From: Pseudomonas sp. L5B5
Lineage (GTDB): Bacteria; Pseudomonadota; Gammaproteobacteria; Pseudomonadales; Pseudomonadaceae
Reading direction: 5' to 3'
DNA: 64,000 nucleotides
NCBI RefSeq assembly: GCF_020520285.1
Contig: NZ_CP084742.1
Span: forward strand, 5,815,501-5,879,500
In this document: one piece after another, positions 1-64,000 of the stretch
Layout: each line of letters starts with the position of its first letter
Numbering within the stretch: position 1 is the first letter of the stretch
Program-made: the position numbers and the translations under genes
The notes under the pieces: generated by a model
The model's database searches: none
The model's input: the letters and a program-made list of their open reading frames with translations, nothing else
What the model was told of the DNA's origin: nothing

Positions 1-1256
1 CCGACGTGCGCCAGCGCTATGCCGAAGGCAAGGCCACTCGCGAAGAGTTGCTGGAATCGGAGATGAAGTCCTACCACAGCCCGGGCACCTGCACCTTCTA
101 TGGCACCGCCAACACCAACCAACTGCTGATGGAGGTCATGGGCCTGCATTTGCCCGGTTCATCCTTCGTCAATCCCAACACGCCGCTGCGCGATGCCCTG
201 ACCTTCGAGGCGGCGCAGCAAGTCACCCGCCTGACCCGGCAGAGCGGCCACTTCACGCCCATCGGTGAAATCGTCGACGAGCGTTGCCTGGTCAACTCCA
301 TCGTCGCCCTGCACGCCACAGGCGGTTCCACCAACCACACCCTGCACATGCCGGCCATCGCCCAGGCCGCGGGCATCCAGCTGACCTGGCAGGACATGGC
401 CGACCTGTCCGAGGTGGTGCCGACCCTGTCCCACGTCTATCCCAACGGCAAGGCCGACATCAACCACTTCCAGGCCGCTGGCGGCATGTCGTTCCTGATC
501 CGCGAGCTGCTGGAGGCCGGCCTGCTGCACGAGGACGTCAATACCGTGGCTGGCCGTGGCCTGAGCCGCTACACCCGGGAGCCGTTCCTGGATAACGGCA
601 AGCTGGTCTGGCGCGACGGCCCGATCGAAAGCCTCGATGAAAGCATCCTGCGTCCGGTGGCCCGGGCCTTTTCGCCGGAAGGCGGCCTGCGGGTGATGGA
701 AGGCAACCTGGGGCGCGGGGTGATGAAGGTGTCCGCCGTGGCCCCGGAGCACCAGGTCGTCGAGGCGCCTGCCGTGGTGTTCCAGGACCAGCAGGACCTG
801 GCCGATGCCTTCAAGGCGGGCCAATTGGAGAAGGACTTCGTGGCGGTGATGCGCTTCCAGGGGCCACGGTCCAACGGCATGCCCGAACTGCACAAGATGA
901 CCCCCTTCCTGGGCGTGCTGCAGGATCGTGGCTTCAAGGTGGCCCTGGTGACCGACGGGCGCATGTCCGGCGCCTCGGGCAAGATTCCGGCGGCGATCCA
1001 CGTCAGCCCCGAAGCCCAGGTCGGCGGCGCGCTGGCACGGGTACGGGACGGCGATATCATTCGTGTGGATGGCGTAAAAGGCATCCTGGAGCTTAAGGTG
1101 GACGCCGAGGAGTTCGCCGCCCGTGAGCCGGCCAAGGGGTTGCTGGGCAACAACGTCGGCACCGGTCGTGAACTCTTCGCTTTCATGCGCATGGCCTTCA
1201 GCTCGGCAGAGCAGGGCGCCAGCGCCTTTACTTCTGCCCTGGAGACGCTGAATTGA
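1..1256 (+). CDS. edd: 6-phosphogluconate dehydratase, C-terminal part (5' end outside window)
   Basis: Edd removes water from 6-phosphogluconate to give KDPG, the first committed step of the Entner-Doudoroff pathway, in the cytoplasm. About 417 residues are visible of a family length near 608, so roughly the first third is missing to the left and the reading frame is open at the window edge. The conserved [14 protein letters not shown] segment and, near the C-terminus, [20 protein letters not shown] (the dihydroxyacid/phosphogluconate dehydratase signature) are intact. The stop TGA overlaps the TTG start of glk, so the two genes are translationally coupled. Partner enzymes Zwf, Pgl and Eda are encoded 13-16 kb further on. 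The promoter is not in the window. Confidence 0.96.
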
Positions 1257-2203
1257 AACTGGCCCTGGTCGGTGACATCGGAGGCACCAACGCGCGGTTC
1301 GCGTTGTGGAAAGACCAACAGCTGGACGCGATCCAGGTTCATGCGACCGCGGACTACAGCTGCCCGGAGGACGCCATCAAGGCTTACCTGCAGGAACAGG
1401 GTATCGCCCTGGGCGCGGTGGGATCGGTATGCCTGTCGGTGGCCGGCCCGGTCAGCGGCGACGAGTTTCGCTTCACCAACAATCACTGGCGCCTGAATCG
1501 CCAGGCGTTCTGCCAGGCCTTGCAGGTCGAGCGCCTGCTGCTGGTCAACGATTTCTCGGCCATGGCCCTGGGCATGACCCGGCTGCAACCGGATGAGTAC
1601 CGGGTGGTCTGCCAAGGCACTGCCGAGCCGCTGCGCCCGGCGGTGGTGATCGGCCCGGGCACGGGCCTCGGGGTAGGGACTTTGCTGAGCCTGGCCGATG
1701 GCCGCTACCTGGCTCTGCCGGGTGAGGGTGGCCATGTCGACCTGCCCTTGAGCAGTCACCGGGAAACCCAGCTCTGGCAGCACATCCATGACGAGATCGG
1801 CCATGTCAGCGCCGAGACCGCCCTCAGTGGCGGCGGCCTGCCGCGGGTGTACCGGGCGATCTGCGCGGTGGACGGCCATGAGCCGCGCCTGGACACCCCC
1901 GAGGCGATTACCGCTGCGGGCCTGGCCGGCGACCCCATCGCCCGGGAGGTGCTGGAGCAGTTCAGTTGCTGGCTGGGCCGGGTCGCCGGCAACAACGTGC
2001 TGACCACCGGCGGCCGGGGCGGGGTGTACATCGTCGGCGGAGTGATCCCGCGGTTTGCCGACTTTTTCATCCAGAGCGGCTTTGCCAAGAGCTTCGCCGA
2101 CAAGGGCTGCATGAGCGACTACTTCAAGGGCATCCCGGTGTGGCTGGTGACCGCACCCTATTCTGGGCTGACCGGCGCCGGCGTGGCCCTGGAGCAGGCA
2201 TAA
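1253..2203 (+). CDS. glk: glucokinase (TTG start)
   Basis: Cytoplasmic glucokinase makes glucose-6-phosphate from glucose delivered by the Gts transporter. The 316-residue protein begins [19 protein letters not shown], where DIGGTN (residues 8-13) is the phosphate-binding motif of bacterial Glk. [11 protein letters not shown] carries the expected active-site aspartate and GPGTGLG follows further on. The start is TTG at 1253, overlapping the edd stop, with GGAG at 1241-1244 eight bases upstream. No nearby ATG would keep the conserved N-terminus. Length matches the E. coli type Glk family (about 320 residues). It lies in an edd-glk-gltR-gtrS run. Confidence 0.96.
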
Positions 2204-2241
2204 TCGTCCTCCATTCATGACAACAACAAAGGACGGCATGG

Positions 2242-2973
2242 GTGACTTCAGTCAGTAGGTCGATCTTGTTGGTCGACGACGATCAGGAAATCCGCGAGCT
2301 GCTGGAAACCTACCTCAGCCGCTGTGGTTTCCAGGTGCGCAGCACGGCCGATGGCGCGGGTTTTCGCCAGGCGCTGAACGAGGCGCCCAGCGACCTGGTG
2401 ATCCTCGATGTGATGCTGCCCGACGAAGACGGTTTCAGCCTGTGCCGCTGGATTCGCCAGCACCCCAAGCGCAGCCAGGTGCCGATCATCATGCTCACCG
2501 CCAGCTCCGACGAGGCCGACCGGGTCATCGGCCTGGAGCTGGGGGCCGATGACTATCTGGGCAAGCCGTTCAGCCCCCGCGAGCTGCAGGCGCGGATCAA
2601 GGCCCTGCTGCGCCGCGCGCAGTTCGTCCAGGAGCGGGTGGCGGGCGAGGTGCTGTGCTTCGATGAATGGCGCCTGGACGTGATCAGCCATCGCTTGTTC
2701 CACGTCGATGGCGAAGAGGTCATCCTCTCCGGCGCCGATTTCGCCCTGCTCAAGCTGTTCCTCGACCATCCCCAGGAAATCCTCGATCGCGACACCATCG
2801 GCAACGCTACTCGCGGACGCGACCTGATGCCCCTGGATCGCATCGTCGACATGGCCGTCAGCCGTCTGCGCCAGCGCCTGCGGGACACGGAAAAACCCCC
2901 GCGGCTGATCCGTACGGTGCGGGGCAGCGGTTACCAGTTGGCGGCCAATGTGGTGGCCGGCAATGGTCACTGA
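2242..2973 (+). CDS. gltR: GltR-type response regulator of glucose uptake (OmpR family)
   Basis: 243-residue OmpR/PhoB-type regulator. The receiver domain (about 7-120) has the acidic pocket DDD at 12-14, phospho-acceptor Asp56 in LVILDVMLP and the conserved Lys108 in GKPFSP. The C-terminal winged helix (about 140-235) ends in [12 protein letters not shown]. In Pseudomonas the orthologue GltR-2, with GtrS, activates the gts glucose transporter genes, which follow here. The start is GTG at 2242, eight bases after AAAGGA at 2228-2233. An ATG at 2238 lies in another frame and stops after six codons. The end overlaps the gtrS start, as expected for a two-component pair. Confidence 0.93.
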
Positions 2974-4432
2974 GACCCTGCGCAGGGTATTGCCACGGGT
3001 GCCGATGCCCCGTTCGCTGTTGGGGCGGATGCTGTTGCTGACGCTGTTGGCGGTGCTGCTGGCCCAGGCCCTGTCCAGCGTGATCTGGGTCTCGCAGCTG
3101 CGGGCCACCCAGCTCGAAGGCCTGGTGACCAGTGCTCGCAGCCTGGCCCACTCGATGACGGCCAGCGTCAGTTATCTGCGTTCGTTGCCGGTGGCGTACC
3201 GCCCGCTGGTGCTCGACCAGTTACGCAGCATGGGCGGCACCCGGTTTGTCGTGACCCTCAACGACAAGCCCTTGGACATGCAGCTATTGCCGGTCACGCC
3301 GCGCAAGGAGGCGGTATTGCGGGCGGTGGAACAGGTGCTGCGCCAGTCCCTGGGTACGGATGCGGATATTTCCGTGACCTTCGTACGGCCCGATGACCTG
3401 CGGATCTTCAATGGCGGCCTGAAGCTCGACGAACTGCCGCGCTCCTGGGCCCACTACGCCCTCACCCTGGAACCGGTGAACCCGCCGGTGCTGGTGACCC
3501 AGATCCAGATGGCCCCGGGCGAGTGGCTGTACATCGCCTCATTGCTGCCTGAACCCTATACCAGCCTCGAAGAGCAGGGCCTGCCGGCGCAGCAGGTGTG
3601 GTTCATCCTGCTGACCAGCAGTTTCCTGCTGCTGTTCATCGGCCTGCTGGTGCACTGGCAGAGCCGGCCCCTCAAGCGCCTGGCCCGGGCGGCCCGGGAG
3701 CTGTCCCTGGGGGCCGATGTACAGCCGGTGGCACTGGGCGGTGGCAGTGAAGTGGTGGAGGTGGGGCGGGCCTTCAACAGCATGCGCGAGCGCATCAGTC
3801 GCTACCTGACCGAGCGCAGCCAACTGTTCAGCGCCATCTCCCACGACTTGCGCACCCCCATCACCCGCCTGCGCCTGCGTGTCGAGCTGCTGGAGGACGA
3901 ACAGCTGCAAGTCAAGTTCGGCCGCGACCTGGACGAGCTGGAGTTGCTGGTCAAGGGCGCACTGCAGTGCGTCAAGGACACCGATATCCACGAGAACATC
4001 GAGCCGGTGGACCTCAACCAGGTACTCGATTGCCTGGTGGAGCCCTACCTGGCGCCCAGCGGCAACGGGCGAGTGACCCAGCAGGGCCGGGCCCTGGCCA
4101 GTTATCCGGGCAAGCCCCTGGCGCTCAAGCGCTGCATGGGCAACCTGATCGACAACGCCCTCAAGTACGGGCAGAACGCCCACCTGCACATCGAAGACGA
4201 CGCCAGTGCCTTCATCCTGCATGTGGACGATGAGGGCCCTGGTGTGCCCGAGCAGCGGCTGGAGCAGGTCTTCGAACCGCACTTTCGCCTGGCCGGCCAG
4301 CAGCAGGGCTACGGCCTGGGCCTGGGCATCGCCCGCAACATCGCCCACAGCCATGGTGGCGAAGTCAGCCTGCAGAACCTGCGCGAAGGCGGCCTGCGCG
4401 TGACCCTGTACCTGCCTCGTTCCGCGGACTGA
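2963..4432 (+). CDS. gtrS: GtrS-type sensor histidine kinase
   Basis: Inner-membrane histidine kinase paired with GltR. TM1 is around residues 15-40 (GRMLLLTLLAVLLAQALSSV). A periplasmic sensor region of about 170 residues is followed by TM2 (VWFILLTSSFLLLFIGLLVH), a HAMP linker, the H-box SHDLRTPITRLRL (phospho-His at about residue 294) and an ATPase domain with DNALKYG, DEGPGVP and GYGLGLGIARN. In Pseudomonas GtrS senses 2-ketogluconate and 6-phosphogluconate. The start is uncertain: ATG 2963 gives 489 residues, ATG 2948 gives 494, and ATG 3008 is also possible. It overlaps gltR and is the last gene before a REP pair. Confidence 0.92.
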   Translation: MVTETLRRVLPRVPMPRSLLGRMLLLTLLAVLLAQALSSVIWVSQLRATQLEGLVTSARSLAHSMTASVSYLRSLPVAYRPLVLDQLRSMGGTRFVVTLNDKPLDMQLLPVTPRKEAVLRAVEQVLRQSLGTDADISVTFVRPDDLRIFNGGLKLDELPRSWAHYALTLEPVNPPVLVTQIQMAPGEWLYIASLLPEPYTSLEEQGLPAQQVWFILLTSSFLLLFIGLLVHWQSRPLKRLARAARELSLGADVQPVALGGGSEVVEVGRAFNSMRERISRYLTERSQLFSAISHDLRTPITRLRLRVELLEDEQLQVKFGRDLDELELLVKGALQCVKDTDIHENIEPVDLNQVLDCLVEPYLAPSGNGRVTQQGRALASYPGKPLALKRCMGNLIDNALKYGQNAHLHIEDDASAFILHVDDEGPGVPEQRLEQVFEPHFRLAGQQQGYGLGLGIARNIAHSHGGEVSLQNLREGGLRVTLYLPRSAD

Positions 4433-4449
4433 ACAACTCTTCTCCTCCT

Positions 4450-4528
4450 GTAGCAGCGAGGTTTGCCTGCGAAGCGTCATGCCTGGCACGGCGCGTTATC
4501 GTTCATCGCGAGCAAGCTTCGCTCCTAC
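4450..4528. repeat. REP pair (REPIN) downstream of gtrS
   Basis: Two inverted REP arms flank a short spacer. The left arm starts GTAGCAGCGAGGTTTGCC at 4450; the right arm is CGCGAGCAAGCTTCGCTCCTAC at 4507-4528. The right half (GCGTTATCGTTCATCG then the arm) recurs nearly identically at 43102-43137, so these are copies of one subfamily. It lies between gtrS and the promoter module of the next gene. Confidence 0.85.
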
Positions 4529-4544
4529 CGGCGTCCGGTTGTTT

Positions 4545-4610
4545 GTCACGGCCTGGTGACATTTGCCGTGTGCTTCGTTACCTGGGGCGAACATCGGCTT
4601 GATTAGACTC
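4545..4610 (+). promoter_or_regulatory. candidate GltR-dependent promoter, copy 1
   Basis: GTCAC (4545), GTGAC (4556) and GTTACC (4577) are followed by TAGACT at 4604, a plausible -10 element. The same four elements with the same spacing (11, 21 and 27 bases) recur before gtsA at 5899-5964. GTTACC sits about where a -35 would be, and there is no good -35 sequence, which fits an activator-dependent promoter. GTnAC-type half-sites spaced by one or two helical turns suit an OmpR-family activator, and gltR is encoded just upstream. Assignment to GltR is inference. Confidence 0.6.
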
Positions 4611-4642
4611 AAGCCTTCGACAAGAACAACAACAGGTCGCCC

Positions 4643-5902
4643 ATGGAACCTCTCTCCCTGCCGTTCAGCAGTTGGCTGAACGCTCCCGCCCATCACCACT
4701 GGCTGGCCGCCGAGGGTCTGCGCCTGCTGGACTTCGCCAAGGCCTCGCGACTTGCCGAGGGCTTCGGCAACCTGGATGCCCGGGGTTGCCTGCCCGCTGG
4801 CGCCCTGGCTGAAACCATGAATACCGCCCGCATGACCCACAGCTTTGCCATGGCCCATGTCCAGGGCCTGCCGGGGTTTGCCGACCTGGTGGATCACGGC
4901 ATCGCCGCCCTGGCAGGTCCCCTGCGCGACGCCGAGCACGGTGGCTGGTTCGCCATGGCCGGCCAGGCGGACGGCAGTGGCATCAAGGCGGCTTACCTGC
5001 ACGCTTTCGTCGCCCTGGCCGCAAGCTCGGCAGTGGTGGCCCGGCGCCCTGGAGCCGAGGCCTTGCTGGAAGAGGCGATCGGCATCATCGAGGCGCATTT
5101 CTGGAGCGAGCACGAGGGGGCGATGATCGAGTCCTTCAGCCGTGACTGGAGCGAGCAGGAAGCCTATCGCGGGGCCAACAGCAACATGCACGCTACCGAA
5201 GCCTTCCTCGCCCTGGCCGATGTCACCCAGGACCCGCGCTGGCTGAACCGGGCGTTGCGGATCGCCGAGCGACTGATCCATGGGCATGCCGCCGCCAACG
5301 ATTTCATGGTGGTCGAGCATTTCGACCTCCAGTGGCAACCCTTGCGCGACTACAACCGGGACTTCCCCGCCGATGGTTTCCGCCCCTTCGGCACCACGCC
5401 GGGCCACGGTTTCGAATGGGCACGCTTGCTGCTGCACCTGGAGGCTTCGCGGGTCCAGGCCGGAATGCTGACCCCTGGCTGGCTGGTGCTGGACGCCCAG
5501 CGCCTGTTCGAGAGCAACTGCCGCAACGGCTGGAACGTGGATGGTGCCCCAGGCATCGTCTACACCCTGGACTGGGAAAACCGCCCTGTGGTGCGCCAGC
5601 GCCTGCACTGGACTCACGCCGAGGCCAGCGCCGCCGCCAGCGCTCTGCTCAGGCGCACCGCAGAGGAGCGCTACGAGACCTGGTACCGGCGTTTCTGGGA
5701 GTTCTGCGACGTGCAGTTCATCGATCGCGAGTTCGGCAGCTGGCACCACGAACTGGGTCTGGACAACCGTCCTGCGGCAGAAATCTGGGGCGGCAAGCCG
5801 GATCTTTATCACGCCTGGCAGGCCGTGCTGATTCCGCGCCTGCCCCTGGCGCCGAGCATGGCCTCGGCCCTGGCCCAGGGCTCTGTTTCGGGGACTGTGT
5901 AA
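4643..5902 (+). CDS. AGE-family sugar epimerase/isomerase (mannose isomerase-like)
   Basis: 419-residue cytoplasmic protein of the N-acylglucosamine 2-epimerase (alpha/alpha six-barrel) family. It has typical histidine-containing segments: NSNMHATEAFLAL, RPFGTTPGHGFEWARLLL and RLHWTHAEASAAASAL. Members of this family interconvert mannose and fructose, cellobiose and its epimer, or related free sugars. A mannose/fructose isomerase is the closest guess, but the substrate cannot be read from sequence. It lies between gtrS and gtsA and carries its own copy of the gtsA-type promoter module, so it is probably induced with glucose uptake. ATG 4643 lies 33 bases after the -10 candidate, with CAGGTCGCCC upstream giving only a weak ribosome site. 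Confidence 0.85.
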   Translation: MEPLSLPFSSWLNAPAHHHWLAAEGLRLLDFAKASRLAEGFGNLDARGCLPAGALAETMNTARMTHSFAMAHVQGLPGFADLVDHGIAALAGPLRDAEHGGWFAMAGQADGSGIKAAYLHAFVALAASSAVVARRPGAEALLEEAIGIIEAHFWSEHEGAMIESFSRDWSEQEAYRGANSNMHATEAFLALADVTQDPRWLNRALRIAERLIHGHAAANDFMVVEHFDLQWQPLRDYNRDFPADGFRPFGTTPGHGFEWARLLLHLEASRVQAGMLTPGWLVLDAQRLFESNCRNGWNVDGAPGIVYTLDWENRPVVRQRLHWTHAEASAAASALLRRTAEERYETWYRRFWEFCDVQFIDREFGSWHHELGLDNRPAAEIWGGKPDLYHAWQAVLIPRLPLAPSMASALAQGSVSGTV

Positions 5903-5964
5903 CCATGCGGTGACATTTCTCCATCGCTTCGTTACCCGGGCGCTGGACTAGGCTGTTTAGACTC
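5899..5964 (+). promoter_or_regulatory. candidate GltR-dependent gtsA promoter, copy 2
   Basis: GTAAC (5899), GTGAC (5910), GTTACC (5931) and TAGACT (5958) repeat the module before the epimerase gene with identical element-to-element distances. GGTGACATTT and GCTTCGTTACC are shared outright between the copies, while the stretches between them diverge. It begins inside the last codons of the epimerase gene and ends 55 bases before gtsA. The first half-site pair (GTAAC-N6-GTGAC) is an imperfect inverted repeat. Confidence 0.62.
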
Positions 5965-6018
5965 GTTTGCAGCGCAAGCACCAGACTTGCATGCATAACA
6001 ACAAGAAAGGTACTTCAG

Positions 6019-7311
6019 ATGAATGCGATTTCTCGCCTCGCCACTGTCATTTCCCTTGCCTCCCTGTTTCCCCTGAGCGCCCTGGCTGCCGACTCCAAAG
6101 GTTCCGTGGAAGTGGTCCACTGGTGGACGTCGGGTGGCGAAAAAGCCGCGGTCGATGTCCTCAAGGCCCAGGTGGAGAAAGATGGCTTCACCTGGAAGGA
6201 TGGCGCCGTGGCCGGCGGTGGCGGTTCCACCGCGATGACCGTGCTCAAGAGCCGTGCGGTGGCCGGCAACCCGCCCGGTGTCGCGCAGATCAAGGGGCCG
6301 GACATCCAGGAGTGGGGCAGCACCGGCCTGCTCAGCACCGATACCCTCAAGGACGTGGCCAAGAGCGAGAACTGGGACGGCCTGCTCTCGTCCAAGGTGG
6401 CCAACACCGTCAAGTACGAAGGTGACTATGTCGCCGTACCGGTGAACATCCACCGGGTCAACTGGCTGTGGATCAACCCCGAGGTGTTCAAGAAGGCCGG
6501 GATCGACAAGGCGCCCACCACCCTCGAAGAGTTCTATGCCGCCGGCGACAAGCTCAAGGCTGCCGGTTTCATTGCCCTGGCCCACGGTGGCCAGCCATGG
6601 CAGGACAGCACCGTGTTCGAGGACGTGGTGCTCTCGGTCATGGGCGCCGATGGCTACAAGAAATCCCTGGTGGACCTGGACCAGAAGACCCTTTCGGGTG
6701 CACAAATGACCAAGGTCTTCGCCGAGCTGAAGAAGCTTTCCGGCTACATGGACCCCAACCGCGCCGGGCGTGACTGGAACATCGCTGCTGCGGATGTGAT
6801 CAACGGCAAGGCCGGCATGCAGATGATGGGCGACTGGGCCAAGAGCGAATGGACCGCGGCCAAGAAGGTGGCCGGCAAGGATTACCAGTGCGTGCCGTTC
6901 CCGGGTACCGACAAGGCCTTCACCTACAACATCGATTCGTTGGCAGTGTTCAAGCTCAAGGCCGATCGCAAGGGCGATATCGCCGCCCAGCAAGACCTGG
7001 CCAAGGTTGCCCTGGGCAAGGACTTCCAGAAAGTCTTCAGCATCAACAAGGGCTCCATCCCGGTGCGTACCGACATGCTCAACGACATGAGTGCCGAAGG
7101 TTTCGACTCCTGTGCCCAGGCGGCGGCCAAGGACTTCCTGGCGGACGAGAAGACCGGCGGCCTGCAGCCGAGCATGGCGCACAACATGGCCACCTCCCTG
7201 GCGGTGCAGGGCGCGATCTTCGATGTGGTGACCAACTTCATGAACGACAAGGATGCGGACCCGGCCAAGGCCAGTGCGCAACTGGCGTCGGCGGTCAAGG
7301 CCGCGCAGTGA
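6019..7311 (+). CDS. gtsA: glucose ABC transporter periplasmic binding protein
   Basis: 430-residue family 1 solute-binding protein. A Sec signal peptide ([17 protein letters not shown]...) ends in ALA at 21-23, with mature protein from about Ala24. The mature chain opens with [22 protein letters not shown], typical of sugar-binding proteins. [13 protein letters not shown] and [12 protein letters not shown] are typical of glucose/mannose binders. It captures glucose in the periplasm and feeds GtsB/GtsC/GtsD. It sits downstream of the candidate GltR promoter. A ten-base-pair hairpin and a REP pair follow the stop codon, so the 3' end of its message is probably protected and the protein made in excess over the membrane parts. 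Confidence 0.95.
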
Positions 7312-7317
7312 GGCCTG

Positions 7318-7339
7318 GGCCGCAGGCGTGCCTGCGGCC
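7318..7339 (+). promoter_or_regulatory. strong hairpin directly after gtsA
   Basis: A perfect ten-base-pair stem: GGCCGCAGGC at 7318-7327, GT loop, GCCTGCGGCC at 7330-7339. It begins seven bases after the gtsA stop codon. No T-run follows, so it is more likely a message-stabilising or partial-termination structure than a full terminator. Confidence 0.7.
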
Positions 7340-7360
7340 ATTCCCGAAACGCTCTCCCTG

Positions 7361-7449
7361 GTAGGAGCGAGGCTTGCCCGCGAAGGTGGTGCATCGGTCG
7401 GTATCGACTTGAGTGTCGGTGCCCATTCGCGGGCGAGCCTCGCTCCTAC
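7361..7449. repeat. REP pair (REPIN) between gtsA and gtsB
   Basis: The left arm is 24 bases from 7361 (GTAGGAGCGAGGCTTGCCCG...). The right arm, 7426-7449, is its reverse complement with one mismatch, across a 41-base spacer. It lies inside the gtsABCD operon, between the binding-protein gene and the first permease gene, like the REP between malE and malF in E. coli. Confidence 0.9.
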
Positions 7450-7481
7450 GGATACTCACTCTTTCACACTGGATTATCCCC

Positions 7482-8390
7482 ATGAGCTCTGTGGCGGTTT
7501 TCAGCAAAGCCTCGCCGTTGGATGCCTTGCAGCGCTGGTTGCCCAAGCTGGTGCTCGCGCCCAGCATGGTGATCGTGCTGGTGGGCTTCTATGGCTACAT
7601 CATCTGGACCTTCATTCTGTCCTTCACCAACTCCAGCTTCATGCCGAGCTACAAATGGGTCGGCCTGCAGCAGTACCTGCGGCTGATGGACAACGACCGC
7701 TGGTGGGTGGCAAGCAAGAACCTCGCGCTGTTCGGTGGCCTGTTCATTGGCATCAGCCTGGTGCTGGGGGTATTCCTCGCCGTGCTGCTGGACCAGCGCA
7801 TTCGCAAGGAAGGCTTTATCCGCACCGTCTACCTGTACCCCATGGCGCTGTCGATGATCGTTACCGGCACCGCCTGGAAATGGCTGCTCAACCCGGGCCT
7901 GGGGCTGGACAAGATGCTGCGCGACTGGGGCTGGGAAGGCTTCCGCCTGGATTGGCTGGTGGACCAGGACCGGGTGGTCTACTGCCTGGTGATCGCCGCC
8001 GTGTGGCAGGCCTCGGGGTTCGTCATGGCGATGTTCCTGGCGGGCTTGCGCGGTGTCGACCAGTCGATCATTCGCGCGGCCCAGGTCGACGGCGCGAGCC
8101 TGCCGACCATCTACCTGAAGATCGTCCTGCCGAGCCTGCGTCCGGTGTTCTTCAGCGCCTTCATGATCCTGGCGCATATCGCGATCAAGAGCTTCGACCT
8201 GGTGGCGGCGATGACCGCCGGTGGCCCTGGCTACTCTTCCGACCTGCCGGCGATGTTCATGTATTCCTTCACCTTCAGCCGTGGCCAGATGGGCATCGGT
8301 TCGGCCAGCGCCATGCTGATGCTGGGCGCCGTGCTGATCATCCTGGTGCCGTACCTGTATTCCGAACTGCGGGGCAAACGCCATGACTGA
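7482..8390 (+). CDS. gtsB: glucose ABC transporter permease
   Basis: 302-residue inner-membrane permease of the MalF/carbohydrate type, about six membrane spans. The first is LVLAPSMVIVLVGFYGYIIWTF. The EAA loop that docks the ATPase is visible as IIRAAQVDGASLPTIYLKIVLP. ATG 7482 was chosen because the open frame upstream to 7413 translates the REP arm and is not protein-like. The stop overlaps the gtsC start by eight bases. It pairs with GtsC to form the channel and with GtsD as ATPase. Confidence 0.94.
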   Translation: MSSVAVFSKASPLDALQRWLPKLVLAPSMVIVLVGFYGYIIWTFILSFTNSSFMPSYKWVGLQQYLRLMDNDRWWVASKNLALFGGLFIGISLVLGVFLAVLLDQRIRKEGFIRTVYLYPMALSMIVTGTAWKWLLNPGLGLDKMLRDWGWEGFRLDWLVDQDRVVYCLVIAAVWQASGFVMAMFLAGLRGVDQSIIRAAQVDGASLPTIYLKIVLPSLRPVFFSAFMILAHIAIKSFDLVAAMTAGGPGYSSDLPAMFMYSFTFSRGQMGIGSASAMLMLGAVLIILVPYLYSELRGKRHD

Positions 8391-9228
8391 TTCGCTCGCC
8401 CGGCCGCGCCTGAATTTCAGCCGGCTCGCCATCTACGCCACGCTGCTGCTGGCGGCGGCGGTGTACCTGATACCGCTGGTGGTGATGCTACTCACCAGCT
8501 TCAAGACGCCCGAGGACATCCGCACCGGCAACCTTTTGAGCTGGCCCCAGGTGGTCGACGGCATCGGCTGGATCAAGGCCTGGGACACCGTGGGCGGCTA
8601 CTTCTGGAATTCGGTGAAGATCACCGTGCCGGCGGTGCTGATCTCCACCTTCATCGGTGCCATGAACGGCTACGTGCTGTCGATGTGGCGCTTTCGCGGC
8701 TCGCAGCTGTTCTTCGGCCTGCTGCTGTTCGGCTGTTTCCTGCCGTTCCAGACCGTGCTGCTGCCGGCCTCGTTCACCCTCGGTCAGTTCGGCCTGGCCA
8801 ACACCACCACCGGCCTGGTGCTGGTGCATGTGGTCTACGGCCTGGCCTTCACCACACTGTTCTTTCGCAACTACTACGTCAGCGTGCCGGATGCCCTGGT
8901 CAAGGCGGCGCGCCTGGACGGAGCGGGGTTCTTCACCATCTTCGGCAAGATCCTGCTGCCGATGTCGGTGCCGATCATCATGGTGTGCCTGATCTGGCAG
9001 TTCACCCAGATCTGGAACGATTTCCTGTTCGGCGTGGTGTTTGCCAGCGGCGACGCGCAACCGATCACCGTGGCCCTGAACAACCTGGTCAACACCAGCA
9101 CCGGGGTCAAGGAATACAACGTTGACATGGCGGCGGCGATGATCGCCGGGCTGCCGACACTGCTGGTGTACATCTTCGCCGGCAAGTATTTCCTGCGCGG
9201 GCTGACGTCCGGCGCGGTCAAGGGGTAA
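8383..9228 (+). CDS. gtsC: glucose ABC transporter permease
   Basis: 281-residue permease of the MalG type, with six predicted spans. The first is LAIYATLLLAAAVYLIPLVVMLLTSF, followed by the usual FKTPEDI. The EAA loop is LVKAARLDGAGFFTIFGKILLPMSVP, followed by QIWNDFLFGVVF. It forms the inner-membrane channel with GtsB. It starts inside the end of gtsB and is followed three bases later by gtsD, so the operon is tightly coupled. Confidence 0.94.
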   Translation: MTDSLARPRLNFSRLAIYATLLLAAAVYLIPLVVMLLTSFKTPEDIRTGNLLSWPQVVDGIGWIKAWDTVGGYFWNSVKITVPAVLISTFIGAMNGYVLSMWRFRGSQLFFGLLLFGCFLPFQTVLLPASFTLGQFGLANTTTGLVLVHVVYGLAFTTLFFRNYYVSVPDALVKAARLDGAGFFTIFGKILLPMSVPIIMVCLIWQFTQIWNDFLFGVVFASGDAQPITVALNNLVNTSTGVKEYNVDMAAAMIAGLPTLLVYIFAGKYFLRGLTSGAVKG

Positions 9229-9231
9229 GGC

Positions 9232-10392
<1,161 letters not shown>

Positions 10393-10399
10393 ATCCGTG

Positions 10400-10420
10400 G
10401 CAGATGGCCTGTCATCTGTC
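10400..10420. promoter_or_regulatory. inverted repeat between gtsD and oprB
   Basis: CAGATG (10401-10406) and CATCTG (10413-10418) form an inverted repeat with a six-base centre; one flanking pair nearly extends it (GGCAGATG/CATCTGTC). It could be an operator for oprB or a hairpin in a gtsD-oprB read-through message. No T-run follows. Confidence 0.35.
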
Positions 10421-10480
10421 GCAAGGACTGTAAACCGCGTTGGATAAATCGTTAATAACAATAAAGACGAGGATGTAGGG

Positions 10481-11830
10481 ATGAAAAAGCAACATGGCAA
10501 CACCCGCCTGCTCTGCCAGCTGTCGGCAGTGGCGGCGCTGGTCCTGTCCGGCCATGCGATGGCCGATGAAGCCTTCAGCGCCGACTCCAAGTGGATGACC
10601 GGCGACTGGGGCGGCGAACGCACCAAGCTGATCGAGCAGGGGATCGACATCAAGGCCGACTACGTCGGGGAAATGGGCGCCAACCTGCATGGCGGCTACA
10701 ACGACGACAAGACCGGGCGCTACAGCGATCAGTTCGGCCTGGGCGTGGCGTTCGACCTGCAGAAGCTTTTGGGCTGGGACAATACCCAGGCCAAGGTCCA
10801 GCTGACCAACCGCAATGGCCAGAACATCTCCAACGATCGCATTGGCGATCCCCGTGCCGGCACCCTCAGTTCTTCCCAGGAAGTCTACGGTCGCGGGCAC
10901 ATGGTCCGCCTGACCCAGTTGTGGATCCAGCACCAGTTCCTGGACGGCAAGCTGGACGTCAAGGCGGGTTACTTCGGCGAAGGCGAAGACTTCAACACCT
11001 TCCCCTGCGACTTCCAGAACCTGGCGTTCTGTGGCTCCCAAGTGGGCAACTGGGCCACCGGCATCTGGTACAACTGGCCGGTCAGCCAGGCGGCACTGCG
11101 CATCAAGTACCACATCACCCCCGAGCTCTATGCGCAGATCGGCGCCTACAACCAGAATCCGTCGCAACTGGAGCATGGCAACGGCTTCAAGCTCAGCGGC
11201 AGCGGCACCAAGGGCACCGTGCTGCCGGTGGAGCTGGTGTGGTCGCCGAAGGTCAACAACCTGCCTGGCGAGTACCGCGTGGGTTACTACAAGAGCACTG
11301 CCGACGCCAATGACGTGCGCGAGGACGTCAATGGCCTGGATGCCGCCAGCACTGGCAGCGCCTATCGCGTGCACAACAGCAAGCACGGCTACTGGTTCGT
11401 CGCCCAGCAGCAACTCACCACGCACAACGGTGACGCTTCCCGTGGTCTGAACATCGCCGCCAACGCCACCTTCCATGACAAGGACACCAACGTCGTCGAC
11501 AACTACCAGTCGCTGATGTTCGTCTACAAGGGGCCGTTCGATGCCCGGCCCAAAGATGACGTGGGCATTGGTTTCGCCCGTATTCATGTCAACGATGACG
11601 TGAAGAAGAACGCTCAGCTGGCCAATGCCGCCATTGGTATCAGCGACTATGACAACCCGCTGTACTCACCCCTGCGCGAGACCGAATACAACTACGAAAT
11701 CAACTACGGTTTCCATGTGACCAACTGGCTGACCGTGCGGCCAAACCTGCAGTACATCACCCATCCGGGCGGTGTGGATCAGGTCGACAATGCCCTGGTG
11801 GCCGGCCTGAAAATTCAGTCGGTGTTCTGA
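10481..11830 (+). CDS. oprB: carbohydrate-selective outer-membrane porin
   Basis: 449-residue OprB-family porin. The signal peptide MKKQHGNTRLLCQLSAVAAL... ends in AMA (26-28). The mature start is DEAFSADSKWMTGDWGGERT, where the WMTGDWGGxRT block is characteristic of OprB. The chain ends in a C-terminal phenylalanine after alternating beta strands (...NALVAGLKIQSVF), as expected for an outer-membrane barrel. It admits glucose and related sugars to the periplasm for GtsA. It probably shares regulation with the gts genes, either by read-through or its own promoter in the 88-base gap. A good terminator follows. Confidence 0.95.
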   Translation: MKKQHGNTRLLCQLSAVAALVLSGHAMADEAFSADSKWMTGDWGGERTKLIEQGIDIKADYVGEMGANLHGGYNDDKTGRYSDQFGLGVAFDLQKLLGWDNTQAKVQLTNRNGQNISNDRIGDPRAGTLSSSQEVYGRGHMVRLTQLWIQHQFLDGKLDVKAGYFGEGEDFNTFPCDFQNLAFCGSQVGNWATGIWYNWPVSQAALRIKYHITPELYAQIGAYNQNPSQLEHGNGFKLSGSGTKGTVLPVELVWSPKVNNLPGEYRVGYYKSTADANDVREDVNGLDAASTGSAYRVHNSKHGYWFVAQQQLTTHNGDASRGLNIAANATFHDKDTNVVDNYQSLMFVYKGPFDARPKDDVGIGFARIHVNDDVKKNAQLANAAIGISDYDNPLYSPLRETEYNYEINYGFHVTNWLTVRPNLQYITHPGGVDQVDNALVAGLKIQSVF

Positions 11831-11867
11831 CGCTGTTGCGATAAGCTCCTTTCTCTGTGCGCATATT

Positions 11868-11897
11868 GCGGATGGCCCTGGCTATCCGCTTTTTTTT
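11868..11897 (+). terminator. terminator after oprB
   Basis: GCGGAT (11868-11873) pairs with ATCCGC (11884-11889), followed directly by eight T. It closes the gts-oprB transcription unit. Confidence 0.85.
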
Positions 11898-11962
11898 GCC
11901 AGGCGCTCTCGCTACAGCCGCTAGCTGTACGACTACCCCCATGATTTTCAGGACCGCGGCAC

Positions 11963-12817
11963 ATGCATGAGCATCCCCTGCAACGCTTTTTCAAGACCCT
12001 GCGCGAGCGCCCGGTGTTTGCCTGGGAGCGCTACCAGATGCGCGATGTGCTGGTGATTGACCACCCGCTGTGCCAGGCGGTATTCAGTCGCCAGGGTGCG
12101 CAGTTGCTGCACTTCCAGCCTGTCGGGCAGAAGCCCTGGCTCTGGTGCGCCGCGAAGTGGCCGCAGGTAGGCGCGATTCGCGGCGGCGTGCCGGTGTGCT
12201 GGCCCTGGTATGGCCGCCATCCGAGCGAGAATGCCTGGCCTTCCCATGGTTGGGCGCGGCTGCTGGACTGGAAGCTGCTGGACAGCGACAGCGATGAAGA
12301 CGGTGTGCGCCTGCATTGGCAATTGCAGCTGTGCGACTGGAAGGTCGACCTGCATGCGCACCTGGGCCAGGGCATGGACCTGCGCCTGAGTACCGAGCAC
12401 CAGGACAGCGAACCCTGCCAGTTGAGCCAGGCTTTGCACGCCTACTGGCGTATTGGTGACGTTGGTGAGGTAGCGCTGTCTGGGCTCGATGGCGCCGAGG
12501 GTTACGACCATTTGAGTCGCCAGGCTTGCCGGCAGCAGGGCGAGTTGCGGGTCGATGGTGGCTGCCAGCGGGTGTTCCAGCACGAGGGTGAATTGCAGAT
12601 CGAGGACCGTGCCTGGCAGCGTGCGTTGTGCATCGATACTGGCGAGGACGCCGACACCGTGGTCTGGCATCCCGGGACCCGGCCATTGCTGGGGGTGAGC
12701 TGGAGCGAGGTATCGCGTTTCGTCTGTGTCGAAGCGGCTGCCGGAGGCACCGACCGCTTGCGCCTGGCGCCGGGGCAGCGCGCGCACCTGAGCTTGCAGG
12801 CACGGATGGCGGGGTAG
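11963..12817 (+). CDS. D-hexose-6-phosphate mutarotase (aldose 1-epimerase family)
   Basis: 284-residue YeaD-type mutarotase that interconverts alpha and beta anomers of glucose-6-phosphate, feeding Zwf with the beta form. The family block RGGVPVCWPWYGRHPSENAWPSHGWAR carries the conserved catalytic-site histidines, and VVWHPGTRPLLGVSW lies near the end. Length fits the family. It starts at ATG 11963 with AGGA at 11950. It lies after the oprB terminator, so it probably has its own promoter, and it converges with hexR. Confidence 0.92.
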   Translation: MHEHPLQRFFKTLRERPVFAWERYQMRDVLVIDHPLCQAVFSRQGAQLLHFQPVGQKPWLWCAAKWPQVGAIRGGVPVCWPWYGRHPSENAWPSHGWARLLDWKLLDSDSDEDGVRLHWQLQLCDWKVDLHAHLGQGMDLRLSTEHQDSEPCQLSQALHAYWRIGDVGEVALSGLDGAEGYDHLSRQACRQQGELRVDGGCQRVFQHEGELQIEDRAWQRALCIDTGEDADTVVWHPGTRPLLGVSWSEVSRFVCVEAAAGGTDRLRLAPGQRAHLSLQARMAG

Positions 12818-12827
12818 GGGGGACCTT

Positions 12828-12853
12828 GGCTCCGGCGGTTTGCCGCAGGAGCC
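12828..12853. terminator. shared hairpin between mutarotase gene and hexR
   Basis: GGCTCC (12828) with GGCGG pairs across a short loop to CCGC and GGAGCC (12848-12853). It lies between the two convergent stop codons. There is no T-run on either side, so termination here is likely but weakly supported. Confidence 0.5.
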
Positions 12854-12867
12854 GGTCATGGAGGCTG

Positions 12868-13737
12868 TCAGTCGAACTCGTCGCCTGCCGGGTAACGGCT
12901 GGCATTGAGGCTTTCCTTGATCTTGCGCAGGTGCGGCTGGAAGTCCACGCCACGGCGCAGGGTCATGCCGGTGGCGAGCACGTCGAGCACCGTGAGCTGG
13001 ATGATCCGCGAGGTCATTGGCATGTAGATGTCGGTGTCCTCCGGCAGCGGCAGGTGCACGCTCAGGCTGCACGCCTTGGCCAGCGGCGAGCCGGCGGCGG
13101 TGATACCGAGCACCGAGGCGCCGTTTTCCCGGGCCTGGCGCGCGACTTCCACCAGCTCGCGGGTGCGGCCGGTGTAGGAGATGATCACGAACAGGTCGCC
13201 GGTATGCGCCACTGACGCGAGCATGCGTTGCATCAACACGTCGGGGTGGGCCGACACCGCGAGGTTGAAGCGGAAGAACTTGTGCTGGGCGTCCATGGCC
13301 ACCGGGGCGGAGGCGCCGAGGCCGAAGAAGTGGATCTGCCGGGCCTGGATCATCATGTCCACGGCGCGGCTGACCTGCTGCGGATCGATCTGCTGGCAGG
13401 CACTGTCCAGCGAGGCGATGGCGCTGGCGAAGATCTTCTGGGTGTAGGCTGCCGGGTCATCGTCGGCTTCCACTGCGCGGCTGACGTAGGCAGCACCGCT
13501 GGCCAGGCTCTGGGCCAGCTGCAGCTTGAGTTCCGGGTAGCCGCTGACGCCGAACGAGCGGCAGAAGCGGTTGACCGTCGGTTCGCTGACCGACGCGGCC
13601 TGGGCCAGGGCGGCGATGCTGAAGCGGGTGGCCTGCTGCGGGTTGAGCAGGATGACTTCGGCGACTTTGCGTTCCGCCTTGTTCAGTTCTTCAAGGCGGT
13701 TCTGGATCTGCTCCAGTAGATTTCGCACTCGGTCCAT
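12868..13737 (-). CDS. hexR: HexR transcriptional repressor of glucose catabolism (RpiR family)
   Basis: 289 residues: an N-terminal RpiR helix-turn-helix (about 1-77, with [15 protein letters not shown] as recognition helix) and a C-terminal SIS sugar-phosphate-binding domain (about 110-280, [13 protein letters not shown] and [13 protein letters not shown]). In Pseudomonas HexR binds KDPG and represses zwf-pgl-eda, edd-glk and gap-1. It is transcribed divergently from zwf with a 302-base gap holding a strong dyad that fits a HexR operator. Start ATG at 13737 is the only one keeping the whole family N-terminus. Confidence 0.95.
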
Positions 13738-13950
13738 TCAGGTTTCCTAGATCGGCTAGACAGGTGAAACGGCGAGGCCGGGAGGCGGTCAATCCAGGGA
13801 AGGGCATGGGTGATCGTGGCGCTGTTGCTGTCGCCAGGCTTCCTGGGATTATCCTGCGCGCCGGGCCTGCCGCGCCTGCAATGCGAAGTTGAGAGGTGGC
13901 CTATCCTACTGGTGGCCCGGAACGACCACCACCTGGAATCGGTATTTTGT

Positions 13951-13979
13951 AAAAATGTTGTGTTTATTACTACATTTTT
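13951..13979. promoter_or_regulatory. candidate HexR operator upstream of zwf
   Basis: AAAAATGTTGT (13951-13961) and ACTACATTTTT (13969-13979) form an 11-base inverted repeat with one mismatch and a seven-base centre. Pseudomonas HexR sites are described as TTGT and ACAA half-sites 7-8 bases apart; this dyad has the TTGT half but a variant ACTACA half. It is the only strong dyad in the hexR-zwf gap; the rest (13738-13950, 13980-14039) shows no other clear signal beyond an AT-rich stretch before zwf. Confidence 0.6.
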
Positions 13980-14039
13980 CCTTGAGTGATCCCCTGAAAA
14001 AGGGTATTTGTAGCTTAACTTGATAAAAGAACAAACATC

Positions 14040-15509
14040 ATGCCTTCGATTACGGTTGAACCGTGCACCTTTGCCTTGTTCGGCGCGCTGGGCGATCTGG
14101 CGCTGCGCAAGCTGTTTCCTGCCTTGTATCAACTCGATGCCGCCGGCCTCCTGCATGAGGACACGCGCATCCTGGCCCTGGCTCGGGAGGCGGGTAGCGA
14201 GCAGGAACACCTGGCCAATATCGAAGCCGAATTGCGGGGGTACGTTGGCGACAAGGACCTCAATGCCGAGGTCCTGCAGCGCTTCCTGGCCCGCCTGAGC
14301 TACCTGCACGTGGACTTCCTCAAGGCCGAGGACTACGTGGCCCTGGCCGAACGCGTGGGCAGCGAGCAGCGCCTGATCGCCTACTTCGCCACCCCGGCGG
14401 CGGTGTATGGCGCGATCTGCGAGAACCTCTCGCGGGTCGGGCTCAACCAGCACACCCGGGTGGTCCTGGAGAAGCCCATCGGCTCGGACCTGGAGTCCTC
14501 GCGCAAGGTCAACGACGCCGTGGCGCAGTTCTTCCCGGAAAACCGCATCTATCGGATCGACCACTACCTGGGCAAGGAAACGGTACAGAACCTGATCGCC
14601 CTGCGGTTCGCCAACAGCCTGTTCGAAACCCAGTGGAACCAGAACTACATTTCCCACGTGGAAATCACCGTGGCCGAAAAGGTCGGCATCGAGGGTCGCT
14701 GGGGTTACTTCGACAAGGCCGGCCAGCTGCGGGACATGATCCAGAATCACCTGTTGCAGCTGCTCTGCCTGATCGCCATGGACCCGCCGGCCGACCTTTC
14801 GGCCGACAGTATCCGTGACGAGAAGGTCAAGGTGCTCAAGGCCCTGGCGCCCATCAGCCCGGAAGGCCTGACCACCCAGGTGGTGCGCGGCCAGTACATC
14901 GCCGGCCATAGCGAAGGCCAGTCGGTGCCGGGTTACCTGGAGGAAGAAAACTCCAACACCCAGAGCGACACCGAGACCTTCGTGGCCCTGCGTGCCGATA
15001 TCCGCAACTGGCGCTGGGCCGGGGTGCCGTTCTACCTGCGCACCGGCAAGCGCATGCCGCAGAAGCTGTCGCAGATCGTCATCCACTTCAAGGAACCCTC
15101 GCACTACATCTTCGCTCCCGAGCAGCGCCTGCAGATCAGCAACAAGCTGATCATCCGCCTGCAACCGGACGAGGGCATCTCGCTGCGGGTGATGACCAAG
15201 GAGCAGGGCCTGGACAAGGGCATGCAACTGCGCAGCGGACCGCTGCAACTGAATTTCTCCGATACCTATCGCAGTGCGCGGATCCCCGATGCCTACGAGC
15301 GGTTGTTGCTGGAAGTGATGCGTGGCAACCAGAACCTGTTTGTGCGCAAAGATGAAATCGAAGCCGCGTGGAAGTGGTGCGATCAACTGATTGCCGGCTG
15401 GAAGAAATCCGGCGATGCCCCCAAGCCTTATGCAGCCGGGTCCTGGGGGCCGATGAGTTCCATCGCCTTGATCACGCGGGACGGGAGGTCTTGGTATGGC
15501 GATATCTGA
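14040..15509 (+). CDS. zwf: glucose-6-phosphate 1-dehydrogenase
   Basis: 489-residue cytoplasmic enzyme that oxidises glucose-6-phosphate to 6-phosphogluconolactone with NAD(P)+. The nucleotide-binding fold is [19 protein letters not shown] (11-29), and the substrate and catalytic signature is RIDHYLGKE (172-180), with His and Lys in place. Later conserved blocks include [21 protein letters not shown]. The length is standard. First gene of zwf-pgl-eda; it overlaps pgl by 14 bases. Control by HexR through the dyad at 13951-13979 is likely. Confidence 0.97.
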
Positions 15510-16209
15510 TTTGCAACTGCCGGCGGGCGTGCGCGCCCAGGAATTTCGCAGCTCGACCTTGCTGGCTGCTGGCCTGGCCCTGAAGGTTGCCGAACAACTG
15601 CGCGAGGCGATCAGTGCCCGGGGCAATGCGACCCTGGTGGTGTCCGGCGGCCGCAGCCCGGTGGCGTTCTTCCAGGCCCTGGTCAAGCAGGAACTGGACT
15701 GGTCCCGGGTACTGATCACCCTGGCCGACGAGCGCTGGGTCCCGGTTGAGCATGCCGACAGCAATGCCGGCCTGCTCAGGCAGCATCTGCTGGTGGGGCC
15801 GGTGGCCAAGGCGCGTTTTCTCGGGCTCTACAGTGCGGCAACCAGCCTGGATGAGGCGGCGCGCCAAGCCGACCAAGCCCTGGCCGAGCTGCCGGGGATC
15901 GATGTGCTGGTGCTCGGCATGGGCGATGACGGCCATACCGCCTCGCTGTTCCCGGGCAGTCCGAACCTGGCCGAGGCGCTCGATGCCAATGGCAGCCGCC
16001 GCTGCTGGCCGATGCTGGCGCCGACCGTACCCCATCAACGTCTGAGCATGAGCCGGGCGTTGCTGGCGTCGGCCCGCAACAGCCTGCTATCGATTTCCGG
16101 TCAGTCCAAGCTGACCACCCTGAGTGCCGCACTGGCTGGCGACGTGATCGCCGACATGCCGATTCGCGCCTTCCTGCAAACCCCGTTAGAGATTTACTGG
16201 TGCCCATGA
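15496..16209 (+). CDS. pgl: 6-phosphogluconolactonase
   Basis: 237-residue DevB-type lactonase that hydrolyses 6-phosphogluconolactone to 6-phosphogluconate. The family blocks [36 protein letters not shown] and [18 protein letters not shown] are all present. It starts 14 bases before the zwf stop and ends by overlapping an ATG (16206) in the eda frame. The operon arrangement zwf-pgl-eda is standard for Pseudomonas. Confidence 0.96.
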
Positions 16210-16226
16210 GCCAAGGATCAGCCGCT

Positions 16227-16892
16227 ATGACAAACCTACCCCCGACCGTTTCCATGGCGGACAAAGTAGCCCTGCTCGACAGCCTCTGTGCCAAGGCGCG
16301 GATCCTGCCGGTGATCACCATCGCCCGGGAGCAGGACGTGCTGCCGCTGGCCGATGCCCTGGCTGCAGGTGGCCTGACGGCCCTGGAAGTGACCCTGCGC
16401 TCGCAGTTCGGCCTCAAGGCCATCCAGATCCTGCGTGAGCAGCGGCCGGAACTGGTGACCGGCGCCGGCACCGTGCTCGACCCGCAGATGCTGGAGGCAG
16501 CGCAAGCGGCGGGCTCGCAGTTCATCGTCACCCCGGGGATTACCCGCGAGCTGCTGCAAGCCAGCGTCGCCAGCCCGATCCCGCTGTTGCCCGGGATCAG
16601 CAACGCTTCCGGGATCATGGAGGGCTATGCCCTGGGTTATCGCCGGTTCAAGCTGTTTCCGGCTGAGGTCAGCGGTGGCGTGGCGGCAATCAAGGCCCTG
16701 GGCGGTCCGTTCGGTGAGGTGAAGTTCTGCCCGACTGGCGGCGTCGGTCCGGCCAATATCAAGAGCTACATGGCGTTGAAAAACGTGATGTGCGTGGGCG
16801 GTAGCTGGATGCTCGATCCGCAGTGGATCAAGGACGGCGACTGGTCCCGTATCCAGGAGTGCACGGCCCAGGCCCTGGCCCTGCTGGACTGA
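16227..16892 (+). CDS. eda: KDPG/KHG aldolase
   Basis: Cleaves KDPG to pyruvate and glyceraldehyde-3-phosphate, the last Entner-Doudoroff step. 221 residues from ATG 16227, which has AAGGA at 16213-16217; GTG 16200 and ATG 16206 are in frame but lengthen the protein beyond the usual 220 or so. The Schiff-base lysine is Lys142 in RRFKLFPAE, and Glu54 in ALEVTLRS is the general acid/base. GAGTVLD and FCPTGGV phosphate-site blocks are intact. A terminator follows. Confidence 0.95.
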   Translation: MTNLPPTVSMADKVALLDSLCAKARILPVITIAREQDVLPLADALAAGGLTALEVTLRSQFGLKAIQILREQRPELVTGAGTVLDPQMLEAAQAAGSQFIVTPGITRELLQASVASPIPLLPGISNASGIMEGYALGYRRFKLFPAEVSGGVAAIKALGGPFGEVKFCPTGGVGPANIKSYMALKNVMCVGGSWMLDPQWIKDGDWSRIQECTAQALALLD

Positions 16893-16931
16893 AGCTCCAA
16901 TCCTATTCGTTGGTGTGTTCTACGGCTTTAT

Positions 16932-16960
16932 GGTGCGCTTGGTCGGCGCACCTTTTTTTT
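16932..16960 (+). terminator. terminator after eda
   Basis: GGTGCGC (16932-16938) pairs with GCGCACC (16946-16952) and is followed by eight T. It closes zwf-pgl-eda. Confidence 0.88.
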
Positions 16961-17051
16961 GCCCGGAAAAAAGTGCCAGCCGGCCTGAACTCCCAGGAAC
17001 CGCTGGCGCGAAAGGCTGGTGGCGGCCCTGTGGCAGCGGTGCCGGAAGGTT

Positions 17052-18242
17052 TCAGCGGGTGGCCAGTTCCGTGAGGGCCTCGAGCAGTCGCTGGATATGC
17101 TCCAGCGGTGTCACCAGCCCCGGGGTGATGCGAATGCAGGGGCCGAAGCCTGCGCCAGTGCGGAGCACCGTGAACAGGTCGTAGTCGCGCAGCAGGCGGT
17201 CCACCAGGGCTTGCTGGTCCTGGTGGCGAGTGAAGCGCAGGGCGCTGATGGCGCAGCACAGGCGAGGGTCCGCAGGCGTCATGATCTCGATGCCCGGCAA
17301 CTCGCGCACGGCTTCAGTCCAGGTTTCGCGTAGGTAGTTCAGGCGTGCGCCCTTGGCTGCCGCGCCGCCCATGGCCCGGTGTTCCTCGAACACCAGCGGC
17401 AAGGTCATCAGGGCCGGGATGTTGGGCGTGCTGTAGGGCGTGCGGGCACGTATGTCGTGTGCTGGAAAGTGGAATTCGCCCATGTCCGGATCGATGTCCT
17501 CCAGTCGCTCGGGCTGGATATAGAGAAAGCCCAGGCTCAGCGGTGCGCCAATCCATTTGTGCAGGTTGAAGCCGGCAAAGGCGATGCCCAGTTGCTGCAG
17601 GTTGAAATCGATCTGGCCCAGGGCATGGGCGCCGTCGAGGATGATGTCGACCCCGTGTTCCCTGGCCAGGTCGGCGATGGCCTGGACCGGCATTACCAGA
17701 CCGCTGCGATGGGTGACGTGGGTCAGGGGCATCAACTTGAGGCGCGGATGGCGCTCGAATGCATCCTTGTAGGTCGCTACAAGGCTGTCAAAACTGGCAG
17801 GGTGCTGGTGCTGGATTTCTATCACTTCCACCCCGCGGTGCCGGGCGAGCCAGCGTATGGCGCTCTTCACCGTGTCGTACTCCAGGTCGCTGAGCAGCAC
17901 CTGGTCTCCGGGTTGCAGGCGATTGTAGTTGCGGATCAGTGATTGCAGGGCGTCCGAAGCGCAGCGGGTAATGGCCACGGCGTTGTCCGCAACCTCCAGT
18001 AATTGAGCCAGCTGATGGCGGATCTGTAGCGCTTCGACCTGCTCGAAGCGTTGGCGCACGTGTATCGAATTGCTGCTGTTCACCCACAGGATATTGCGTT
18101 GGTAGTCTTCGGCCACCTTGCGGGTCATGCGCCCGAAATAGCCGTTCTCGAGGTTGACCGGTCCGGACTCAAGGTCGAATTGCCGGGCGATGCCCCGCCA
18201 ATGTTCTTCGTCGCGGGCCAGCGTGGTGACAGTCCTTGGCAT
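17052..18242 (-). CDS. class V aminotransferase family protein (isopenicillin-N-epimerase/cysteine-desulfurase fold)
   Basis: 396-residue PLP enzyme. The PLP-contact aspartate is in DGAHALG (203-209) and the Schiff-base lysine is Lys229 in FNLHKWIGAPLSLGF. LEYDTVKSAI and THVTHRSGLVMPV fit the isopenicillin-N-epimerase-like branch rather than IscS, and there is no mobile catalytic cysteine loop of the IscS type. Substrate unknown. It stands alone: convergent with eda and separated by 46 bases from the DUF3820 gene on the same strand, so those two may be co-transcribed. Confidence 0.85.
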   Translation of the reverse strand: MPRTVTTLARDEEHWRGIARQFDLESGPVNLENGYFGRMTRKVAEDYQRNILWVNSSNSIHVRQRFEQVEALQIRHQLAQLLEVADNAVAITRCASDALQSLIRNYNRLQPGDQVLLSDLEYDTVKSAIRWLARHRGVEVIEIQHQHPASFDSLVATYKDAFERHPRLKLMPLTHVTHRSGLVMPVQAIADLAREHGVDIILDGAHALGQIDFNLQQLGIAFAGFNLHKWIGAPLSLGFLYIQPERLEDIDPDMGEFHFPAHDIRARTPYSTPNIPALMTLPLVFEEHRAMGGAAAKGARLNYLRETWTEAVRELPGIEIMTPADPRLCCAISALRFTRHQDQQALVDRLLRDYDLFTVLRTGAGFGPCIRITPGLVTPLEHIQRLLEALTELATR

Positions 18243-18288
18243 GGTGGGCTCGTTATCCGGTGAGGGGCTTGTGCTGAAGAGATTCAGG

Positions 18289-18525
18289 TCAATGGCGGGG
18301 CTTTGGCTTGCCGTGTTTTGCGCGCAGCGGATCGAGCAGGTCGGACAGGCCGTTATGGTCGATTTCCTGCATCAGGGCCAGCAGGCCGCCAAGTTCGCCC
18401 TTGGGGAAGCCTTCACGGGCGAACCAGTTGAGATAGGGGCCGGGCAGGTCGGCGAGGATGCGTCCCTTGTACTTGCCGAAGGGCATTTCCCGGGTGACCA
18501 GGAGTTCGAGTGTCTCAGGGGTCAT
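18289..18525 (-). CDS. DUF3820 family protein
   Basis: 78 residues from ATG 18525: MTPETLELLVTREMPFGKYK, then GRILADLPGPYLNWFAREGFP. The M-P-F-G-K-Y-K and YLNWFA features mark DUF3820, sometimes labelled a putative quorum-sensing-regulated virulence factor; its molecular role is not established. Upstream extension to 18603 is possible but adds residues not typical of the family. Soluble, no signal peptide. Confidence 0.85.
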   Translation of the reverse strand: MTPETLELLVTREMPFGKYKGRILADLPGPYLNWFAREGFPKGELGGLLALMQEIDHNGLSDLLDPLRAKHGKPKPRH

Positions 18526-18675
18526 GGTGGCCACCGTGGCGTGATTCGAGAGTCTCGGAAAATACAGGCATTCTGCATGCAGGCCAAATGACAGATCATG
18601 CAAATAACGCGGATACAGATCCTGTGCTTTTATTCAAGTCATTGAAAAATAAGTATTAATTTTTATTGAAAAGTC

Positions 18676-18691
18676 TGGCACGGCCAATGCA
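18676..18691 (+). promoter_or_regulatory. candidate sigma-54 (RpoN) promoter
   Basis: TGGCAC-GGCCA-ATGCA at 18676-18691 matches TGGCAC-N5-TTGCA with one mismatch. The essential GG (18677-18678) and GC (18689-18690) have the correct ten-base gap. It lies 65 bases upstream of the DUF2383 gene and reads toward it. No enhancer-binding protein is encoded nearby. Confidence 0.5.
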
Positions 18692-18755
18692 ACAGGAGAT
18701 GCAGGACGGTCGGCCATGGCCGATCCCATTCTCGTAACCTGCAAGGAACCTGAAA

Positions 18756-19223
18756 ATGACTGACTTGAACAAAGAAGCGATTTCGGTACTCAACAGCCTG
18801 ATCGAGACCAGCAAGGACGGCCAGGAAGGCTTCAAGACCTGCGCCGAAGACATCAAGCATCCGGAGCTCAAGGCGCTGTTCATCAAGCGTTCGACCGACT
18901 GTGCCGCCGCCGCGGCCGAGTTGCAGTCCGTGGTGCGTTCGATGGGCGGCGATCCGGAGACTTCCACCAGTGTCAGCGGCGACCTGCATCGGCGCTGGGT
19001 GGACCTCAAGTCGCTGGTGACCGGCAAGGACGAAGAGGCCGTGCTCAACGAAGCCGAACGCGGAGAAGACCACGCCCTGAAAGCCTACAAGGACGCCATG
19101 GAGAAAATCGGCAAGCACAACCTGGTGGGTATTCGTGACGTGGTGGAGCGCCAGTACCATGGTGCGCAACGCAATCACGATCAGGTGAAGGCTCTGCGCA
19201 ACCAGGCTCGCGCCCGCTCTTAA
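18756..19223 (+). CDS. DUF2383/PA2169-family four-helix-bundle protein
   Basis: 155-residue, mostly helical, ferritin-like protein: NKEAISVLNSLIETSKDGQEGFKTCAEDIKHPELKALF followed by further amphipathic helices. This is the pattern of the PA2169-type DUF2383 family, whose function is not settled; members are often linked to stress or stationary phase. No signal peptide. It is preceded by AAGGAACCTG as ribosome site and a sigma-54-like promoter, and followed by a terminator, so it is a single-gene unit. Confidence 0.88.
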   Translation: MTDLNKEAISVLNSLIETSKDGQEGFKTCAEDIKHPELKALFIKRSTDCAAAAAELQSVVRSMGGDPETSTSVSGDLHRRWVDLKSLVTGKDEEAVLNEAERGEDHALKAYKDAMEKIGKHNLVGIRDVVERQYHGAQRNHDQVKALRNQARARS

Positions 19224-19243
19224 GCGCAAAAACCTGTCAAAAA

Positions 19244-19267
19244 CGCCAGCCAGTCTGGCGTTTTTTT
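19244..19267 (+). terminator. terminator after the DUF2383 gene
   Basis: CGCCAG (19244-19249) pairs with CTGGCG (19255-19260), followed by seven T. Confidence 0.88.
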
Positions 19268-19285
19268 GTGCCTGGGATTTAGTGC

Positions 19286-19322
19286 TGGACGGGATTTAGT
19301 TAGCTTGCTAATAATTAGCTCA
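19286..19322 (+). promoter_or_regulatory. SlyA-type operator over the efflux operon promoter
   Basis: TTAGCTTGCTAA at 19300-19311 is, on the other strand, TTAGCAAGCTAA, the published SlyA consensus. TAATAA at 19309-19314 could be a -10 with TGGACG at 19286 as -35, 17 bases apart; the box would cover the -10. A second TTAGC lies at 19315. In enteric bacteria SlyA represses an adjacent operon of the same three protein families (ydhIJK). No slyA gene is in this window. Confidence 0.6.
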
Positions 19323-19380
19323 CGCCCGCTGCCGGGCGTTCCCTACTATGTTTAACCCATACCTCCAAGAGTCCTTGTCC

Positions 19381-21369
19381 GTGCCCATTACCCTGCAGGC
19401 ATTGCTTGCTCCGAGCCTCCCCGCGCTGCAATTCGCGATCAAGACCCTGCTGGGTGGCGGGTTGGCGTTGTGGCTGGCGTTACGCTGGGGCCTGGAACAG
19501 CCATCCTGGGCACTGATGACGGCGTTCATCGTCGCCCAGCCGTTGTCTGGAATGGTGCTGCAAAAGGGCCTGGCCCGGCTGCTGGGGACCCTGGTTGGCA
19601 CCATCATGTCAGTGGTGTTCATGGGGCTGTTCGCCCAGACGCCCTGGTTGTTCCTGCTGGCCCTGGCGTTGTGGCTGGGGCTGTGCACCGCCAGTTCCAC
19701 CTTGCTGCGCAGCGCCTGGTCCTATTCCTTCGTGCTGGCCGGTTATACCGTGGCGATCATCGCCTTGCCCGCCCTCAATCATCCCTTGAGCATCTTCGAC
19801 CAGGCGGTGGCCCGTTGTACGGAGATCTCCCTGGGGATCATCTGCGCCACCGCCAGCAGCGCCCTGATCTGGCCAATGCGCGTGGAGCGCCAGCTGGCGG
19901 AGCAGGCCCGGGCAGCCTGGCAGAGCGGGATGCAGGCGGCACGTGCCACCCTGGCCGGCGATGCCTTGGCCCGCAAGGGGCTGCTGGAGATACTCGGCCG
20001 GATCGTTGCGGTGGACTCTCAGCGTGAACATGCCTGGTTCGAAGGGCCTTCGGGACGCCAGCGGGCCCGGGCCATCAGTGGCCTGAGCCAGAAACTGCTG
20101 AAGCTGCTGCGTATCTCCCGCTCGGTGCGGCGCCAGTGGAAACAGCTGGACGCCGATGAGGCCGGGCAATTGCAGCCCTGGATGGACGAGGTGCAACAGG
20201 CCCTGACCGTCGCGGACCAGGGTGATTTGCAGGCACTGCGCCCGCGCTTGCTGGAGGCTTCCCATGAAGAACGCCTGAGCCCGGCGCAAGGTTTCTGCCT
20301 GGCACGCTTGGCCTTGTTGCTCGAGACCGCCCTGGCCGCCGGCCAGGCCCTGGATGCGGTGCAACAGGGGCGGGCACCGGTGGAGCAACCGGCGACCCTG
20401 ACACCCCACCGCGACTTGTCGCTGGCCCTGGTCTTCGGCGCCCGCAGTGCGTTGGCTTTCCTGACGGTGGCGAGTTTCTGGCTGGCCACCGCCTGGCCTG
20501 CCGCCTCCGGGGCCATGCTGTTGACCTGTGTGGTCTGCGGCCTGTTCGCCAGCCGCGAGAACGGCGCACAGATCGGCATGAGCTTCATGCGTGGCATCTT
20601 CCTCGCCGTACCCGCAGCCTTTGTCGTGGGGCAGATCCTGTTGCCCCAGTGGAGTGGCTTCCCGATGCTGGCGATGGCCATGGGGCTGCCGCTGTTCCTC
20701 GGGGCCCTGGGGATGGCGAAGCCGCAGATAGGGGCTACCGCCACCTCGTTCTGCCTGCATTTCATCGTGCTGATCTCGCCGATGAACCGGATGACCTTCG
20801 ATGTGGCCAACTTCCTCAATAGCGCCCAGGCCATGGTGCTGGGGGTAGGGGCTGCAGTGCTGGCTTTCCACCTGCTGATTCTGCGGGATCCGGCCTGGCA
20901 CGGCCGGCGCCTGCTCGCAGCGACCCTGAGCGATCTGGTGCGCCTGACCCGGCGCAACCTGCGGGGGGCCGAAAGCTGGTTCGGCGGACGCATGGCCGAC
21001 CGCTTGCTGCAGTTGGCCCGGCATTATCCGGAATTGCCCGAGCCGGCCCGCAGTCGCTGGGATGATGGCCTGCTGGGCCTGGACATCGGCGATGAACTGA
21101 TGCACCTGCGCTTGAGCCTGGCGGTGGCCCAGGTGCCGGTGAGCCCGGCGCAGCGCAGGTATTTCGAACAGCTGCAACGAACCCTGGAGCAGGGGCCGGC
21201 GGGCAGTCGCCAGGATGCCCTGGTGGAGCCCAGCGCGGCCTTGCTCGCAGCCCTGGAGCAACAGCCATCCAGTGATGCCCTGAAGCTGGCCAAGGGCGCG
21301 GTGCTGCAATTGCAAAACAGCTGGCGCAGCTGGTGCCGGCAGCAGGAGGACAGTCATGGGGTTGCGTGA
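19381..21369 (+). CDS. FUSC-family inner-membrane efflux component (AaeB-like)
   Basis: About 662 residues with two blocks of membrane spans (about residues 20-155 and 350-500) each followed by a cytoplasmic helical region, the FUSC/AaeB architecture. WALMTAFIVAQPLSGMVLQKGLAR is the family signature. Proteins of this type export aromatic acids or related toxins with a HlyD-type adaptor. Start GTG 19381 has AAGAG nine bases upstream; an in-frame ATG at 19348 would add eleven residues and cannot be excluded. It overlaps the DUF1656 gene by 14 bases; a HlyD gene follows. The substrate is unknown. Confidence 0.88.
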   Translation: MPITLQALLAPSLPALQFAIKTLLGGGLALWLALRWGLEQPSWALMTAFIVAQPLSGMVLQKGLARLLGTLVGTIMSVVFMGLFAQTPWLFLLALALWLGLCTASSTLLRSAWSYSFVLAGYTVAIIALPALNHPLSIFDQAVARCTEISLGIICATASSALIWPMRVERQLAEQARAAWQSGMQAARATLAGDALARKGLLEILGRIVAVDSQREHAWFEGPSGRQRARAISGLSQKLLKLLRISRSVRRQWKQLDADEAGQLQPWMDEVQQALTVADQGDLQALRPRLLEASHEERLSPAQGFCLARLALLLETALAAGQALDAVQQGRAPVEQPATLTPHRDLSLALVFGARSALAFLTVASFWLATAWPAASGAMLLTCVVCGLFASRENGAQIGMSFMRGIFLAVPAAFVVGQILLPQWSGFPMLAMAMGLPLFLGALGMAKPQIGATATSFCLHFIVLISPMNRMTFDVANFLNSAQAMVLGVGAAVLAFHLLILRDPAWHGRRLLAATLSDLVRLTRRNLRGAESWFGGRMADRLLQLARHYPELPEPARSRWDDGLLGLDIGDELMHLRLSLAVAQVPVSPAQRRYFEQLQRTLEQGPAGSRQDALVEPSAALLAALEQQPSSDALKLAKGAVLQLQNSWRSWCRQQEDSHGVA

Positions 21370-21562
21370 GTGGTCGCTGGGCGGAGTGCTGCTCAGTCCG
21401 TTCTTGATCTATGTGGTATTGGCGCTGGTGCTCACCGGTGTGCTGCGCCTGCTGGTGCGGGTCTGCGGGCTGGGAAACTGGATCTGGCACGAAGCATTGT
21501 TCGATTGTGCGTTGTATGTCTGTGTGCTGACGGCAGTCACGGTCGTCCTCGGACCTTTATAA
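21356..21562 (+). CDS. DUF1656 small membrane protein of the efflux operon
   Basis: 68 residues with two hydrophobic spans (LLSPFLIYVVLALVLTGVLRLL and LYVCVLTAVTVVLGPL) separated by a WIWHEALFD segment typical of DUF1656. Such proteins (YdhI/AaeX type) always accompany FUSC and HlyD partners; a structural role in the pump is assumed. It overlaps the FUSC gene and ends ten bases before the adaptor gene. Confidence 0.9.
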   Translation: MGLREWSLGGVLLSPFLIYVVLALVLTGVLRLLVRVCGLGNWIWHEALFDCALYVCVLTAVTVVLGPL

Positions 21563-21572
21563 GGAGTTGATC

Positions 21573-22439
21573 ATGCGTACACCCGTACGTGTCCTGTTTA
21601 CCCTGTGCCTGGTGGCGGTGGCGATCTTCGCCGGTTATCACCTGTGGCAGTACTACATGCTCACCCCCTGGACCCGCGATGCGCGGATTCGTGCCGACGT
21701 GGTGATCGTGGCCCCCGATGTCTCCGGTTGGGTGCGCGAGCTCAAGGTGGTGGACAACCAGCAGGTCAAGGCCGGGGAGTTGCTGCTGAGCATCGATCGC
21801 GACCGCTTCGAAGCCGCTCTGGATAAGGCCCAGGCGGTGGTGCAGACCCGCCAGCAACAGCTGAGCCTGCGCGAGCATGAAGCCAGCCGCCGCGCGGCCC
21901 TGGGCCCGCAGGCCATCAGCGCCGAGCTGCGGGAGAATGCCCAGATCAATGCCGGTATCGCCCGGGGCGAACTGCGCCAGGCCCAGGCCGAAGCCAAGGT
22001 CGCCGAGTTGAACCTGGCTCGCAGTCAGGTGCGTGCCCCGCGCGATGGGCATATCACCAACCTGCGCCTGGCTGAAGGCAACTACGTCAATGCCGGGCAG
22101 TCGGTGATGGCCCTGGTGGATGACTCGACCTTTTATGTCCAGGCCTATTTCGAGGAAACCAAGCTGCCGCGGATCAGGGTCGGCGACCCGGTCAAGGTCT
22201 GGCTGATGAGTGCCGGCGATGCCTTGCAGGGCCATGTACAGAGCATCAGCCGGGGCATTACCGACCGCAATGCCACGCCCGACGGGCAATTGCTGGCGGA
22301 GGTGGAACCGACCTTCAATTGGGTGCGCCTGGCCCAGCGGATTCCGGTGCGGATCCAGCTCGACAAGCTGCCGCAAGGTATCAACCTGAGCGCCGGCATG
22401 ACTGCCAGCGTCCAGGTGGAGGAGGAAGGCAAGCGGTAG
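21573..22439 (+). CDS. HlyD-family periplasmic adaptor of the efflux operon
   Basis: 288 residues: an N-terminal anchor (VLFTLCLVAVAIFAGYHLW), a split biotinyl-lipoyl domain (ADVVIVAPDVSGWVRELKVVDNQQVKAGE ... RAPRDGHITNLRLAEGNYV), a coiled-coil hairpin between them (about 90-150), and a beta-barrel with YFEETKLPRIRVGDPVKVWL. It bridges the FUSC pump to an outer-membrane channel encoded elsewhere. ATG 21573 has an ideal AAGGAG six bases upstream; TTG 21567 is less likely. Confidence 0.92.
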   Translation: MRTPVRVLFTLCLVAVAIFAGYHLWQYYMLTPWTRDARIRADVVIVAPDVSGWVRELKVVDNQQVKAGELLLSIDRDRFEAALDKAQAVVQTRQQQLSLREHEASRRAALGPQAISAELRENAQINAGIARGELRQAQAEAKVAELNLARSQVRAPRDGHITNLRLAEGNYVNAGQSVMALVDDSTFYVQAYFEETKLPRIRVGDPVKVWLMSAGDALQGHVQSISRGITDRNATPDGQLLAEVEPTFNWVRLAQRIPVRIQLDKLPQGINLSAGMTASVQVEEEGKR

Positions 22440-22505
22440 GCGCTGCTTGCCAGCGAATAGCTCCACATGGAGTTCCAATGGCAAGCGCGGGTTACGGAAG
22501 GAGGC

Positions 22506-22976
22506 TCAGCCGATGGTGATGGCTGGCAGCGTGGTCAGGGTCACGGTCTGCTTGCGACGTGGGGCTGCGATCTCGGCTTCGCCATCCACGACCAGTTCAT
22601 CGTGCTGGTTGAACACGCGAGTAGCGATGCGCACGCGGAACTTGGGCAGTTTTTCCAGGATTTCCAGGCGTACGGTCAGGGTGTCGCCAATCTTCACGGA
22701 CTTCTGGAAGGTCATCTGCTGACCGATATAGATGGTGCCCGGGCCGGGCAGCTCGCAAGCGACTGCGGCGCTGATCAGCGCACCGCTGAACATGCCGTGG
22801 GCAATGCGTTCCTTGAAAGAGGTGGCTGCGGCGAACTCGGGGTCCAGGTGCACCGGGTTGTGGTCGCCGGACATGGCGGCGAACAGCTGAATGTCACGCT
22901 CCTCGACGGTCTTGCTGTACTGGGCGGTCTGGCCGACTTCCAGGGCGTCGTAAGGGGTGTTGGTAACCTGGGTCAT
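22506..22976 (-). CDS. phaJ4: MaoC-family (R)-specific enoyl-CoA hydratase
   Basis: 156-residue single hot-dog-fold hydratase. The hydratase-2 motif is SGDHNPVHLDPEFA, with the catalytic Asp and His, and IAHGMFSGALIS follows. It converts trans-2-enoyl-CoA to (R)-3-hydroxyacyl-CoA, linking beta-oxidation to polyhydroxyalkanoate synthesis. Order phaJ4, hydrolase, fadD2, fadD1 matches the P. aeruginosa PA3302-PA3299 neighbourhood from memory, hence the symbol. It lies 45 bases downstream of the hydrolase gene on the same strand. Confidence 0.85.
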   Translation of the reverse strand: MTQVTNTPYDALEVGQTAQYSKTVEERDIQLFAAMSGDHNPVHLDPEFAAATSFKERIAHGMFSGALISAAVACELPGPGTIYIGQQMTFQKSVKIGDTLTVRLEILEKLPKFRVRIATRVFNQHDELVVDGEAEIAAPRRKQTVTLTTLPAITIG

Positions 22977-23021
22977 CTTGTGGAAATCCTCTGGCAGATA
23001 AATGAGCGTACTGGCCGCGGC

Positions 23022-23966
23022 TTACTCCGAGCGCGCAGGCCTGCGGTGTTGCAAGGCCTGCTCCAGCCAGGCCAGTACGTCTTGGGTCACTTGGTCACGA
23101 TTGCTTTCGTTGAACAGCTCATGACGCGCCTGCGAATAGACATTGAGCTGCAGGCACTGGTTGCCGGCCTCGCGCAAGGCGCCGGCCAGATCCTTGAGAC
23201 GCTTGCCATCGCTGACCGGATCACATTCCCCGCCAATGACCAGCAGCGGCAGGCCCGGATCGATCTGCTCCAGGTTGGCAATCTTGCTGATCTGCTGCAG
23301 GCCGCCCAGCAGGTCGATCCACAATTGGTTGGTGCAGCGGTAACCGCACAGCGGATCGTTGACGTACTTGTCGACTTCCGCCGGGTCCCGGCTGAGCCAG
23401 TCGAAGGCCGTGCGATTGGGCTTGAACGCCTTGTTGAACGAACCGAAGGACAGCCACTCGATCAGTGCGCTGCGGCCCTGGCCACCCTGGCGCCAGCGTT
23501 CGAAGCGGGCAATCAGGCGGGCGGCGCGGTACAGGGCTACGGGTTGGAAGTTCGAACCGCTGAGTATCGCCCCGTGCAGGCTGGCGCTGTGGTGCAGCAG
23601 GTAGGCCTGGGCGATGTAGCTGCCCATGCTGTGGCCCAGCAGCACGATGGGGGTGCCGGGGTGTTGCTGGCCGAGGTGCTGGTTGAGGCTGGCGAGGTCG
23701 CCCACTACCTTGCTCCAGCCCCCGTGGTCCGCGTAGTGGCCGAGCACCCCGTGTTCGGCGGTGCGGCCATGGCCACGCTGGTCCGGGGCGCAGACGCCAT
23801 GACCTGCATCGCACAGGGCCTGGGCCAGGCGGGCATACCGACCGCCATGTTCGGCCATCCCATGGGACAGCAGGATGATTGCCCTGGGTGGGCTGGCGGG
23901 CATCCACTGGTTGACGAACAGGCGGTGGTGGTCACTTGTGGTCAACCAGAACATGTCATGGGTCAT
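23022..23966 (-). CDS. alpha/beta hydrolase (lysophospholipase/monoacylglycerol lipase-like)
   Basis: 314-residue serine hydrolase of the Hydrolase_4 group. The oxyanion segment is LLSHGMAEHGGRY, the nucleophile is Ser113 in LLGHSMGSY, and YSQARHELFNES near the C-terminus supplies the histidine. GGECDPVSDG likely holds the acid. No signal peptide. It is first of a two-gene unit with phaJ4 and divergent from fadD2 across 214 bases. It could release fatty acids that the adjacent acyl-CoA ligases activate; that is inference from context. Confidence 0.87.
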   Translation of the reverse strand: MTHDMFWLTTSDHHRLFVNQWMPASPPRAIILLSHGMAEHGGRYARLAQALCDAGHGVCAPDQRGHGRTAEHGVLGHYADHGGWSKVVGDLASLNQHLGQQHPGTPIVLLGHSMGSYIAQAYLLHHSASLHGAILSGSNFQPVALYRAARLIARFERWRQGGQGRSALIEWLSFGSFNKAFKPNRTAFDWLSRDPAEVDKYVNDPLCGYRCTNQLWIDLLGGLQQISKIANLEQIDPGLPLLVIGGECDPVSDGKRLKDLAGALREAGNQCLQLNVYSQARHELFNESNRDQVTQDVLAWLEQALQHRRPARSE

Positions 23967-24180
23967 GGCTATTCCTTTGCTCGAAGACGCTGCACTTTAT
24001 AGCGCATCGTCATGGGCTCGTCTGATTCGCACGCCTGTTGGAGGCAAGATTCACACAATTAATGACACACTTGCGCATATTTGCCTGAATCGCCATAGCT
24101 GCTAACGTCCGAGGAGCCCCGCCGCTGATCGCGTCGCAGAGGCGGCCAGGATCGCTCAGGCAAATAAGAGGACAACAAGA

Positions 24181-25869
24181 ATGCAACCTGATTTCTGGAA
24201 TGATAAACGCCCTGCCGGCGTCCCCAACGATATCGACTTGGGGGCCTACAAATCGGTGATCGAGGTGTTTGAGCGTTCCTGCAAGAAATTTGCCGATCGC
24301 CCGGCCTTCAGCAACATGGGGGTGACACTGACCTACGCCGAGCTGGAGCGCTACAGCGCGGCGTTCGCCGGCTACCTGCAAAGCCGGACCGACCTGGCAC
24401 CCGGGGATCGCATCGCGGTGCAGATGCCCAACGTCCTGCAATATCCGATCGCCGTGTTCGGCGCCTTGCGCGCCGGACTGATAGTGGTCAACACCAACCC
24501 GCTGTACACCGCGCGCGAGATGCGCCACCAGTTCAAGGACTCCGGTGCCCGGGCCCTGGTCTACCTGAACATGTTCGGGCAGAAGGTCCAGGAAGTACTG
24601 GGGGACACCGACATCCAGTTCCTGATCGAGGCCCGCATGGGCGACCTGATGCCCGCCGCCAAGGGTTGGCTGGTCAATACCGTGGTGGACAAGGTCAAGA
24701 AGATGGTGCCGGCCTATCGGTTGCCCCAGGCCATTTCCTTCAAGAGTGCCCTGCGCCTGGGGCGTGGCCAGGGGATCAAGCCGCTGGCGGCGGGGCTCGA
24801 CGATGTAGCGGTGCTGCAATACACCGGTGGCACTACCGGCCTGGCCAAAGGGGCGATGCTGACCCATGGCAACCTGGTGGCCAACATGCAGCAGGCCCGC
24901 GCCTGCCTGGGCCAGCACGGACCCGATGGTCACACCCAGTGGCGCGAAGGCCAGGAGGTCATGGTGGCGCCGCTGCCGCTTTATCACATCTATGCCTTCA
25001 CCGCGAACTGCATGTGCATGATGGTCACCGGCAACCATAACGTGCTGATCACCAACCCGCGGGACATCGGTGGCTTCATCAAGGAGTTGAAGAACTGGCG
25101 TTTCTCGGCGCTGCTGGGGCTCAACACGCTGTTCGTGGCGCTGATGGAACACCCGGAGTTCAAGAACCTGGATTTCTCCCATCTCAAGCTGACCAATTCC
25201 GGTGGCACGGCATTGGTCAAGGCCACGGCCGAGCGCTGGCAAAAGCTCACCGGATGCCGGATCACCGAAGGCTACGGCCTGACCGAGACGTCGCCGGTGG
25301 CCTGCACCAACCCCTATGGCGACCGCTCTCGCCTGGGGACCGTCGGCTTGCCGGTGCCTGGCACTCTCGTCAAGGTCATCGACGACCAGGGCGTCGAACT
25401 GGCGCTGGGCGAACGCGGCGAACTGTGCATCAAGGGGCCGCAGATCATGAAGGGCTACTGGAACAAACCCGAGGCCACGGCAGAAGTGCTGGATGCCGAG
25501 GGCTGGTTCAAGTCCGGCGACATCGCGGTGATCGACCCGGACGGTTTCGTGCGGATCGTCGACCGCAAGAAGGACATGATCATCGTCTCGGGTTTCAACG
25601 TGTATCCGAACGAGATCGAGGACGTGGTCATGGCTCACCCGAAGGTCGCCAACTGCGCGGTGATCGGAGTGCCGGACGAGCGTTCCGGCGAGGCCGTGAA
25701 GCTGTTTGTCGTGCCCCGGGAAACGGGGGTCAGCCTCGAAGAACTCAAGGCCTACTGCAAGGAGAATTTCACCGGTTACAAGGTGCCCAAGCACATCGTC
25801 CTGCGTGAATCGCTGCCAATGACGCCGGTTGGCAAGATCCTGCGTCGCGAGCTGCGCGACATCGCCTGA
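24181..25869 (+). CDS. fadD2: long-chain fatty-acid--CoA ligase
   Basis: 562-residue AMP-forming ligase that activates fatty acids to acyl-CoA at the inner face of the cytoplasmic membrane. The P-loop is YTGGTTGLAKGAML from Tyr214, with further motifs EGYGLTETSP, GWFKSGDIAVID and the fatty-acyl signature DRKKDMIIVSGFNVYPNEIED; the C-terminal lysine is in PVGKILRRELR. The paralogue fadD1 follows. It is first of the tandem pair, divergent from the hydrolase gene, and named by order. The 214-base divergent region shows no FadR/PsrA-type dyad that I can see. Confidence 0.93.
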   Translation: MQPDFWNDKRPAGVPNDIDLGAYKSVIEVFERSCKKFADRPAFSNMGVTLTYAELERYSAAFAGYLQSRTDLAPGDRIAVQMPNVLQYPIAVFGALRAGLIVVNTNPLYTAREMRHQFKDSGARALVYLNMFGQKVQEVLGDTDIQFLIEARMGDLMPAAKGWLVNTVVDKVKKMVPAYRLPQAISFKSALRLGRGQGIKPLAAGLDDVAVLQYTGGTTGLAKGAMLTHGNLVANMQQARACLGQHGPDGHTQWREGQEVMVAPLPLYHIYAFTANCMCMMVTGNHNVLITNPRDIGGFIKELKNWRFSALLGLNTLFVALMEHPEFKNLDFSHLKLTNSGGTALVKATAERWQKLTGCRITEGYGLTETSPVACTNPYGDRSRLGTVGLPVPGTLVKVIDDQGVELALGERGELCIKGPQIMKGYWNKPEATAEVLDAEGWFKSGDIAVIDPDGFVRIVDRKKDMIIVSGFNVYPNEIEDVVMAHPKVANCAVIGVPDERSGEAVKLFVVPRETGVSLEELKAYCKENFTGYKVPKHIVLRESLPMTPVGKILRRELRDIA

Positions 25870-25987
25870 GCCCCGTCGGTTCGGCCTTGCGGGCAAGCCG
25901 GTGGGTGCAGCGGCTTGCCCGCGTTGCTTTTTCCAGGCGCAAAGCCGCGGGCCAGAGCGGAAGTGCAGGATGTAGAATTTTTACTCT

Positions 25988-26030
25988 AAAAATGACTATT
26001 GAATGGTCTTTAGTCATTTTTGTGACTATT
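25988..26030. promoter_or_regulatory. repeat-rich leader between fadD2 and fadD1
   Basis: AAAAATGACTA (25988-25998) and TAGTCATTTTT (26011-26021) are perfect 11-base inverted repeats around a 12-base centre. TGACTATT also occurs as a direct repeat at 25993 and 26023, thirty bases apart. The whole 340-base gap (25870-26209) holds no gene; 26100-26170 is unusually A-rich for this chromosome. It could be an operator array for separate control of fadD1, or a hairpin. Confidence 0.45.
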
Positions 26031-26209
26031 CAGGCCTTATCTGGCTCTAGGCGGCCTTTTCCAAAGCTGCTACTCTCGGCGCGCTTTGTGACTTCTCGGC
26101 CTAGTAAAAAGCCAGACTCACCACAAAAAAGACACCAATAAAAACACACACCCAATAAAAATCGCATTGAATGCGGTGATGAATTCGCGTTGCTGAGGAG
26201 TGGGCTTCC

Positions 26210-27901
26210 ATGATCGAAGACTTTTGGAAGGATAAGTACCCAGCTGGGATTGCTGCCGATATCAATCCAGACGAGTATCCGAATATTCAGGCGGTGTTGA
26301 AGCAGTCCTGCCAACGTTTCGCTGACAAACCGGCCTTTAGCAACCTCGGCAAGACAATCACCTATGGTGAGCTGTACGAGCTGTCCGGGGCCTTTGCCGC
26401 GTACCTGCAACAGCATACCGATTTGCAGCCCGGCGATCGAATCGCCTTGCAACTGCCCAACCTGCTGCAATACCCGATCGCCGTGTTCGGTGCGATTCGC
26501 GCCGGGCTGATCGTGGTCAACACCAACCCGCTGTACACCGCGCGTGAAATGGAGCACCAGTTCAACGACTCCGGAGCAAAGGCCCTGGTCTGCCTGGCCA
26601 ACATGGCCCACCTGGCAGAGAGCGTGGTGCCCAAGACCGGCGTCAAGCACGTGATCATCACCGAGGTGGCTGACCTGCTGCCCCCGCTCAAGCGCCTGGT
26701 GATCAACAGCGTGGTCAAGTACGTGAAGAAGATGGTGCCGGCTTACCACCTGCCTCAGGCCGTCAAGTTCAATGACGTGCTGCGCAAGGGCCAGGGCCAG
26801 CCTGTCCATGAGGCCAACCCGGCCAGTGGCGACGTGGCGGTACTGCAGTACACCGGAGGCACCACCGGCGTGGCCAAGGGCGCGATGCTGACCCATCGCA
26901 ACCTGGTGGCCAACATGCTGCAGTGCAAGGCGCTGATGGGTTCGAACCTCAATGAAGGCTGCGAGATCCTGATCACTCCGCTGCCGCTGTACCACATCTA
27001 TGCGTTCACCTTCCATTGCATGGCCATCATGCTTTTGGGCAACCACAACGTCCTGATCAGCAACCCGCGGGACTTGCCGGCGATGGTCAAGGAACTGTCG
27101 AAGTGGAAGTTCAGCGGTTTCGTCGGTCTCAACACCCTGTTCGTCGCCCTGTGCAACAACGAGGCGTTCCGCAAGCTGGACTTCTCTGCACTGAAGGTCA
27201 CCTTGTCCGGCGGCATGGCCCTGCAACTGGCGGCCGCCGAGCGTTGGAAGGAAGTGACCAACTGCCCGATCTGTGAAGGTTATGGCATGACCGAGACCAG
27301 CCCGGTGGCCACGGTGAACCCGATCCAGAACATCCAGATCGGCACCATCGGCATTCCGGTACCGTCGACCCTGTGCCGCGTCATCAACGATGCCGGTGAA
27401 GAACTGCCGCTGGGTGAAACCGGCGAGCTGTGCGTGAAGGGGCCGCAAGTGATGAAGGGCTACTGGCAGCGCCAGGACGCCACCGACGAGGTCCTCGACA
27501 GCGCAGGCTGGCTGAAGACTGGTGATATCGCCCTGATTCAGCCCAACGGCTACATCCGCATCGTCGATCGCAAGAAGGACATGATCCTGGTCTCGGGTTT
27601 CAACGTGTACCCCAACGAGCTGGAAGATGTGCTGGTGTCGCTGCCGGGTGTGCTGCAGTGCGCGGCGATCGGCGTGCCGGACGAGAAGTCCGGCGAGACC
27701 ATCAAGATCTTCATCGTCGCCAAGCCAGGTGTGACCCTGACCAAGGAGCAGGTGATGACCCACATGCGCGCCAATGTCACCGGCTACAAGGTGCCCAAGG
27801 CCGTGGAGTTCCGTGATGCCCTGCCGACCACCAACGTCGGCAAGATCCTGCGCCGCGAGCTGCGGGATGAAGAGTTGAAGAAGCTCGGCGTCAAGAAGTA
27901 A
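26210..27901 (+). CDS. fadD1: long-chain fatty-acid--CoA ligase (paralogue)
   Basis: 563-residue AMP-forming acyl-CoA ligase, paralogous to the upstream gene throughout. The P-loop YTGGTTGVAKGAML starts at the same residue (214); EGYGMTETSP, GWLKTGDIALIQ, DRKKDMILVSGFNVYPNELED and VGKILRRELR follow. ATG 26210 has GAGGAG nearby (26194-26199). A 340-base leader separates it from fadD2, so the pair is probably not a simple operon and may answer to different fatty-acid chain lengths. A bidirectional terminator follows. Confidence 0.93.
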   Translation: MIEDFWKDKYPAGIAADINPDEYPNIQAVLKQSCQRFADKPAFSNLGKTITYGELYELSGAFAAYLQQHTDLQPGDRIALQLPNLLQYPIAVFGAIRAGLIVVNTNPLYTAREMEHQFNDSGAKALVCLANMAHLAESVVPKTGVKHVIITEVADLLPPLKRLVINSVVKYVKKMVPAYHLPQAVKFNDVLRKGQGQPVHEANPASGDVAVLQYTGGTTGVAKGAMLTHRNLVANMLQCKALMGSNLNEGCEILITPLPLYHIYAFTFHCMAIMLLGNHNVLISNPRDLPAMVKELSKWKFSGFVGLNTLFVALCNNEAFRKLDFSALKVTLSGGMALQLAAAERWKEVTNCPICEGYGMTETSPVATVNPIQNIQIGTIGIPVPSTLCRVINDAGEELPLGETGELCVKGPQVMKGYWQRQDATDEVLDSAGWLKTGDIALIQPNGYIRIVDRKKDMILVSGFNVYPNELEDVLVSLPGVLQCAAIGVPDEKSGETIKIFIVAKPGVTLTKEQVMTHMRANVTGYKVPKAVEFRDALPTTNVGKILRRELRDEELKKLGVKK

Positions 27902-27922
27902 GCCGCAGCCTCCATGAAAAAG

Positions 27923-27944
27923 CCCCGCAGTGCGGGGTTTTTTT
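27923..27944 (+). terminator. terminator after fadD1
   Basis: CCCCGC (27923-27928) pairs with GCGGGG (27932-27937), followed by seven T; A-rich bases on the left side mean it may also serve the convergent gene. Confidence 0.9.
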
Positions 27945-27967
27945 GTGGCAGCGGGGATACCGGCCGG

Positions 27968-28345
27968 TTACTGCTGGAACTGGGCGAAACCCAATCCAGT
28001 GCCTGCGGGGCGCACGTCCTTGAGGAAGGAATCCTTGTCGGCACTCAGCTCCAGGCTCAGGGTGCTCTTGCGCTTGCCTTCGTTGCGTACCACCAAGGCC
28101 TCGCGCCGCTTGCGCAGGAACGCGGTCGGCACCTTCAGGTGGATCAACCGGTCGGTGCTCGGAGTGTGCAGCAACAGGTGCACCCATTCGTGCTGCCCGA
28201 CAGCCAGGCGGGCGATCAGGATGTCGAACCACCAGATATTGCGGTTGCGGTTGAGCTCCGCGAATTGGCAGTTATTGACGTCCAGCACCGCACCGCCCAA
28301 TTCCTGGTTTCTACGGGCGATGGCCTGCTTTTTATCGAGTTTCAT
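27968..28345 (-). CDS. conserved hypothetical protein
   Basis: 125 residues from ATG 28345 (MKLDKKQAIARRNQELGG). No domain recognised. The chain is soluble, rich in basic residues, with NRNIWWFDILIARLAVGQHEWVHLLLHT as a hydrophobic core, suggesting a small folded domain. It converges with fadD1 and shares its terminator. Codon use looks like its neighbours, so it is probably a native gene. Confidence 0.72.
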   Translation of the reverse strand: MKLDKKQAIARRNQELGGAVLDVNNCQFAELNRNRNIWWFDILIARLAVGQHEWVHLLLHTPSTDRLIHLKVPTAFLRKRREALVVRNEGKRKSTLSLELSADKDSFLKDVRPAGTGLGFAQFQQ

Positions 28346-28555
28346 AAACTTCCTACGCAAATGGGATCTTCAGGGCTCGGCCTGAACAGCCGGGCATTCT
28401 CCCGGGTTGTCCGGCAAACATAAAGCGCAACCGCAGATCGACGATCAAAGGCCAGGGCAAAATAATTGAAACTCTGCGCAACGGCCGCAGGTCAACCCAG
28501 GGTAGCAACGCATTTGCTTTTTATTCGAGCCATCATCGTCTCACGGAGAAATACC

Positions 28556-28747
28556 ATGGGTAGCACAGCTGATAAGGCAAAAGGTCTGGTCAACGAAGCC
28601 GTCGGTAACATCAAACAAGGTGTTGGCAAGGCCACCGACAACACCAAGCTGCAGACCGAGGGCAAGGTGCAGGAAAAGAAAGGCGAAGCCCAGCAAGCGC
28701 TTGGCAATGCCAAGGATGCGGTGAAGAAGACAATCGACAAGGCCTGA
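28556..28747 (+). CDS. CsbD-family stress protein
   Basis: 63-residue hydrophilic helical protein (MGSTADKAKGLVNEAVGNIK, then QGVGKATDNTKLQTEGKVQE). The KGxxNEAxGxxKxGVGKATDN pattern is the CsbD domain. Family members are general-stress proteins of unknown mechanism. ATG 28556 follows ACGGAGAAAT. The hairpin 28774-28797 terminates it. Confidence 0.9.
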   Translation: MGSTADKAKGLVNEAVGNIKQGVGKATDNTKLQTEGKVQEKKGEAQQALGNAKDAVKKTIDKA

Positions 28748-28773
28748 TGCGGCTGGCTCGAGAGTTGTCCAGG

Positions 28774-28797
28774 CGGCCATCCTCGGATGGCCGTTTT
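28774..28797 (+). terminator. terminator after csbD-like gene
   Basis: CGGCCATCC (28774-28782) and GGATGGCCG (28785-28793) form a perfect nine-base-pair stem, followed by four T. Confidence 0.75.
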
Positions 28798-28922
28798 CAT
28801 GTCTGCGATAGCCATGATCGGCAGCCACCGTGGTTGTGGTTCGCCAACTAGGCTAATTTGTTGTAGAAAACGCCCCCTGAGTCGCCAGCGACTTCAACCT
28901 TTTTGCGGCGAAAGGAGACGCT

Positions 28923-29867
28923 ATGATTTTTCCGGACCTCAAAGGTTTGCCCTTGCACCGTGTATTGATCCGCACGGTCAACGAGTTCGTAGAGGACGAA
29001 ATGTCCACCTACGCGTCAGCCCTGGCCTACCAGATGCTGTTCTCGCTGTTCCCTTTCATCCTGTTTCTCATCGCCCTGATCGGTTTCCTGCACCTGCCGG
29101 ATTTTTTCTCCTGGCTGCGCATGCAGGCCGAGCTGGTGCTGCCCCACGAGGCCCTGGAGCAGGTGAACCCGGTGATCGACCAGTTGCAGCAATCCAAGGG
29201 CGGCTTGTTGTCCGTGGGTATCGTCATCGCCCTGTGGACTGCTTCGGCAGGCGTGCGGCTGATGATGAGCGCCATGAATGCCGCCTACGACGTGGTGGAA
29301 GGGCGTCCGATCTGGAAGCGTTTCCCGCTGTCGATTTTCTACACCGTGGGCATCGCCGGCATGCTGCTGGCTGCGGCGGCGTTGATGGTGCTGGGCCCAC
29401 AGGTGATGGCCTGGCTGGCAGGGCAGGTGGGCCTGGAGGATTTCATCGTCACCTTGTGGACCATCCTGCGTTGGCCGGTGATCGTGCTGTTGATGATGGT
29501 GGCCGTGGCCCTGATGTACTACGTGATGCCCGATGTGAAGCAGAAGTTTCGCTTCATCACCCCCGGCTCGGTGCTGGCGGTAGTGGTTTGGATCGTTGCC
29601 TCCTTGGGGTTTGCCTACTACGTGAAAACCTTCGCTAACTACAATGCGATGTATGGCAGTATCGGTGCGATCATCGTGCTGCTGCTGTACTTCTACATCT
29701 CTGCCGCAGTGCTGTTGCTGGGGGCGGAAATGAACGCGGTGATCGAACACATGTCGGCCGAAGGCAAGGACCCTGGTGAAAAGGACTTTGACGGGCCTGG
29801 CGACAAAAAACACCTTTCGGGACTGGGCCGGGATCACTCGCTCCAGCCGAGCACTGACGAAGCCTGA
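28923..29867 (+). CDS. YihY/BrkB-family inner-membrane protein
   Basis: 314 residues with about six membrane spans between residues 40 and 270 (for example [18 protein letters not shown] and [26 protein letters not shown]). [18 protein letters not shown] and [17 protein letters not shown] are family hallmarks. Older annotations call it ribonuclease BN, now known to be wrong for this family; the role is unsettled. The C-terminal 45 residues are charged and cytoplasmic. It is followed two bases later by the deformylase gene and probably co-transcribed. Confidence 0.9.
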
Positions 29868-29869
29868 TC

Positions 29870-30409
29870 ATGATCCGTGAAATTCTCAAGATGGGTGACG
29901 AACGCCTGCTGCGCGTCGCGCCTGCGGTACCGCCCGAGATGTTCGATAGCCCGGCGTTGTGGGAGCTGATCGACGATATGTTCCAGACCATGGAAAGCGT
30001 GGGGGGAGTGGGGCTTGCGGCGCCACAGATCGGCGTCGACCTGCAACTGGTGATCTTCGGTTTCGAGCACAGCGAGCGTTATCCGGACGCCGAGGCCGTG
30101 CCCCAGACCATCCTCATCAACCCGCTGATCACCCCATTGAGCCCTGAGCTGGAAGAGGGCTGGGAGGGTTGTCTTTCGGTGCCGGGCTTGCGCGGTGTGG
30201 TGGAGCGCCATCGCCATATCCGCTACGAAGGCTTCGACCCCAAGGGTGAGCCGGTTGTTCGCGTGGCCTCGGGGTTCCACGCCCGGGTGGTCCAGCATGA
30301 ATGCGACCACTTGATCGGTCGCCTGTATCCGTCGCGCATCAGCGATTTTCGCAAGTTCGGTTTCACCGAGGTGCTGTTCCCCGATCTCGATCCCAATGCC
30401 GACGAATAA
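29870..30409 (+). CDS. def: peptide deformylase
   Basis: 179-residue metalloenzyme removing the formyl group from new proteins. All three motifs are present: [10 protein letters not shown] (46-55), EGCLS (99-103) with the metal-binding cysteine, and HECDH (143-147) with the metal-binding histidines and catalytic glutamate. It lies away from fmt, so it is probably a second deformylase besides the fmt-linked one; that other copy is not in the window. It converges with a GNAT gene nine bases on. Confidence 0.93.
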
Positions 30410-30418
30410 CTCCGTGGT

Positions 30419-30841
30419 TCAGGCGAGAGTCCGCTCCTCGCGGCCCATGGCTAACAGGGGCTTGCTGCGCTGATAGCGAGCCAGCCGCTCGACCAGGGGT
30501 TGCGGTAGTGGCGGGTCGGCGGCAAACCCCAGGTGCCGGTACAAGGGAACAAGCTCCGGATGGCAGAACAGCCAGACCGGTCCCTCGAGCTCGTGCCGGG
30601 CGTCTTCCAGCAGTCGTCTGGCCAGGCCCTGGCCGCGCAGCTTCGGGGCAACGTACAAACCCGTTAGCCAATACCCCCGGGCCACCGGTGTCAGGCTCAT
30701 TCCCGCCACGATCTCGCTATCGCGCACGACCCACAACAGGCCATCGCCACTGGCGCGCATCGGCGATCGGTGCTGGCGATAGAATTTGTTCAGCAGGGGG
30801 CGAGAGTCGTCGGCAAGCTGGCTGATGCGGTAGTGGGGCAT
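30419..30841 (-). CDS. GNAT-family N-acetyltransferase
   Basis: 140 residues from ATG 30841 (MPHYRISQLADDSRPLLNKF). The acetyl-CoA-binding stretch is LTGLYVAPKLRGQGLARRLL, with the R-G-Q-G-L-A motif. The C-terminal FCHPELVPLYRHLGF is typical of GNATs. Substrate unknown. An in-frame extension to 30883 is possible but lacks family similarity. Confidence 0.85.
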   Translation of the reverse strand: MPHYRISQLADDSRPLLNKFYRQHRSPMRASGDGLLWVVRDSEIVAGMSLTPVARGYWLTGLYVAPKLRGQGLARRLLEDARHELEGPVWLFCHPELVPLYRHLGFAADPPLPQPLVERLARYQRSKPLLAMGREERTLA

Positions 30842-30981
30842 GGGTTGGGCGGGTGGCTGGCGGGAAGCGCGGATTATAAGCAAACCCTGCGCCCATCACA
30901 GGCCTCGGTACACGCCGCCGGTGATGGATGCAGGGTCGGGGCCGGTGTCGTATGACTACCGGCGGATCGTCAAGAGCCGGT

Positions 30982-31584
30982 TCAGGCCAGTTCGACTTCC
31001 AGTGCGGCGCGCACTGCCGGGCGCTGTTCCACTCGCGCCTGGAACTTCACCAGTGCCGGCCAGGTTGCCAGGTCGATGTCGAACAGCGCGGTCCAGCGCA
31101 GCACGGTGAACAGGTAGGCGTCGGCTACCCCGAACTGCGCACCTTGCAGGTAATCCTGGCGTTCCAGCTGCTTGTCCAGGATAACCAGGCGTTTGGCCAG
31201 TTTCTGCCGGAATATTTCTCTAGCCTTATCGTCGAAGTCGGGATTGAACAGCCAGTTCAGGATGCCGTGCACTTCGGTGGTGACGTAGTTCAGGCTTTCC
31301 TGCAGGCGCACTCGCTGCCAGGTGCCGTTGGGTGCGCCGAGACCGGCTTCGGGCTTGAGGTCGGCGAGGTACTGCAGGACCGCCGGGCCTTCGGTCAGCA
31401 CTTCGCCGTTGTCCAGCTGCAAGGCCACCACGTAGCCCTTGGGGGTGATGCTGTAGAAGTCCTGGCCGTCTGCGGTGCGCTTGGTGTGAACATCGACGCG
31501 GACCAGTTCGAACGGCACTTGCAGTTCCCGCAGGATGATGTGCGAGGCCAGCGAGCAAGCTTGGGGAGCGTAGTAGAGTTTCAT
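30982..31584 (-). CDS. glutathione S-transferase (beta-class-like)
   Basis: 200 residues: thioredoxin-fold N-terminus MKLYYAPQACSLASHIIL with Cys10 in the active-site position used by beta-class GSTs, then an all-helical C-terminal domain with FGVADAYLFTVLRW. TEGPAVLQYLADL is the glutathione-contact region. It is divergent from a LysR gene 97 bases away, which may regulate it. Cytoplasmic detoxification role presumed. Confidence 0.9.
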   Translation of the reverse strand: MKLYYAPQACSLASHIILRELQVPFELVRVDVHTKRTADGQDFYSITPKGYVVALQLDNGEVLTEGPAVLQYLADLKPEAGLGAPNGTWQRVRLQESLNYVTTEVHGILNWLFNPDFDDKAREIFRQKLAKRLVILDKQLERQDYLQGAQFGVADAYLFTVLRWTALFDIDLATWPALVKFQARVEQRPAVRAALEVELA

Positions 31585-31681
31585 GGGCAATTCCCTTTGA
31601 AGGTTGAGGCCAGTGTGGAGTACACCGGCAGCATGGGTAAAATTACTCTTTCAGAAATACGCCATAAGGATAGCTACTGTC

Positions 31682-32542
31682 ATGATGAATTTGATGCACT
31701 GGCGCCTGTTGGTGGCAATTGCCGAGCGCGGCACCATCACTCGTGCCGCTGAACAGGTGGGCATGACTCAGTCCGGTGCCAGCCAGGCACTGGCACAGAT
31801 GGAAGACATGCTGGGTGTGCAATTGTTCATTCGCGATCACCGCCGGGCGTTGCCCACGGCGATTGGCCTGCAGGTGCTGGAGCAGGCGCGAGTGATGCTC
31901 GGCGCCCTGGCACAGATCCGCCGACAAGTGGACAGCGCCCGCGGGATACCCCAGGGCAGCTTGCGCCTGGCGGGGTTTCCGGTGGTCCTGGCGACCTTCA
32001 TGCCACCCTTGCTGCGGCGTTTCAACCAGCTGTATCCGGGCATCGAGGTGGTGCAACTGGAAGTCAGCGACGATGAGGTGGACGCCCTGCTCGATGCGCA
32101 ACTGGTGGATCTGGGTGTGGTGCTCAACCCGGAACCTGGACGCCGTTCATGGTTGCTGGGCCGTGATTCGTGGGTGGCCGTGCTGCCCGAGGGGCACGCC
32201 TGGCGCGAATCCAGTATCGATCTGGCGAGCCTTCTCGTGCAGCCCTTTGTCCTGGCAACAGGGGGCTGCTCGGTGAATGCGCGCAGCCTGGCGGCCGAGG
32301 CGGGGATCCCCATGACGGATGTACGGATCGAGGTGCGGGAGTGGAACAGCGCCTTCAGCCTGGTGCGTGAACGGTTGGGCGTGACCCTTGTGCCGCGCAG
32401 CACCTTGCCCGAGCAGCGCCAGGGGCTGCGCGTGCTGCCGTTGAGTACCCCGGTGGAGCGGGTGTTTGCCCTGGTGCCGACCAAGGGCGGTGAACCCGGT
32501 GCGCTGGTCCGGGCTTTCCTGGATACCCTCGAGGAGTGCTGA
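31682..32542 (+). CDS. LysR-family transcriptional regulator
   Basis: 286 residues from ATG 31682 (MMNLMHWRLLVAIAERGTIT); the helix-turn-helix is TRAAEQVGMTQSGASQALAQME and the rest is the effector-binding domain (GSLRLAGFPVVLATFMPPLL). The frame is open upstream to 31604, but that stretch is not LysR-like. It is divergent from the GST gene, the classical arrangement for a LysR and its target. The effector is unknown. Confidence 0.88.
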   Translation: MMNLMHWRLLVAIAERGTITRAAEQVGMTQSGASQALAQMEDMLGVQLFIRDHRRALPTAIGLQVLEQARVMLGALAQIRRQVDSARGIPQGSLRLAGFPVVLATFMPPLLRRFNQLYPGIEVVQLEVSDDEVDALLDAQLVDLGVVLNPEPGRRSWLLGRDSWVAVLPEGHAWRESSIDLASLLVQPFVLATGGCSVNARSLAAEAGIPMTDVRIEVREWNSAFSLVRERLGVTLVPRSTLPEQRQGLRVLPLSTPVERVFALVPTKGGEPGALVRAFLDTLEEC

Positions 32543-33077
32543 CGCAGCGGCAGGCAAACAGCAGTAAGCAGGCAATATTCATGTCTTGTTTGTTACATGG
32601 TGCCAGTCAATTGCAGCTCTTCGAAAGTTGTGAATAAAGCCTGACTAGTGGCCTTGCATAGAGTCATCGGCTGTCTATGCTCAAGCGTGAAAATTCGTAT
32701 TCGTTGGCCTTCGAATATCTGCTTCGCGATATGGGTGTCCTTGTAAGTGATGTTTGCGGCGCTCTTCTCTGAAGCATTGCGTCGGCGTCGACAATAGCCG
32801 CAAGAGTGCGCATCCAGAGGCACCGCCGGATCAGGAACGTTCAACTAGATGGAGTCTGATTTCCCTGTTAGGTCCGACCCGGCATGGGTCATCAAGAAAA
32901 GGATGGCTTGATAAGAGCGTTGCAACATGGACTCTCCGATTAAACATCATTTATCACCTGACACTTCCCTGCACTTATGCCGGGAACGCTTGCCCTGTTT
33001 TATGAACGTTGTGGTGGATCAGTTGAAAGACTCGGAACTTCCGTCAATCAAAAGACCGCGTTGAAGGTGATACAACC
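32543..33077. other. 535-base stretch without a convincing gene
   Basis: It lies between the LysR gene and the PAS-PAS transducer, both on the plus strand, and is less GC-rich than its surroundings. An 83-codon minus-strand open frame (32593-32844) has no recognisable motif, no clear ribosome site and a composition unlike neighbouring proteins. No terminator or strong dyad was found. It may hold the transducer's promoter, a degraded gene or a small RNA; sequence alone does not decide. Confidence 0.5.
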
Positions 33078-34397
33078 ATGTTTAACCTACATCACAAGGC
33101 TGACCTGCTGGAAATCGAGCGTTTCAATTGCGCCTTGAGCGAGGCCAATGGCAAGTTGGCGGCCATCAGTCGTTCCATGGCGATGATCGAGTTTTCCCCG
33201 GACGGGATCGTCCTCGATGCCAACGAGAATTTCTGTCAGGTCATGGGGTATTCCGTCGACGAGATACGTGGCAAGCATCACCGGATCTTCTGCGAGGAAG
33301 AGTTCTATCGCAGCGAGGACTACAGCAAGTTGTGGCGCGACCTGGCCCGTGGCGAGCCCATCAGTGGCACGTTCGTGCGCTTGAACAAGCGGGGCGAGGA
33401 GATCTGGCTGGAGGCCAGCTACATGCCGGTGCTCGATGCCAATCGCCAGGTCAGGAGCGTGATCAAGGTGGCCGCGGACATTTCCGACCGTATCCACCTG
33501 GAGCATGAGAACCAGAGCCTGCTGAACGCCATCGGGCGCTCCATGGCGATCATCGAGTTCAGCCCGGACGGCAGGATCGTCATGGCCAATGACAATTTCC
33601 TCAAGACCATGCAGTACTCGCTCAACGAGATCATGGGCCAGCACCACAGCATGTTCTGCCACCGGGCCGAGGCCGAGTCTGCCGAGTACAAGCAGTTCTG
33701 GGCCTCGCTCAATCGCGGCGAGTATCACTCCCACCGGTTCGAACGGGAGAACAAGTACGGCGAGACCGTATTCCTCGAAGCCTCCTACAACCCGTTGTTC
33801 GATGCCAAGGGCCGCTTGTACAAGGTGGTCAAGTTCGCCAGTGACATCACCCAGCAGATGACCACCTTGCAGTCTGCCGCCGAGTCGGCCCACAGCACTT
33901 CGGTGCAGAACGATGCCTGTGCGCAGAAGGGCTCGGAGGTCGTGCAGCAGACCGTGGAGATCATCCAGCAGATTTCCCACGACCTCAACGAGGCAGCGCT
34001 CAGCATCGATGCGGTGAGCAAGCAGTCGGAGATCATCGGCACCATCGTCCAGACCATCCGCGGGATTGCAGACCAGACCAACCTGCTGGCGCTCAACGCT
34101 GCCATCGAGGCCGCCCGGGCCGGCGAGCATGGACGAGGTTTTGCCGTGGTGGCGGACGAAGTGCGCAGCCTGGCGGCTCGTACCAGCCAGGCGACGGTGG
34201 AGATCGTCGAGGTCGTGCGCAAGAACCACGACCTGTCCAAGAGCGCGGTCAGCAGCATGCAGTCGAGCCTGAGTCGCACGGGGCTTGGCGTCGAGCTGGC
34301 GAATGAGGCAGGGGAGGTGATCCTGGAGATCCAGCAAGGTTCACGGCATGTGGTGGATGCCATCAGCCAGTTCAATTCCTCCCTGCAGTTGCAGTAA
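33078..34397 (+). CDS. BdlA-like soluble chemotaxis transducer with two PAS domains
   Basis: 439-residue cytoplasmic methyl-accepting-type protein without membrane spans. PAS1 is about 20-135 ([20 protein letters not shown]) and PAS2 about 145-255 ([20 protein letters not shown]), clear duplicates. The MCP signalling hairpin is near 328-365 ([36 protein letters not shown]). The order and size match BdlA of P. aeruginosa, which controls biofilm dispersion, and also Aer-2-like transducers. Orthology to BdlA is likely but unproven, so no symbol is given. No che genes lie nearby. Confidence 0.88.
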
Positions 34398-34410
34398 TCG
34401 GCCAGGCACA

Positions 34411-34434
34411 AAAAAGGGTTCCCGATGGGAACCC
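34411..34434 (-). terminator. terminator for the minus-strand gene 34461-34976
   Basis: GGGTTCCC (34416-34423) and GGGAACCC (34427-34434) form a perfect eight-base-pair stem. On the minus strand it is followed by a run of T (A-run at 34410-34415). It may also slow plus-strand transcription from the transducer gene. Confidence 0.85.
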
Positions 34435-34460
34435 TCCTTCATGGTCTTGCATTGCCGGCC

Positions 34461-34976
34461 TTACAGTGAAGCGAGGAACTTGTCTTCGATCGGCTTCACG
34501 CTGTCCCGGGCCAGTTGCGGGTCGGCCTTGGCCAGTTTCAACCTGTCCTGCATGCGCTGGGCGATTTCCTGGTTGATCGCCACGAGGCGCTCGGCCGGCA
34601 TGTTCTTCAGGTCTTCCTCGGTCAGCCCCATTTCCTTGAGGATGCTGTCGCGCAGGCGCTGTTCGGGGCTTTTGCTCATGTAGTCCTTGAATTCGGACAG
34701 AGCGTCGCTCTGGGTCGGGCTGTTGGCCTGTGGCGTGCTGGTAGCGGGTGGCGTGGCTTGCTGCAGCAGGACGCGGGTCTTGGCGAAAGCAGCGTTGACG
34801 TTGTCGTCCACGCCGTTGACCTGCTGCTGGTTGGACTGGCTGGCCGGAACGGTCACGGAGTTCTGGGCCTGTTGCAGCATGCCACTGTACAGCGCGCTGG
34901 CGGCTGCAGTGGTCGGGTCCATATCGGTGCGCGAGGTGGGCTGCACCGAAACGGAGTTCTGAGCGTTGACCAACAT
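34461..34976 (-). CDS. uncharacterised protein with a disordered N-terminus
   Basis: 171 residues. Residues 1-85 are Gln/Ser/Thr/Ala-rich and low complexity (PTTAAASALYSGMLQQAQNS, then VTVPASQSNQQQVNGV). Residues 90-170 are compact, charged and helical, with EFKDYMSKSPEQRLRDSILK and MGLTEEDLKNMPAERL. No signal peptide, membrane span or known domain. The disordered head and helical tail recall secreted or scaffold proteins, but no function can be given. Own terminator downstream, 110 bases of empty DNA upstream. Confidence 0.75.
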   Translation of the reverse strand: MLVNAQNSVSVQPTSRTDMDPTTAAASALYSGMLQQAQNSVTVPASQSNQQQVNGVDDNVNAAFAKTRVLLQQATPPATSTPQANSPTQSDALSEFKDYMSKSPEQRLRDSILKEMGLTEEDLKNMPAERLVAINQEIAQRMQDRLKLAKADPQLARDSVKPIEDKFLASL

Positions 34977-35155
34977 GATCGGGAACCTGTGTAAGGGAAC
35001 TAGGCTGATGGTTTAGCAAGTTCCATGCCGATATTTTTTTACCTGTTTAATCAACGGCTTGGCGGGAGCGTCAGTGTCTGGTCGGCTGAAAGCGGAGAGC
35101 TATTGCCGCTTTCTGGCAATTGCAGTCCGCAGGGGTTGGGAGGTTTCAGGCCGGC

Positions 35156-35899
35156 TCAGTAGGTGATTGCAATGCCGAAGTCTTCCTGGAAGGCATCGTC
35201 CAGAGGTTCATAGCCCAGTACCCGTGTCGTTTCGCTGAGGTCCAGGCGCTTGAAGCGATTGTTGGAAATGCCATGACCGATGAAGTGCTGGACCCCCGGG
35301 GTTTGCACCGCCCGTTGCAACAGTTGCACGGCGTCCCGTGGGCTGAGCCAGGCGCTCAGGTCGCGGGTGGTGGTCAGTTCATGGCGCTCGGGAAACTCGA
35401 AGGCACCGATGCGCAGGGCGATACAGGACAGGCCTTTTCGGGCGGCGTAGAAGGCGCACAGCGCTTCGCCATAGCATTTGCTGACGCCATACAGGTTGGC
35501 CGGCATCACCGGCATGGTCGAGGTGACCTGCCGGTCCACCGGGTAACCCTCGATGGTCTGGGCACTGCTGGCGAAAACCAGGCGTTGGCAGCCTGCGTTC
35601 GCCGCCGCTTCGAACAGGCGGGTGGTCGCAAGGATGTTGTTGGGCAGCAGTTCGTCGAAACCGGCATTGGCATCGGGAATGCCGGCCAGGTGCACGATGA
35701 CGTCGATGCCGGCCAGGAGCTCCTCGAGGGCCTGTGGGTCGTTGAGATCCAGGCGCACGAAGCGGTGCGGCGCGGGAACCTCGAAACTCGGTTCCAGCCG
35801 GTCGGTGAGAGTGAAGCGATAGCGTTCCAGGGAACCCTGGAAAAATACCTTGCCGATCCGGCCGCAGGCGCCGGTCAGCAGCACGTTGAGTCTATCCAT
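35156..35899 (-). CDS. NAD(P)-dependent sugar epimerase/dehydrogenase (uronate-dehydrogenase-like)
   Basis: 247-residue short-chain (extended) Rossmann enzyme. The nucleotide motif is LLTGACGRIGKVF (8-20); the catalytic Tyr and Lys are in YGVSKCYGE, preceded by FASSAQTIEGYPV. Overall layout resembles uronate dehydrogenases (about 265 residues), which oxidise galacturonate or glucuronate to the lactone, but it is shorter and other sugars are possible. A single gene with the GST gene 46 bases downstream on the same strand. Confidence 0.82.
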   Translation of the reverse strand: MDRLNVLLTGACGRIGKVFFQGSLERYRFTLTDRLEPSFEVPAPHRFVRLDLNDPQALEELLAGIDVIVHLAGIPDANAGFDELLPNNILATTRLFEAAANAGCQRLVFASSAQTIEGYPVDRQVTSTMPVMPANLYGVSKCYGEALCAFYAARKGLSCIALRIGAFEFPERHELTTTRDLSAWLSPRDAVQLLQRAVQTPGVQHFIGHGISNNRFKRLDLSETTRVLGYEPLDDAFQEDFGIAITY

Positions 35900-35945
35900 G
35901 TCGTACCTTCGATTTTCGGGGGGGGTGTCTGGGGGCGTGGCAGGA

Positions 35946-36578
35946 TCAAGGCGTGCCGTTGCGTCCGTGGAGGAGAAAGCCCGGGCGTTGGCTCAAGCGT
36001 TCGTAGTAGGCCGCCACGGCCGGAAAATCCGGGTGCTCCATGGGGGTCATGCGCCAGCGGTTGACTGAAAGCCCGAGGACGATATCGGCCAGGCTGAAGT
36101 CAGCGCCGACGACGTACGCCTGGGTGCGCGCCAGTTGCTGCTCGAGGATTGCCATCTTGGCATTCCAGGCCAGCAGGCTGGCGCCCAGGCGCCGGCTGTC
36201 CTGGCAGTCGGGATGCTGGCGCACCAGGCCCATGAAGGCGTAGCTCCAGGACGGGTTGAGTTCCGTGGCTTGCCAGTCCATCCACTGCTCCACCAGGGCC
36301 CGGGCACGTGGGGCGATGGGTAGCAGGCCACTGCCAGGATGCAGGTTGGCCAGGTAGCGGCAGATGCTGTTGGATTCCCACAGGGCGCCGGCCTCGTCGA
36401 TCAGCACCGGCACCTGGGCATTGGGGTTCAGTGCCATGAATTCAGGGGTGTGGGTCGAGCGAAAGCCGCTGCCCCAGTCTTCCTGTTGGTAGGGCAAGCC
36501 GAGTTCTTCGCAGGTCCACAAGACTTTCCTGACGTTGATGGACGAGGCTTTACCGAGAATTCTGCAGGGGGTTCCCAT
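35946..36578 (-). CDS. glutathione S-transferase family protein
   Basis: 210 residues: thioredoxin-fold N-terminus with KASSINVRKVLWTCEELGLPY, where the S-S-I-N-V-R-K segment holds the usual catalytic serine of theta-like GSTs. WESNSICRYLANLH is the glutathione site, and the C-terminal helical domain has FSLADIVLGLSVNRW. Substrate unknown. The start overlaps no neighbour; 98 bases lie between its start and the PACE gene. Confidence 0.9.
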   Translation of the reverse strand: MGTPCRILGKASSINVRKVLWTCEELGLPYQQEDWGSGFRSTHTPEFMALNPNAQVPVLIDEAGALWESNSICRYLANLHPGSGLLPIAPRARALVEQWMDWQATELNPSWSYAFMGLVRQHPDCQDSRRLGASLLAWNAKMAILEQQLARTQAYVVGADFSLADIVLGLSVNRWRMTPMEHPDFPAVAAYYERLSQRPGFLLHGRNGTP

Positions 36579-36676
36579 GACGCTTCCTTGTTCTTGGCAT
36601 AGGCAGGTCCAGGGAATCTAACAGTGTCGCATCGTTGCCGCGATGGGCAATGTGCCTGTCGTGGTGCTCGCGGTAT

Positions 36677-37108
36677 TCAGGCCGGGTCGGGCAGCGCCGA
36701 GGCCGGCAGGCCGAAGACCCGGTCGAACAGCCAGTTGAAGGCAAAGGTATAGCAGGGGATGAACAGGATCAGCGCCAGGTCCAGCAGGAAGGCTTGCACC
36801 AGGCTGATGTCCATCCACCAGGCGATCAGCGGGATCAGGAACACGATCAGGGTCAACTGGAACCCCACGGCATGGGCGATGCGCCGCTTGACGGTGCGGG
36901 TGCGTGAGGCCTGGCGGCTTTCCCAGCGCTCGAACAGGCTGGTGTAGATGAAGTTCCAGGTCACGGCGATGCTGGTGATGATCACTGCCAGCGGCCCGGT
37001 ACTGCTGGGCGAGGTGCCGGACAACAGGGCCAGGCCCAGGGCCGAGAAGGTCATGCCGAATACTTCGAACAGGGAGACGTAGACCAGTTTGCGCTTCACG
37101 CCTTGCAT
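36677..37108 (-). CDS. PACE-family proton-coupled efflux transporter (copy A)
   Basis: 143 residues, four membrane spans formed by two tandem bacterial-transmembrane-pair repeats. The conserved TM1 acidic residue is Glu15 in VYVSLFEVFGM, the position known as essential in AceI of Acinetobacter. WNFIYTSLFERWE and FAFNWLFDRVF are the repeat hallmarks. The family exports chlorhexidine and other biocides or short diamines. It is divergent from a LysR gene 120 bases away, its probable regulator. A paralogue with the same layout lies at 50588. Confidence 0.9.
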   Translation of the reverse strand: MQGVKRKLVYVSLFEVFGMTFSALGLALLSGTSPSSTGPLAVIITSIAVTWNFIYTSLFERWESRQASRTRTVKRRIAHAVGFQLTLIVFLIPLIAWWMDISLVQAFLLDLALILFIPCYTFAFNWLFDRVFGLPASALPDPA

Positions 37109-37228
37109 GGGGATTCCTTGATGTTGAAGGGGCGGCCAGCATTGGGCTGGCGAAGGGCGTAAAAGATACGTTCAGTAGGAGTGACAGAAAAAGTCGGAAG
37201 CTTTCAGTAAATCTGATAGGTTGCTTGC

Positions 37229-38167
37229 ATGAATTTTTCCAGTGACAGCATCCAGTTGTTTCTTGCCGTGCTCGAGCGTGGCTCCTTTTCCGCCGCGGCC
37301 CGGGCGCTGGGCAAGGTGCCTTCAGCAGTGAGCATGGGCATCGCCAACCTCGAGGCCGAGCTGGGTTATGCCCTGTTCGATCGCAGCCATCGCGAGCCGG
37401 TACCTACGCAACTGGCCCTGTCCCTGGCGCCCCATGCGCGATTGATCGCCGATCAGTTGCGACAGTTGCAGGTGCACGCCGTCGAGCTCTCCCTGGGGCT
37501 GGAGAGCAAATTGTCGGTGGCGGTGGTGGACGATATCGACAAGCAACGGCTGCTGGCGGCCATCAAGCTGATTGCCGAGCGTCATCCGCTGCTGGAGATA
37601 GAGGTGCTCAGTGCACCCCAGGACGACGCGCTGCAGCTGCTGCACAGTGGACGGGTGAGTGTCGCGATGGCGTTCGCCGGGTTGAGTGTCAATGCTCTGG
37701 AGTATTTCCAGTACGTGGGCAGCGAACAGATGACTGCCTGTATCTCGGCTCGGCACCCGCTGTTTCAGGCCAGCGATGGCAGCCTGTACCTGGAGGACCT
37801 GATCCAGGTCCGCCAAGTAGTGGTCGCCAGCCGCGACCTGCCCATCAGCGATACCCGACCCCTGGTGGGTGAGTCCCGCTGGCGTACCGACAGTCTGGCC
37901 ATGGCCCTGCACATGGTGGAGGCAGGTATCGGCTGGGGCAATTTCCCGCTATCGGTGCTGCGCCCGCTGTTCGCAACGGGGCGTTTGCAGCGCTTGCGCT
38001 TCAAGAACATCGACAACGGCCTGACACTGCCGGTGCATGCGGTGTGGCTGAAGAACCAGCCCCTGCAGAAGGGCGCCTTGGCCCTGGTGCAATTGCTCAG
38101 CGGCCAGGACCCGGCCCTGGATGACCTGCCTGCGCCGCAGGGTTCAAGTCCGGGCCTGTTCCTGTAG
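37229..38167 (+). CDS. LysR-family regulator divergent from PACE copy A
   Basis: 312 residues. The helix-turn-helix is GSFSAAARALGKVPSAVSMG, followed by AELGYALFDRSHREPV; the effector domain starts with LESKLSVAVVDDIDKQRLL. It resembles the LysR at 49644 beside the other PACE gene in the SFSAAARxLGK block and the E-(S/A)-KL-(S/T)-VA segment. It likely plays the AceR role, sensing a substrate and activating the pump. Its 3' end overlaps the next, convergent LysR gene by 24 bases. Confidence 0.9.
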   Translation: MNFSSDSIQLFLAVLERGSFSAAARALGKVPSAVSMGIANLEAELGYALFDRSHREPVPTQLALSLAPHARLIADQLRQLQVHAVELSLGLESKLSVAVVDDIDKQRLLAAIKLIAERHPLLEIEVLSAPQDDALQLLHSGRVSVAMAFAGLSVNALEYFQYVGSEQMTACISARHPLFQASDGSLYLEDLIQVRQVVVASRDLPISDTRPLVGESRWRTDSLAMALHMVEAGIGWGNFPLSVLRPLFATGRLQRLRFKNIDNGLTLPVHAVWLKNQPLQKGALALVQLLSGQDPALDDLPAPQGSSPGLFL

Positions 38168-39073
38168 CCAGCGCAGCAACTGCCCCGACGCCGAGTCCTC
38201 CTCGATGGGTTGTGGCGACAGCAGGTAATAGGCGCTGCCGTCATCGATGAAGTCGAAGGGCGCACACAGCAATCCGCTGGCCAGGTCGTCGCGCACCAGT
38301 TGCCAGGGTGCGATCGCCAGTCCCAGCCCCGCCACGGCCGCTTGCAGGCTGAAATAGAAATGCTCGAAGACCTGTTCCTGTGGTGCCGGGGCGTCAGGCA
38401 GTTGCTGCAATTGCAGCCACTGCTGCCAGGCCGTTGGCCGGGTGGCGCTGTGCAGGCGCGGGGCGTGCCGAGCCAGGTGCGGTCGGTCCTGTTCCCGGGG
38501 TGCCCAGTCCGGTTGCTGCTGTGGGCGACAGACCGGGCCGATGCGTTCGTCGAACAGCCAGTGGGCCTGGGTCTGGTCGCTCCAGGTGAAGTCGTTGCGG
38601 CGGATCGCCAGGTCAATCCCGGAACTGAAGGAAAACGGCCCACCGCCCGCCAGCAACTGGATCGACACCTGCGGATGTGCCGCGTGGAACTGCGGCATTC
38701 GCGGAATCAGCCAGCGCATCAGCAAGGTCGGCTCACAGGACAGCACCAGCGGCGCCTTGTTCTCGCAAGCACGCAGGCGGCTGGCAGTGCCTTCGATCAG
38801 GTCCAGCGCCTGGCTCACGCTGTGCAGCAGTTCGCTGCCGGCGGGGGTGAGAAATACCCGTTGGCTGCGGCGTTCGAACAGCGGCGTGCCGAGGTCTTCT
38901 TCCAGGGCGCGGACAGCGCGGCTGATGGCGCCGTGGGTCAGGTGCAGGGCGTCTCCGGCGCGGGTGAAACTCTCCAGGCGCGCGGCGGCCTCGAAGCAGC
39001 GCAACGCTCCCAGGGGCGGTAGGCGTCGGCGCAGTGATTGTGAGTTTTTATCACCGTTGATGTCAGTTTTCAT
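38144..39073 (-). CDS. LysR-family regulator (GcvA-like)
   Basis: 309 residues from ATG 39073 (MKTDINGDKN...). RRLPPLGALRCFEAAARLES is the opening typical of the GcvA/AmpR branch, with helix-turn-helix SFTRAGDALHLTHGAISRAV. The effector domain includes LVLSCEPTLLMRWLIPRMPQF and SGIDLAIRRND. It is divergent from a LysE exporter gene 66 bases away, a common regulator-exporter pairing, so that gene is the likely target. Confidence 0.9.
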   Translation of the reverse strand: MKTDINGDKNSQSLRRRLPPLGALRCFEAAARLESFTRAGDALHLTHGAISRAVRALEEDLGTPLFERRSQRVFLTPAGSELLHSVSQALDLIEGTASRLRACENKAPLVLSCEPTLLMRWLIPRMPQFHAAHPQVSIQLLAGGGPFSFSSGIDLAIRRNDFTWSDQTQAHWLFDERIGPVCRPQQQPDWAPREQDRPHLARHAPRLHSATRPTAWQQWLQLQQLPDAPAPQEQVFEHFYFSLQAAVAGLGLAIAPWQLVRDDLASGLLCAPFDFIDDGSAYYLLSPQPIEEDSASGQLLRWLQEQART

Positions 39074-39139
39074 CGTTGGCTGTTTCCGTGAAGGTCCCCA
39101 TACAGTAGCGCCTGATTCTATAGCCAAGGCGTAGCCCAC

Positions 39140-39760
39140 GTGACTGAACTGTTAGTTGTCATCACCATTACCGTCTTTGCGGTACTCAGCCCCGGGGCCG
39201 ACTTTGCCCTGGTCACCCGCAACAGCCTGATGCTTTCGCGGCGTCACGGAGTGCTCACCGCGCTTGGGGTCGGCCTGGGCGTCATGCTGCATGTTGGCTA
39301 CAGCCTGTTGGGGGTGGGCGTGCTGCTGCAACAGTCGCCGCTGGGGTTCACCGCGCTGAAGATCGCCGGGGCGATGTACCTGATCTACCTCGGGTTCAAG
39401 TTGCTGCGCAGCCCGGTGCCCAGTAGGCAGGACGCCTTTGCTGGGCGGGTGGTGATGTCAGGTGCGGCGGCCTTGCGCAGTGGCCTGCTGACCAATGCGC
39501 TGAACCCCAAGACAATGATTTTTGTCCTCAGCCTGTTCATGCAGGTGATCGAGCCGGGGACCGCCTTGCCGGTGCAACTGGGCTACGGCGCGATCATCGT
39601 TCTGGTCCACGTCGTGTGGTTCGTGGTGGTGGCGCTGTTTTTCTCGGCGCCGGCCATTGCTGGCCGGCTGCTGGGCTACAAGCGCCGGATCGACCAGGTG
39701 TTCGGCGCCGTGCTGGTGGGTTTTGGCCTGTTGCTCGGTGTCCTGGGCGCCAGGCCCTGA
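39140..39760 (+). CDS. LysE-family amino-acid exporter (RhtB type)
   Basis: 206 residues, about six membrane spans. The N-terminal PGADFALVTRNSLMLSRRHG block is the RhtB/LysE hallmark. It starts with GTG at 39140, directly downstream of the divergent LysR start. It exports an amino acid or derivative across the inner membrane; the substrate cannot be read. It converges with gntR six bases on. Confidence 0.88.
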   Translation: MTELLVVITITVFAVLSPGADFALVTRNSLMLSRRHGVLTALGVGLGVMLHVGYSLLGVGVLLQQSPLGFTALKIAGAMYLIYLGFKLLRSPVPSRQDAFAGRVVMSGAAALRSGLLTNALNPKTMIFVLSLFMQVIEPGTALPVQLGYGAIIVLVHVVWFVVVALFFSAPAIAGRLLGYKRRIDQVFGAVLVGFGLLLGVLGARP

Positions 39761-39766
39761 GGCCTT

Positions 39767-40798
39767 TCAGGTGCTTTCCCGAATCCGCAGTTCAAAACCC
39801 ATGTCGACCACCGGCTCGGCCACGCTGTTGCCGGCCAGCAGGGTCAGCATCTGTTCGGCGGCGCGGCGGCCGATGGCTTCGCGCGGTGTACTGATGCTGC
39901 TCAGGCGCGGCACCATGTACTCCGAGGATGGCAGGTCGTTGAAACCCAGCACTGCCACTCGCTCGGGGACCTTGATGCCGCAGCGCATGGCTTCCAGCAA
40001 TGCACCCTGGGCCAGGTCGTCGTTGCCGAAGAAGATCGCGTCCACCTGGGGCTGGCTCTGCATCAGGTGCAGGAACATCTCGCCGCCCAGGCCCACGGAG
40101 GAGGGGCGTGGGGTGAGCAGTTCCAGGTCGGGGTTGTACAGCCCGGCTTCTTGCAGGGCTCGGCGAAAGCCTTCGCCGCGCAGCAGGGTCCGCTGGTCCA
40201 GCTGCGCGCCGATGTAGGCCAGGTGCCGGCGACCACGGGAGATCAGGTGGCGGGCGGCGGTTTCCCCGGCGCTCAACTGCGAGAAGCCTACGCAGTTGAT
40301 CCCGGAGGCGGTGTCCAGGTCCATCATGTAGACGCATGGAATGTTGTTCGCCTCGATCATCCGCCGAGCACTTTCGGTTCGGTCGAAACCTGTCAGCAAC
40401 AGGCCGCGCGGCTGGTAGGTCATGTAGTTGCGCAGCAGGTTCTCTTCTTCGTCGCGGGAATAGTGATAGTTGCCGATCAGCACTTCGAAGCCCTTGGGTC
40501 GCAGCACCTGGTGGATGGCCTCCAGGGTTTCGATGAACAAGAGGTTCGACAGCGACGGCACCAGCACCACCACCGACTGGCTCTGGGCCGAAGCCAGGGC
40601 GCGGGCTGCGGAGTTGACCACGTAGTTGAGCTCCAGCGCCGCCTTCTGCACCCGCTCCACCAGTTCGGTGGCCACGCTGCTGACGCCGCGCAGGGCTCGG
40701 GATGCGGTAATGGGGCTGACGCCGGCCAGGCGCGCGACTTCGTTGAGGGTAGGGCGGCCCGTGGTGCGGGTATTTTTATCGTTCTTCTGGGTGGTCAT
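39767..40798 (-). CDS. gntR: GntR-type repressor of gluconate use (LacI family)
   Basis: 343 residues from ATG 40798. The LacI helix-turn-helix is LNEVARLAGVSPITASRALR, with the hinge helix around NSAARALASAQSQ; the rest is a periplasmic-binding-type effector domain (SNLLFIETLEAIHQVLRPKG, DAIFFGNDDLAQGAL). Placement divergent from gnuK and gnuT matches Pseudomonas GntR, which is released by gluconate and 6-phosphogluconate. Three operators with core GGTAGCGCT lie before gntR, gnuK and gnuT, so it is probably autoregulated. Confidence 0.93.
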   Translation of the reverse strand: MTTQKNDKNTRTTGRPTLNEVARLAGVSPITASRALRGVSSVATELVERVQKAALELNYVVNSAARALASAQSQSVVVLVPSLSNLLFIETLEAIHQVLRPKGFEVLIGNYHYSRDEEENLLRNYMTYQPRGLLLTGFDRTESARRMIEANNIPCVYMMDLDTASGINCVGFSQLSAGETAARHLISRGRRHLAYIGAQLDQRTLLRGEGFRRALQEAGLYNPDLELLTPRPSSVGLGGEMFLHLMQSQPQVDAIFFGNDDLAQGALLEAMRCGIKVPERVAVLGFNDLPSSEYMVPRLSSISTPREAIGRRAAEQMLTLLAGNSVAEPVVDMGFELRIREST

Positions 40799-40826
40799 CA
40801 GACGGCTTGCCAAACAAAATTCAAGT

Positions 40827-40845
40827 CACTAAGGTAGCGCTGTCC
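40827..40845. promoter_or_regulatory. GntR operator O1 (gntR side)
   Basis: ACTAAGGTAGCGCTGTCC with core AAGGTAGCGCT at 40831-40841. It is a near-palindrome around the central CG of AGCGCT, as expected for a LacI-family site, and lies 33 bases before the gntR start. It fits the reported Pseudomonas GntR pattern AC-N-AAG-N-TAGCGCT exactly. Confidence 0.75.
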
Positions 40846-40982
40846 TGAAACAGCTGCAATGCGTGAGCGGGGTGTGCCTGACTCCTCGCTCTTTGGTTTT
40901 GCGGACTATATACGCGGCAACCCACAAAAATGACAAGAAGGCGTCGGCAGACACTGTTTTTGTACTAGAACTAGAATTAGCG

Positions 40983-40997
40983 AAGGTAGCGCTGTCT
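40983..40997. promoter_or_regulatory. GntR operator O2 (gnuK side)
   Basis: AAGGTAGCGCTGTCT at 40983-40997, sharing 14 bases (AAGGTAGCGCTGTC) with O1. It lies 18 bases before the gnuK start codon, so a bound repressor would block the promoter exit or initiation. O1 and O2 are 152 bases apart, close enough for looping. Confidence 0.75.
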
Positions 40998-41014
40998 GCG
41001 CGCTGAGGTCTTAT

Positions 41015-41548
41015 ATGAGTCAACCTATTACCGCCCTGGTCATCATGGGCGTTGCCGGCTGTGGCAAATCCAGCGTCAGCCAGGCCCTGTGCCAGCGCAG
41101 CGGTGCCACGGCCATTGAAGGCGATACGTTCCATCCTGCCGCGAACATCGCCAAGATGAGCGCCGGAATTCCCCTCGACGACGACGATCGTGCTGGCTGG
41201 CTCGACAGCCTGTGCGAGGAACTGCGTCGTGCCCTGGCTGCCGGCCAGCGCCCCGTGCTGACCTGTTCGGCACTCAAGCGCAAGTATCGCGAACGCCTGC
41301 GCGCCGCCACCCCGGGCCTGGGCTTTGTCTTTCTCGAACTGACGCCGCAAGTGGCCGCCGATCGCGTGGCGCACCGGCCAGGGCATTTCATGCCTTCGAC
41401 CCTGATCGACAGTCAGTTCGCCACCCTCGAATCCCCGGTGGGAGAGCCGCTTACCCTGGCGCTGGATGCCAGCGTCCTGAGCGTCCAGCACCTGGCCGAA
41501 CTGGCCAACCAATGGTGGCTGGAAAACGGCCTCGAAACTTCACGCTAA
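41015..41548 (+). CDS. gnuK: gluconokinase
   Basis: 177-residue GntK-type kinase that turns gluconate into 6-phosphogluconate, which Edd then uses. Walker A is GVAGCGKS (12-19), and GDTFHPAANIAKMSAGIPLDDDDRAGWLD is the gluconate-kinase hallmark. CSALKRKYRERLR is conserved. Cytoplasmic. It is divergent from gntR and 84 bases upstream of gnuT, each with its own GntR operator. Confidence 0.95.
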   Translation: MSQPITALVIMGVAGCGKSSVSQALCQRSGATAIEGDTFHPAANIAKMSAGIPLDDDDRAGWLDSLCEELRRALAAGQRPVLTCSALKRKYRERLRAATPGLGFVFLELTPQVAADRVAHRPGHFMPSTLIDSQFATLESPVGEPLTLALDASVLSVQHLAELANQWWLENGLETSR

Positions 41549-41562
41549 GTGTTGCCTCGAAA

Positions 41563-41577
41563 CAGGTAGCGCTATCC
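41563..41577. promoter_or_regulatory. GntR operator O3 (gnuT side)
   Basis: GGTAGCGCTATCC at 41565-41577 is the most symmetric of the three sites: it equals its own reverse complement except at two positions. It lies 56 bases before the gnuT start, showing that gnuT has separate control although it follows gnuK closely. Confidence 0.75.
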
Positions 41578-41632
41578 CACTCGGCCCTTGTTTTTAACGC
41601 TTTAATAAAAACAACAAACCGGAGGCACACTC

Positions 41633-42985
41633 ATGTTTGGCATGTCCCAAGAGACCTATCTGCTGGTTGATGCAGTGGTCACCATCATCGGGCTGATCGT
41701 GTTGATCACCCGTTTCAAGCTGCATCCCTTCATCGCCCTGATCATCGCGGCCGGTTTCCTCGGCCTGACTTCGGGCATGCCCGTGGACAAGATCATCAAG
41801 GCGTTCCAGGACGGTTTCGGTGGCGTGCTCGGTTTCGTCGGCATCATCCTGGCCCTGGGCACCATGCTCGGCAAGATGATGGCCGAGTCTGGCGGTGCCG
41901 ATCAGATCGCCCAGACCCTGATCCGCTCGTTCGGCAAGGAGCGGGTGCAGTGGGCGATGATGTTCGCCGCCTTCCTGGTGGGCATCCCGCTGTTCTTCGA
42001 GATCGGCTTCGTGCTGCTGATTCCGCTGGTGTTCATTGTTGCAAGGCGTACCGGAGTCTCGCTGATCAAGATCGGCATCCCGCTGCTGGCCGGCCTGTCG
42101 GCGGTGCACGGCCTGGTGCCGCCGCACCCGGGTCCGTTGCTGGCCATCGGCGTGTTCGGTGCCGATATCGGCAAGACCATTCTCTACGGCCTGATCGTGG
42201 CGCTGCCCACGGCGATCATCGCCGGGCCGATCTACGGCACCTTCATTGCCAAGTACATCCCTGGCAATCCGTCCCAGGAGCTGGTGGATCAGCTGGCCCG
42301 TGAACCCCAGAGCAGCGAGTTGCCCAGCTTCGGCGTGACGCTGGTGACCGTGCTGCTGCCGGTGTTCCTGATGCTGCTCAAGACCTTCGCCGACGTGGCG
42401 CTGCCGGACGGACACTTCTTCCGCATCTGGATGGACATGATCGGTCACCCGATCACTGCCTTGCTCCTGGCGCTGCTGCTGTCGCTGTACACCTTCGGCT
42501 ACAAGCAGAACATCGACTCCAAGCGCATGCTCAAGCTGCTGGATGCGAGCCTGGCGCCCACGGCGGCGATCATCCTGATCATCGGTGCCGGTGGCGGTTT
42601 CAAGCAGATGCTGGTGACCAGCGGCGTGGGTGATGTGATCGGCCACATGGCGGTCAACGCGCAGATCTCGCCGATCCTGCTGGCCTGGCTGGTGGCGGCG
42701 GTGATCCGGATCGCCACCGGTTCGGCCACCGTGGCGACCATTACCGGTGCCGGCATCGTGGTGCCGGTGGTGGGGATGATTCCCGGGGTCAATCGCGAGT
42801 TGCTGGTGCTGGCCACCGGTGCCGGGTCGCTGATCCTGTCCCACGTCAACGATGCCGGCTTCTGGCTGGTCAAGCAGTACTTCAACATGACCGTGGCCGA
42901 GACGTTCAAGACCTGGACGGCGATGGAAACCATCCTGTCGGTGGTGGGGCTGATCTTCATCCTGCTGCTGTCGCTGGTGGTCTGA
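41633..42985 (+). CDS. gnuT: gluconate permease (GntP family)
   Basis: 450-residue inner-membrane symporter with about 12-14 spans. Family blocks include LGTMLGKMMAESGGADQIAQTL, HGLVPPHPGPL and RIATGSATVATITGAGIV. It imports gluconate made in the periplasm or taken from outside. GGAGG at 41621-41625 lies eight bases before ATG. A strong terminator follows. Confidence 0.95.
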   Translation: MFGMSQETYLLVDAVVTIIGLIVLITRFKLHPFIALIIAAGFLGLTSGMPVDKIIKAFQDGFGGVLGFVGIILALGTMLGKMMAESGGADQIAQTLIRSFGKERVQWAMMFAAFLVGIPLFFEIGFVLLIPLVFIVARRTGVSLIKIGIPLLAGLSAVHGLVPPHPGPLLAIGVFGADIGKTILYGLIVALPTAIIAGPIYGTFIAKYIPGNPSQELVDQLAREPQSSELPSFGVTLVTVLLPVFLMLLKTFADVALPDGHFFRIWMDMIGHPITALLLALLLSLYTFGYKQNIDSKRMLKLLDASLAPTAAIILIIGAGGGFKQMLVTSGVGDVIGHMAVNAQISPILLAWLVAAVIRIATGSATVATITGAGIVVPVVGMIPGVNRELLVLATGAGSLILSHVNDAGFWLVKQYFNMTVAETFKTWTAMETILSVVGLIFILLLSLVV

Positions 42986-43013
42986 CTTCCCGCGCTACGC
43001 CGCCCACAAAAAA

Positions 43014-43035
43014 ACCGCATCGCTGCGGTTTTTTT
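43014..43035 (+). terminator. terminator after gnuT
   Basis: ACCGCA (43014-43019) pairs with TGCGGT (43024-43029), followed by T; A-run on the left makes it potentially bidirectional. Confidence 0.9.
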
Positions 43036-43049
43036 GTGCCTGTTCGGCC

Positions 43050-43137
43050 GTAGGAGCGAGGCTTGCCCGCGATACAGATGCTGCGGTCCGGCTGGCTCAC
43101 CGCGTTATCGTTCATCGTGAGCAAGCTTCGCGCCTAC
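43050..43137. repeat. REP pair (REPIN) after gnuT
   Basis: The left arm is GTAGGAGCGAGGCTTGCCCG from 43050; the right arm is GAGCAAGCTTCGCGCCTAC ending 43137. The segment before the right arm (GCGTTATCGTTCATCG) is the same as in the copy after gtrS. It lies between convergent gnuT and the aminotransferase gene. Confidence 0.88.
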
Positions 43138-43161
43138 GGGATCCGCGCCACTTCGGCCGGA

Positions 43162-44376
43162 TCAGGCGCCCTTGGTCACCAGGCCATCGGCCCGGAACAT
43201 GCCGCGGATGCCGCGCACGGCCTGGCGGATACGGTCCTGGTTCTCGATCAGGGCAAAGCGCACGTGGTCGTCGCCATACTCGCCGAAACCCACGCCCGGG
43301 GAGACGCAGACCTTGGCCTCGGCCAGCAGTTTCTTGGCGAACTCCAGCGAGCCCAGGTGGGCGTAGGCCTCGGGAATCTTGGCCCAGACGTACATCGAGG
43401 CCTTGGGGTTCTCCACCATCCAGCCCAGCTCGTGCAGCCCCTTGACCAGCACGTTGCGCCGCTGCCGGTACTGCTCGGCGATGTCCAGCACACACTGCTG
43501 GTCGCCTTCCAGGGCCGCGATTGCCGCCACCTGCAGTGGCGTGAAAGTGCCGTAGTCGTGATAGCTCTTGATTCGCGCCAGGGCGCTGACCAGCTCCGGG
43601 TTGCCGACCATGAAGCCGATGCGCCAGCCGGCCATGTTGTAGCTCTTGGACAGCGTGAAGAACTCCACAGCGATGTCCTTGGCGCCAGGCACCTGCATGA
43701 TCGACGGGGCCTTCCAGCCGTCGTAGACGATGTCGGCATAGGCCAGGTCATGGATCACCAGCACGTCGTACTGCTTGGCCAGGGCGATCACCCGCTCGAA
43801 GAAGTCCAGCTCCACGCATTGGGCGGTGGGGTTGGACGGGAAGCCGAGGATCATCATCTTCGGCTTGGGGATCGAACCGCGAATGGCCTGTTCCAGCTCG
43901 GCGAAGAAGTCCACGCCGGGCACCAGCGGCACCGAGCGCACCTGGGCGCCGGCAATCACCGCGCCATAGATGTGGATCGGGTAGCTGGGGTTGGGGACCA
44001 GCACCGTGTCGCCCTGGTCCAGGGTCGCGAGCATCAGGTGCGCCAGGCCTTCCTTGGAGCCGATGGTGACGATGGCTTCGCTTTCCGGGTCGATATCGAC
44101 CTGGTAACGCTCCTGGTACCAGCGGGAAATCGCCCGGCGCAGCCGTGGGATGCCCTTGGAGGTGGAATAGCCGTGGGTGTCTTCGCGCTGGGCAACCTGC
44201 ACCAGCTTCTCGACGATGTGCGGTGGAGTCGCGCCGTCGGGGTTACCCATGCTCAAGTCGATGATGTCTTCGCCGCGCCGACGCGCAGCCATCTTCAGCT
44301 CGGCAGTGATATTGAAAACGTAGGGGGGGAGTCGATCGATGCGCGCAAAGCGGCGCGGCGAACCTTGGTCGGCCAT
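43162..44376 (-). CDS. alaC: AlaC-like pyridoxal-phosphate aminotransferase
   Basis: 404 residues from ATG 44376 ([20 protein letters not shown]). Class I/II fold with the Schiff-base lysine Lys244 in [32 protein letters not shown] and [14 protein letters not shown]. The ALAC branch makes alanine from pyruvate using glutamate. The frame is open upstream to 44742, but those residues are not family-like. It is divergent from a LysE gene, with 280 bases of non-coding DNA between them in which I see no clear dyad. Confidence 0.87.
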
Positions 44377-44656
44377 TGTTGCCTCGAGAGTACGTAAGCG
44401 CCCGGAACCGTCCGAGCGACGTTGGCCACTGCGGTGGCCTGCGGGGCAGACGATAAGGGCGTCGGCGGCGACTTGTCCAGAGGGGCGAAAAATTATTTTG
44501 CAGGCCACACGGGCATTTGCGAGAGCCCGGGCTTTGTCGCTATAACGTGCACGCTTCTTGCTGGCTCTGGCCGCGAGAGGGGCGGGCCAGGCGGGTTTTC
44601 CCGGACTCAAGCGCCCCCGGCGAGCCTTCGAACAACAGCAGTACATGGGATGGATG

Positions 44657-45319
44657 ATGGAATTTACCAGCGGCTTCTTGCTCAGCCTTTCGTTGTGCCT
44701 GGATATCGGCGTGGCCAATATCGCGATGATCACCCTGGCCATGCAGCGTGGTTACTTCCAGGGCTTTTGCCTGGGCCTGGGGACCTGCGTCGGCGACCTG
44801 GTCTACGCGCTGTTGGCACTGGCCGGGATGACCGTGCTGCTGCAGTACGAGACGGTGCGCTGGGTGCTGTGGCTGGGCGGCTCGGCGCTGTTGGTGTACT
44901 TCGCGGCGAAGATGATCTACGCCGCGATCCATCACGATGCGCTGCTCGACACCAGTGGCGAGGTAGACCCGGGCTCGCCGCGCAAGGAGTTCCTGCGGGG
45001 GATCTTCCTGGCCATGTCCTCGCCCAGCGCAATCCTCTGGTTCGCCGCAGTGGGTGGCACCCTGATCGCCCGATCCGGAGGCGGCAGTACCGCCGATTCC
45101 GCGTTGTTCCTGGCCGGTTTCTTCTGCGCCGGGCTGACCTGGACAATGGGCTTGTGCCTTGCTGCGACCCAGGGCGGCAAGCTGCTGGGCGACAAGCTGC
45201 TACGCTATTCCTACCTGGCATCTGCAGCGATCTTCTGTTATTTCGCGGTGTACGTGATTCTATCGGGTTACCACGAATTCATCGTCGGGCCTCGGCCGCT
45301 CGACCTTCCGGCGCTCTGA
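44657..45319 (+). CDS. LysE-family exporter
   Basis: 220 residues from ATG 44657 ([20 protein letters not shown]); ATG 44645 and 44654 are in-frame alternatives. About six membrane spans. It differs from typical RhtB proteins in having N-I-A-M-I instead of the P-G-P/P-G-A motif near residue 24, so its substrate range may be unusual. [19 protein letters not shown] is the second conserved half. It is followed 68 bases later by the GyrI-like gene. Confidence 0.85.
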
Positions 45320-45387
45320 TCCAGGCCCTGGCCACAGGCTTCTATACTTGCCTGCGAACCCATTTTTTAGCGGCAGGAGTGGTACTC

Positions 45388-45876
45388 ATGGATGAGCAAG
45401 AACAAGGTGCAGGCCCGCAGCCACGCTTCGAAAGAGGGCATTTCCTGCTGGTCGCCGGCTTCAGCCAGTATTTCACTCCAGCCAATACCCAGGTGATCGG
45501 CCAGCTGTGGCAACGTTTCATTCCCCATATCGGCAAGGTGCCCGGGCAAGTGGACGACGTGACCTACGGCGTGTGCTGCAATCCTGATGGACAAGGCGGC
45601 TTCGAGTACATCGCCGGGGTGCAGATCAGCAAGCTCGACGACTTGCCCGAACACTATCGCTGGATCGAGCTGCAGCCGCAGCAGTACGCAGTGTTCGAGC
45701 ACACTGGTTCATTGCAGCAATTGCCCCGGACCTTCGACTACATCTGGCAGACGTGGCTACCGCAATCCGGCCACCAGGCTGCCGATACTCCTTGCTTCGA
45801 GCGCTACAGTGCTGATTTCAATGCCGACACCGGGCAGGGCGCCCTGGAAATCTGGCTGCCCCTCAGCACGGCTTGA
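45388..45876 (+). CDS. GyrI-like small-molecule-binding protein
   Basis: 162 residues forming a single AraC-type effector-binding (GyrI-like) domain with no DNA-binding part. YFTPANTQVIGQLWQRF, DVTYGVCCNPDG and IELQPQQYAVFEHTGSL fit this fold. Stand-alone members bind or hydrolyse small toxic compounds or inhibit gyrase; which applies here is unknown. ATG 45388 has CAGGAG about ten bases upstream. Confidence 0.8.
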   Translation: MDEQEQGAGPQPRFERGHFLLVAGFSQYFTPANTQVIGQLWQRFIPHIGKVPGQVDDVTYGVCCNPDGQGGFEYIAGVQISKLDDLPEHYRWIELQPQQYAVFEHTGSLQQLPRTFDYIWQTWLPQSGHQAADTPCFERYSADFNADTGQGALEIWLPLSTA

Positions 45877-45936
45877 AGCTTGTGGGGCGCCCACGCGTTG
45901 TCCGTCCCTGGCACTGCTGATCGAACTGCAGGCGGG

Positions 45937-46089
45937 TTACCGCCTGGTGGGGCTCTGGGCGCGGGCGGCAGTGTCACTGGGCGCCCGCTTGTCGCGACGG
46001 CGTTCGTGCAGGAAGTCGAGGTAGAAGGTGATACCGCCGAAGAGGGCGATGGCGAGCAAGATGAAAAAACCGATCTGGGCAGAGCTCAT
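45937..46089 (-). CDS. 50-residue single-span membrane protein
   Basis: Reading the minus strand from ATG 46089 gives MSSAQIGFFILLAIALFGGI, then TFYLDFLHERRRDKR and a Ser/Ala/Arg-rich tail, stop TAA at 45937. One hydrophobic span (about 5-24) is followed by a strongly basic segment, so the C-terminus is probably cytoplasmic. AAGGA lies eight bases before the start on the minus strand. No function recognised. The coherent span, basic stop-transfer and good ribosome site support a real gene. Confidence 0.65.
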   Translation of the reverse strand: MSSAQIGFFILLAIALFGGITFYLDFLHERRRDKRAPSDTAARAQSPTRR

Positions 46090-46295
46090 GGTCTAGGTCC
46101 TTGGCAAGACGCGGCGAAGCGGACCGGAGCCGGTCGCGAAGCGTCGGGGAGCTGATAGATAGTCCCTCTGCGCGAGCCTGGCCAGGGCTTATATGAAAGC
46201 TTTACGCTGCGGCCAGCGAACGCTATGCCGGTCATACACAACGCCGGGTCCTTGCTAGAATCGGCCACCCTCAACTGACTTCAGGCTGCCGTTCC

Positions 46296-46793
46296 ATGAC
46301 CGCTCCGACCCCGTTGATTCGCACAGTCCTGCCTGCCGACCTGGACCGCTGCTTCGCCATCGAGACCCAGGCCTATGAAGGCGACGAAGCGGCGACCCTG
46401 GCCAAGATCGCCACCCGTATCGCCACCTGGCCCGAGGGCTTCATCGTCGCCGAAGTCGAGGGCGTGGTGGCCGGTTTCATCAATTCCGGCGCCACCTTCG
46501 AGGTGCAGATGGCCGATGAGGCCTTCAAGGAACTGGTCGGCCACGATCCGGCAGGCTCCGAGGTGGTGATCATGTCGGTGGTGGTGCATCCGGACTTCCA
46601 GGGCCTGGGCCTGTCGCGACAGTTGCTGGAGGCGTTCATCGCGCGGATGGCCGCAGCCGGCAAGGCGCGTATCCACCTGATGTGCAAGGAGCGCCATGTG
46701 CCGCTCTACGCGCGCTTCGGTTTCGTCTACCTCAAGGCCTCGGCATCGGATCACGGCGGCATGGCCTGGCACGAGATGGTGCGAGCCCTGTAG
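46296..46793 (+). CDS. GNAT-family N-acetyltransferase
   Basis: 165 residues with the acetyl-CoA site VVVHPDFQGLGLSRQLLEAF (Q-G-L-G-L) and the closing RHVPLYARFGFVYLKA. EGFIVAEVEGVVAGFINSG is the central strand pair. It resembles arylalkylamine-type GNATs; substrate unknown. Its stop codon TAG (46791-46793) is the TAG of a REP arm (GTAGGAGCGA), so the repeat abuts and ends the gene. Confidence 0.88.
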   Translation: MTAPTPLIRTVLPADLDRCFAIETQAYEGDEAATLAKIATRIATWPEGFIVAEVEGVVAGFINSGATFEVQMADEAFKELVGHDPAGSEVVIMSVVVHPDFQGLGLSRQLLEAFIARMAAAGKARIHLMCKERHVPLYARFGFVYLKASASDHGGMAWHEMVRAL

Positions 46794-46885
46794 GAGCGAA
46801 GCGTGCTCGTGATGCTCGTCAACGGTAGCGCGCATTGACTGGGTAAACGCAGCGCTCTGACGTCCATCGCGGGCCAGCCTCGCGT
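46790..46885. repeat. degenerate REP pair at the end of the GNAT gene
   Basis: The left arm begins GTAGGAGCGAAGCGTGCTC at 46790; the right arm ATCGCGGGCCAGCCTCGCG lies at 46866-46884. It is more diverged than the other copies. It includes the GNAT stop codon. Confidence 0.7.
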
Positions 46886-46944
46886 TTGCCATTTCCTTGA
46901 CTGATCGGCATTACGCTATGTCGCGGCCTTTTTTTCACGTGCAT

Positions 46945-46971
46945 TGTCGATTGTGTGAAATCCCAGGCGAC
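46945..46971 (+). promoter_or_regulatory. candidate ECF42-dependent promoter
   Basis: TGTCGA at 46945-46950 and CGAC at 46968-46971 are 17 bases apart. ECF42 sigma factors of Streptomyces are reported to use TGTCGA at -35 and CGA/TC at -10. The site reads toward the four-gene cluster ending in an ECF42-type sigma gene, 60 bases before the first gene, which predicts autoregulation. TTTCAC/GTGAAA inverted repeats (46933, 46955) flank the -35. Confidence 0.55.
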
Positions 46972-47031
46972 TAGGGATGAATCGAGCAGCTTGCTCGGTG
47001 ACATCCATTTCACGTTCCGAGGAATTTCGCC

Positions 47032-47466
47032 ATGTCCAACCCATCCAGTGAAGCCCGCGTACGCAGCCTGATCGAGCACTGGCAACAAGCAGTGATGGCC
47101 AGGGATATCGAGCAGATCGTCAGCTTCTACGCCGATGACATCGTTTCCTTCGATGCGGTCGGCGCCTTGCAATTCAAAGGCAAGGCGGCCTACCGGGCGC
47201 ATTGGCAGGCCTGCATGGAGGTCTGCCCCGGGCCGGGTATCTTCGAGTTCCACCAGTTGCAGGTAAGGGCCAGCGATGAGCTGGCGTTCGCCCACTGGCT
47301 GGCCCATTGCGGCGGTACCGATGCCGAAGGGGTGAGCAAGGCCTGCTGGATGCGGGTGAGTGCGGCCTACCAATGCCTGGGCGGCCAATGGCAGGTGGTG
47401 CACGAGCACTGGTCGGCCCCCTTCGACATGGCCACCGGCACCGCTCTGTTCGACCTTGAACCCTGA
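47032..47466 (+). CDS. SnoaL/NTF2-like ketosteroid-isomerase-fold protein
   Basis: 144 residues: RVRSLIEHWQQAVMARDIEQ, then IVSFYADDIVSFDAVGALQF, the opening of the SnoaL-like fold, and the closing WQVVHEHWSAPFD. The fold is a small cone-shaped pocket used by isomerases and hydrolases; the substrate is unknown. First gene after the candidate ECF42 promoter and likely co-transcribed with the YCII gene 67 bases on. Confidence 0.85.
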   Translation: MSNPSSEARVRSLIEHWQQAVMARDIEQIVSFYADDIVSFDAVGALQFKGKAAYRAHWQACMEVCPGPGIFEFHQLQVRASDELAFAHWLAHCGGTDAEGVSKACWMRVSAAYQCLGGQWQVVHEHWSAPFDMATGTALFDLEP

Positions 47467-47533
47467 GAGGCGGCGGGTTCGCCAAAGGTGAAAACAGCGA
47501 CCATAGTTGATCGGCCGATCACGGAGACGTCCC

Positions 47534-47878
47534 ATGAAATATCTATGCCTGGTGTATAGCGACGAACAGCAACTGCACAGCTTGCCCGACAGCCCTCGGG
47601 ATGCCGAATGCCTGGCGTACGCCGAGTCGGTGCGCGACAGCGGGCGGATGCTCGCCGCCGAGGCCCTGCAATCGGTGCAGACCGCCACCACCGTGCGCAT
47701 GCGTGGCGGCAAGCTGTCGATTACCGACGGCCCGTTCGCCGAAACCAAGGAGCAACTGGCCGGTTTCTACCTGGTGGAGGCCAGGGACCTCAACGATGCA
47801 CTGCAGATTGCCGGGCAGATCCCGGCAGCCCGGGTCGGCAGCGTAGAGGTGCGCCCGGTGCGCGAGCTCAACCCTTGA
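47534..47878 (+). CDS. YCII-related protein with DGPF motif
   Basis: 114 residues from ATG 47534 (MKYLCLVYSDEQQLHSLPDS). The DGPF motif is at 65-68 in SITDGPFAETKEQLAGF, the exact mark of the DGPF subfamily that co-occurs with ECF42 sigma factors. Biochemical role unknown; the fold is a ferredoxin-like dimer. It lies 26 bases before the AHSA1 gene. Confidence 0.9.
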   Translation: MKYLCLVYSDEQQLHSLPDSPRDAECLAYAESVRDSGRMLAAEALQSVQTATTVRMRGGKLSITDGPFAETKEQLAGFYLVEARDLNDALQIAGQIPAARVGSVEVRPVRELNP

Positions 47879-47904
47879 TAAAAACAAACCTGAGGAATTT
47901 GGCG

Positions 47905-48396
47905 ATGACTTTGCAGACTGCGGGCCGTGCGCCCGCCGAACATGAGCTGTCCATCAGCCAGTTGATCGATGCCCCGCGCAGCAAGGTGTTCCGTGCCTGG
48001 ACCGAGCCCGCGCTGTTGGCGCAATGGTGGGGACCGCATGGCATGACCACCCCCGAGTGCGAGATGGACTTGTGGGTCGGCGGCCAGTTTCGCACCCTGA
48101 TGCGCGCGCCCGATGGCAGCGAGTATCCGACCATGGGCGTGTTCCTGGAGATCGACGCACCGTCGCGACTGGTGTTCACCGATGCCTTCCTGCCGGGCTG
48201 GATTCCGTCGGGCAAACCGTTCATGACCGCCGAAGTGACGTTCGAGGAGCAGGATGGCAAGACCCTCTACACCGCCCGCGCCATGCACTGGAGCGAAGCC
48301 GACCGCGAGGCCCATGAGGCCATGGGTTTCCATGAGGGCTGGGGGCAGAGCCTGGAACGCCTGGTGACCTTGGTGACCCGGGGCATGCCGGACTGA
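47905..48396 (+). CDS. AHSA1/SRPBCC-domain protein
   Basis: 163 residues with the START-like fold: HELSISQLIDAPRSKVFRAW, TEPALLAQWWGPHGMTTPEC, and GFHEGWGQSLERLVTLV near the end. The A-P-x-x-x-V-F-x-A-W and WW-G-P-x-G marks are those of AHSA1-type proteins, which bind hydrophobic small molecules. The stop TGA shares its A with the ATG of the sigma-factor gene, so translation is coupled. Confidence 0.9.
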   Translation: MTLQTAGRAPAEHELSISQLIDAPRSKVFRAWTEPALLAQWWGPHGMTTPECEMDLWVGGQFRTLMRAPDGSEYPTMGVFLEIDAPSRLVFTDAFLPGWIPSGKPFMTAEVTFEEQDGKTLYTARAMHWSEADREAHEAMGFHEGWGQSLERLVTLVTRGMPD

Positions 48397-49637
48397 TGTC
48401 GGGCCAGTCCGGGGTGGCGGTGAAGGCACGGGTGGAACAGGTCTACCGCGAGCAGTCGCGGCGCATTCTCGCCACCCTGATCCGGTTGCTGGGGGATTTC
48501 GACCTGGCCGAGGAGGCCTTGCATGAAGCCTTCTTCGTGGCCGTGGAGCGTTGGCAGGATCACGGCATCCCGGACAACCCCCGGGCCTGGCTGGTGTCCG
48601 TCGGGCGCTTCAAGGCCATCGATGCGTTGCGCCGTCGGGCGCGCTTCGCCGCTTCCCAGGTGGCCCTGGCCAGCCAGCTGGAGCAACTGGAGCAGGAGGA
48701 TTGGAAGGGTGAGGACGTGCAAGACGATCGCCTGCGCCTGATCTTCACCTGCTGCCACCCGGCCTTGGCGGCGGATGCCCAGGTGCCGCTGACCCTGCGG
48801 GAGATCTGCGACCTGAGCACCGAGGAAATCGCCCGGGCCTTCCTGGCGACACCGGCCACCATCGCCCAGCGCATCGTGCGCGCCAAGGCGAAGATCCGCG
48901 ATGCAGCGATTCCCTACCAGGTACCCGCGCTCAACGAGCTGCCCGAGCGCCTGGAGAGTGTCCTGCGGGTGGTCTACCTGGTGTTCAACGAGGGGTACTC
49001 GGCGTCCCTGGGGGCCGAACTCACCCGTGAGGACCTGACCCGTGAAGCGATCCGGCTGGGGCGCCTGTTACTGGAGCTGCTGCCGGAAGCCGAGGTGATG
49101 GGGCTGCTGGCCTTGATGCTGTTGCACGAGTCGCGGCGGGCGGCACGCATGGGGGCCGATGGCGAGTTGATCCTGCTGGAAGACCAGGATCGCTCCTTGT
49201 GGCAGCAAGCGCTGATCGATGAAGGCTGTGCACTGGTGGAACAGGGGCTGCGGACCGGGCGTGGCGGGCCTTATTGTCTGCAGGCGGCGATCGCCGCAGT
49301 GCATGCCGAAGCGCCCGTGGCCGGGCAGACCGACTGGCCGCAGATCGTTGGCCTGTACGATGTGCTGCTGCGCCTGCAACCTTCGCCGGTGATCGAGCTC
49401 AACCGCGCCGTGGCCCTGGCCAAGCGCGACGGTCCAGCGGCCGGGCTCGCCCAGGTGGAACAGATCCTGCGGCGTGGCGATCTGGCGGACTATCACCTGG
49501 CCCATGCCGCGCGTGCCGATTTCTGTCGTCAGCTGGGGCAGCTCGAGGCGGCCCGCGAGTCCTACCTGCGGGCCCTGGAGCTGGTGCGGCAGGCGCCGGA
49601 GCGGCGTTTTCTCGAACGCCGCCTGGGTGAGTTGTAG
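48396..49637 (+). CDS. ECF42-type sigma factor with C-terminal TPR-like domain
   Basis: 413 residues, twice the length of a simple ECF sigma. Region 2 is about 10-85 (VEQVYREQSRRILATLIRLL, DFDLAEEALHEAFFVAVERW, PRAWLVSVGRFKAIDALRRR). Region 4 is about 110-175 (DDRLRLIFTCCHPALAADAQ, FLATPATIAQRIVRAKAKI). A C-terminal helical extension (about 190-410, with SPVIELNRAVALAKRDGPAA) is TPR-like. No anti-sigma gene is present; in this group the extension is thought to control activity. The DGPF partner and candidate promoter upstream fit ECF42. Confidence 0.88.
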   Translation: MSGQSGVAVKARVEQVYREQSRRILATLIRLLGDFDLAEEALHEAFFVAVERWQDHGIPDNPRAWLVSVGRFKAIDALRRRARFAASQVALASQLEQLEQEDWKGEDVQDDRLRLIFTCCHPALAADAQVPLTLREICDLSTEEIARAFLATPATIAQRIVRAKAKIRDAAIPYQVPALNELPERLESVLRVVYLVFNEGYSASLGAELTREDLTREAIRLGRLLLELLPEAEVMGLLALMLLHESRRAARMGADGELILLEDQDRSLWQQALIDEGCALVEQGLRTGRGGPYCLQAAIAAVHAEAPVAGQTDWPQIVGLYDVLLRLQPSPVIELNRAVALAKRDGPAAGLAQVEQILRRGDLADYHLAHAARADFCRQLGQLEAARESYLRALELVRQAPERRFLERRLGEL

Positions 49638-49643
49638 CCTCGA

Positions 49644-50498
49644 TCAGCCGAGCATCCGCTGCAGGAACCAGCTGCCGGCCGGTCCCGGAGGGTGCAGGCG
49701 CGACCAGAGCGCATCCACCACTACCGGGCGCGGCCAGCCCCGGACCTTGAGTTCCTGCAGCCTGCCGGCGCCAAAGTTGTCCACCAGCCAGCGCGGCAGC
49801 GGCGCCCAGCCAAAGCCGCCCTGGGCCATTTCCATCAGCATCAGGTAGCTGGGGGCCGACCAGACCCGGCCCTGGGTCCGGTTGTCATAGGGGTTGAGCA
49901 CGGTCGCCAGGCGCAGTTCGCGGTGCTGACGCAGGGCCTGCTGATCCACCTGGTCGAGCCTCGCCAGGGGGTGCTGGCCCGAGACGAACAGCGATACTTC
50001 GCCGCGTTCGTCCATGGTCTGGTGCTCCAGATCCGCGGGGTAGTCGGGCCGCCTCTCGGAGAAGCCCAGTTGGGCTCGGCCGCCCTGCACCAGGGCGATC
50101 AGGTCGTCGCATTCGGCGATCAGGCATTCCAGCTCCAGTTCCGGGTACCGCTGCTCGAACGCATTCAGGCAGTTCTCGAAAAGATCCGACTGGTAGGTGT
50201 CGGACAGGGCCACGGTGAGTTTCGCCTCGATACCCTGGGACAGTTGGCTGGCAGCCATTTCCAGGCGGCCGGTAGCCGCGAGGACTTCCTCGGCACGCTG
50301 CAGCAGCACATGCCCGGCGGGGGTCAGGCCGGGCTTGCGGCTGGAGCGGTCGAACAGTTGCACATCAAGGTCGATCTCCAGGCTGGCTACCGCCGCGCTG
50401 ATGGTCGACTGGCTTTTGCCGAGCTTGCGCGCGGCGGCGGAAAACGAGCCCTGGGTCGCGGCCTGGACGAATGCCAGGAGCACTTCGTTGGATGCCAT
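49644..50498 (-). CDS. LysR-family regulator divergent from PACE copy B
   Basis: 284 residues. The helix-turn-helix is GSFSAAARKLGKSQSTISAA, followed by LFDRSSRKPGLTPAG; the effector domain begins IEAKLTVALSDTYQSDLFEN. It is a paralogue of the LysR at 37229. It is divergent from the PACE gene at 50588 with 89 bases between, so it is the likely regulator of that pump. It converges with the sigma-factor gene. Confidence 0.9.
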   Translation of the reverse strand: MASNEVLLAFVQAATQGSFSAAARKLGKSQSTISAAVASLEIDLDVQLFDRSSRKPGLTPAGHVLLQRAEEVLAATGRLEMAASQLSQGIEAKLTVALSDTYQSDLFENCLNAFEQRYPELELECLIAECDDLIALVQGGRAQLGFSERRPDYPADLEHQTMDERGEVSLFVSGQHPLARLDQVDQQALRQHRELRLATVLNPYDNRTQGRVWSAPSYLMLMEMAQGGFGWAPLPRWLVDNFGAGRLQELKVRGWPRPVVVDALWSRLHPPGPAGSWFLQRMLG

Positions 50499-50587
50499 GA
50501 AGTATCGCCATGATCGATGGTTATTGGTTATGAAGTATCGATCGTATCCTGGAAGATCGCCAGCGTCTTCATTTCAGGAGCCAGGCC

Positions 50588-51022
50588 ATGAGCCTTCACA
50601 AGTCCCTCACCGAACGCATTGCCCAGGCTGTCGCCTTCGAATTGCTCGCGCTGCTGATCTGTACTCCGCTGCTGTCCTGGATCATGGACCGGCCCATGGT
50701 CGACATGGGCGTGGTCACCCTGGGCATCGGCCTGCTGGCGCTGGCCTGGAACGTACTGTTCAACAGCCTGTTCGATCGGGTGCTCAAGCGCCTGCGGATC
50801 GCCCATGGTGGCTGGACACGAGTGGTGCATGCGCTGCTGTTCGAAGGCGGGCTGGTGGCGGTCGCGGTGCCGTTGATCGCCTGGTGGCTGGGAATCAGCC
50901 TGTTGCAGGCATTGATCCTCGACATCGGCGTGCTGCTGTTCTTCCTGCCCTACACCTACCTCTACCACTGGGCCTACGACGTCCTGCGCGACAAGTGGCT
51001 GCAGGCGCGCCTGGCCCATTGA
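50588..51022 (+). CDS. PACE-family proton-coupled efflux transporter (copy B)
   Basis: 144 residues, four spans in two tandem repeats. The TM1 acidic residue is Glu18 in AVAFELLALLICTPLLSW; WNVLFNSLFDRVLKR closes repeat one and YLYHWAYDVLRDKW repeat two. It exports biocides or related cations by proton exchange. The substrate may differ from that of copy A (36677), since the TM1 surroundings differ (SLFEVFG versus VAFELLA). It converges with a TetR gene. Confidence 0.9.
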   Translation: MSLHKSLTERIAQAVAFELLALLICTPLLSWIMDRPMVDMGVVTLGIGLLALAWNVLFNSLFDRVLKRLRIAHGGWTRVVHALLFEGGLVAVAVPLIAWWLGISLLQALILDIGVLLFFLPYTYLYHWAYDVLRDKWLQARLAH

Positions 51023-51030
51023 GTCCGGCC

Positions 51031-51678
51031 TCAGGCCTGGCGGTACAGGCCCTCGATGACCGCCAGGTAGGCCTCCAGGGCCCGGGGCACTTCCTCCAGC
51101 AATAACTCACGCTTGAGCTCCTGCTGTTCCTGGGCCCGCTGGAACAGGCCCAGGGGCAGGCCGAGCAGTGCCTGCACATGGGTTTGCCGTTGCCGGACGC
51201 TGGCCCGGGGCAGACGCACCCGCAGCACCCGGTCGTAGGCGCTCTGCATCTGCGCGTGCAGGTCCGGGGCCTGTAGCTGGCCCAGGGCGTAGGCCGGGTT
51301 GAGCATTTGCAGCAGGTCCGGGTGCTGCTCGATGTACTGCAGCAGCGGCAGGGCGATCTGTTCGATCACCTGCCGGGAACTCAGGCTCCGCCAATGACTC
51401 TCATCGACGGCATCCAGCGGTTCGGCAATCGCGCTCATGGCGGCAACATGGCCCTGGGCCAGGGCTTCGAGCACTTGCTGCTTGTCGCTGAAAAAGTGGT
51501 AGAGCGAGCCGATGGAGGTACCAGCCTCTCGGGCAATGCCGTGCATGGTCAGGTTCGATACGCCCTGGTGGACCAGCAACCGGGCGCAGGCCTCGAGGAT
51601 GGCCGTGACCCGCAGGTGGCCACGAGTCTGCTTGGGGGTGCGCTGTTGCCTGGTGGAGGAGGGCGTGGAATCGGTCAT
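51031..51678 (-). CDS. TetR/AcrR-family repressor
   Basis: 215 residues. The N-terminal helix-turn-helix is ACARLLVHQGVSNLTMHGIA, REAGTSIGSLYHFFSDKQQV; the C-terminal ligand domain covers the rest. It is divergent from the pqiA-like operon with a 152-base gap, and that operon is the natural candidate target. It is convergent with PACE copy B. Confidence 0.9.
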   Translation of the reverse strand: MTDSTPSSTRQQRTPKQTRGHLRVTAILEACARLLVHQGVSNLTMHGIAREAGTSIGSLYHFFSDKQQVLEALAQGHVAAMSAIAEPLDAVDESHWRSLSSRQVIEQIALPLLQYIEQHPDLLQMLNPAYALGQLQAPDLHAQMQSAYDRVLRVRLPRASVRQRQTHVQALLGLPLGLFQRAQEQQELKRELLLEEVPRALEAYLAVIEGLYRQA

Positions 51679-51830
51679 GGTCGGCGAAATTTTTCGGGGC
51701 GCCTATTATGGCGTAGATGGCAGCATCGAGTCCTCGGATAAAACTAGACACCACCCTCTACTTTTGCTGAAAATACCTGGCGGCGAGAGCCTGCCTCTGT
51801 ACTTGCCGATCTTCCGACGTCCTGAAGACC

Positions 51831-52439
51831 ATGACTATTTCCCGCAACTGGATCATCTGTGAACACTGCGACTCACTGTACGAGTCCGTGCCGCTGGGCA
51901 AAGGCCAGGCGGCGCAATGCTCGCGCTGTGGAGCGCTGCTGGCCCGCGCCCGGCACTTGAACGTGCAGCAGCTGTTCGCCCTGTCGATCACGGCCGGGTT
52001 GCTGTTCGTCTTCGCCAACTTTTTCCCGGTGATCAAGATCAGCCTCGAAGGCCTGAGCAACGAAGCAACGCTCTGGCAATCGGTGGAAGCCCTGGCCCAG
52101 GGGCGCATCAGCCTGATCGCCGCCGTCACTGGCTTGACCATCATCCTCGCCCCCGGCCTGCAGATCGCCCTGCTGTGCTGGGTGCTGGGCTTCGCCAATT
52201 TCGGTCGCGCCGCGCCAGGCTTCAAGGCCAGCATGCGGGCCCTGGAGCACCTGCGGCCCTGGAGCATGCTCGAGGTCTGCCTGCTGGGAATCCTGGTGGC
52301 CATCGTCAAGCTGGCGGGCATGCTCGACGTGCATCCCGGGCTGGGGCTGTGGGCCCTGTCGATGCTGACGGTGCTGATCATCCTGATTTCCGGCAAGGAC
52401 ATCCGCCACCTCTGGGATGACCTGGAGGGTCGCTACTGA
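51831..52439 (+). CDS. pqiA: PqiA-like inner-membrane protein, first half
   Basis: 202 residues: an N-terminal zinc-ribbon-like CxxC pair (ICEHCDSLYE and QCSRCGALL) and four membrane spans (for example ALSITAGLLFVFANFFPVI). E. coli PqiA (about 417 residues) has two such halves fused; here each half is a separate gene. With PqiB and PqiC it forms an envelope lipid-transport system. It overlaps the next gene by one base at TGATG. Confidence 0.9.
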   Translation: MTISRNWIICEHCDSLYESVPLGKGQAAQCSRCGALLARARHLNVQQLFALSITAGLLFVFANFFPVIKISLEGLSNEATLWQSVEALAQGRISLIAAVTGLTIILAPGLQIALLCWVLGFANFGRAAPGFKASMRALEHLRPWSMLEVCLLGILVAIVKLAGMLDVHPGLGLWALSMLTVLIILISGKDIRHLWDDLEGRY

Positions 52440-53053
52440 TGAGCGCGCCCCCCTATGCCCGGGACCACCAGCTCAAGCTGTGCCACACCTGCGGCCAGGT
52501 CTGCCAGCAGGCCGACCACTACTGCCCGCGGTGCGACTCGGTGGTGCATGCGCGCAAGACCAACAGCCTGTCGCGCACCTGGGCACTGCTCCTGGCCAGC
52601 CTGATCTTCTACATCCCGGCCAACCTGCTGCCGGTGATGCACACCAACATCTTTGGCAACGCCAGCGAAAACACCATCATGAGTGGCGTGGTGGAGTTCT
52701 GGAAAGCCGGCTCCTGGGATATCGCGCTGCTGATCTTCGTCGCCAGCGTGGTGGTGCCGGGCATCAAGTTCTTTGTTCTCGGCATCCTGTTGGTGACCTG
52801 CCAGCGCCGCTCGCGCTGGGCTCAGCGCGAGCGTGCCAAGCTGTATCGTTTCGTCGAGGTGATCGGCTACTGGTCGATGCTCGATGTGCTGGTGGTGGCC
52901 CTGGTGGCGGCCCTGGTGCAGTTTCGCGCCCTGAGCTCCATCGATCCACGCATGGGCATCCTGTTTTTCGGTTTGGTGGTGGTGCTGACGATGTTCGCCG
53001 CCATGAGTTTCGATCCCCGGCTCATCTGGGATGTAGAGGTTGAAGATGTCTGA
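52439..53053 (+). CDS. PqiA-like inner-membrane protein, second half
   Basis: 204 residues: two CxxC motifs (CHTCGQVCQQ, YCPRCDSVVH) then four spans (LLLASLIFYIPANLLPVMHT, ALLIFVASVVVPGIKFFVLG). It corresponds to the C-terminal half of E. coli PqiA. Expected to work with the preceding gene as the inner-membrane part of the PqiABC lipid carrier. Its end overlaps pqiB by eight bases. Confidence 0.9.
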   Translation: MSAPPYARDHQLKLCHTCGQVCQQADHYCPRCDSVVHARKTNSLSRTWALLLASLIFYIPANLLPVMHTNIFGNASENTIMSGVVEFWKAGSWDIALLIFVASVVVPGIKFFVLGILLVTCQRRSRWAQRERAKLYRFVEVIGYWSMLDVLVVALVAALVQFRALSSIDPRMGILFFGLVVVLTMFAAMSFDPRLIWDVEVEDV

Positions 53054-54737
53054 TCATCCAGGTTCCAACGCAGCAAGTCCCCAACCCGCCCCTGGTGCCC
53101 CGGCGCTGCGTACACGGCGCTTCAACGTCTCGCTGGTCTGGCTGGTGCCCATTGTCGCGGCCCTGGTGGGGCTGTCGATGGTGGTCCACAAGTCGATGTC
53201 GGCCGGGCCGGAGATCAGCATCAGCTTCCAGACCGCCGAGGGCCTGGAAGCCAACAAGACCCAGGTCAAGTACAAGAACGTGGTGATTGGCAAGGTGACC
53301 TCCATTGCCTTGAGCGATGACCGGCGCAAGGTGGTGGCCAAGGTCGAGCTGGACCAGTCCGCCGAGCCTTTCACCGCCGAGGACTCGATGTTCTGGGTGG
53401 TGCGCCCGCGCATCGGCGCCAGCGGGGTTTCCGGCATCGATACCCTGTTGTCCGGGGCTTTCATCGGCGCCGATGCCGGCCGCTCGGACAAGCGCAAGGA
53501 CAGCTTCAAGGGCCTGGAAACCCCGCCGCCCATCACCTATGGCCAGAAGGGCAAGCGCTTCACCCTGCACACCGATGACCTGGGGTCCCTGGATATCGGC
53601 TCGCCGGTCTACTACCGGCGCATCCAGGTTGGCCAGGTGGTGTCCTTCCAGTTGGCCAACAGCGGCAAGGGTGTGGATGTGAAGATTTTCGTCAACGCGC
53701 CCAACGACAAGTACGTGACCACCGACAGCCGGTTCTGGAACGCCAGCGGCGTGGATGTGACCCTCGGCGCCAATGGCCTGAAGGTCAACACCGAGTCGGT
53801 GTCGTCGATCCTCGCCGGCGGCATTGCCTTCGTCGAGCCCAAGTACAGCCCCAACGCCAAGCCGGCCGAGGAAAACGCCGAATACAACCTGTTCGGCGAC
53901 CAGGACACGGCCCTGGCGCCACCGGACGGTGCCCCGTACTACATCCGCATGCGCTTCGACCAGGCGCTGCGTGGCCTGGCCATCAACGCCCCGGTGGAGT
54001 TCCTCGGGGTGAACATCGGCAAGGTGGTCTCCATGGACCTGGACTACGACGAGCAGCGCAAGTATTTCCCGACCCTGGTCGGCGCGGTGATCTATCCCGA
54101 GCGCCTGGGCAAGGCCCATGAAAAACTGGTGAAGCAGGCTGGTGGCGAAGACGACGCCCGCTCCGCGCAATTGATCGGTGCCTTCGTCCGCAATGGCCTG
54201 CGGGCCCAGGCGCGCAGCGGCAACCTGCTGACCGGTCAGCTGTTCATCTCCTTGGACTTCGTGCCCAACGCCAAGCCCGTGGCCTACAACCCCAGCGCCC
54301 GGCCGCTGGAGATCCCTACCGTCCCGGGCAGCCTGGACAAGTTGCAGGAGCAGCTGCAGGCGACCATGGACAAGATCAGCAAGCTGCCGATCGACTCCAT
54401 TGCGGCCAACCTGGACGCCAGCCTGGCGGAAATGAACAAGACCCTGAAGCAGGTCAACGGCCAGGTATTGCCGCAGATGCGCGAGACCCTGGAGCAGTCG
54501 AAGAAGACCCTGGCCAGCGCCAACGAGAGCTTCTCCGAAGACTCGCCGCAACGCCAGAAACTCGGCCAGGCCATGGAGGAGGTGCAGCGCACGGCGCGCT
54601 CGGTACGAGTCCTGACCGACTTCCTCGGTCGTCATCCGGAGGCGCTGATTCGTGGGCGCCTCAAGGACAATCAACCGGATGCCTACTCGTCTTCATCCTC
54701 CTCCGTTCGCGAATCCGTACCGGAATCCCAGCCATGA
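53046..54737 (+). CDS. pqiB: PqiB-like MCE protein (periplasm-spanning lipid channel)
   Basis: 563 residues from ATG 53046: one membrane anchor (about 25-48, VSLVWLVPIVAALVGLSMVV) and three MCE/MlaD domains. These begin near GPEISISFQTAEGLEANKTQ, KGKRFTLHTDDLGSLDIGSP and YYIRMRFDQALRGLAINAPV. A long C-terminal coiled coil (about 425-530) follows. In E. coli PqiB forms a hexameric tunnel bridging inner and outer membranes. It overlaps pqiC by four bases (ATGA). Confidence 0.93.
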   Translation: MSDHPGSNAASPQPAPGAPALRTRRFNVSLVWLVPIVAALVGLSMVVHKSMSAGPEISISFQTAEGLEANKTQVKYKNVVIGKVTSIALSDDRRKVVAKVELDQSAEPFTAEDSMFWVVRPRIGASGVSGIDTLLSGAFIGADAGRSDKRKDSFKGLETPPPITYGQKGKRFTLHTDDLGSLDIGSPVYYRRIQVGQVVSFQLANSGKGVDVKIFVNAPNDKYVTTDSRFWNASGVDVTLGANGLKVNTESVSSILAGGIAFVEPKYSPNAKPAEENAEYNLFGDQDTALAPPDGAPYYIRMRFDQALRGLAINAPVEFLGVNIGKVVSMDLDYDEQRKYFPTLVGAVIYPERLGKAHEKLVKQAGGEDDARSAQLIGAFVRNGLRAQARSGNLLTGQLFISLDFVPNAKPVAYNPSARPLEIPTVPGSLDKLQEQLQATMDKISKLPIDSIAANLDASLAEMNKTLKQVNGQVLPQMRETLEQSKKTLASANESFSEDSPQRQKLGQAMEEVQRTARSVRVLTDFLGRHPEALIRGRLKDNQPDAYSSSSSSVRESVPESQP

Positions 54738-55315
54738 AAACCCGTGCCCTGTTGTTGAGCCTGACCCTGGGACTTGCCGCGTGCAGCTCCGCGCCGACCC
54801 ATTACTACACCCTGATGCCGCCCGTGGCCGAAGGCGCCGCACCCGTCGCATCGGGCCTGCAGTTCGAGATGTCCACGGTGCGGATCCCGGTCCAGGTGGA
54901 CCAGCCGCAACTGGTGGTGCGCCAGGACAGTGGCACCCTGGCGATCCTGGAAACCCAGCGCTGGAGCGCACCCCTGGTGGATGAGTTCCATGACGCCCTG
55001 GCCAGCCAGCTGGAGTCGAAGCTGGGCACCCGCAATCTCGAAGGCCTGCCGAAACAGCCAGGGCGTCCGGTCCTGTCATTGCAGACCGATGTGCGTCGCT
55101 TCGAGTCCCTGCCTGGGCGTTATGCGCTGATCGATGTGGTCTGGAGCCTGCGCCAGCGCAGCGAGGGCAAGCCGGCGCGCAGCCTGACTTGCAGCAGCCA
55201 GATCCGCCAGCCATCGGGGGTCGGGCTCGGTAGCCTGGTGCAGGCCCACCAGCAGGCCATCGCCCAACTGGCCGGGCAGATTGCGGGCGCCGCCCAGCGC
55301 TGGACCTGCCCCTGA
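54734..55315 (+). CDS. pqiC: PqiC-like outer-membrane lipoprotein
   Basis: 193 residues with a lipoprotein signal ending LGLAACSS (lipidated Cys17). SAPTHYYTLMP is the start of the ABC-transport auxiliary (DUF330) domain. The residue after the cysteine is Ser, which suits sorting to the outer membrane. It completes the PqiABC operon and docks the PqiB tube at the outer membrane. Confidence 0.92.
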   Translation: MKTRALLLSLTLGLAACSSAPTHYYTLMPPVAEGAAPVASGLQFEMSTVRIPVQVDQPQLVVRQDSGTLAILETQRWSAPLVDEFHDALASQLESKLGTRNLEGLPKQPGRPVLSLQTDVRRFESLPGRYALIDVVWSLRQRSEGKPARSLTCSSQIRQPSGVGLGSLVQAHQQAIAQLAGQIAGAAQRWTCP

Positions 55316-55326
55316 GCCAATGCAGG

Positions 55327-55409
55327 CTGCGCCCGGACGCGTAGCGGCCGCAATCGCTGAAGGTCCTGCGGACCTTGTCGCAGCCTCGCGGGCTCGACAG
55401 CGGCTACAG
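55327..55409. repeat. second repeat family, copy 1
   Basis: Imperfect inverted pair around GTAGCGGCCGC (55341) and CGACAGCGGCTAC (55395-55407). The family recurs at 60789-60965 and 62790-62843 but not elsewhere in the window. It lies between pqiC and a convergent LysR gene. Confidence 0.6.
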
Positions 55410-55423
55410 GTCATGGGCTGGGC

Positions 55424-56341
55424 TCAGCGACGTGCGGACAACTGCTGGGGCGCGAGGAACGCGTCGCGAAAGTAATCGCGCAGCGCCTGCATCGCCGGGG
55501 TGAAGCTTCGTTCGCGGTGCCAGGCCAGGCCGACGCTCATGGGCGTGACCGCATCGCTCAGGCTCAGGGTTTCGATGCGCTTGCCTTCCAGCGACCAGGG
55601 ACGATGCACCAGGTCCGAGAGGATCGCCACGCCGCTGCCGTTGGCCACCATGCTGCGCACCGCCTCCACCGAACTGGTCCGCACCCGCACCCTGGGCTGC
55701 TGGCCAGCCTGTTCCCAATAGCGCATGGCGCTTTGTTCCGCCTCATCCACGGTGAGCAGGATGAAAGGCTCTGCCGCCACGTCCGCCAGGCTGATGCTGG
55801 CCCGTTCGCATAGCGGATGGTGAGCCGGCAACCACAGCCGGCGCTCGGAGTTGAACAGGGTTTCGGACACGATGTCCGGATGGGTCAGGTTGGCGGTGAG
55901 CACCACCGCCATGTCGAAGTGCCCGGCCAACAGCCCCTGTTCGATAGCCTGGCGCTCCTGCTCATGCAACTCGATGGTGACGTCCGGGTGCCAGTGTCCC
56001 AGGCGCTGCAGATGGTGCGGCAGGAAATAGCCGATCACGGTGTAGCTGGCGGCCAGGTGCAGGGTGCCGCTGGCGCGGTAATCGGGCATCGGGCTGTTGA
56101 GCGCGTCATCGACGCTGCGCAGGATCACGTAGGCGCGGTTGAGGAAGTGCCGGCCAGCGTCGGTCAGGCTCATGCCCTGGGCCGAGCGCACGAACAACTG
56201 TACGGCGAGCATCGCCTCCAGCTCCTTGATCGCCGTGGTCACCGCAGATTGGGAGATGTTCAGGTGGATCGCTGCCTGGGAGATCTGGCCGATCTCGGCA
56301 GTGGCCACGAAGTACCGCACCTGGCGCAGGGTCAACGACAT
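55424..56341 (-). CDS. LysR-family regulator of the pxp operon
   Basis: 305 residues from ATG 56341 ([20 protein letters not shown]). The helix-turn-helix is [20 protein letters not shown]; the effector domain includes [20 protein letters not shown]. It is divergent from pxpA by 118 bases, in which CTAT-N6-ATAG (56379-56392) could be a LysR half-box. It likely responds to 5-oxoproline or a related lactam. Confidence 0.88.
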
Positions 56342-56459
56342 TTCTATCCCTTTGGGTATCTGTTTTTCAGAACAACCCCTATCTGATAATAGATCTTCCC
56401 AAGGGGTCAAGGCCGCTCTAACGTCCATGGCACGAGTCACGGACGTTGGAGCAACAGTG

Positions 56460-57218
56460 ATGCAGGCAGTGGATTTCAATTCGGACATGGGCGAGAGCTT
56501 CGGCCCGTGGACCATCGGCGATGGCGTGGACAACGAACTGATGGGCTTCATCAGTTCGGCCAACGTCGCCACCGGTTTTCATGCGGGTGACCCCGGCACC
56601 ATGCGCCGCACCATCGAACAGGCCAGGTTGCGCGGCGTGGCCATCGGCGCCCATCCGGGGTTTCGCGACCTGGTGGGGTTCGGTCGGCGCCATATCAACG
56701 CCCCTGCCCAGGAGCTGGTGGACGACATGCTCTACCAGCTCGGCGCCCTGCGCGAGATGGCCCGGGTCCAGGGCCTCGCGTTGCAGCACATCAAGCCCCA
56801 TGGCGCGTTGTACATGCACCTGGCCCGGGACGAGGAGGCGGCGCGCTTGCTGGTGGAAAATCTGCAGAAACTCGAGCCCGAGCTGTTGTTGTACTGCATG
56901 CCCGGCTCGGTGATCTGCCGTATCGCCCAGGAGCTGGGGCAACCAGTGGTCCGCGAGTTCTACGCCGATCGCGATTACGACCTCAGTGGTTCAATCGTCT
57001 TCACCCGCCAGGTTCGTGCCCTGGATCCGGATACGGTGGCTGCCAGGGTGGTGCGCGCCTGCCAGCACGGTGTGGTTCGCACGGTCGAGGGTGAAGACCT
57101 GGCCATCGAGTTCGATTCCATCTGCCTGCACAGCGATACCCCGGGGGCGCTGGACCTGGTGGAGGCCACCCGCGCGGCGCTGGACCTGGCCGGCATCCAG
57201 GTACGAGCGCCACGCTGA
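56460..57218 (+). CDS. pxpA: 5-oxoprolinase subunit A (LamB/YcsF family)
   Basis: 252 residues from ATG 56460 ([20 protein letters not shown]); this start matches the family and has GGAG nine bases upstream, while ATG 56427 adds eleven unrelated residues. [20 protein letters not shown] and [11 protein letters not shown] are the family motifs. PxpA acts with PxpB and PxpC to open 5-oxoproline to glutamate using ATP. Here it starts an operon that also encodes a biotin carboxylase and a biotin carrier. Confidence 0.92.
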
Positions 57219-57309
57219 GGCGGTTTTTCCAAGCACCGCGCACAGACGCGATTTCACACGGTTTTGCTTTTTTGCCTGCCTTTCGACAACTATTCCAAGA
57301 GAAACAGAC

Positions 57310-57552
57310 ATGGCCGAATACAACGTCATCACCCCTTTGCCGGGCACCTTCTACCGCAAGGCCACTCCCGAGTCGGCCCCCTTCGTCGAGGTCGGCGACC
57401 GTGTCAGCGCCGATACCGTGATCGGCCTGATCGAAGTCATGAAGCAGTTTTCCGAATTGACCGCCGGCAGCGCCGGCCAGGTCGGTGCTTTCCTGGTCGA
57501 GGACGGGGATCCGGTGGAGCCGGGCCAGGTCGTCGCGATCCTGGTCGAATGA
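57310..57552 (+). CDS. stand-alone biotin carboxyl carrier protein
   Basis: 80 residues consisting only of a biotinyl domain. The biotin lysine is Lys45 in LIEVMKQFSELTAG; the usual motif is AMKM, here VMKQ. PGTFYRKATPESAPFVEVGD is the AccB-like N-terminal half. It lacks the linker and thumb of AccB (about 150 residues), so it is not the fatty-acid-synthesis carrier. Ten bases before the biotin carboxylase gene, 91 after pxpA. Confidence 0.9.
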   Translation: MAEYNVITPLPGTFYRKATPESAPFVEVGDRVSADTVIGLIEVMKQFSELTAGSAGQVGAFLVEDGDPVEPGQVVAILVE

Positions 57553-57562
57553 GGGCTGTGAC

Positions 57563-58936
57563 ATGACCGATTCCATCCGCAAGCTGCTGGTCGCCAACCG
57601 TGGCGAGATCGCTGTGCGCATCATCCGCGCCGCCAAGGCCCTGGGCATCCCTACCGTCGCTGCCTGCAGCGAGGCGGACGCCGACTCCATGGCCGCGCGC
57701 CTGGCCGACGAAGTGCAGGTCATCGGCCCGGCCCGGGCCGACAAGAGCTACCTGAACAGCGAGGCGCTGCTGGGCGCGCTCAAGGCCAGCGGGGCCAATG
57801 CCGTGCACCCGGGGTATGGCTTTCTTTCGGAGAATGCCGAGTTTGCCGAAGCGGTGGTCCAGGCTGGCGCCATCTTTGTCGGACCCGACGCCCGGACCAT
57901 CCGCCGCATGGGCGACAAGGCCGAGGCCCGACTTACTGCCCAGGCTGCTGGGGTACCGGTGGTACCGGGTTCGGCCGGCGAGTTGTTCGAACTGCAGGCG
58001 GCGCTGCAAGCCGCCGAGACGGTGGGTTTCCCGCTGCTGATCAAGGCATCGGCCGGAGGGGGCGGGCGGGGTATTCGCCTGGCCGAGGACGTCGCACAAC
58101 TGGTGGAGGAGTTTCCCCGGGCGCAGCGCGAGGCCCAGGCGGCGTTCGGCAATGGCGCCTTGTACCTGGAGCGTTTTATCGGCCGGGCCCGGCATATCGA
58201 GGTCCAGGTGCTGGGAGACGGCAAGCGTGCAGTGCATTTGTTCGAACGCGAATGTTCGCTGCAACGGCGGCGGCAGAAAATCTTCGAGGAGGCGCCGTCG
58301 CCGGTGCTCGACGCCGTCCAGCGCGAGCAACTGTGCAGCAGTGCCGTGCGCCTCACCGAGGCCCTGGGCTACCAGGGGGCCGGGACCCTGGAATACCTGT
58401 ATGACGACAGTACCGGCGAGTTCTTCTTCATCGAGATGAATACGCGGATCCAGGTGGAGCATCCCATCAGCGAACTGATCACTGGCATCGATCTGGTCCA
58501 GGCCATGCTGCGTATCGCTGGCGGCGAACCGCTGGGGCTGTGCCAGAGCGATATCCGGCTCAACGGCGCGGCCCTGCAGATGCGTCTGAACGCCGAAGAT
58601 CCGGCGCGGGATTTCTTTCCCAGCCCGGGCAAGGTCGAGCAATTGATCTGGCCGCAAGGTGCCGGGGTGCGAGTCGATAGCCACCTGTACCCGGGCTATG
58701 CCGTGCCGCCTTACTACGACTCGCTGCTGGCCAAGCTGATCGTCCACGGCCGCGACCGTGGCGAAGCCTTGGCCCGGGCACGGATCGCCGTGGAGCACAC
58801 CACCCTGAGCGGCATGGCCACGACCTTGTCGCTGCACCGCGAACTGTTGGCCGAACCCTGGTTGCAGCAGGCCGACTTTCACACGGGAACCCTGGAAACC
58901 TGGCTGGCCGAGCGCCGCGCCGGAGGTGTCGCATGA
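57563..58936 (+). CDS. biotin carboxylase (AccC-like) of the pxp operon
   Basis: 457-residue ATP-grasp enzyme. KLLVANRGEIAVRIIRAAKA opens the family; HPGYGFLSENAEFA, ASAGGGGRGIRLAEDV (ATP loop) and FIEMNTRIQVEHPISELITG are intact, so it should carboxylate biotin. It is AccC-like in length. In this setting its partners are the preceding carrier and PxpB/PxpC, which are related to carboxyltransferase domains. It overlaps pxpB by four bases. Confidence 0.92.
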   Translation: MTDSIRKLLVANRGEIAVRIIRAAKALGIPTVAACSEADADSMAARLADEVQVIGPARADKSYLNSEALLGALKASGANAVHPGYGFLSENAEFAEAVVQAGAIFVGPDARTIRRMGDKAEARLTAQAAGVPVVPGSAGELFELQAALQAAETVGFPLLIKASAGGGGRGIRLAEDVAQLVEEFPRAQREAQAAFGNGALYLERFIGRARHIEVQVLGDGKRAVHLFERECSLQRRRQKIFEEAPSPVLDAVQREQLCSSAVRLTEALGYQGAGTLEYLYDDSTGEFFFIEMNTRIQVEHPISELITGIDLVQAMLRIAGGEPLGLCQSDIRLNGAALQMRLNAEDPARDFFPSPGKVEQLIWPQGAGVRVDSHLYPGYAVPPYYDSLLAKLIVHGRDRGEALARARIAVEHTTLSGMATTLSLHRELLAEPWLQQADFHTGTLETWLAERRAGGVA

Positions 58937-59805
58937 ACCAGCCGATCCGCTACAGTTTTGGTGCCGACGAGCACCTGTTCGCCGAAGTCAGCGACAGCAT
59001 GTCCCTGGAGGCTTTCTTCAAGGGCATGGCGGTGACCCGCGCCGTGGAGCGCCTGGAACTGGATGGCGTGCTGGATGTGTGCCTGGCCAACGCTTCGTTC
59101 CAGATCCGTTTCGACCCGGACCGCATTGCCCCGCACGCCCTGCTGGAAGCCGTTCGACAGGCCGAGGCCGGAGCGGTGGCCGAGCGCAGCCTGAACACCC
59201 GGATCATCGAGATCCCGGTGCTCTACAACGACCCCTGGACCCATGAAACCCTGATGCGCTTTCGCGACCGGCACCAGGACCCCAGCGCCACCGATCTTGA
59301 ATACGCGGCGCGGATCAACGGCCTGGCGGATGTCGACGCCTTCATCGCTGCCCATAGCGGCGCGCCCTGGTTCGTCTCCATGGTGGGCTTCGTCGCCGGC
59401 CTGCCGTTCATGTTCCAGATGGTCGAGCGCGAGCGCCAGTTGCAGGTGCCCAAGTACCTGCGGCCGCGTACCGACACGCCGAAGCTGACCCTGGGCCACG
59501 GCGGCTGCTTTGGCTGCATCTACTCGGTGCGCGGTGCCGGCGGCTACCAGATGTTCGGCGTTACCCCGGCGCCCATCTACGACCCGCAGCAACAGCTGGC
59601 CTACCTCAAGCAGCACATGGTGTTCTTCCGCCCGGGAGACATCGTGCAGTTCAAGCCCATCGACCGCGAGGCCTATGACCTGGCCGTGGCCGAGGTCGAG
59701 GCCGGGCGCTTCGACTTGCGCATCCGCGAGGTGGAGTTTTCGCTGGATGCCTTTCTCGCCGACCCGGTCGGTTATCCCACGTCGCTGCAGGAGGTGCTGG
59801 CATGA
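58933..59805 (+). CDS. pxpB: 5-oxoprolinase subunit B (KipI/AHS1 family)
   Basis: 290 residues, longer than the 220-240 usual for KipI. IRYSFGADEHLFAEVSDSMS begins the AHS1 domain, and LTLGHGGCFGCIYSVRGAGG and GYQMFGVTPAPIYDPQQQLA are typical. The AHS1 fold is shared with the carboxyltransferase part of urea carboxylase. The extra N-terminal region may be an added docking segment. Overlaps on both sides (ATGA) show tight coupling with the carboxylase and pxpC. Confidence 0.9.
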   Translation: MNQPIRYSFGADEHLFAEVSDSMSLEAFFKGMAVTRAVERLELDGVLDVCLANASFQIRFDPDRIAPHALLEAVRQAEAGAVAERSLNTRIIEIPVLYNDPWTHETLMRFRDRHQDPSATDLEYAARINGLADVDAFIAAHSGAPWFVSMVGFVAGLPFMFQMVERERQLQVPKYLRPRTDTPKLTLGHGGCFGCIYSVRGAGGYQMFGVTPAPIYDPQQQLAYLKQHMVFFRPGDIVQFKPIDREAYDLAVAEVEAGRFDLRIREVEFSLDAFLADPVGYPTSLQEVLA

Positions 59806-60776
59806 TCAAGGTCATCAAACCGGGCTTGGCCACATCGGTACAGGACCTGGGCCGCGAAGGTTTCTATCACCTGGGGATCCCGCCGTCCGGGGCCCTGGAC
59901 CAGTACGCCCTGAGCGCCGCCAACCAACTGGTGGGCAACGCGCCGGGGGCGGCGGGGCTGGAGTGCACCTTGCTCGGGCCTGAACTGGAGTTCGGCGCCG
60001 ATGCTCTGGTGGCGGTCTGCGGTGCCCACATGACCCCCAAGCTCGATGGCGTCGACATGCACCTGGACACCGCCTTTGCGGTCAAGGCCGGGCAAGTGCT
60101 GCGCTTCGACTTTCCCAAGGCCGGGGCGCGGGCCTATCTGGCGGTGGCCGGAGGCATCGACGTGCCGCTGGTGCTGGGCAGCCGTTCCACCTATGCCCTT
60201 GGCGCCCTGGGTGGTTTCCAGGGGCGGCGCCTGGCCATTGGCGATGAATTGCCGGTGGGTGTGGACAGCGGCAAGAGTCGCCCGGGGGCCAGCCTGCCCA
60301 TGGCGCTGCGCCAGTCCCTGGGGGGCGAAATCACCTTGCGGGTGGTCCCGGGCCTTTACTACGAGCGCTTGAGCGAGGCGGCCAAGGCCAGCTTCTTCGC
60401 CGAACCTTGGACCGTGGGCTCGGAGGCGGATCGTATCGGCTATCGCTTCAAGGGCGGCAGCGCGCTGAGCTTCCAGCCCCGGGAGCAGCCGTTCGGTGCC
60501 GGTTCCGATCCGTCGAACATCGTCGACAGCTGCTACCCCATCGGTTCGATCCAGGTGCCGGCGGGGCTGGAACCCATCGTCCTGCACCGGGATGCGGTGT
60601 CCGGGGGCGGCTACGCGATGATCGGCACGGTGATCAGCGCCGACCTCGACCTGATCGGCCAGATGCAGCCCAACCAGAAGGCGCGTTTTGTAGCGGTGAC
60701 CCTGGATGAAGCGCTTGAGGCGCGGCGTTCCTACAAGAAAAAGCAGGCGTGCCTGGCCAAGCTGTTTCCCTCCTGA
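59802..60776 (+). CDS. pxpC: 5-oxoprolinase subunit C (KipA/AHS2 family)
   Basis: 324 residues. MIKVIKPGLATSVQDLGREG, FYHLGIPPSGALDQYALSAA and NQLVGNAPGAAGLECTLLGP are the AHS2 family opening; AVAGGIDVPLVLGSRSTYAL is also conserved. It forms the active complex with PxpB. Last gene of the operon; repeats follow rather than a clear terminator. Confidence 0.92.
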   Translation: MIKVIKPGLATSVQDLGREGFYHLGIPPSGALDQYALSAANQLVGNAPGAAGLECTLLGPELEFGADALVAVCGAHMTPKLDGVDMHLDTAFAVKAGQVLRFDFPKAGARAYLAVAGGIDVPLVLGSRSTYALGALGGFQGRRLAIGDELPVGVDSGKSRPGASLPMALRQSLGGEITLRVVPGLYYERLSEAAKASFFAEPWTVGSEADRIGYRFKGGSALSFQPREQPFGAGSDPSNIVDSCYPIGSIQVPAGLEPIVLHRDAVSGGGYAMIGTVISADLDLIGQMQPNQKARFVAVTLDEALEARRSYKKKQACLAKLFPS

Positions 60777-60788
60777 TCCACCCCAGTC

Positions 60789-60965
60789 GTAGCGGCTCAC
60801 GCACTGTGTCGCCGCTGCCGCAGGCTGCGCAGGGTTCGGTACTCGCCGTCAGGTTCTGCGGGGCTGCGCCCCGTGCGCAGCCTCGCTGGTGCTCGACAGC
60901 GGCTACAGCAGATAGGGCTGCTGCTTCGTGTAGCCGCTGCCGCAGGCTGCGTACGGCTCGGTATG
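60789..60965. repeat. second repeat family, copies 2-3
   Basis: Several arms of the GTAGC(C/G)GCTGCCGCAGGCTGCG type occur (60789, 60811, 60893, 60931), with GTGCGCAGCCTCGCTGG at 60870. It fills almost the whole 208-base gap between convergent pxpC and pitA, in place of an ordinary terminator. Confidence 0.6.
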
Positions 60966-60984
60966 AGCCGCTGGGGATTACCGG

Positions 60985-62595
60985 CTAGAACAGTTGGGTG
61001 AACAGCCAGTACAGGCTGCCGGACAGCAGGATTGCCGCTGGCAGGGTCAGCACCCAGGCCATGGCCAGGTTGCGGATGGTGCGCATCTGCAAGCCGCCGC
61101 CGTTGGCCACCATGGTGCCGGCCACCCCCGAGGACAGCACATGGGTGGTGGATACCGGCAGGCCGAACATGTCCGCCGCGCCGATGGTCAGCATCGCCAC
61201 GGTCTCCGCCGAGGCGCCCTGGGCGTAGGTCAGGTGGGTCTTGCCGATCTTCTCACCAACGGTCACCACGATGCGTTTCCAGCCGACCATGGTGCCCAGG
61301 CCCAGGGCAATGGCCACGGCGATCTTCACCCACAGCGGGATGAAGCGCGTGGCGTTGTCGATCTGTTGCTTGAACAGCTGCAATTTGTCCCGGGTGTCCT
61401 GGTCGAAGTGGCCCACCTGGTTCTTGTCCATCAGGCGGATCGCTTCGCTGGTCAGGTACATGTCATTGCGCACGTTGCCCATGGCTTCGGCTGGCACCTT
61501 GGCCAGCGAACCGTAGCCCTTGACCTCGGTGCCGATGGCGCCGGTGAGGGCGGCCAGGGCCGGAACCAGTTCCGGCGTCGCCTGCTTGCTGCGCATGTAC
61601 TCCGAGAGCACCGCGCGCGGGTCGGCCGGTGCCGCCTGTGGGTAGCTCTTGACCAATGCCTGTTGGGTGACCTCGGCCACCGCGGCAAACTGCAGCGACT
61701 GGTCGGCGGGCATGGTGCGGTTCAAGGCGTAGGCCATGGGCAACGTGCCCACCAGGATCAGCATGATCAGGCCCATGCCTTTCTGGCCATCGTTGGAGCC
61801 GTGGGCGAAGGACACTCCGGTGCAGGTCAGGATCAGCAGGCCGCGGATCCACCACGGCGGTGGGGTGTCGCCCTTGGGTGCCTTGTACAAAGCGCGATTC
61901 TTGACGAACAGGCGCAGGGCCACTAGCAGCAGGGCGGCGAATACGAAGCCGATCAGCGGCGAGAACAGCAGGGCGTAACCGACCTTGGTGGCCTGGCTCC
62001 AGTCCACGCCGCTGGTGCCATCGCGACCGTGCATTAGGGCGTTGGCCACGCCGACCCCGATGATCGAGCCGATCAGGGTATGGGACGAGGAGGCAGGCAA
62101 ACCCAGCCACCAGGTGCCGAGGTTCCACAGGATGGCGGCGATCAGCAGGGCGAAGATCATGGCGAAGCCGGCGGAAGAGCCCACCTGCAGGATCAGCTCC
62201 ACCGGCAGCAGGGCAATGATGCCGAAGGCCACCGCGCCGCTGGACAGCAGCACCCCGAGGAAGTTGAACAGGCCCGACCAGACCACCGCGAACTGGGGTG
62301 GCAGGGAGTGGGTATAGATCACCGTGGCCACGGCGTTGGCGGTGTCGTGGAAGCCGTTGACGAATTCGAAGCCCAGGGCGATCAGCAACGCGACGCCCAG
62401 CAGCAGGAACGGGGTCCAGGTGGTGACCGTGGTACCCAGTTCGTGCATGTCGTGCATCAGGCTGTAGGCGGTGAACAGCAGGCCCATGGCCAACACCGCG
62501 AAGAACACCACCAGGGTGAAGGGGCTGGGTTTCTTGTCCAGTTGTGGTTTGGCGTCGAGGCTGGGGGGCGCGGCGCTCAGAGAAGGGGTGGCCAT
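60985..62595 (-). CDS. pitA: low-affinity inorganic phosphate transporter (Pit family)
   Basis: 536-residue inner-membrane protein with about ten spans. GFEFVNGFHDTANAVATVIY is the first Pit signature and ADMFGLPVSTTHVLSSGVAG the repeat signature; GSNDGQKGMGLIML is also conserved. A large cytoplasmic loop (about 300-430) is normal for the family. Proton-coupled uptake of metal phosphate. Single gene, 251 bases from the CorA-like gene. Confidence 0.93.
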   Translation of the reverse strand: MATPSLSAAPPSLDAKPQLDKKPSPFTLVVFFAVLAMGLLFTAYSLMHDMHELGTTVTTWTPFLLLGVALLIALGFEFVNGFHDTANAVATVIYTHSLPPQFAVVWSGLFNFLGVLLSSGAVAFGIIALLPVELILQVGSSAGFAMIFALLIAAILWNLGTWWLGLPASSSHTLIGSIIGVGVANALMHGRDGTSGVDWSQATKVGYALLFSPLIGFVFAALLLVALRLFVKNRALYKAPKGDTPPPWWIRGLLILTCTGVSFAHGSNDGQKGMGLIMLILVGTLPMAYALNRTMPADQSLQFAAVAEVTQQALVKSYPQAAPADPRAVLSEYMRSKQATPELVPALAALTGAIGTEVKGYGSLAKVPAEAMGNVRNDMYLTSEAIRLMDKNQVGHFDQDTRDKLQLFKQQIDNATRFIPLWVKIAVAIALGLGTMVGWKRIVVTVGEKIGKTHLTYAQGASAETVAMLTIGAADMFGLPVSTTHVLSSGVAGTMVANGGGLQMRTIRNLAMAWVLTLPAAILLSGSLYWLFTQLF

Positions 62596-62789
62596 TGCTG
62601 GACAATCCTGTGGCTGGAAGGAGTGCAGTCCATGATCGTTGCCAAATGTTACAAGCAGACTGCCTCAGGTCATGGTTTGTGCAATTGGCCAGCCCGTTGA
62701 TCCGTTTGCCCACCCTGGCGGCTCGTGCGCAGCCTGCGGCAGCGGCCACACGAGGCGAGGTCTGCGTGCATCACTGATCCACGGCGCCC

Positions 62790-62843
62790 TGTAGCCGCTG
62801 TCGAGCGCCAGCGAGGCTGCGCACGGGCGCGTAGCGGCCGCAG
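62790..62843. repeat. second repeat family, copy 4
   Basis: GTAGCCGCTGTCGAGCGCC at 62791 and GCGTAGCGGCCGCAG at 62829 flank AGCGAGGCTGCGCACG. It lies just after the CorA-like gene's stop codon. A partial copy may extend over 62710-62760. Nothing else was found in the 251-base gap. Confidence 0.55.
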
Positions 62844-62846
62844 GGT

Positions 62847-63869
62847 TCAGTAATCCTGGCGCTTGCGAAAGGCCCAGCGTCCGGCGATCACGGTGAAGGT
62901 GGCCACCAGCGCCACCAGGATCCAGAAACCCTCGGGGTCGGCGGAGAGGGGAATGCCGCCGACGTTCATGCCGAAGAAGCCGGCGATGATATTGATCGGC
63001 AGCGCCAGCACCGTGACGACGGTCAGGGTGAACAGCGTACGGTTGCTCTGCTCGTTGAGGTTGGCGGCGATTTCCTCCTGCAGCAGCTTGATCCGCTCCC
63101 CCAGGGCCGTGAGGTCATTGATGATCAGGGCGAACTCCTCGGTGGACTTGCGCAGCTCCTTGACGTCTTCCTTCTGCAACCATGGCGGCGGGCGGTTGAG
63201 CAGGCGCAGCAGCGAGCCCGGCTCCAGGGCCAGCAGCCGCTGCAGGCGCACCAGCACTCGGCGCATGGCCCCCAGTTCGGCACGATTGGTCGAGGCCCGG
63301 GCGGCCAGCAACTGGTCTTCGATCTGGTCGACGCTGAGGCTGGTCTTGCGCACGATCTGGGTCAGCACTTCGCCCTGGTCGCGCAACAAGTGCACCAGCA
63401 GTTCCAGGGGCGAGCGGAAGTGCTCGCCGGCCTTCACCGAGGAGCGCAGCTTGTCCACCGAGTGCAGGGGCTGCAGGCGGGCGCTGATGATCAGGTTGCT
63501 GCGTACGCAGACCCACAGGGTGGAGATGTCCGAGGAGACCATGTTGCCGAAGTTGAACACCACATCGTTGACCACTGCCAGCAGGGCCGAGTCCACGTGC
63601 TCGATGCGGGTCGAGCGCGAGCCTTCGTGCAGGGCCTCGAAGAATTCCTCGGGCAGTTGCAGGTGGGCCTTCATCCAGCGTTCGCAGGCGGCATGGGCCA
63701 GGTTCAGGTGCAGCCAGAGGAACTGGTCGTGGTGTTCGGGAGCCTGCAGGGCTTGCAGCGCCTTGGCCGAGTCCAGTTCGCAACCACGTTCGCCGGGGCG
63801 AAAGCGGTAACCGTAGAGCAGGCCGAACAGGTCGGAATCGCGGTGACTCTGGTCGAGGCTGTGGTTCAT
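62847..63869 (-). CDS. ZntB/CorA-family divalent-cation transporter
   Basis: 340 residues: a large N-terminal cytoplasmic domain with a long coiled region (about 190-275) and two C-terminal spans (FTLTVVTVLALPINIIAGFF and FWILVALVATFTVIAGRWAF). The pore motif GMN is present in FFGMNVGGIP. The variant loop and N-terminal EHHDQFLWLHLNLAHAACER fit ZntB (zinc transport) better than CorA (magnesium). The remaining 131 bases of the window (63870-64000) hold no recognisable gene. Confidence 0.88.
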   Translation of the reverse strand: MNHSLDQSHRDSDLFGLLYGYRFRPGERGCELDSAKALQALQAPEHHDQFLWLHLNLAHAACERWMKAHLQLPEEFFEALHEGSRSTRIEHVDSALLAVVNDVVFNFGNMVSSDISTLWVCVRSNLIISARLQPLHSVDKLRSSVKAGEHFRSPLELLVHLLRDQGEVLTQIVRKTSLSVDQIEDQLLAARASTNRAELGAMRRVLVRLQRLLALEPGSLLRLLNRPPPWLQKEDVKELRKSTEEFALIINDLTALGERIKLLQEEIAANLNEQSNRTLFTLTVVTVLALPINIIAGFFGMNVGGIPLSADPEGFWILVALVATFTVIAGRWAFRKRQDY

Positions 63870-64000
63870 GGAGGCTCGCAGGAGGAACAGTGCCTGGCGC
63901 GGATTTCACAGGTTCACTTGGGCTCGATCATGGCAAGGTCTCTTGACGTTTTTGTGACAGTTGCAAGTCCATGATTCGCCCCGTTCTACCAGTGGTCGGA

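Follow-up and report, generated by a model that had tools for sequence, protein, structure and literature searches.

In the genome of Pseudomonas sp. L5B5, one arrangement of short DNA elements stands before two neighboring genes, which raises the question of whether both genes carry the same regulatory switch, which protein reads it, and whether that protein turns the genes on or off. Four genes follow one another here on the + strand of the window, by which we mean the whole 64,000-nucleotide stretch of DNA analyzed: gltR (2242-2973), encoding an OmpR/PhoB-family response regulator and the proposed DNA-binding activator; gtrS (2948-4432), encoding the sensor histidine kinase that partners GltR; manI (4643-5902); and gtsA, also called gltB (6019-7311), encoding a periplasmic sugar-binding protein and starting the glucose transporter operon. 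The names gltR, gtrS, and gtsA were assigned from context and the literature. The original prediction had taken the third gene for an epimerase gene; its product is, judged by its sequence, a D-mannose isomerase of the AGE superfamily (PF07221), scoring 721 bits against the NCBIfam D-mannose isomerase equivalog NF051846 and so passing the cutoff of 600, and mannose-fructose isomerization is its predicted reaction. Its best four solved chains are YihS-type isomerases or their relatives.

Both promoters contain the composite GTnAC-N6-GTGAC-N16-GTTACC-N21-TAGACT on the + strand, at 4545-4609 before manI and at 5899-5963 before gtsA, with elements that start at offsets 0, 11, 32, and 59 from 4545 and likewise from 5899. 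The manI copy consists of site 1, GTCAC (4545-4549), which, taken with its upstream flank, gives GTGACAAA on the − strand; site 2, GTGAC (4556-4560), followed by ATTT; site 3, GTTACC (4577-4582), preceded by CTTC and overlapping the −35 position; and a −10-like hexamer, TAGACT (4604-4609). The gtsA copy consists of GTAAC (5899-5903), GTGAC (5910-5914) followed by ATTT, GTTACC (5931-5936) preceded by CTTC and again overlapping the −35 position, and TAGACT (5958-5963). Here site 1 includes the TAA that ends manI (5900-5902), an overlap found in 67 of the 126 genomes with manI beside gtsA. The predicted recurrence of four elements at equal distances was thus confirmed in the window and in the genome, as was the claim that the intervening DNA differs, with the two copies agreeing at 46% of positions outside the elements.

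The composite is otherwise absent from this genome. At up to three mismatches the window contains two matches and 100 dinucleotide shuffles contain none; the whole genome (6,811,662 bases) contains two exact matches, still just these two and no third at up to two or three mismatches, and the reversed-pattern control gave no match at any mismatch level. Around edd and gap, where the original prediction had suggested looking, the composite is missing, and the best match to the 14-base operator core in the edd/gap region is 9/14. In published work, however, glk and edd have been called GltR-regulated (PMC7927077, accessible portion), which counts against the reading favored below. A search for the half-operator GTGACA-N11-CTTCGTTAC with three mismatches returned 71 matches vs 99 for the reversed control, which is noise beyond the two known sites, and the best extra match scores 11/14 over the core. 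Elsewhere in the window, at 21380-21514 on the + strand, lies an Rfam match to Pseudomonas sRNA P18 (RF01671; 103.6 bits, gathering score 60).

Across 199 sampled genomes of the genus, the composite occurs at up to two mismatches in 148, and the reversed pattern in 2 (G083 and G122). The elements had been picked after the fact, yet their conservation settles that they are real, because 148 of 199 genomes match compared with 2 of 199 for the reversed pattern; chance or after-the-fact pattern picking was rejected on uniqueness in the genome, shuffles, and conservation in the genus. Most composite-bearing genomes have two copies, which in the listed cases are ~1350 bases apart. A gtsA match at E ≤ 1e-60 is present in 182 of the 199 genomes, two of these (G013 and G054) being 34%-identity paralogues, which leaves 180 with a true gtsA. 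Scanning the upstream DNA of all of these (150 regions plus 30 more), we found three GTnAC sites before gtsA in 180/180: the core sites are present in 150/150 of the first set, and in the further 30 the core is 14/14 in 27, the other three (G012, G063, and G177) having one spacer a base shorter. The core score is 14 in 153 genomes, 13 in 24, and 11 in 3, and every score of 13 reflects a change of the first base of site 2 (22 times to A, twice to C). The gap between site 3 and the −10 hexamer is nearly fixed, at 21 bases in 149 promoters, 20 in 30, and 22 in 1. Of the 32 true-gtsA genomes missed at up to two mismatches, 24 have the shorter gap and lack manI beside gtsA, and 3 are the genomes whose inner spacer is shorter. 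Among gtsA promoters, the fixed site bases mostly carry 2 bits and the DNA that separates sites 2 and 3 is also well conserved, whereas all 15 positions from core position 40 to 54 carry at most 0.75 bits. The elements are therefore conserved upstream of both gtsA (180/180) and the isomerase gene where it adjoins gtsA (122/125, see below), which answers the check on related genomes that the original prediction had proposed.

Beyond the genus, the composite occurs at up to three mismatches in 155 of 298 family genomes and 8 of 19 genera, counted irrespective of downstream genes, compared with 20 of 298 genomes for the reversed-pattern control; two of the eight genera have a single match each (G390 in g5 and G223 in g19), and these resemble chance matches. 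In g12, a sister genus, the composite is present in 16 of 18 genomes; for G322 and G337, the remaining two, the search for gtsA gave nothing at E ≤ 1e-60. Among 36 of the 143 family genomes without the composite that were tested for gtsA, 8 gave a match. Five of these, at 58-66% identity, all have a 14/14 core upstream; the other three are gtsA-like paralogues (31-35% identity; G429, G315, and G392) without the operator, with best cores of 8-9, and this paralogue check covered these three.

The regulator that published work places at this promoter is GltR. According to the accessible portion of PMC7927077, GltR-dependent glucose induction occurs at gltB of P. aeruginosa, glucose-loaded GtsA/GltB activates GtrS-GltR, ChIP-seq of GltR gave the consensus GTNACAAA from 16 peaks, DNase I footprints at gltB span −44..−13 and −11..+15, and removal of GTGACAAA abolishes glucose induction of gltB. 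The footprinted 14-mer given there, GTGACAAACCCGGA, is found as site 2 in the gtsA promoter of a sister-genus genome, G317. In the same published numbering, with an anchor that may be off by one because the element was published in two versions, one of them 1 base longer, sites 1, 2, and 3 of G317 lie at −33..−29, −22..−18, and −1..+5 and its TAGACT at +26..+31, so that the two protected regions cover sites 1 and 2 and site 3, respectively. The original proposal of direct GltR control is supported at gtsA by this coincidence of consensus and footprints with the sites. Its remark that no published operator of this exact form was known holds only in part, since GTNACAAA is the published GltR consensus (PMC7927077, accessible portion) and GTnAC-n6-GTnAC is the GlnR box (PMC10704036, accessible portion).

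GTnAC is its own reverse complement, and the direction of the half-sites was therefore read from the flanks, using RWW (A/G, A/T, A/T), a widening of the published AAA, in 175 distinct gtsA and 119 manI promoters, a sample that leaves out scores below 13, cut-short sequences, and duplicates. Site 1 reads GTNACRWW in inverted orientation, with the motif on the left flank, in 110/175 gtsA promoters (1 on the right) and 101/119 manI promoters (7 on the right). Site 2 has it on the right flank in 158/175 and 116/119 (4 and 0 on the left), and site 3, inverted, on the left in 175/175 and 116/119 (0 and 2 on the right). The flanks thus read ← → ←, a statement about the DNA and not about the protein. 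The predicted same-face phasing of the GTnAC sites is supported (spacings of 11 and 21); the three are not equal repeats, given the alternating flanks. In gtsA promoters, the 22-bp dyad of sites 1 and 2 has more inverted than direct matches (7.3 of 11 vs 4.8); arms taken from different genomes match equally well (7.4), so the dyad reflects conserved sequence without covariation. We regard it as possible, though short of probable, that the whole is a three-part GltR operator of opposed half-sites, a divergent pair with an inverted third over the −35 position, and that manI is a position-bound member of the regulon. To our knowledge, opposed half-sites would be an unusual geometry for an OmpR/PhoB-family activator.

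An alternative geometry, also compatible with GltR and one to which we would give a little less than an even chance, is that sites 1 and 2 are simply a direct repeat with a tandem period of 11 bp, like that of GlnR boxes. Core position 22 might then hold a fourth, degenerate half-site, and two dimers would bind in tandem. In both copies sites 1 and 2 have the layout GTnAC-n6-GTnAC, a likeness to the GlnR type (PMC10704036, accessible portion) that we do not extend to membership. Core position 22 is occupied by a GCRTC block in 144 of 177 gtsA promoters, lying between sites 2 and 3 at a distance of 11 and 10 bases, respectively, and in 0 of 119 manI promoters; at this position the window reads CCATC (5921-5925). 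The second published footprint, in the accessible portion of its source, likewise begins 10 bases before site 3. The midway GCRTC that gtsA promoters carry and manI promoters do not lends weight to the direct-repeat reading, while the absence of the block from manI promoters, together with A/T-type flanks that are one-sided and alternate in direction, speaks against it.

Whichever geometry applies, GltR very probably reads the conserved switch before gtsA and manI. We found GltR at E ≤ 1e-75 in 179 of 199 genus genomes; the 20 without a match comprise 17 without gtsA, G013 and G054, and G051, in which part of GltR is encoded beside gtrS (94 residues at 89%, where the retrieved sequence ends). 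GltR, a true gtsA, and the operator thus occur together in 180 genomes, and none of the three was found in the other 19, absences that are not firm one by one because scoring was limited to 14 candidates per genome and overlooked G051. One genome, G104, has a gltR frame with a single internal TAG (G104:C1:5088095-5088814) and retains the gtsA operator. A different, unlinked regulator that shares the GTnAC half-site would be an improbable substitute. It could draw on the recognition of GTnAC by other OmpR-family regulators such as GlnR (PMC10704036, accessible portion), on the fact that GltR is tied to the manI copy through sequence only, and on the 25 listed, hand-picked genomes in which gltR is remote from gtsA (103 kb to 4.3 Mb, counted along the contig). 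All 25 of these nevertheless keep a 14/14 operator, which speaks for GltR, and such a regulator would have to account for the coincidence of GltR and operator in 180 genomes, with neither found in 19, and for published GltR footprints that fall on the three gtsA sites (PMC7927077, accessible portion).

The direction of control is disputed in the literature, and the position of the sites relative to the promoter bears on it. Measured from the conserved −10, the sites occupy positions upstream of the −35 and across it, in agreement with the prediction that the last site overlaps it, site 3 covering the −35 position in both copies; they lie otherwise relative to the published primer-extension start. 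The best −35 match is at most 3/6 in 169 of 177 gtsA promoters. Among manI promoters, 35 of 119 match the −35 at 4 or 5 of 6 bases, and activator dependence is therefore not uniform at manI. In the published numbering, the P. aeruginosa primer-extension start is 25 bases upstream of TAGACT, which puts the sites in a repressor-like position (PMC4081096, accessible portion). The conserved −10 predicts a start ~35-40 bases downstream of that one, which would make the repressor-like placement that of an activator; either the conserved −10 or the published start must be wrong. The model in which GltR is a repressor that leaves on phosphorylation draws on in vitro and mutant data as well as on this start (PMC4081096, accessible portion), and we give it a slightly smaller chance still than an unlinked regulator. 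The placement of the sites relative to the conserved −10 speaks against it, its tgGTTTTTc operator is not the conserved feature of these promoters, and later work reports that GltR activates, that phosphorylation strengthens its binding, and that the strain of the earlier study has a variant promoter (PMC7927077, accessible portion). The near-fixed distance to the −10 speaks for activation.

The leaders of both genes contain a CA-type motif on the + strand, AAGAACAACAA (4622-4632) before the manI start codon and AACAACAA (5997-6004) before that of gtsA, which we take to be of the Hfq/Crc target type. AAnAAnAA occurs before gtsA in 150/150 genomes and before manI in 110/125, compared with 3.5% of random 60-mers of these loci. 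The gtsA leader also contains an inverted repeat, GCAAG..CTTGC (5972-5994 in the window), present in 146/150 leaders, that in the window folds no better than shuffles (z = −0.72).

The manI copy of the operator follows the position of the gene. manI is present at E ≤ 1e-80 in 158 of 199 genus genomes and immediately precedes gtsA in 126 of 150 regions, of which 125 manI promoters could be read (that of G083 is cut by the contig end). The operator is kept at 12/14 or better in 122 of these 125: 92 score 14, 29 score 13, each with a changed base in site 3, and 1 scores 12. The other three (G006, G086, and G164) are degraded, at 7-9/14, with G086 retaining sites 1 and 2 and the −10. When manI lies elsewhere in the genome, the operator is absent in all 27 cases examined (24 genomes without manI in the gtsA region plus G106, G126, and G198), with best scores of 7-10/14 within 600 bases, the level of the other strand. 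The presence of the operator at the manI promoter depends on manI adjoining gtsA, and since relocated manI genes do without the operator (27/27), GltR control is not essential to the isomerase. Among ten named genomes, seven have the double operator, and a scan for the core, irrespective of gtsA position, found none at 12 or above in the other three. Outside the elements, manI promoters of different genomes are 57% identical, and their last spacer has several positions above 1 bit; manI and gtsA copies are 47% identical within a genome and 46% between genomes. This comparison gave no sign of within-genome homogenization of the two copies, and because they are no more alike within than between genomes, the duplication is old or independent. 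That promoter duplication left the manI copy as a relic without function, as the layout common to both copies, the 3 of 125 degraded copies, and the operator-free relocated genes might suggest, is the least likely alternative, given that 122 of 125 adjacent promoters keep the operator while non-element positions agree at only 57% and 46-47%.

We therefore favor, with good confidence, the reading in which each copy is a GltR operator-promoter and phospho-GltR activates both, although for manI we infer binding and activation. Glucose-loaded GtsA/GltB would activate GtrS, which would lead to phosphorylation of GltR; phospho-GltR would then bind the distal GTnAC pair, sites 1 and 2, centered near −64 from the predicted start, as well as the proximal site 3 overlapping the −35 position, and recruit σ70 RNA polymerase to a promoter whose −35 is weak and whose −10 is of the TAgACT type. 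The gtsA copy would drive gtsABCD-oprB and the other copy the adjacent manI, so that conversion of mannose to fructose would be induced together with glucose uptake, and a further layer of catabolite control by Hfq/Crc is suggested by the CA motifs of the two leaders. The predicted place of the upstream gene in the glucose regulon is thus supported as probable. Tentatively, manI would come under the switch only as long as its place is between gtrS and gtsA, the second part of the opposed half-site reading; if so, mannose conversion is coupled to glucose sensing in those lineages only.

These results show how the GltR operator is laid out in much of the family, at a nearly constant distance from the −10, and suggest that in many Pseudomonas the use of mannose is switched on along with the uptake of glucose. 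When P. protegens Pf-5 grows on a mixture of glucose and mannose, fructose appears in its medium, and the gene for the isomerase was described as unannotated (PMC6293094, accessible portion). A gene of the manI type is a candidate for this step, and GltR-driven manI would explain such co-induction. In the open-access literature searched, as far as its accessible text goes, we found no report of a D-mannose isomerase or YihS-type gene controlled by a glucose two-component system, and the word mannose is absent from PMC7927077. In P. syringae, HT-SELEX identified GltR as a regulator of siderophore genes (PMC7532196, accessible portion).

Among known systems, the closest is the GltR operator of gltBFGK-oprB in P. 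aeruginosa, which shares the regulator, the gene, the GTNACAAA half-site, two adjacent footprints, and GtrS-GltR activation on glucose; it differs in being described, in the accessible portion of PMC7927077, as one half-site consensus rather than a three-site layout with a fixed −10 distance. The tgGTTTTTc operator (PMC4081096, accessible portion) shares the regulator and an overlapping promoter, and differs in its consensus, its repressor role, and its start, besides not being the conserved element here. The GlnR box of Streptomyces venezuelae shares an OmpR-type regulator and the 5+6+5 layout of sites 1 and 2; it belongs to an actinomycete nitrogen regulator and, in the accessible portion of PMC10704036, has neither a third site at +21 nor the CTTCGTTACC block. 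For the enzyme, the nearest solved relatives are YihS-type members of the AGE superfamily, and its NF051846 score is 721. The mechanism is thus probably of a known kind, activation by GltR, and what is new is probably the fuller operator and manI as a probable target.
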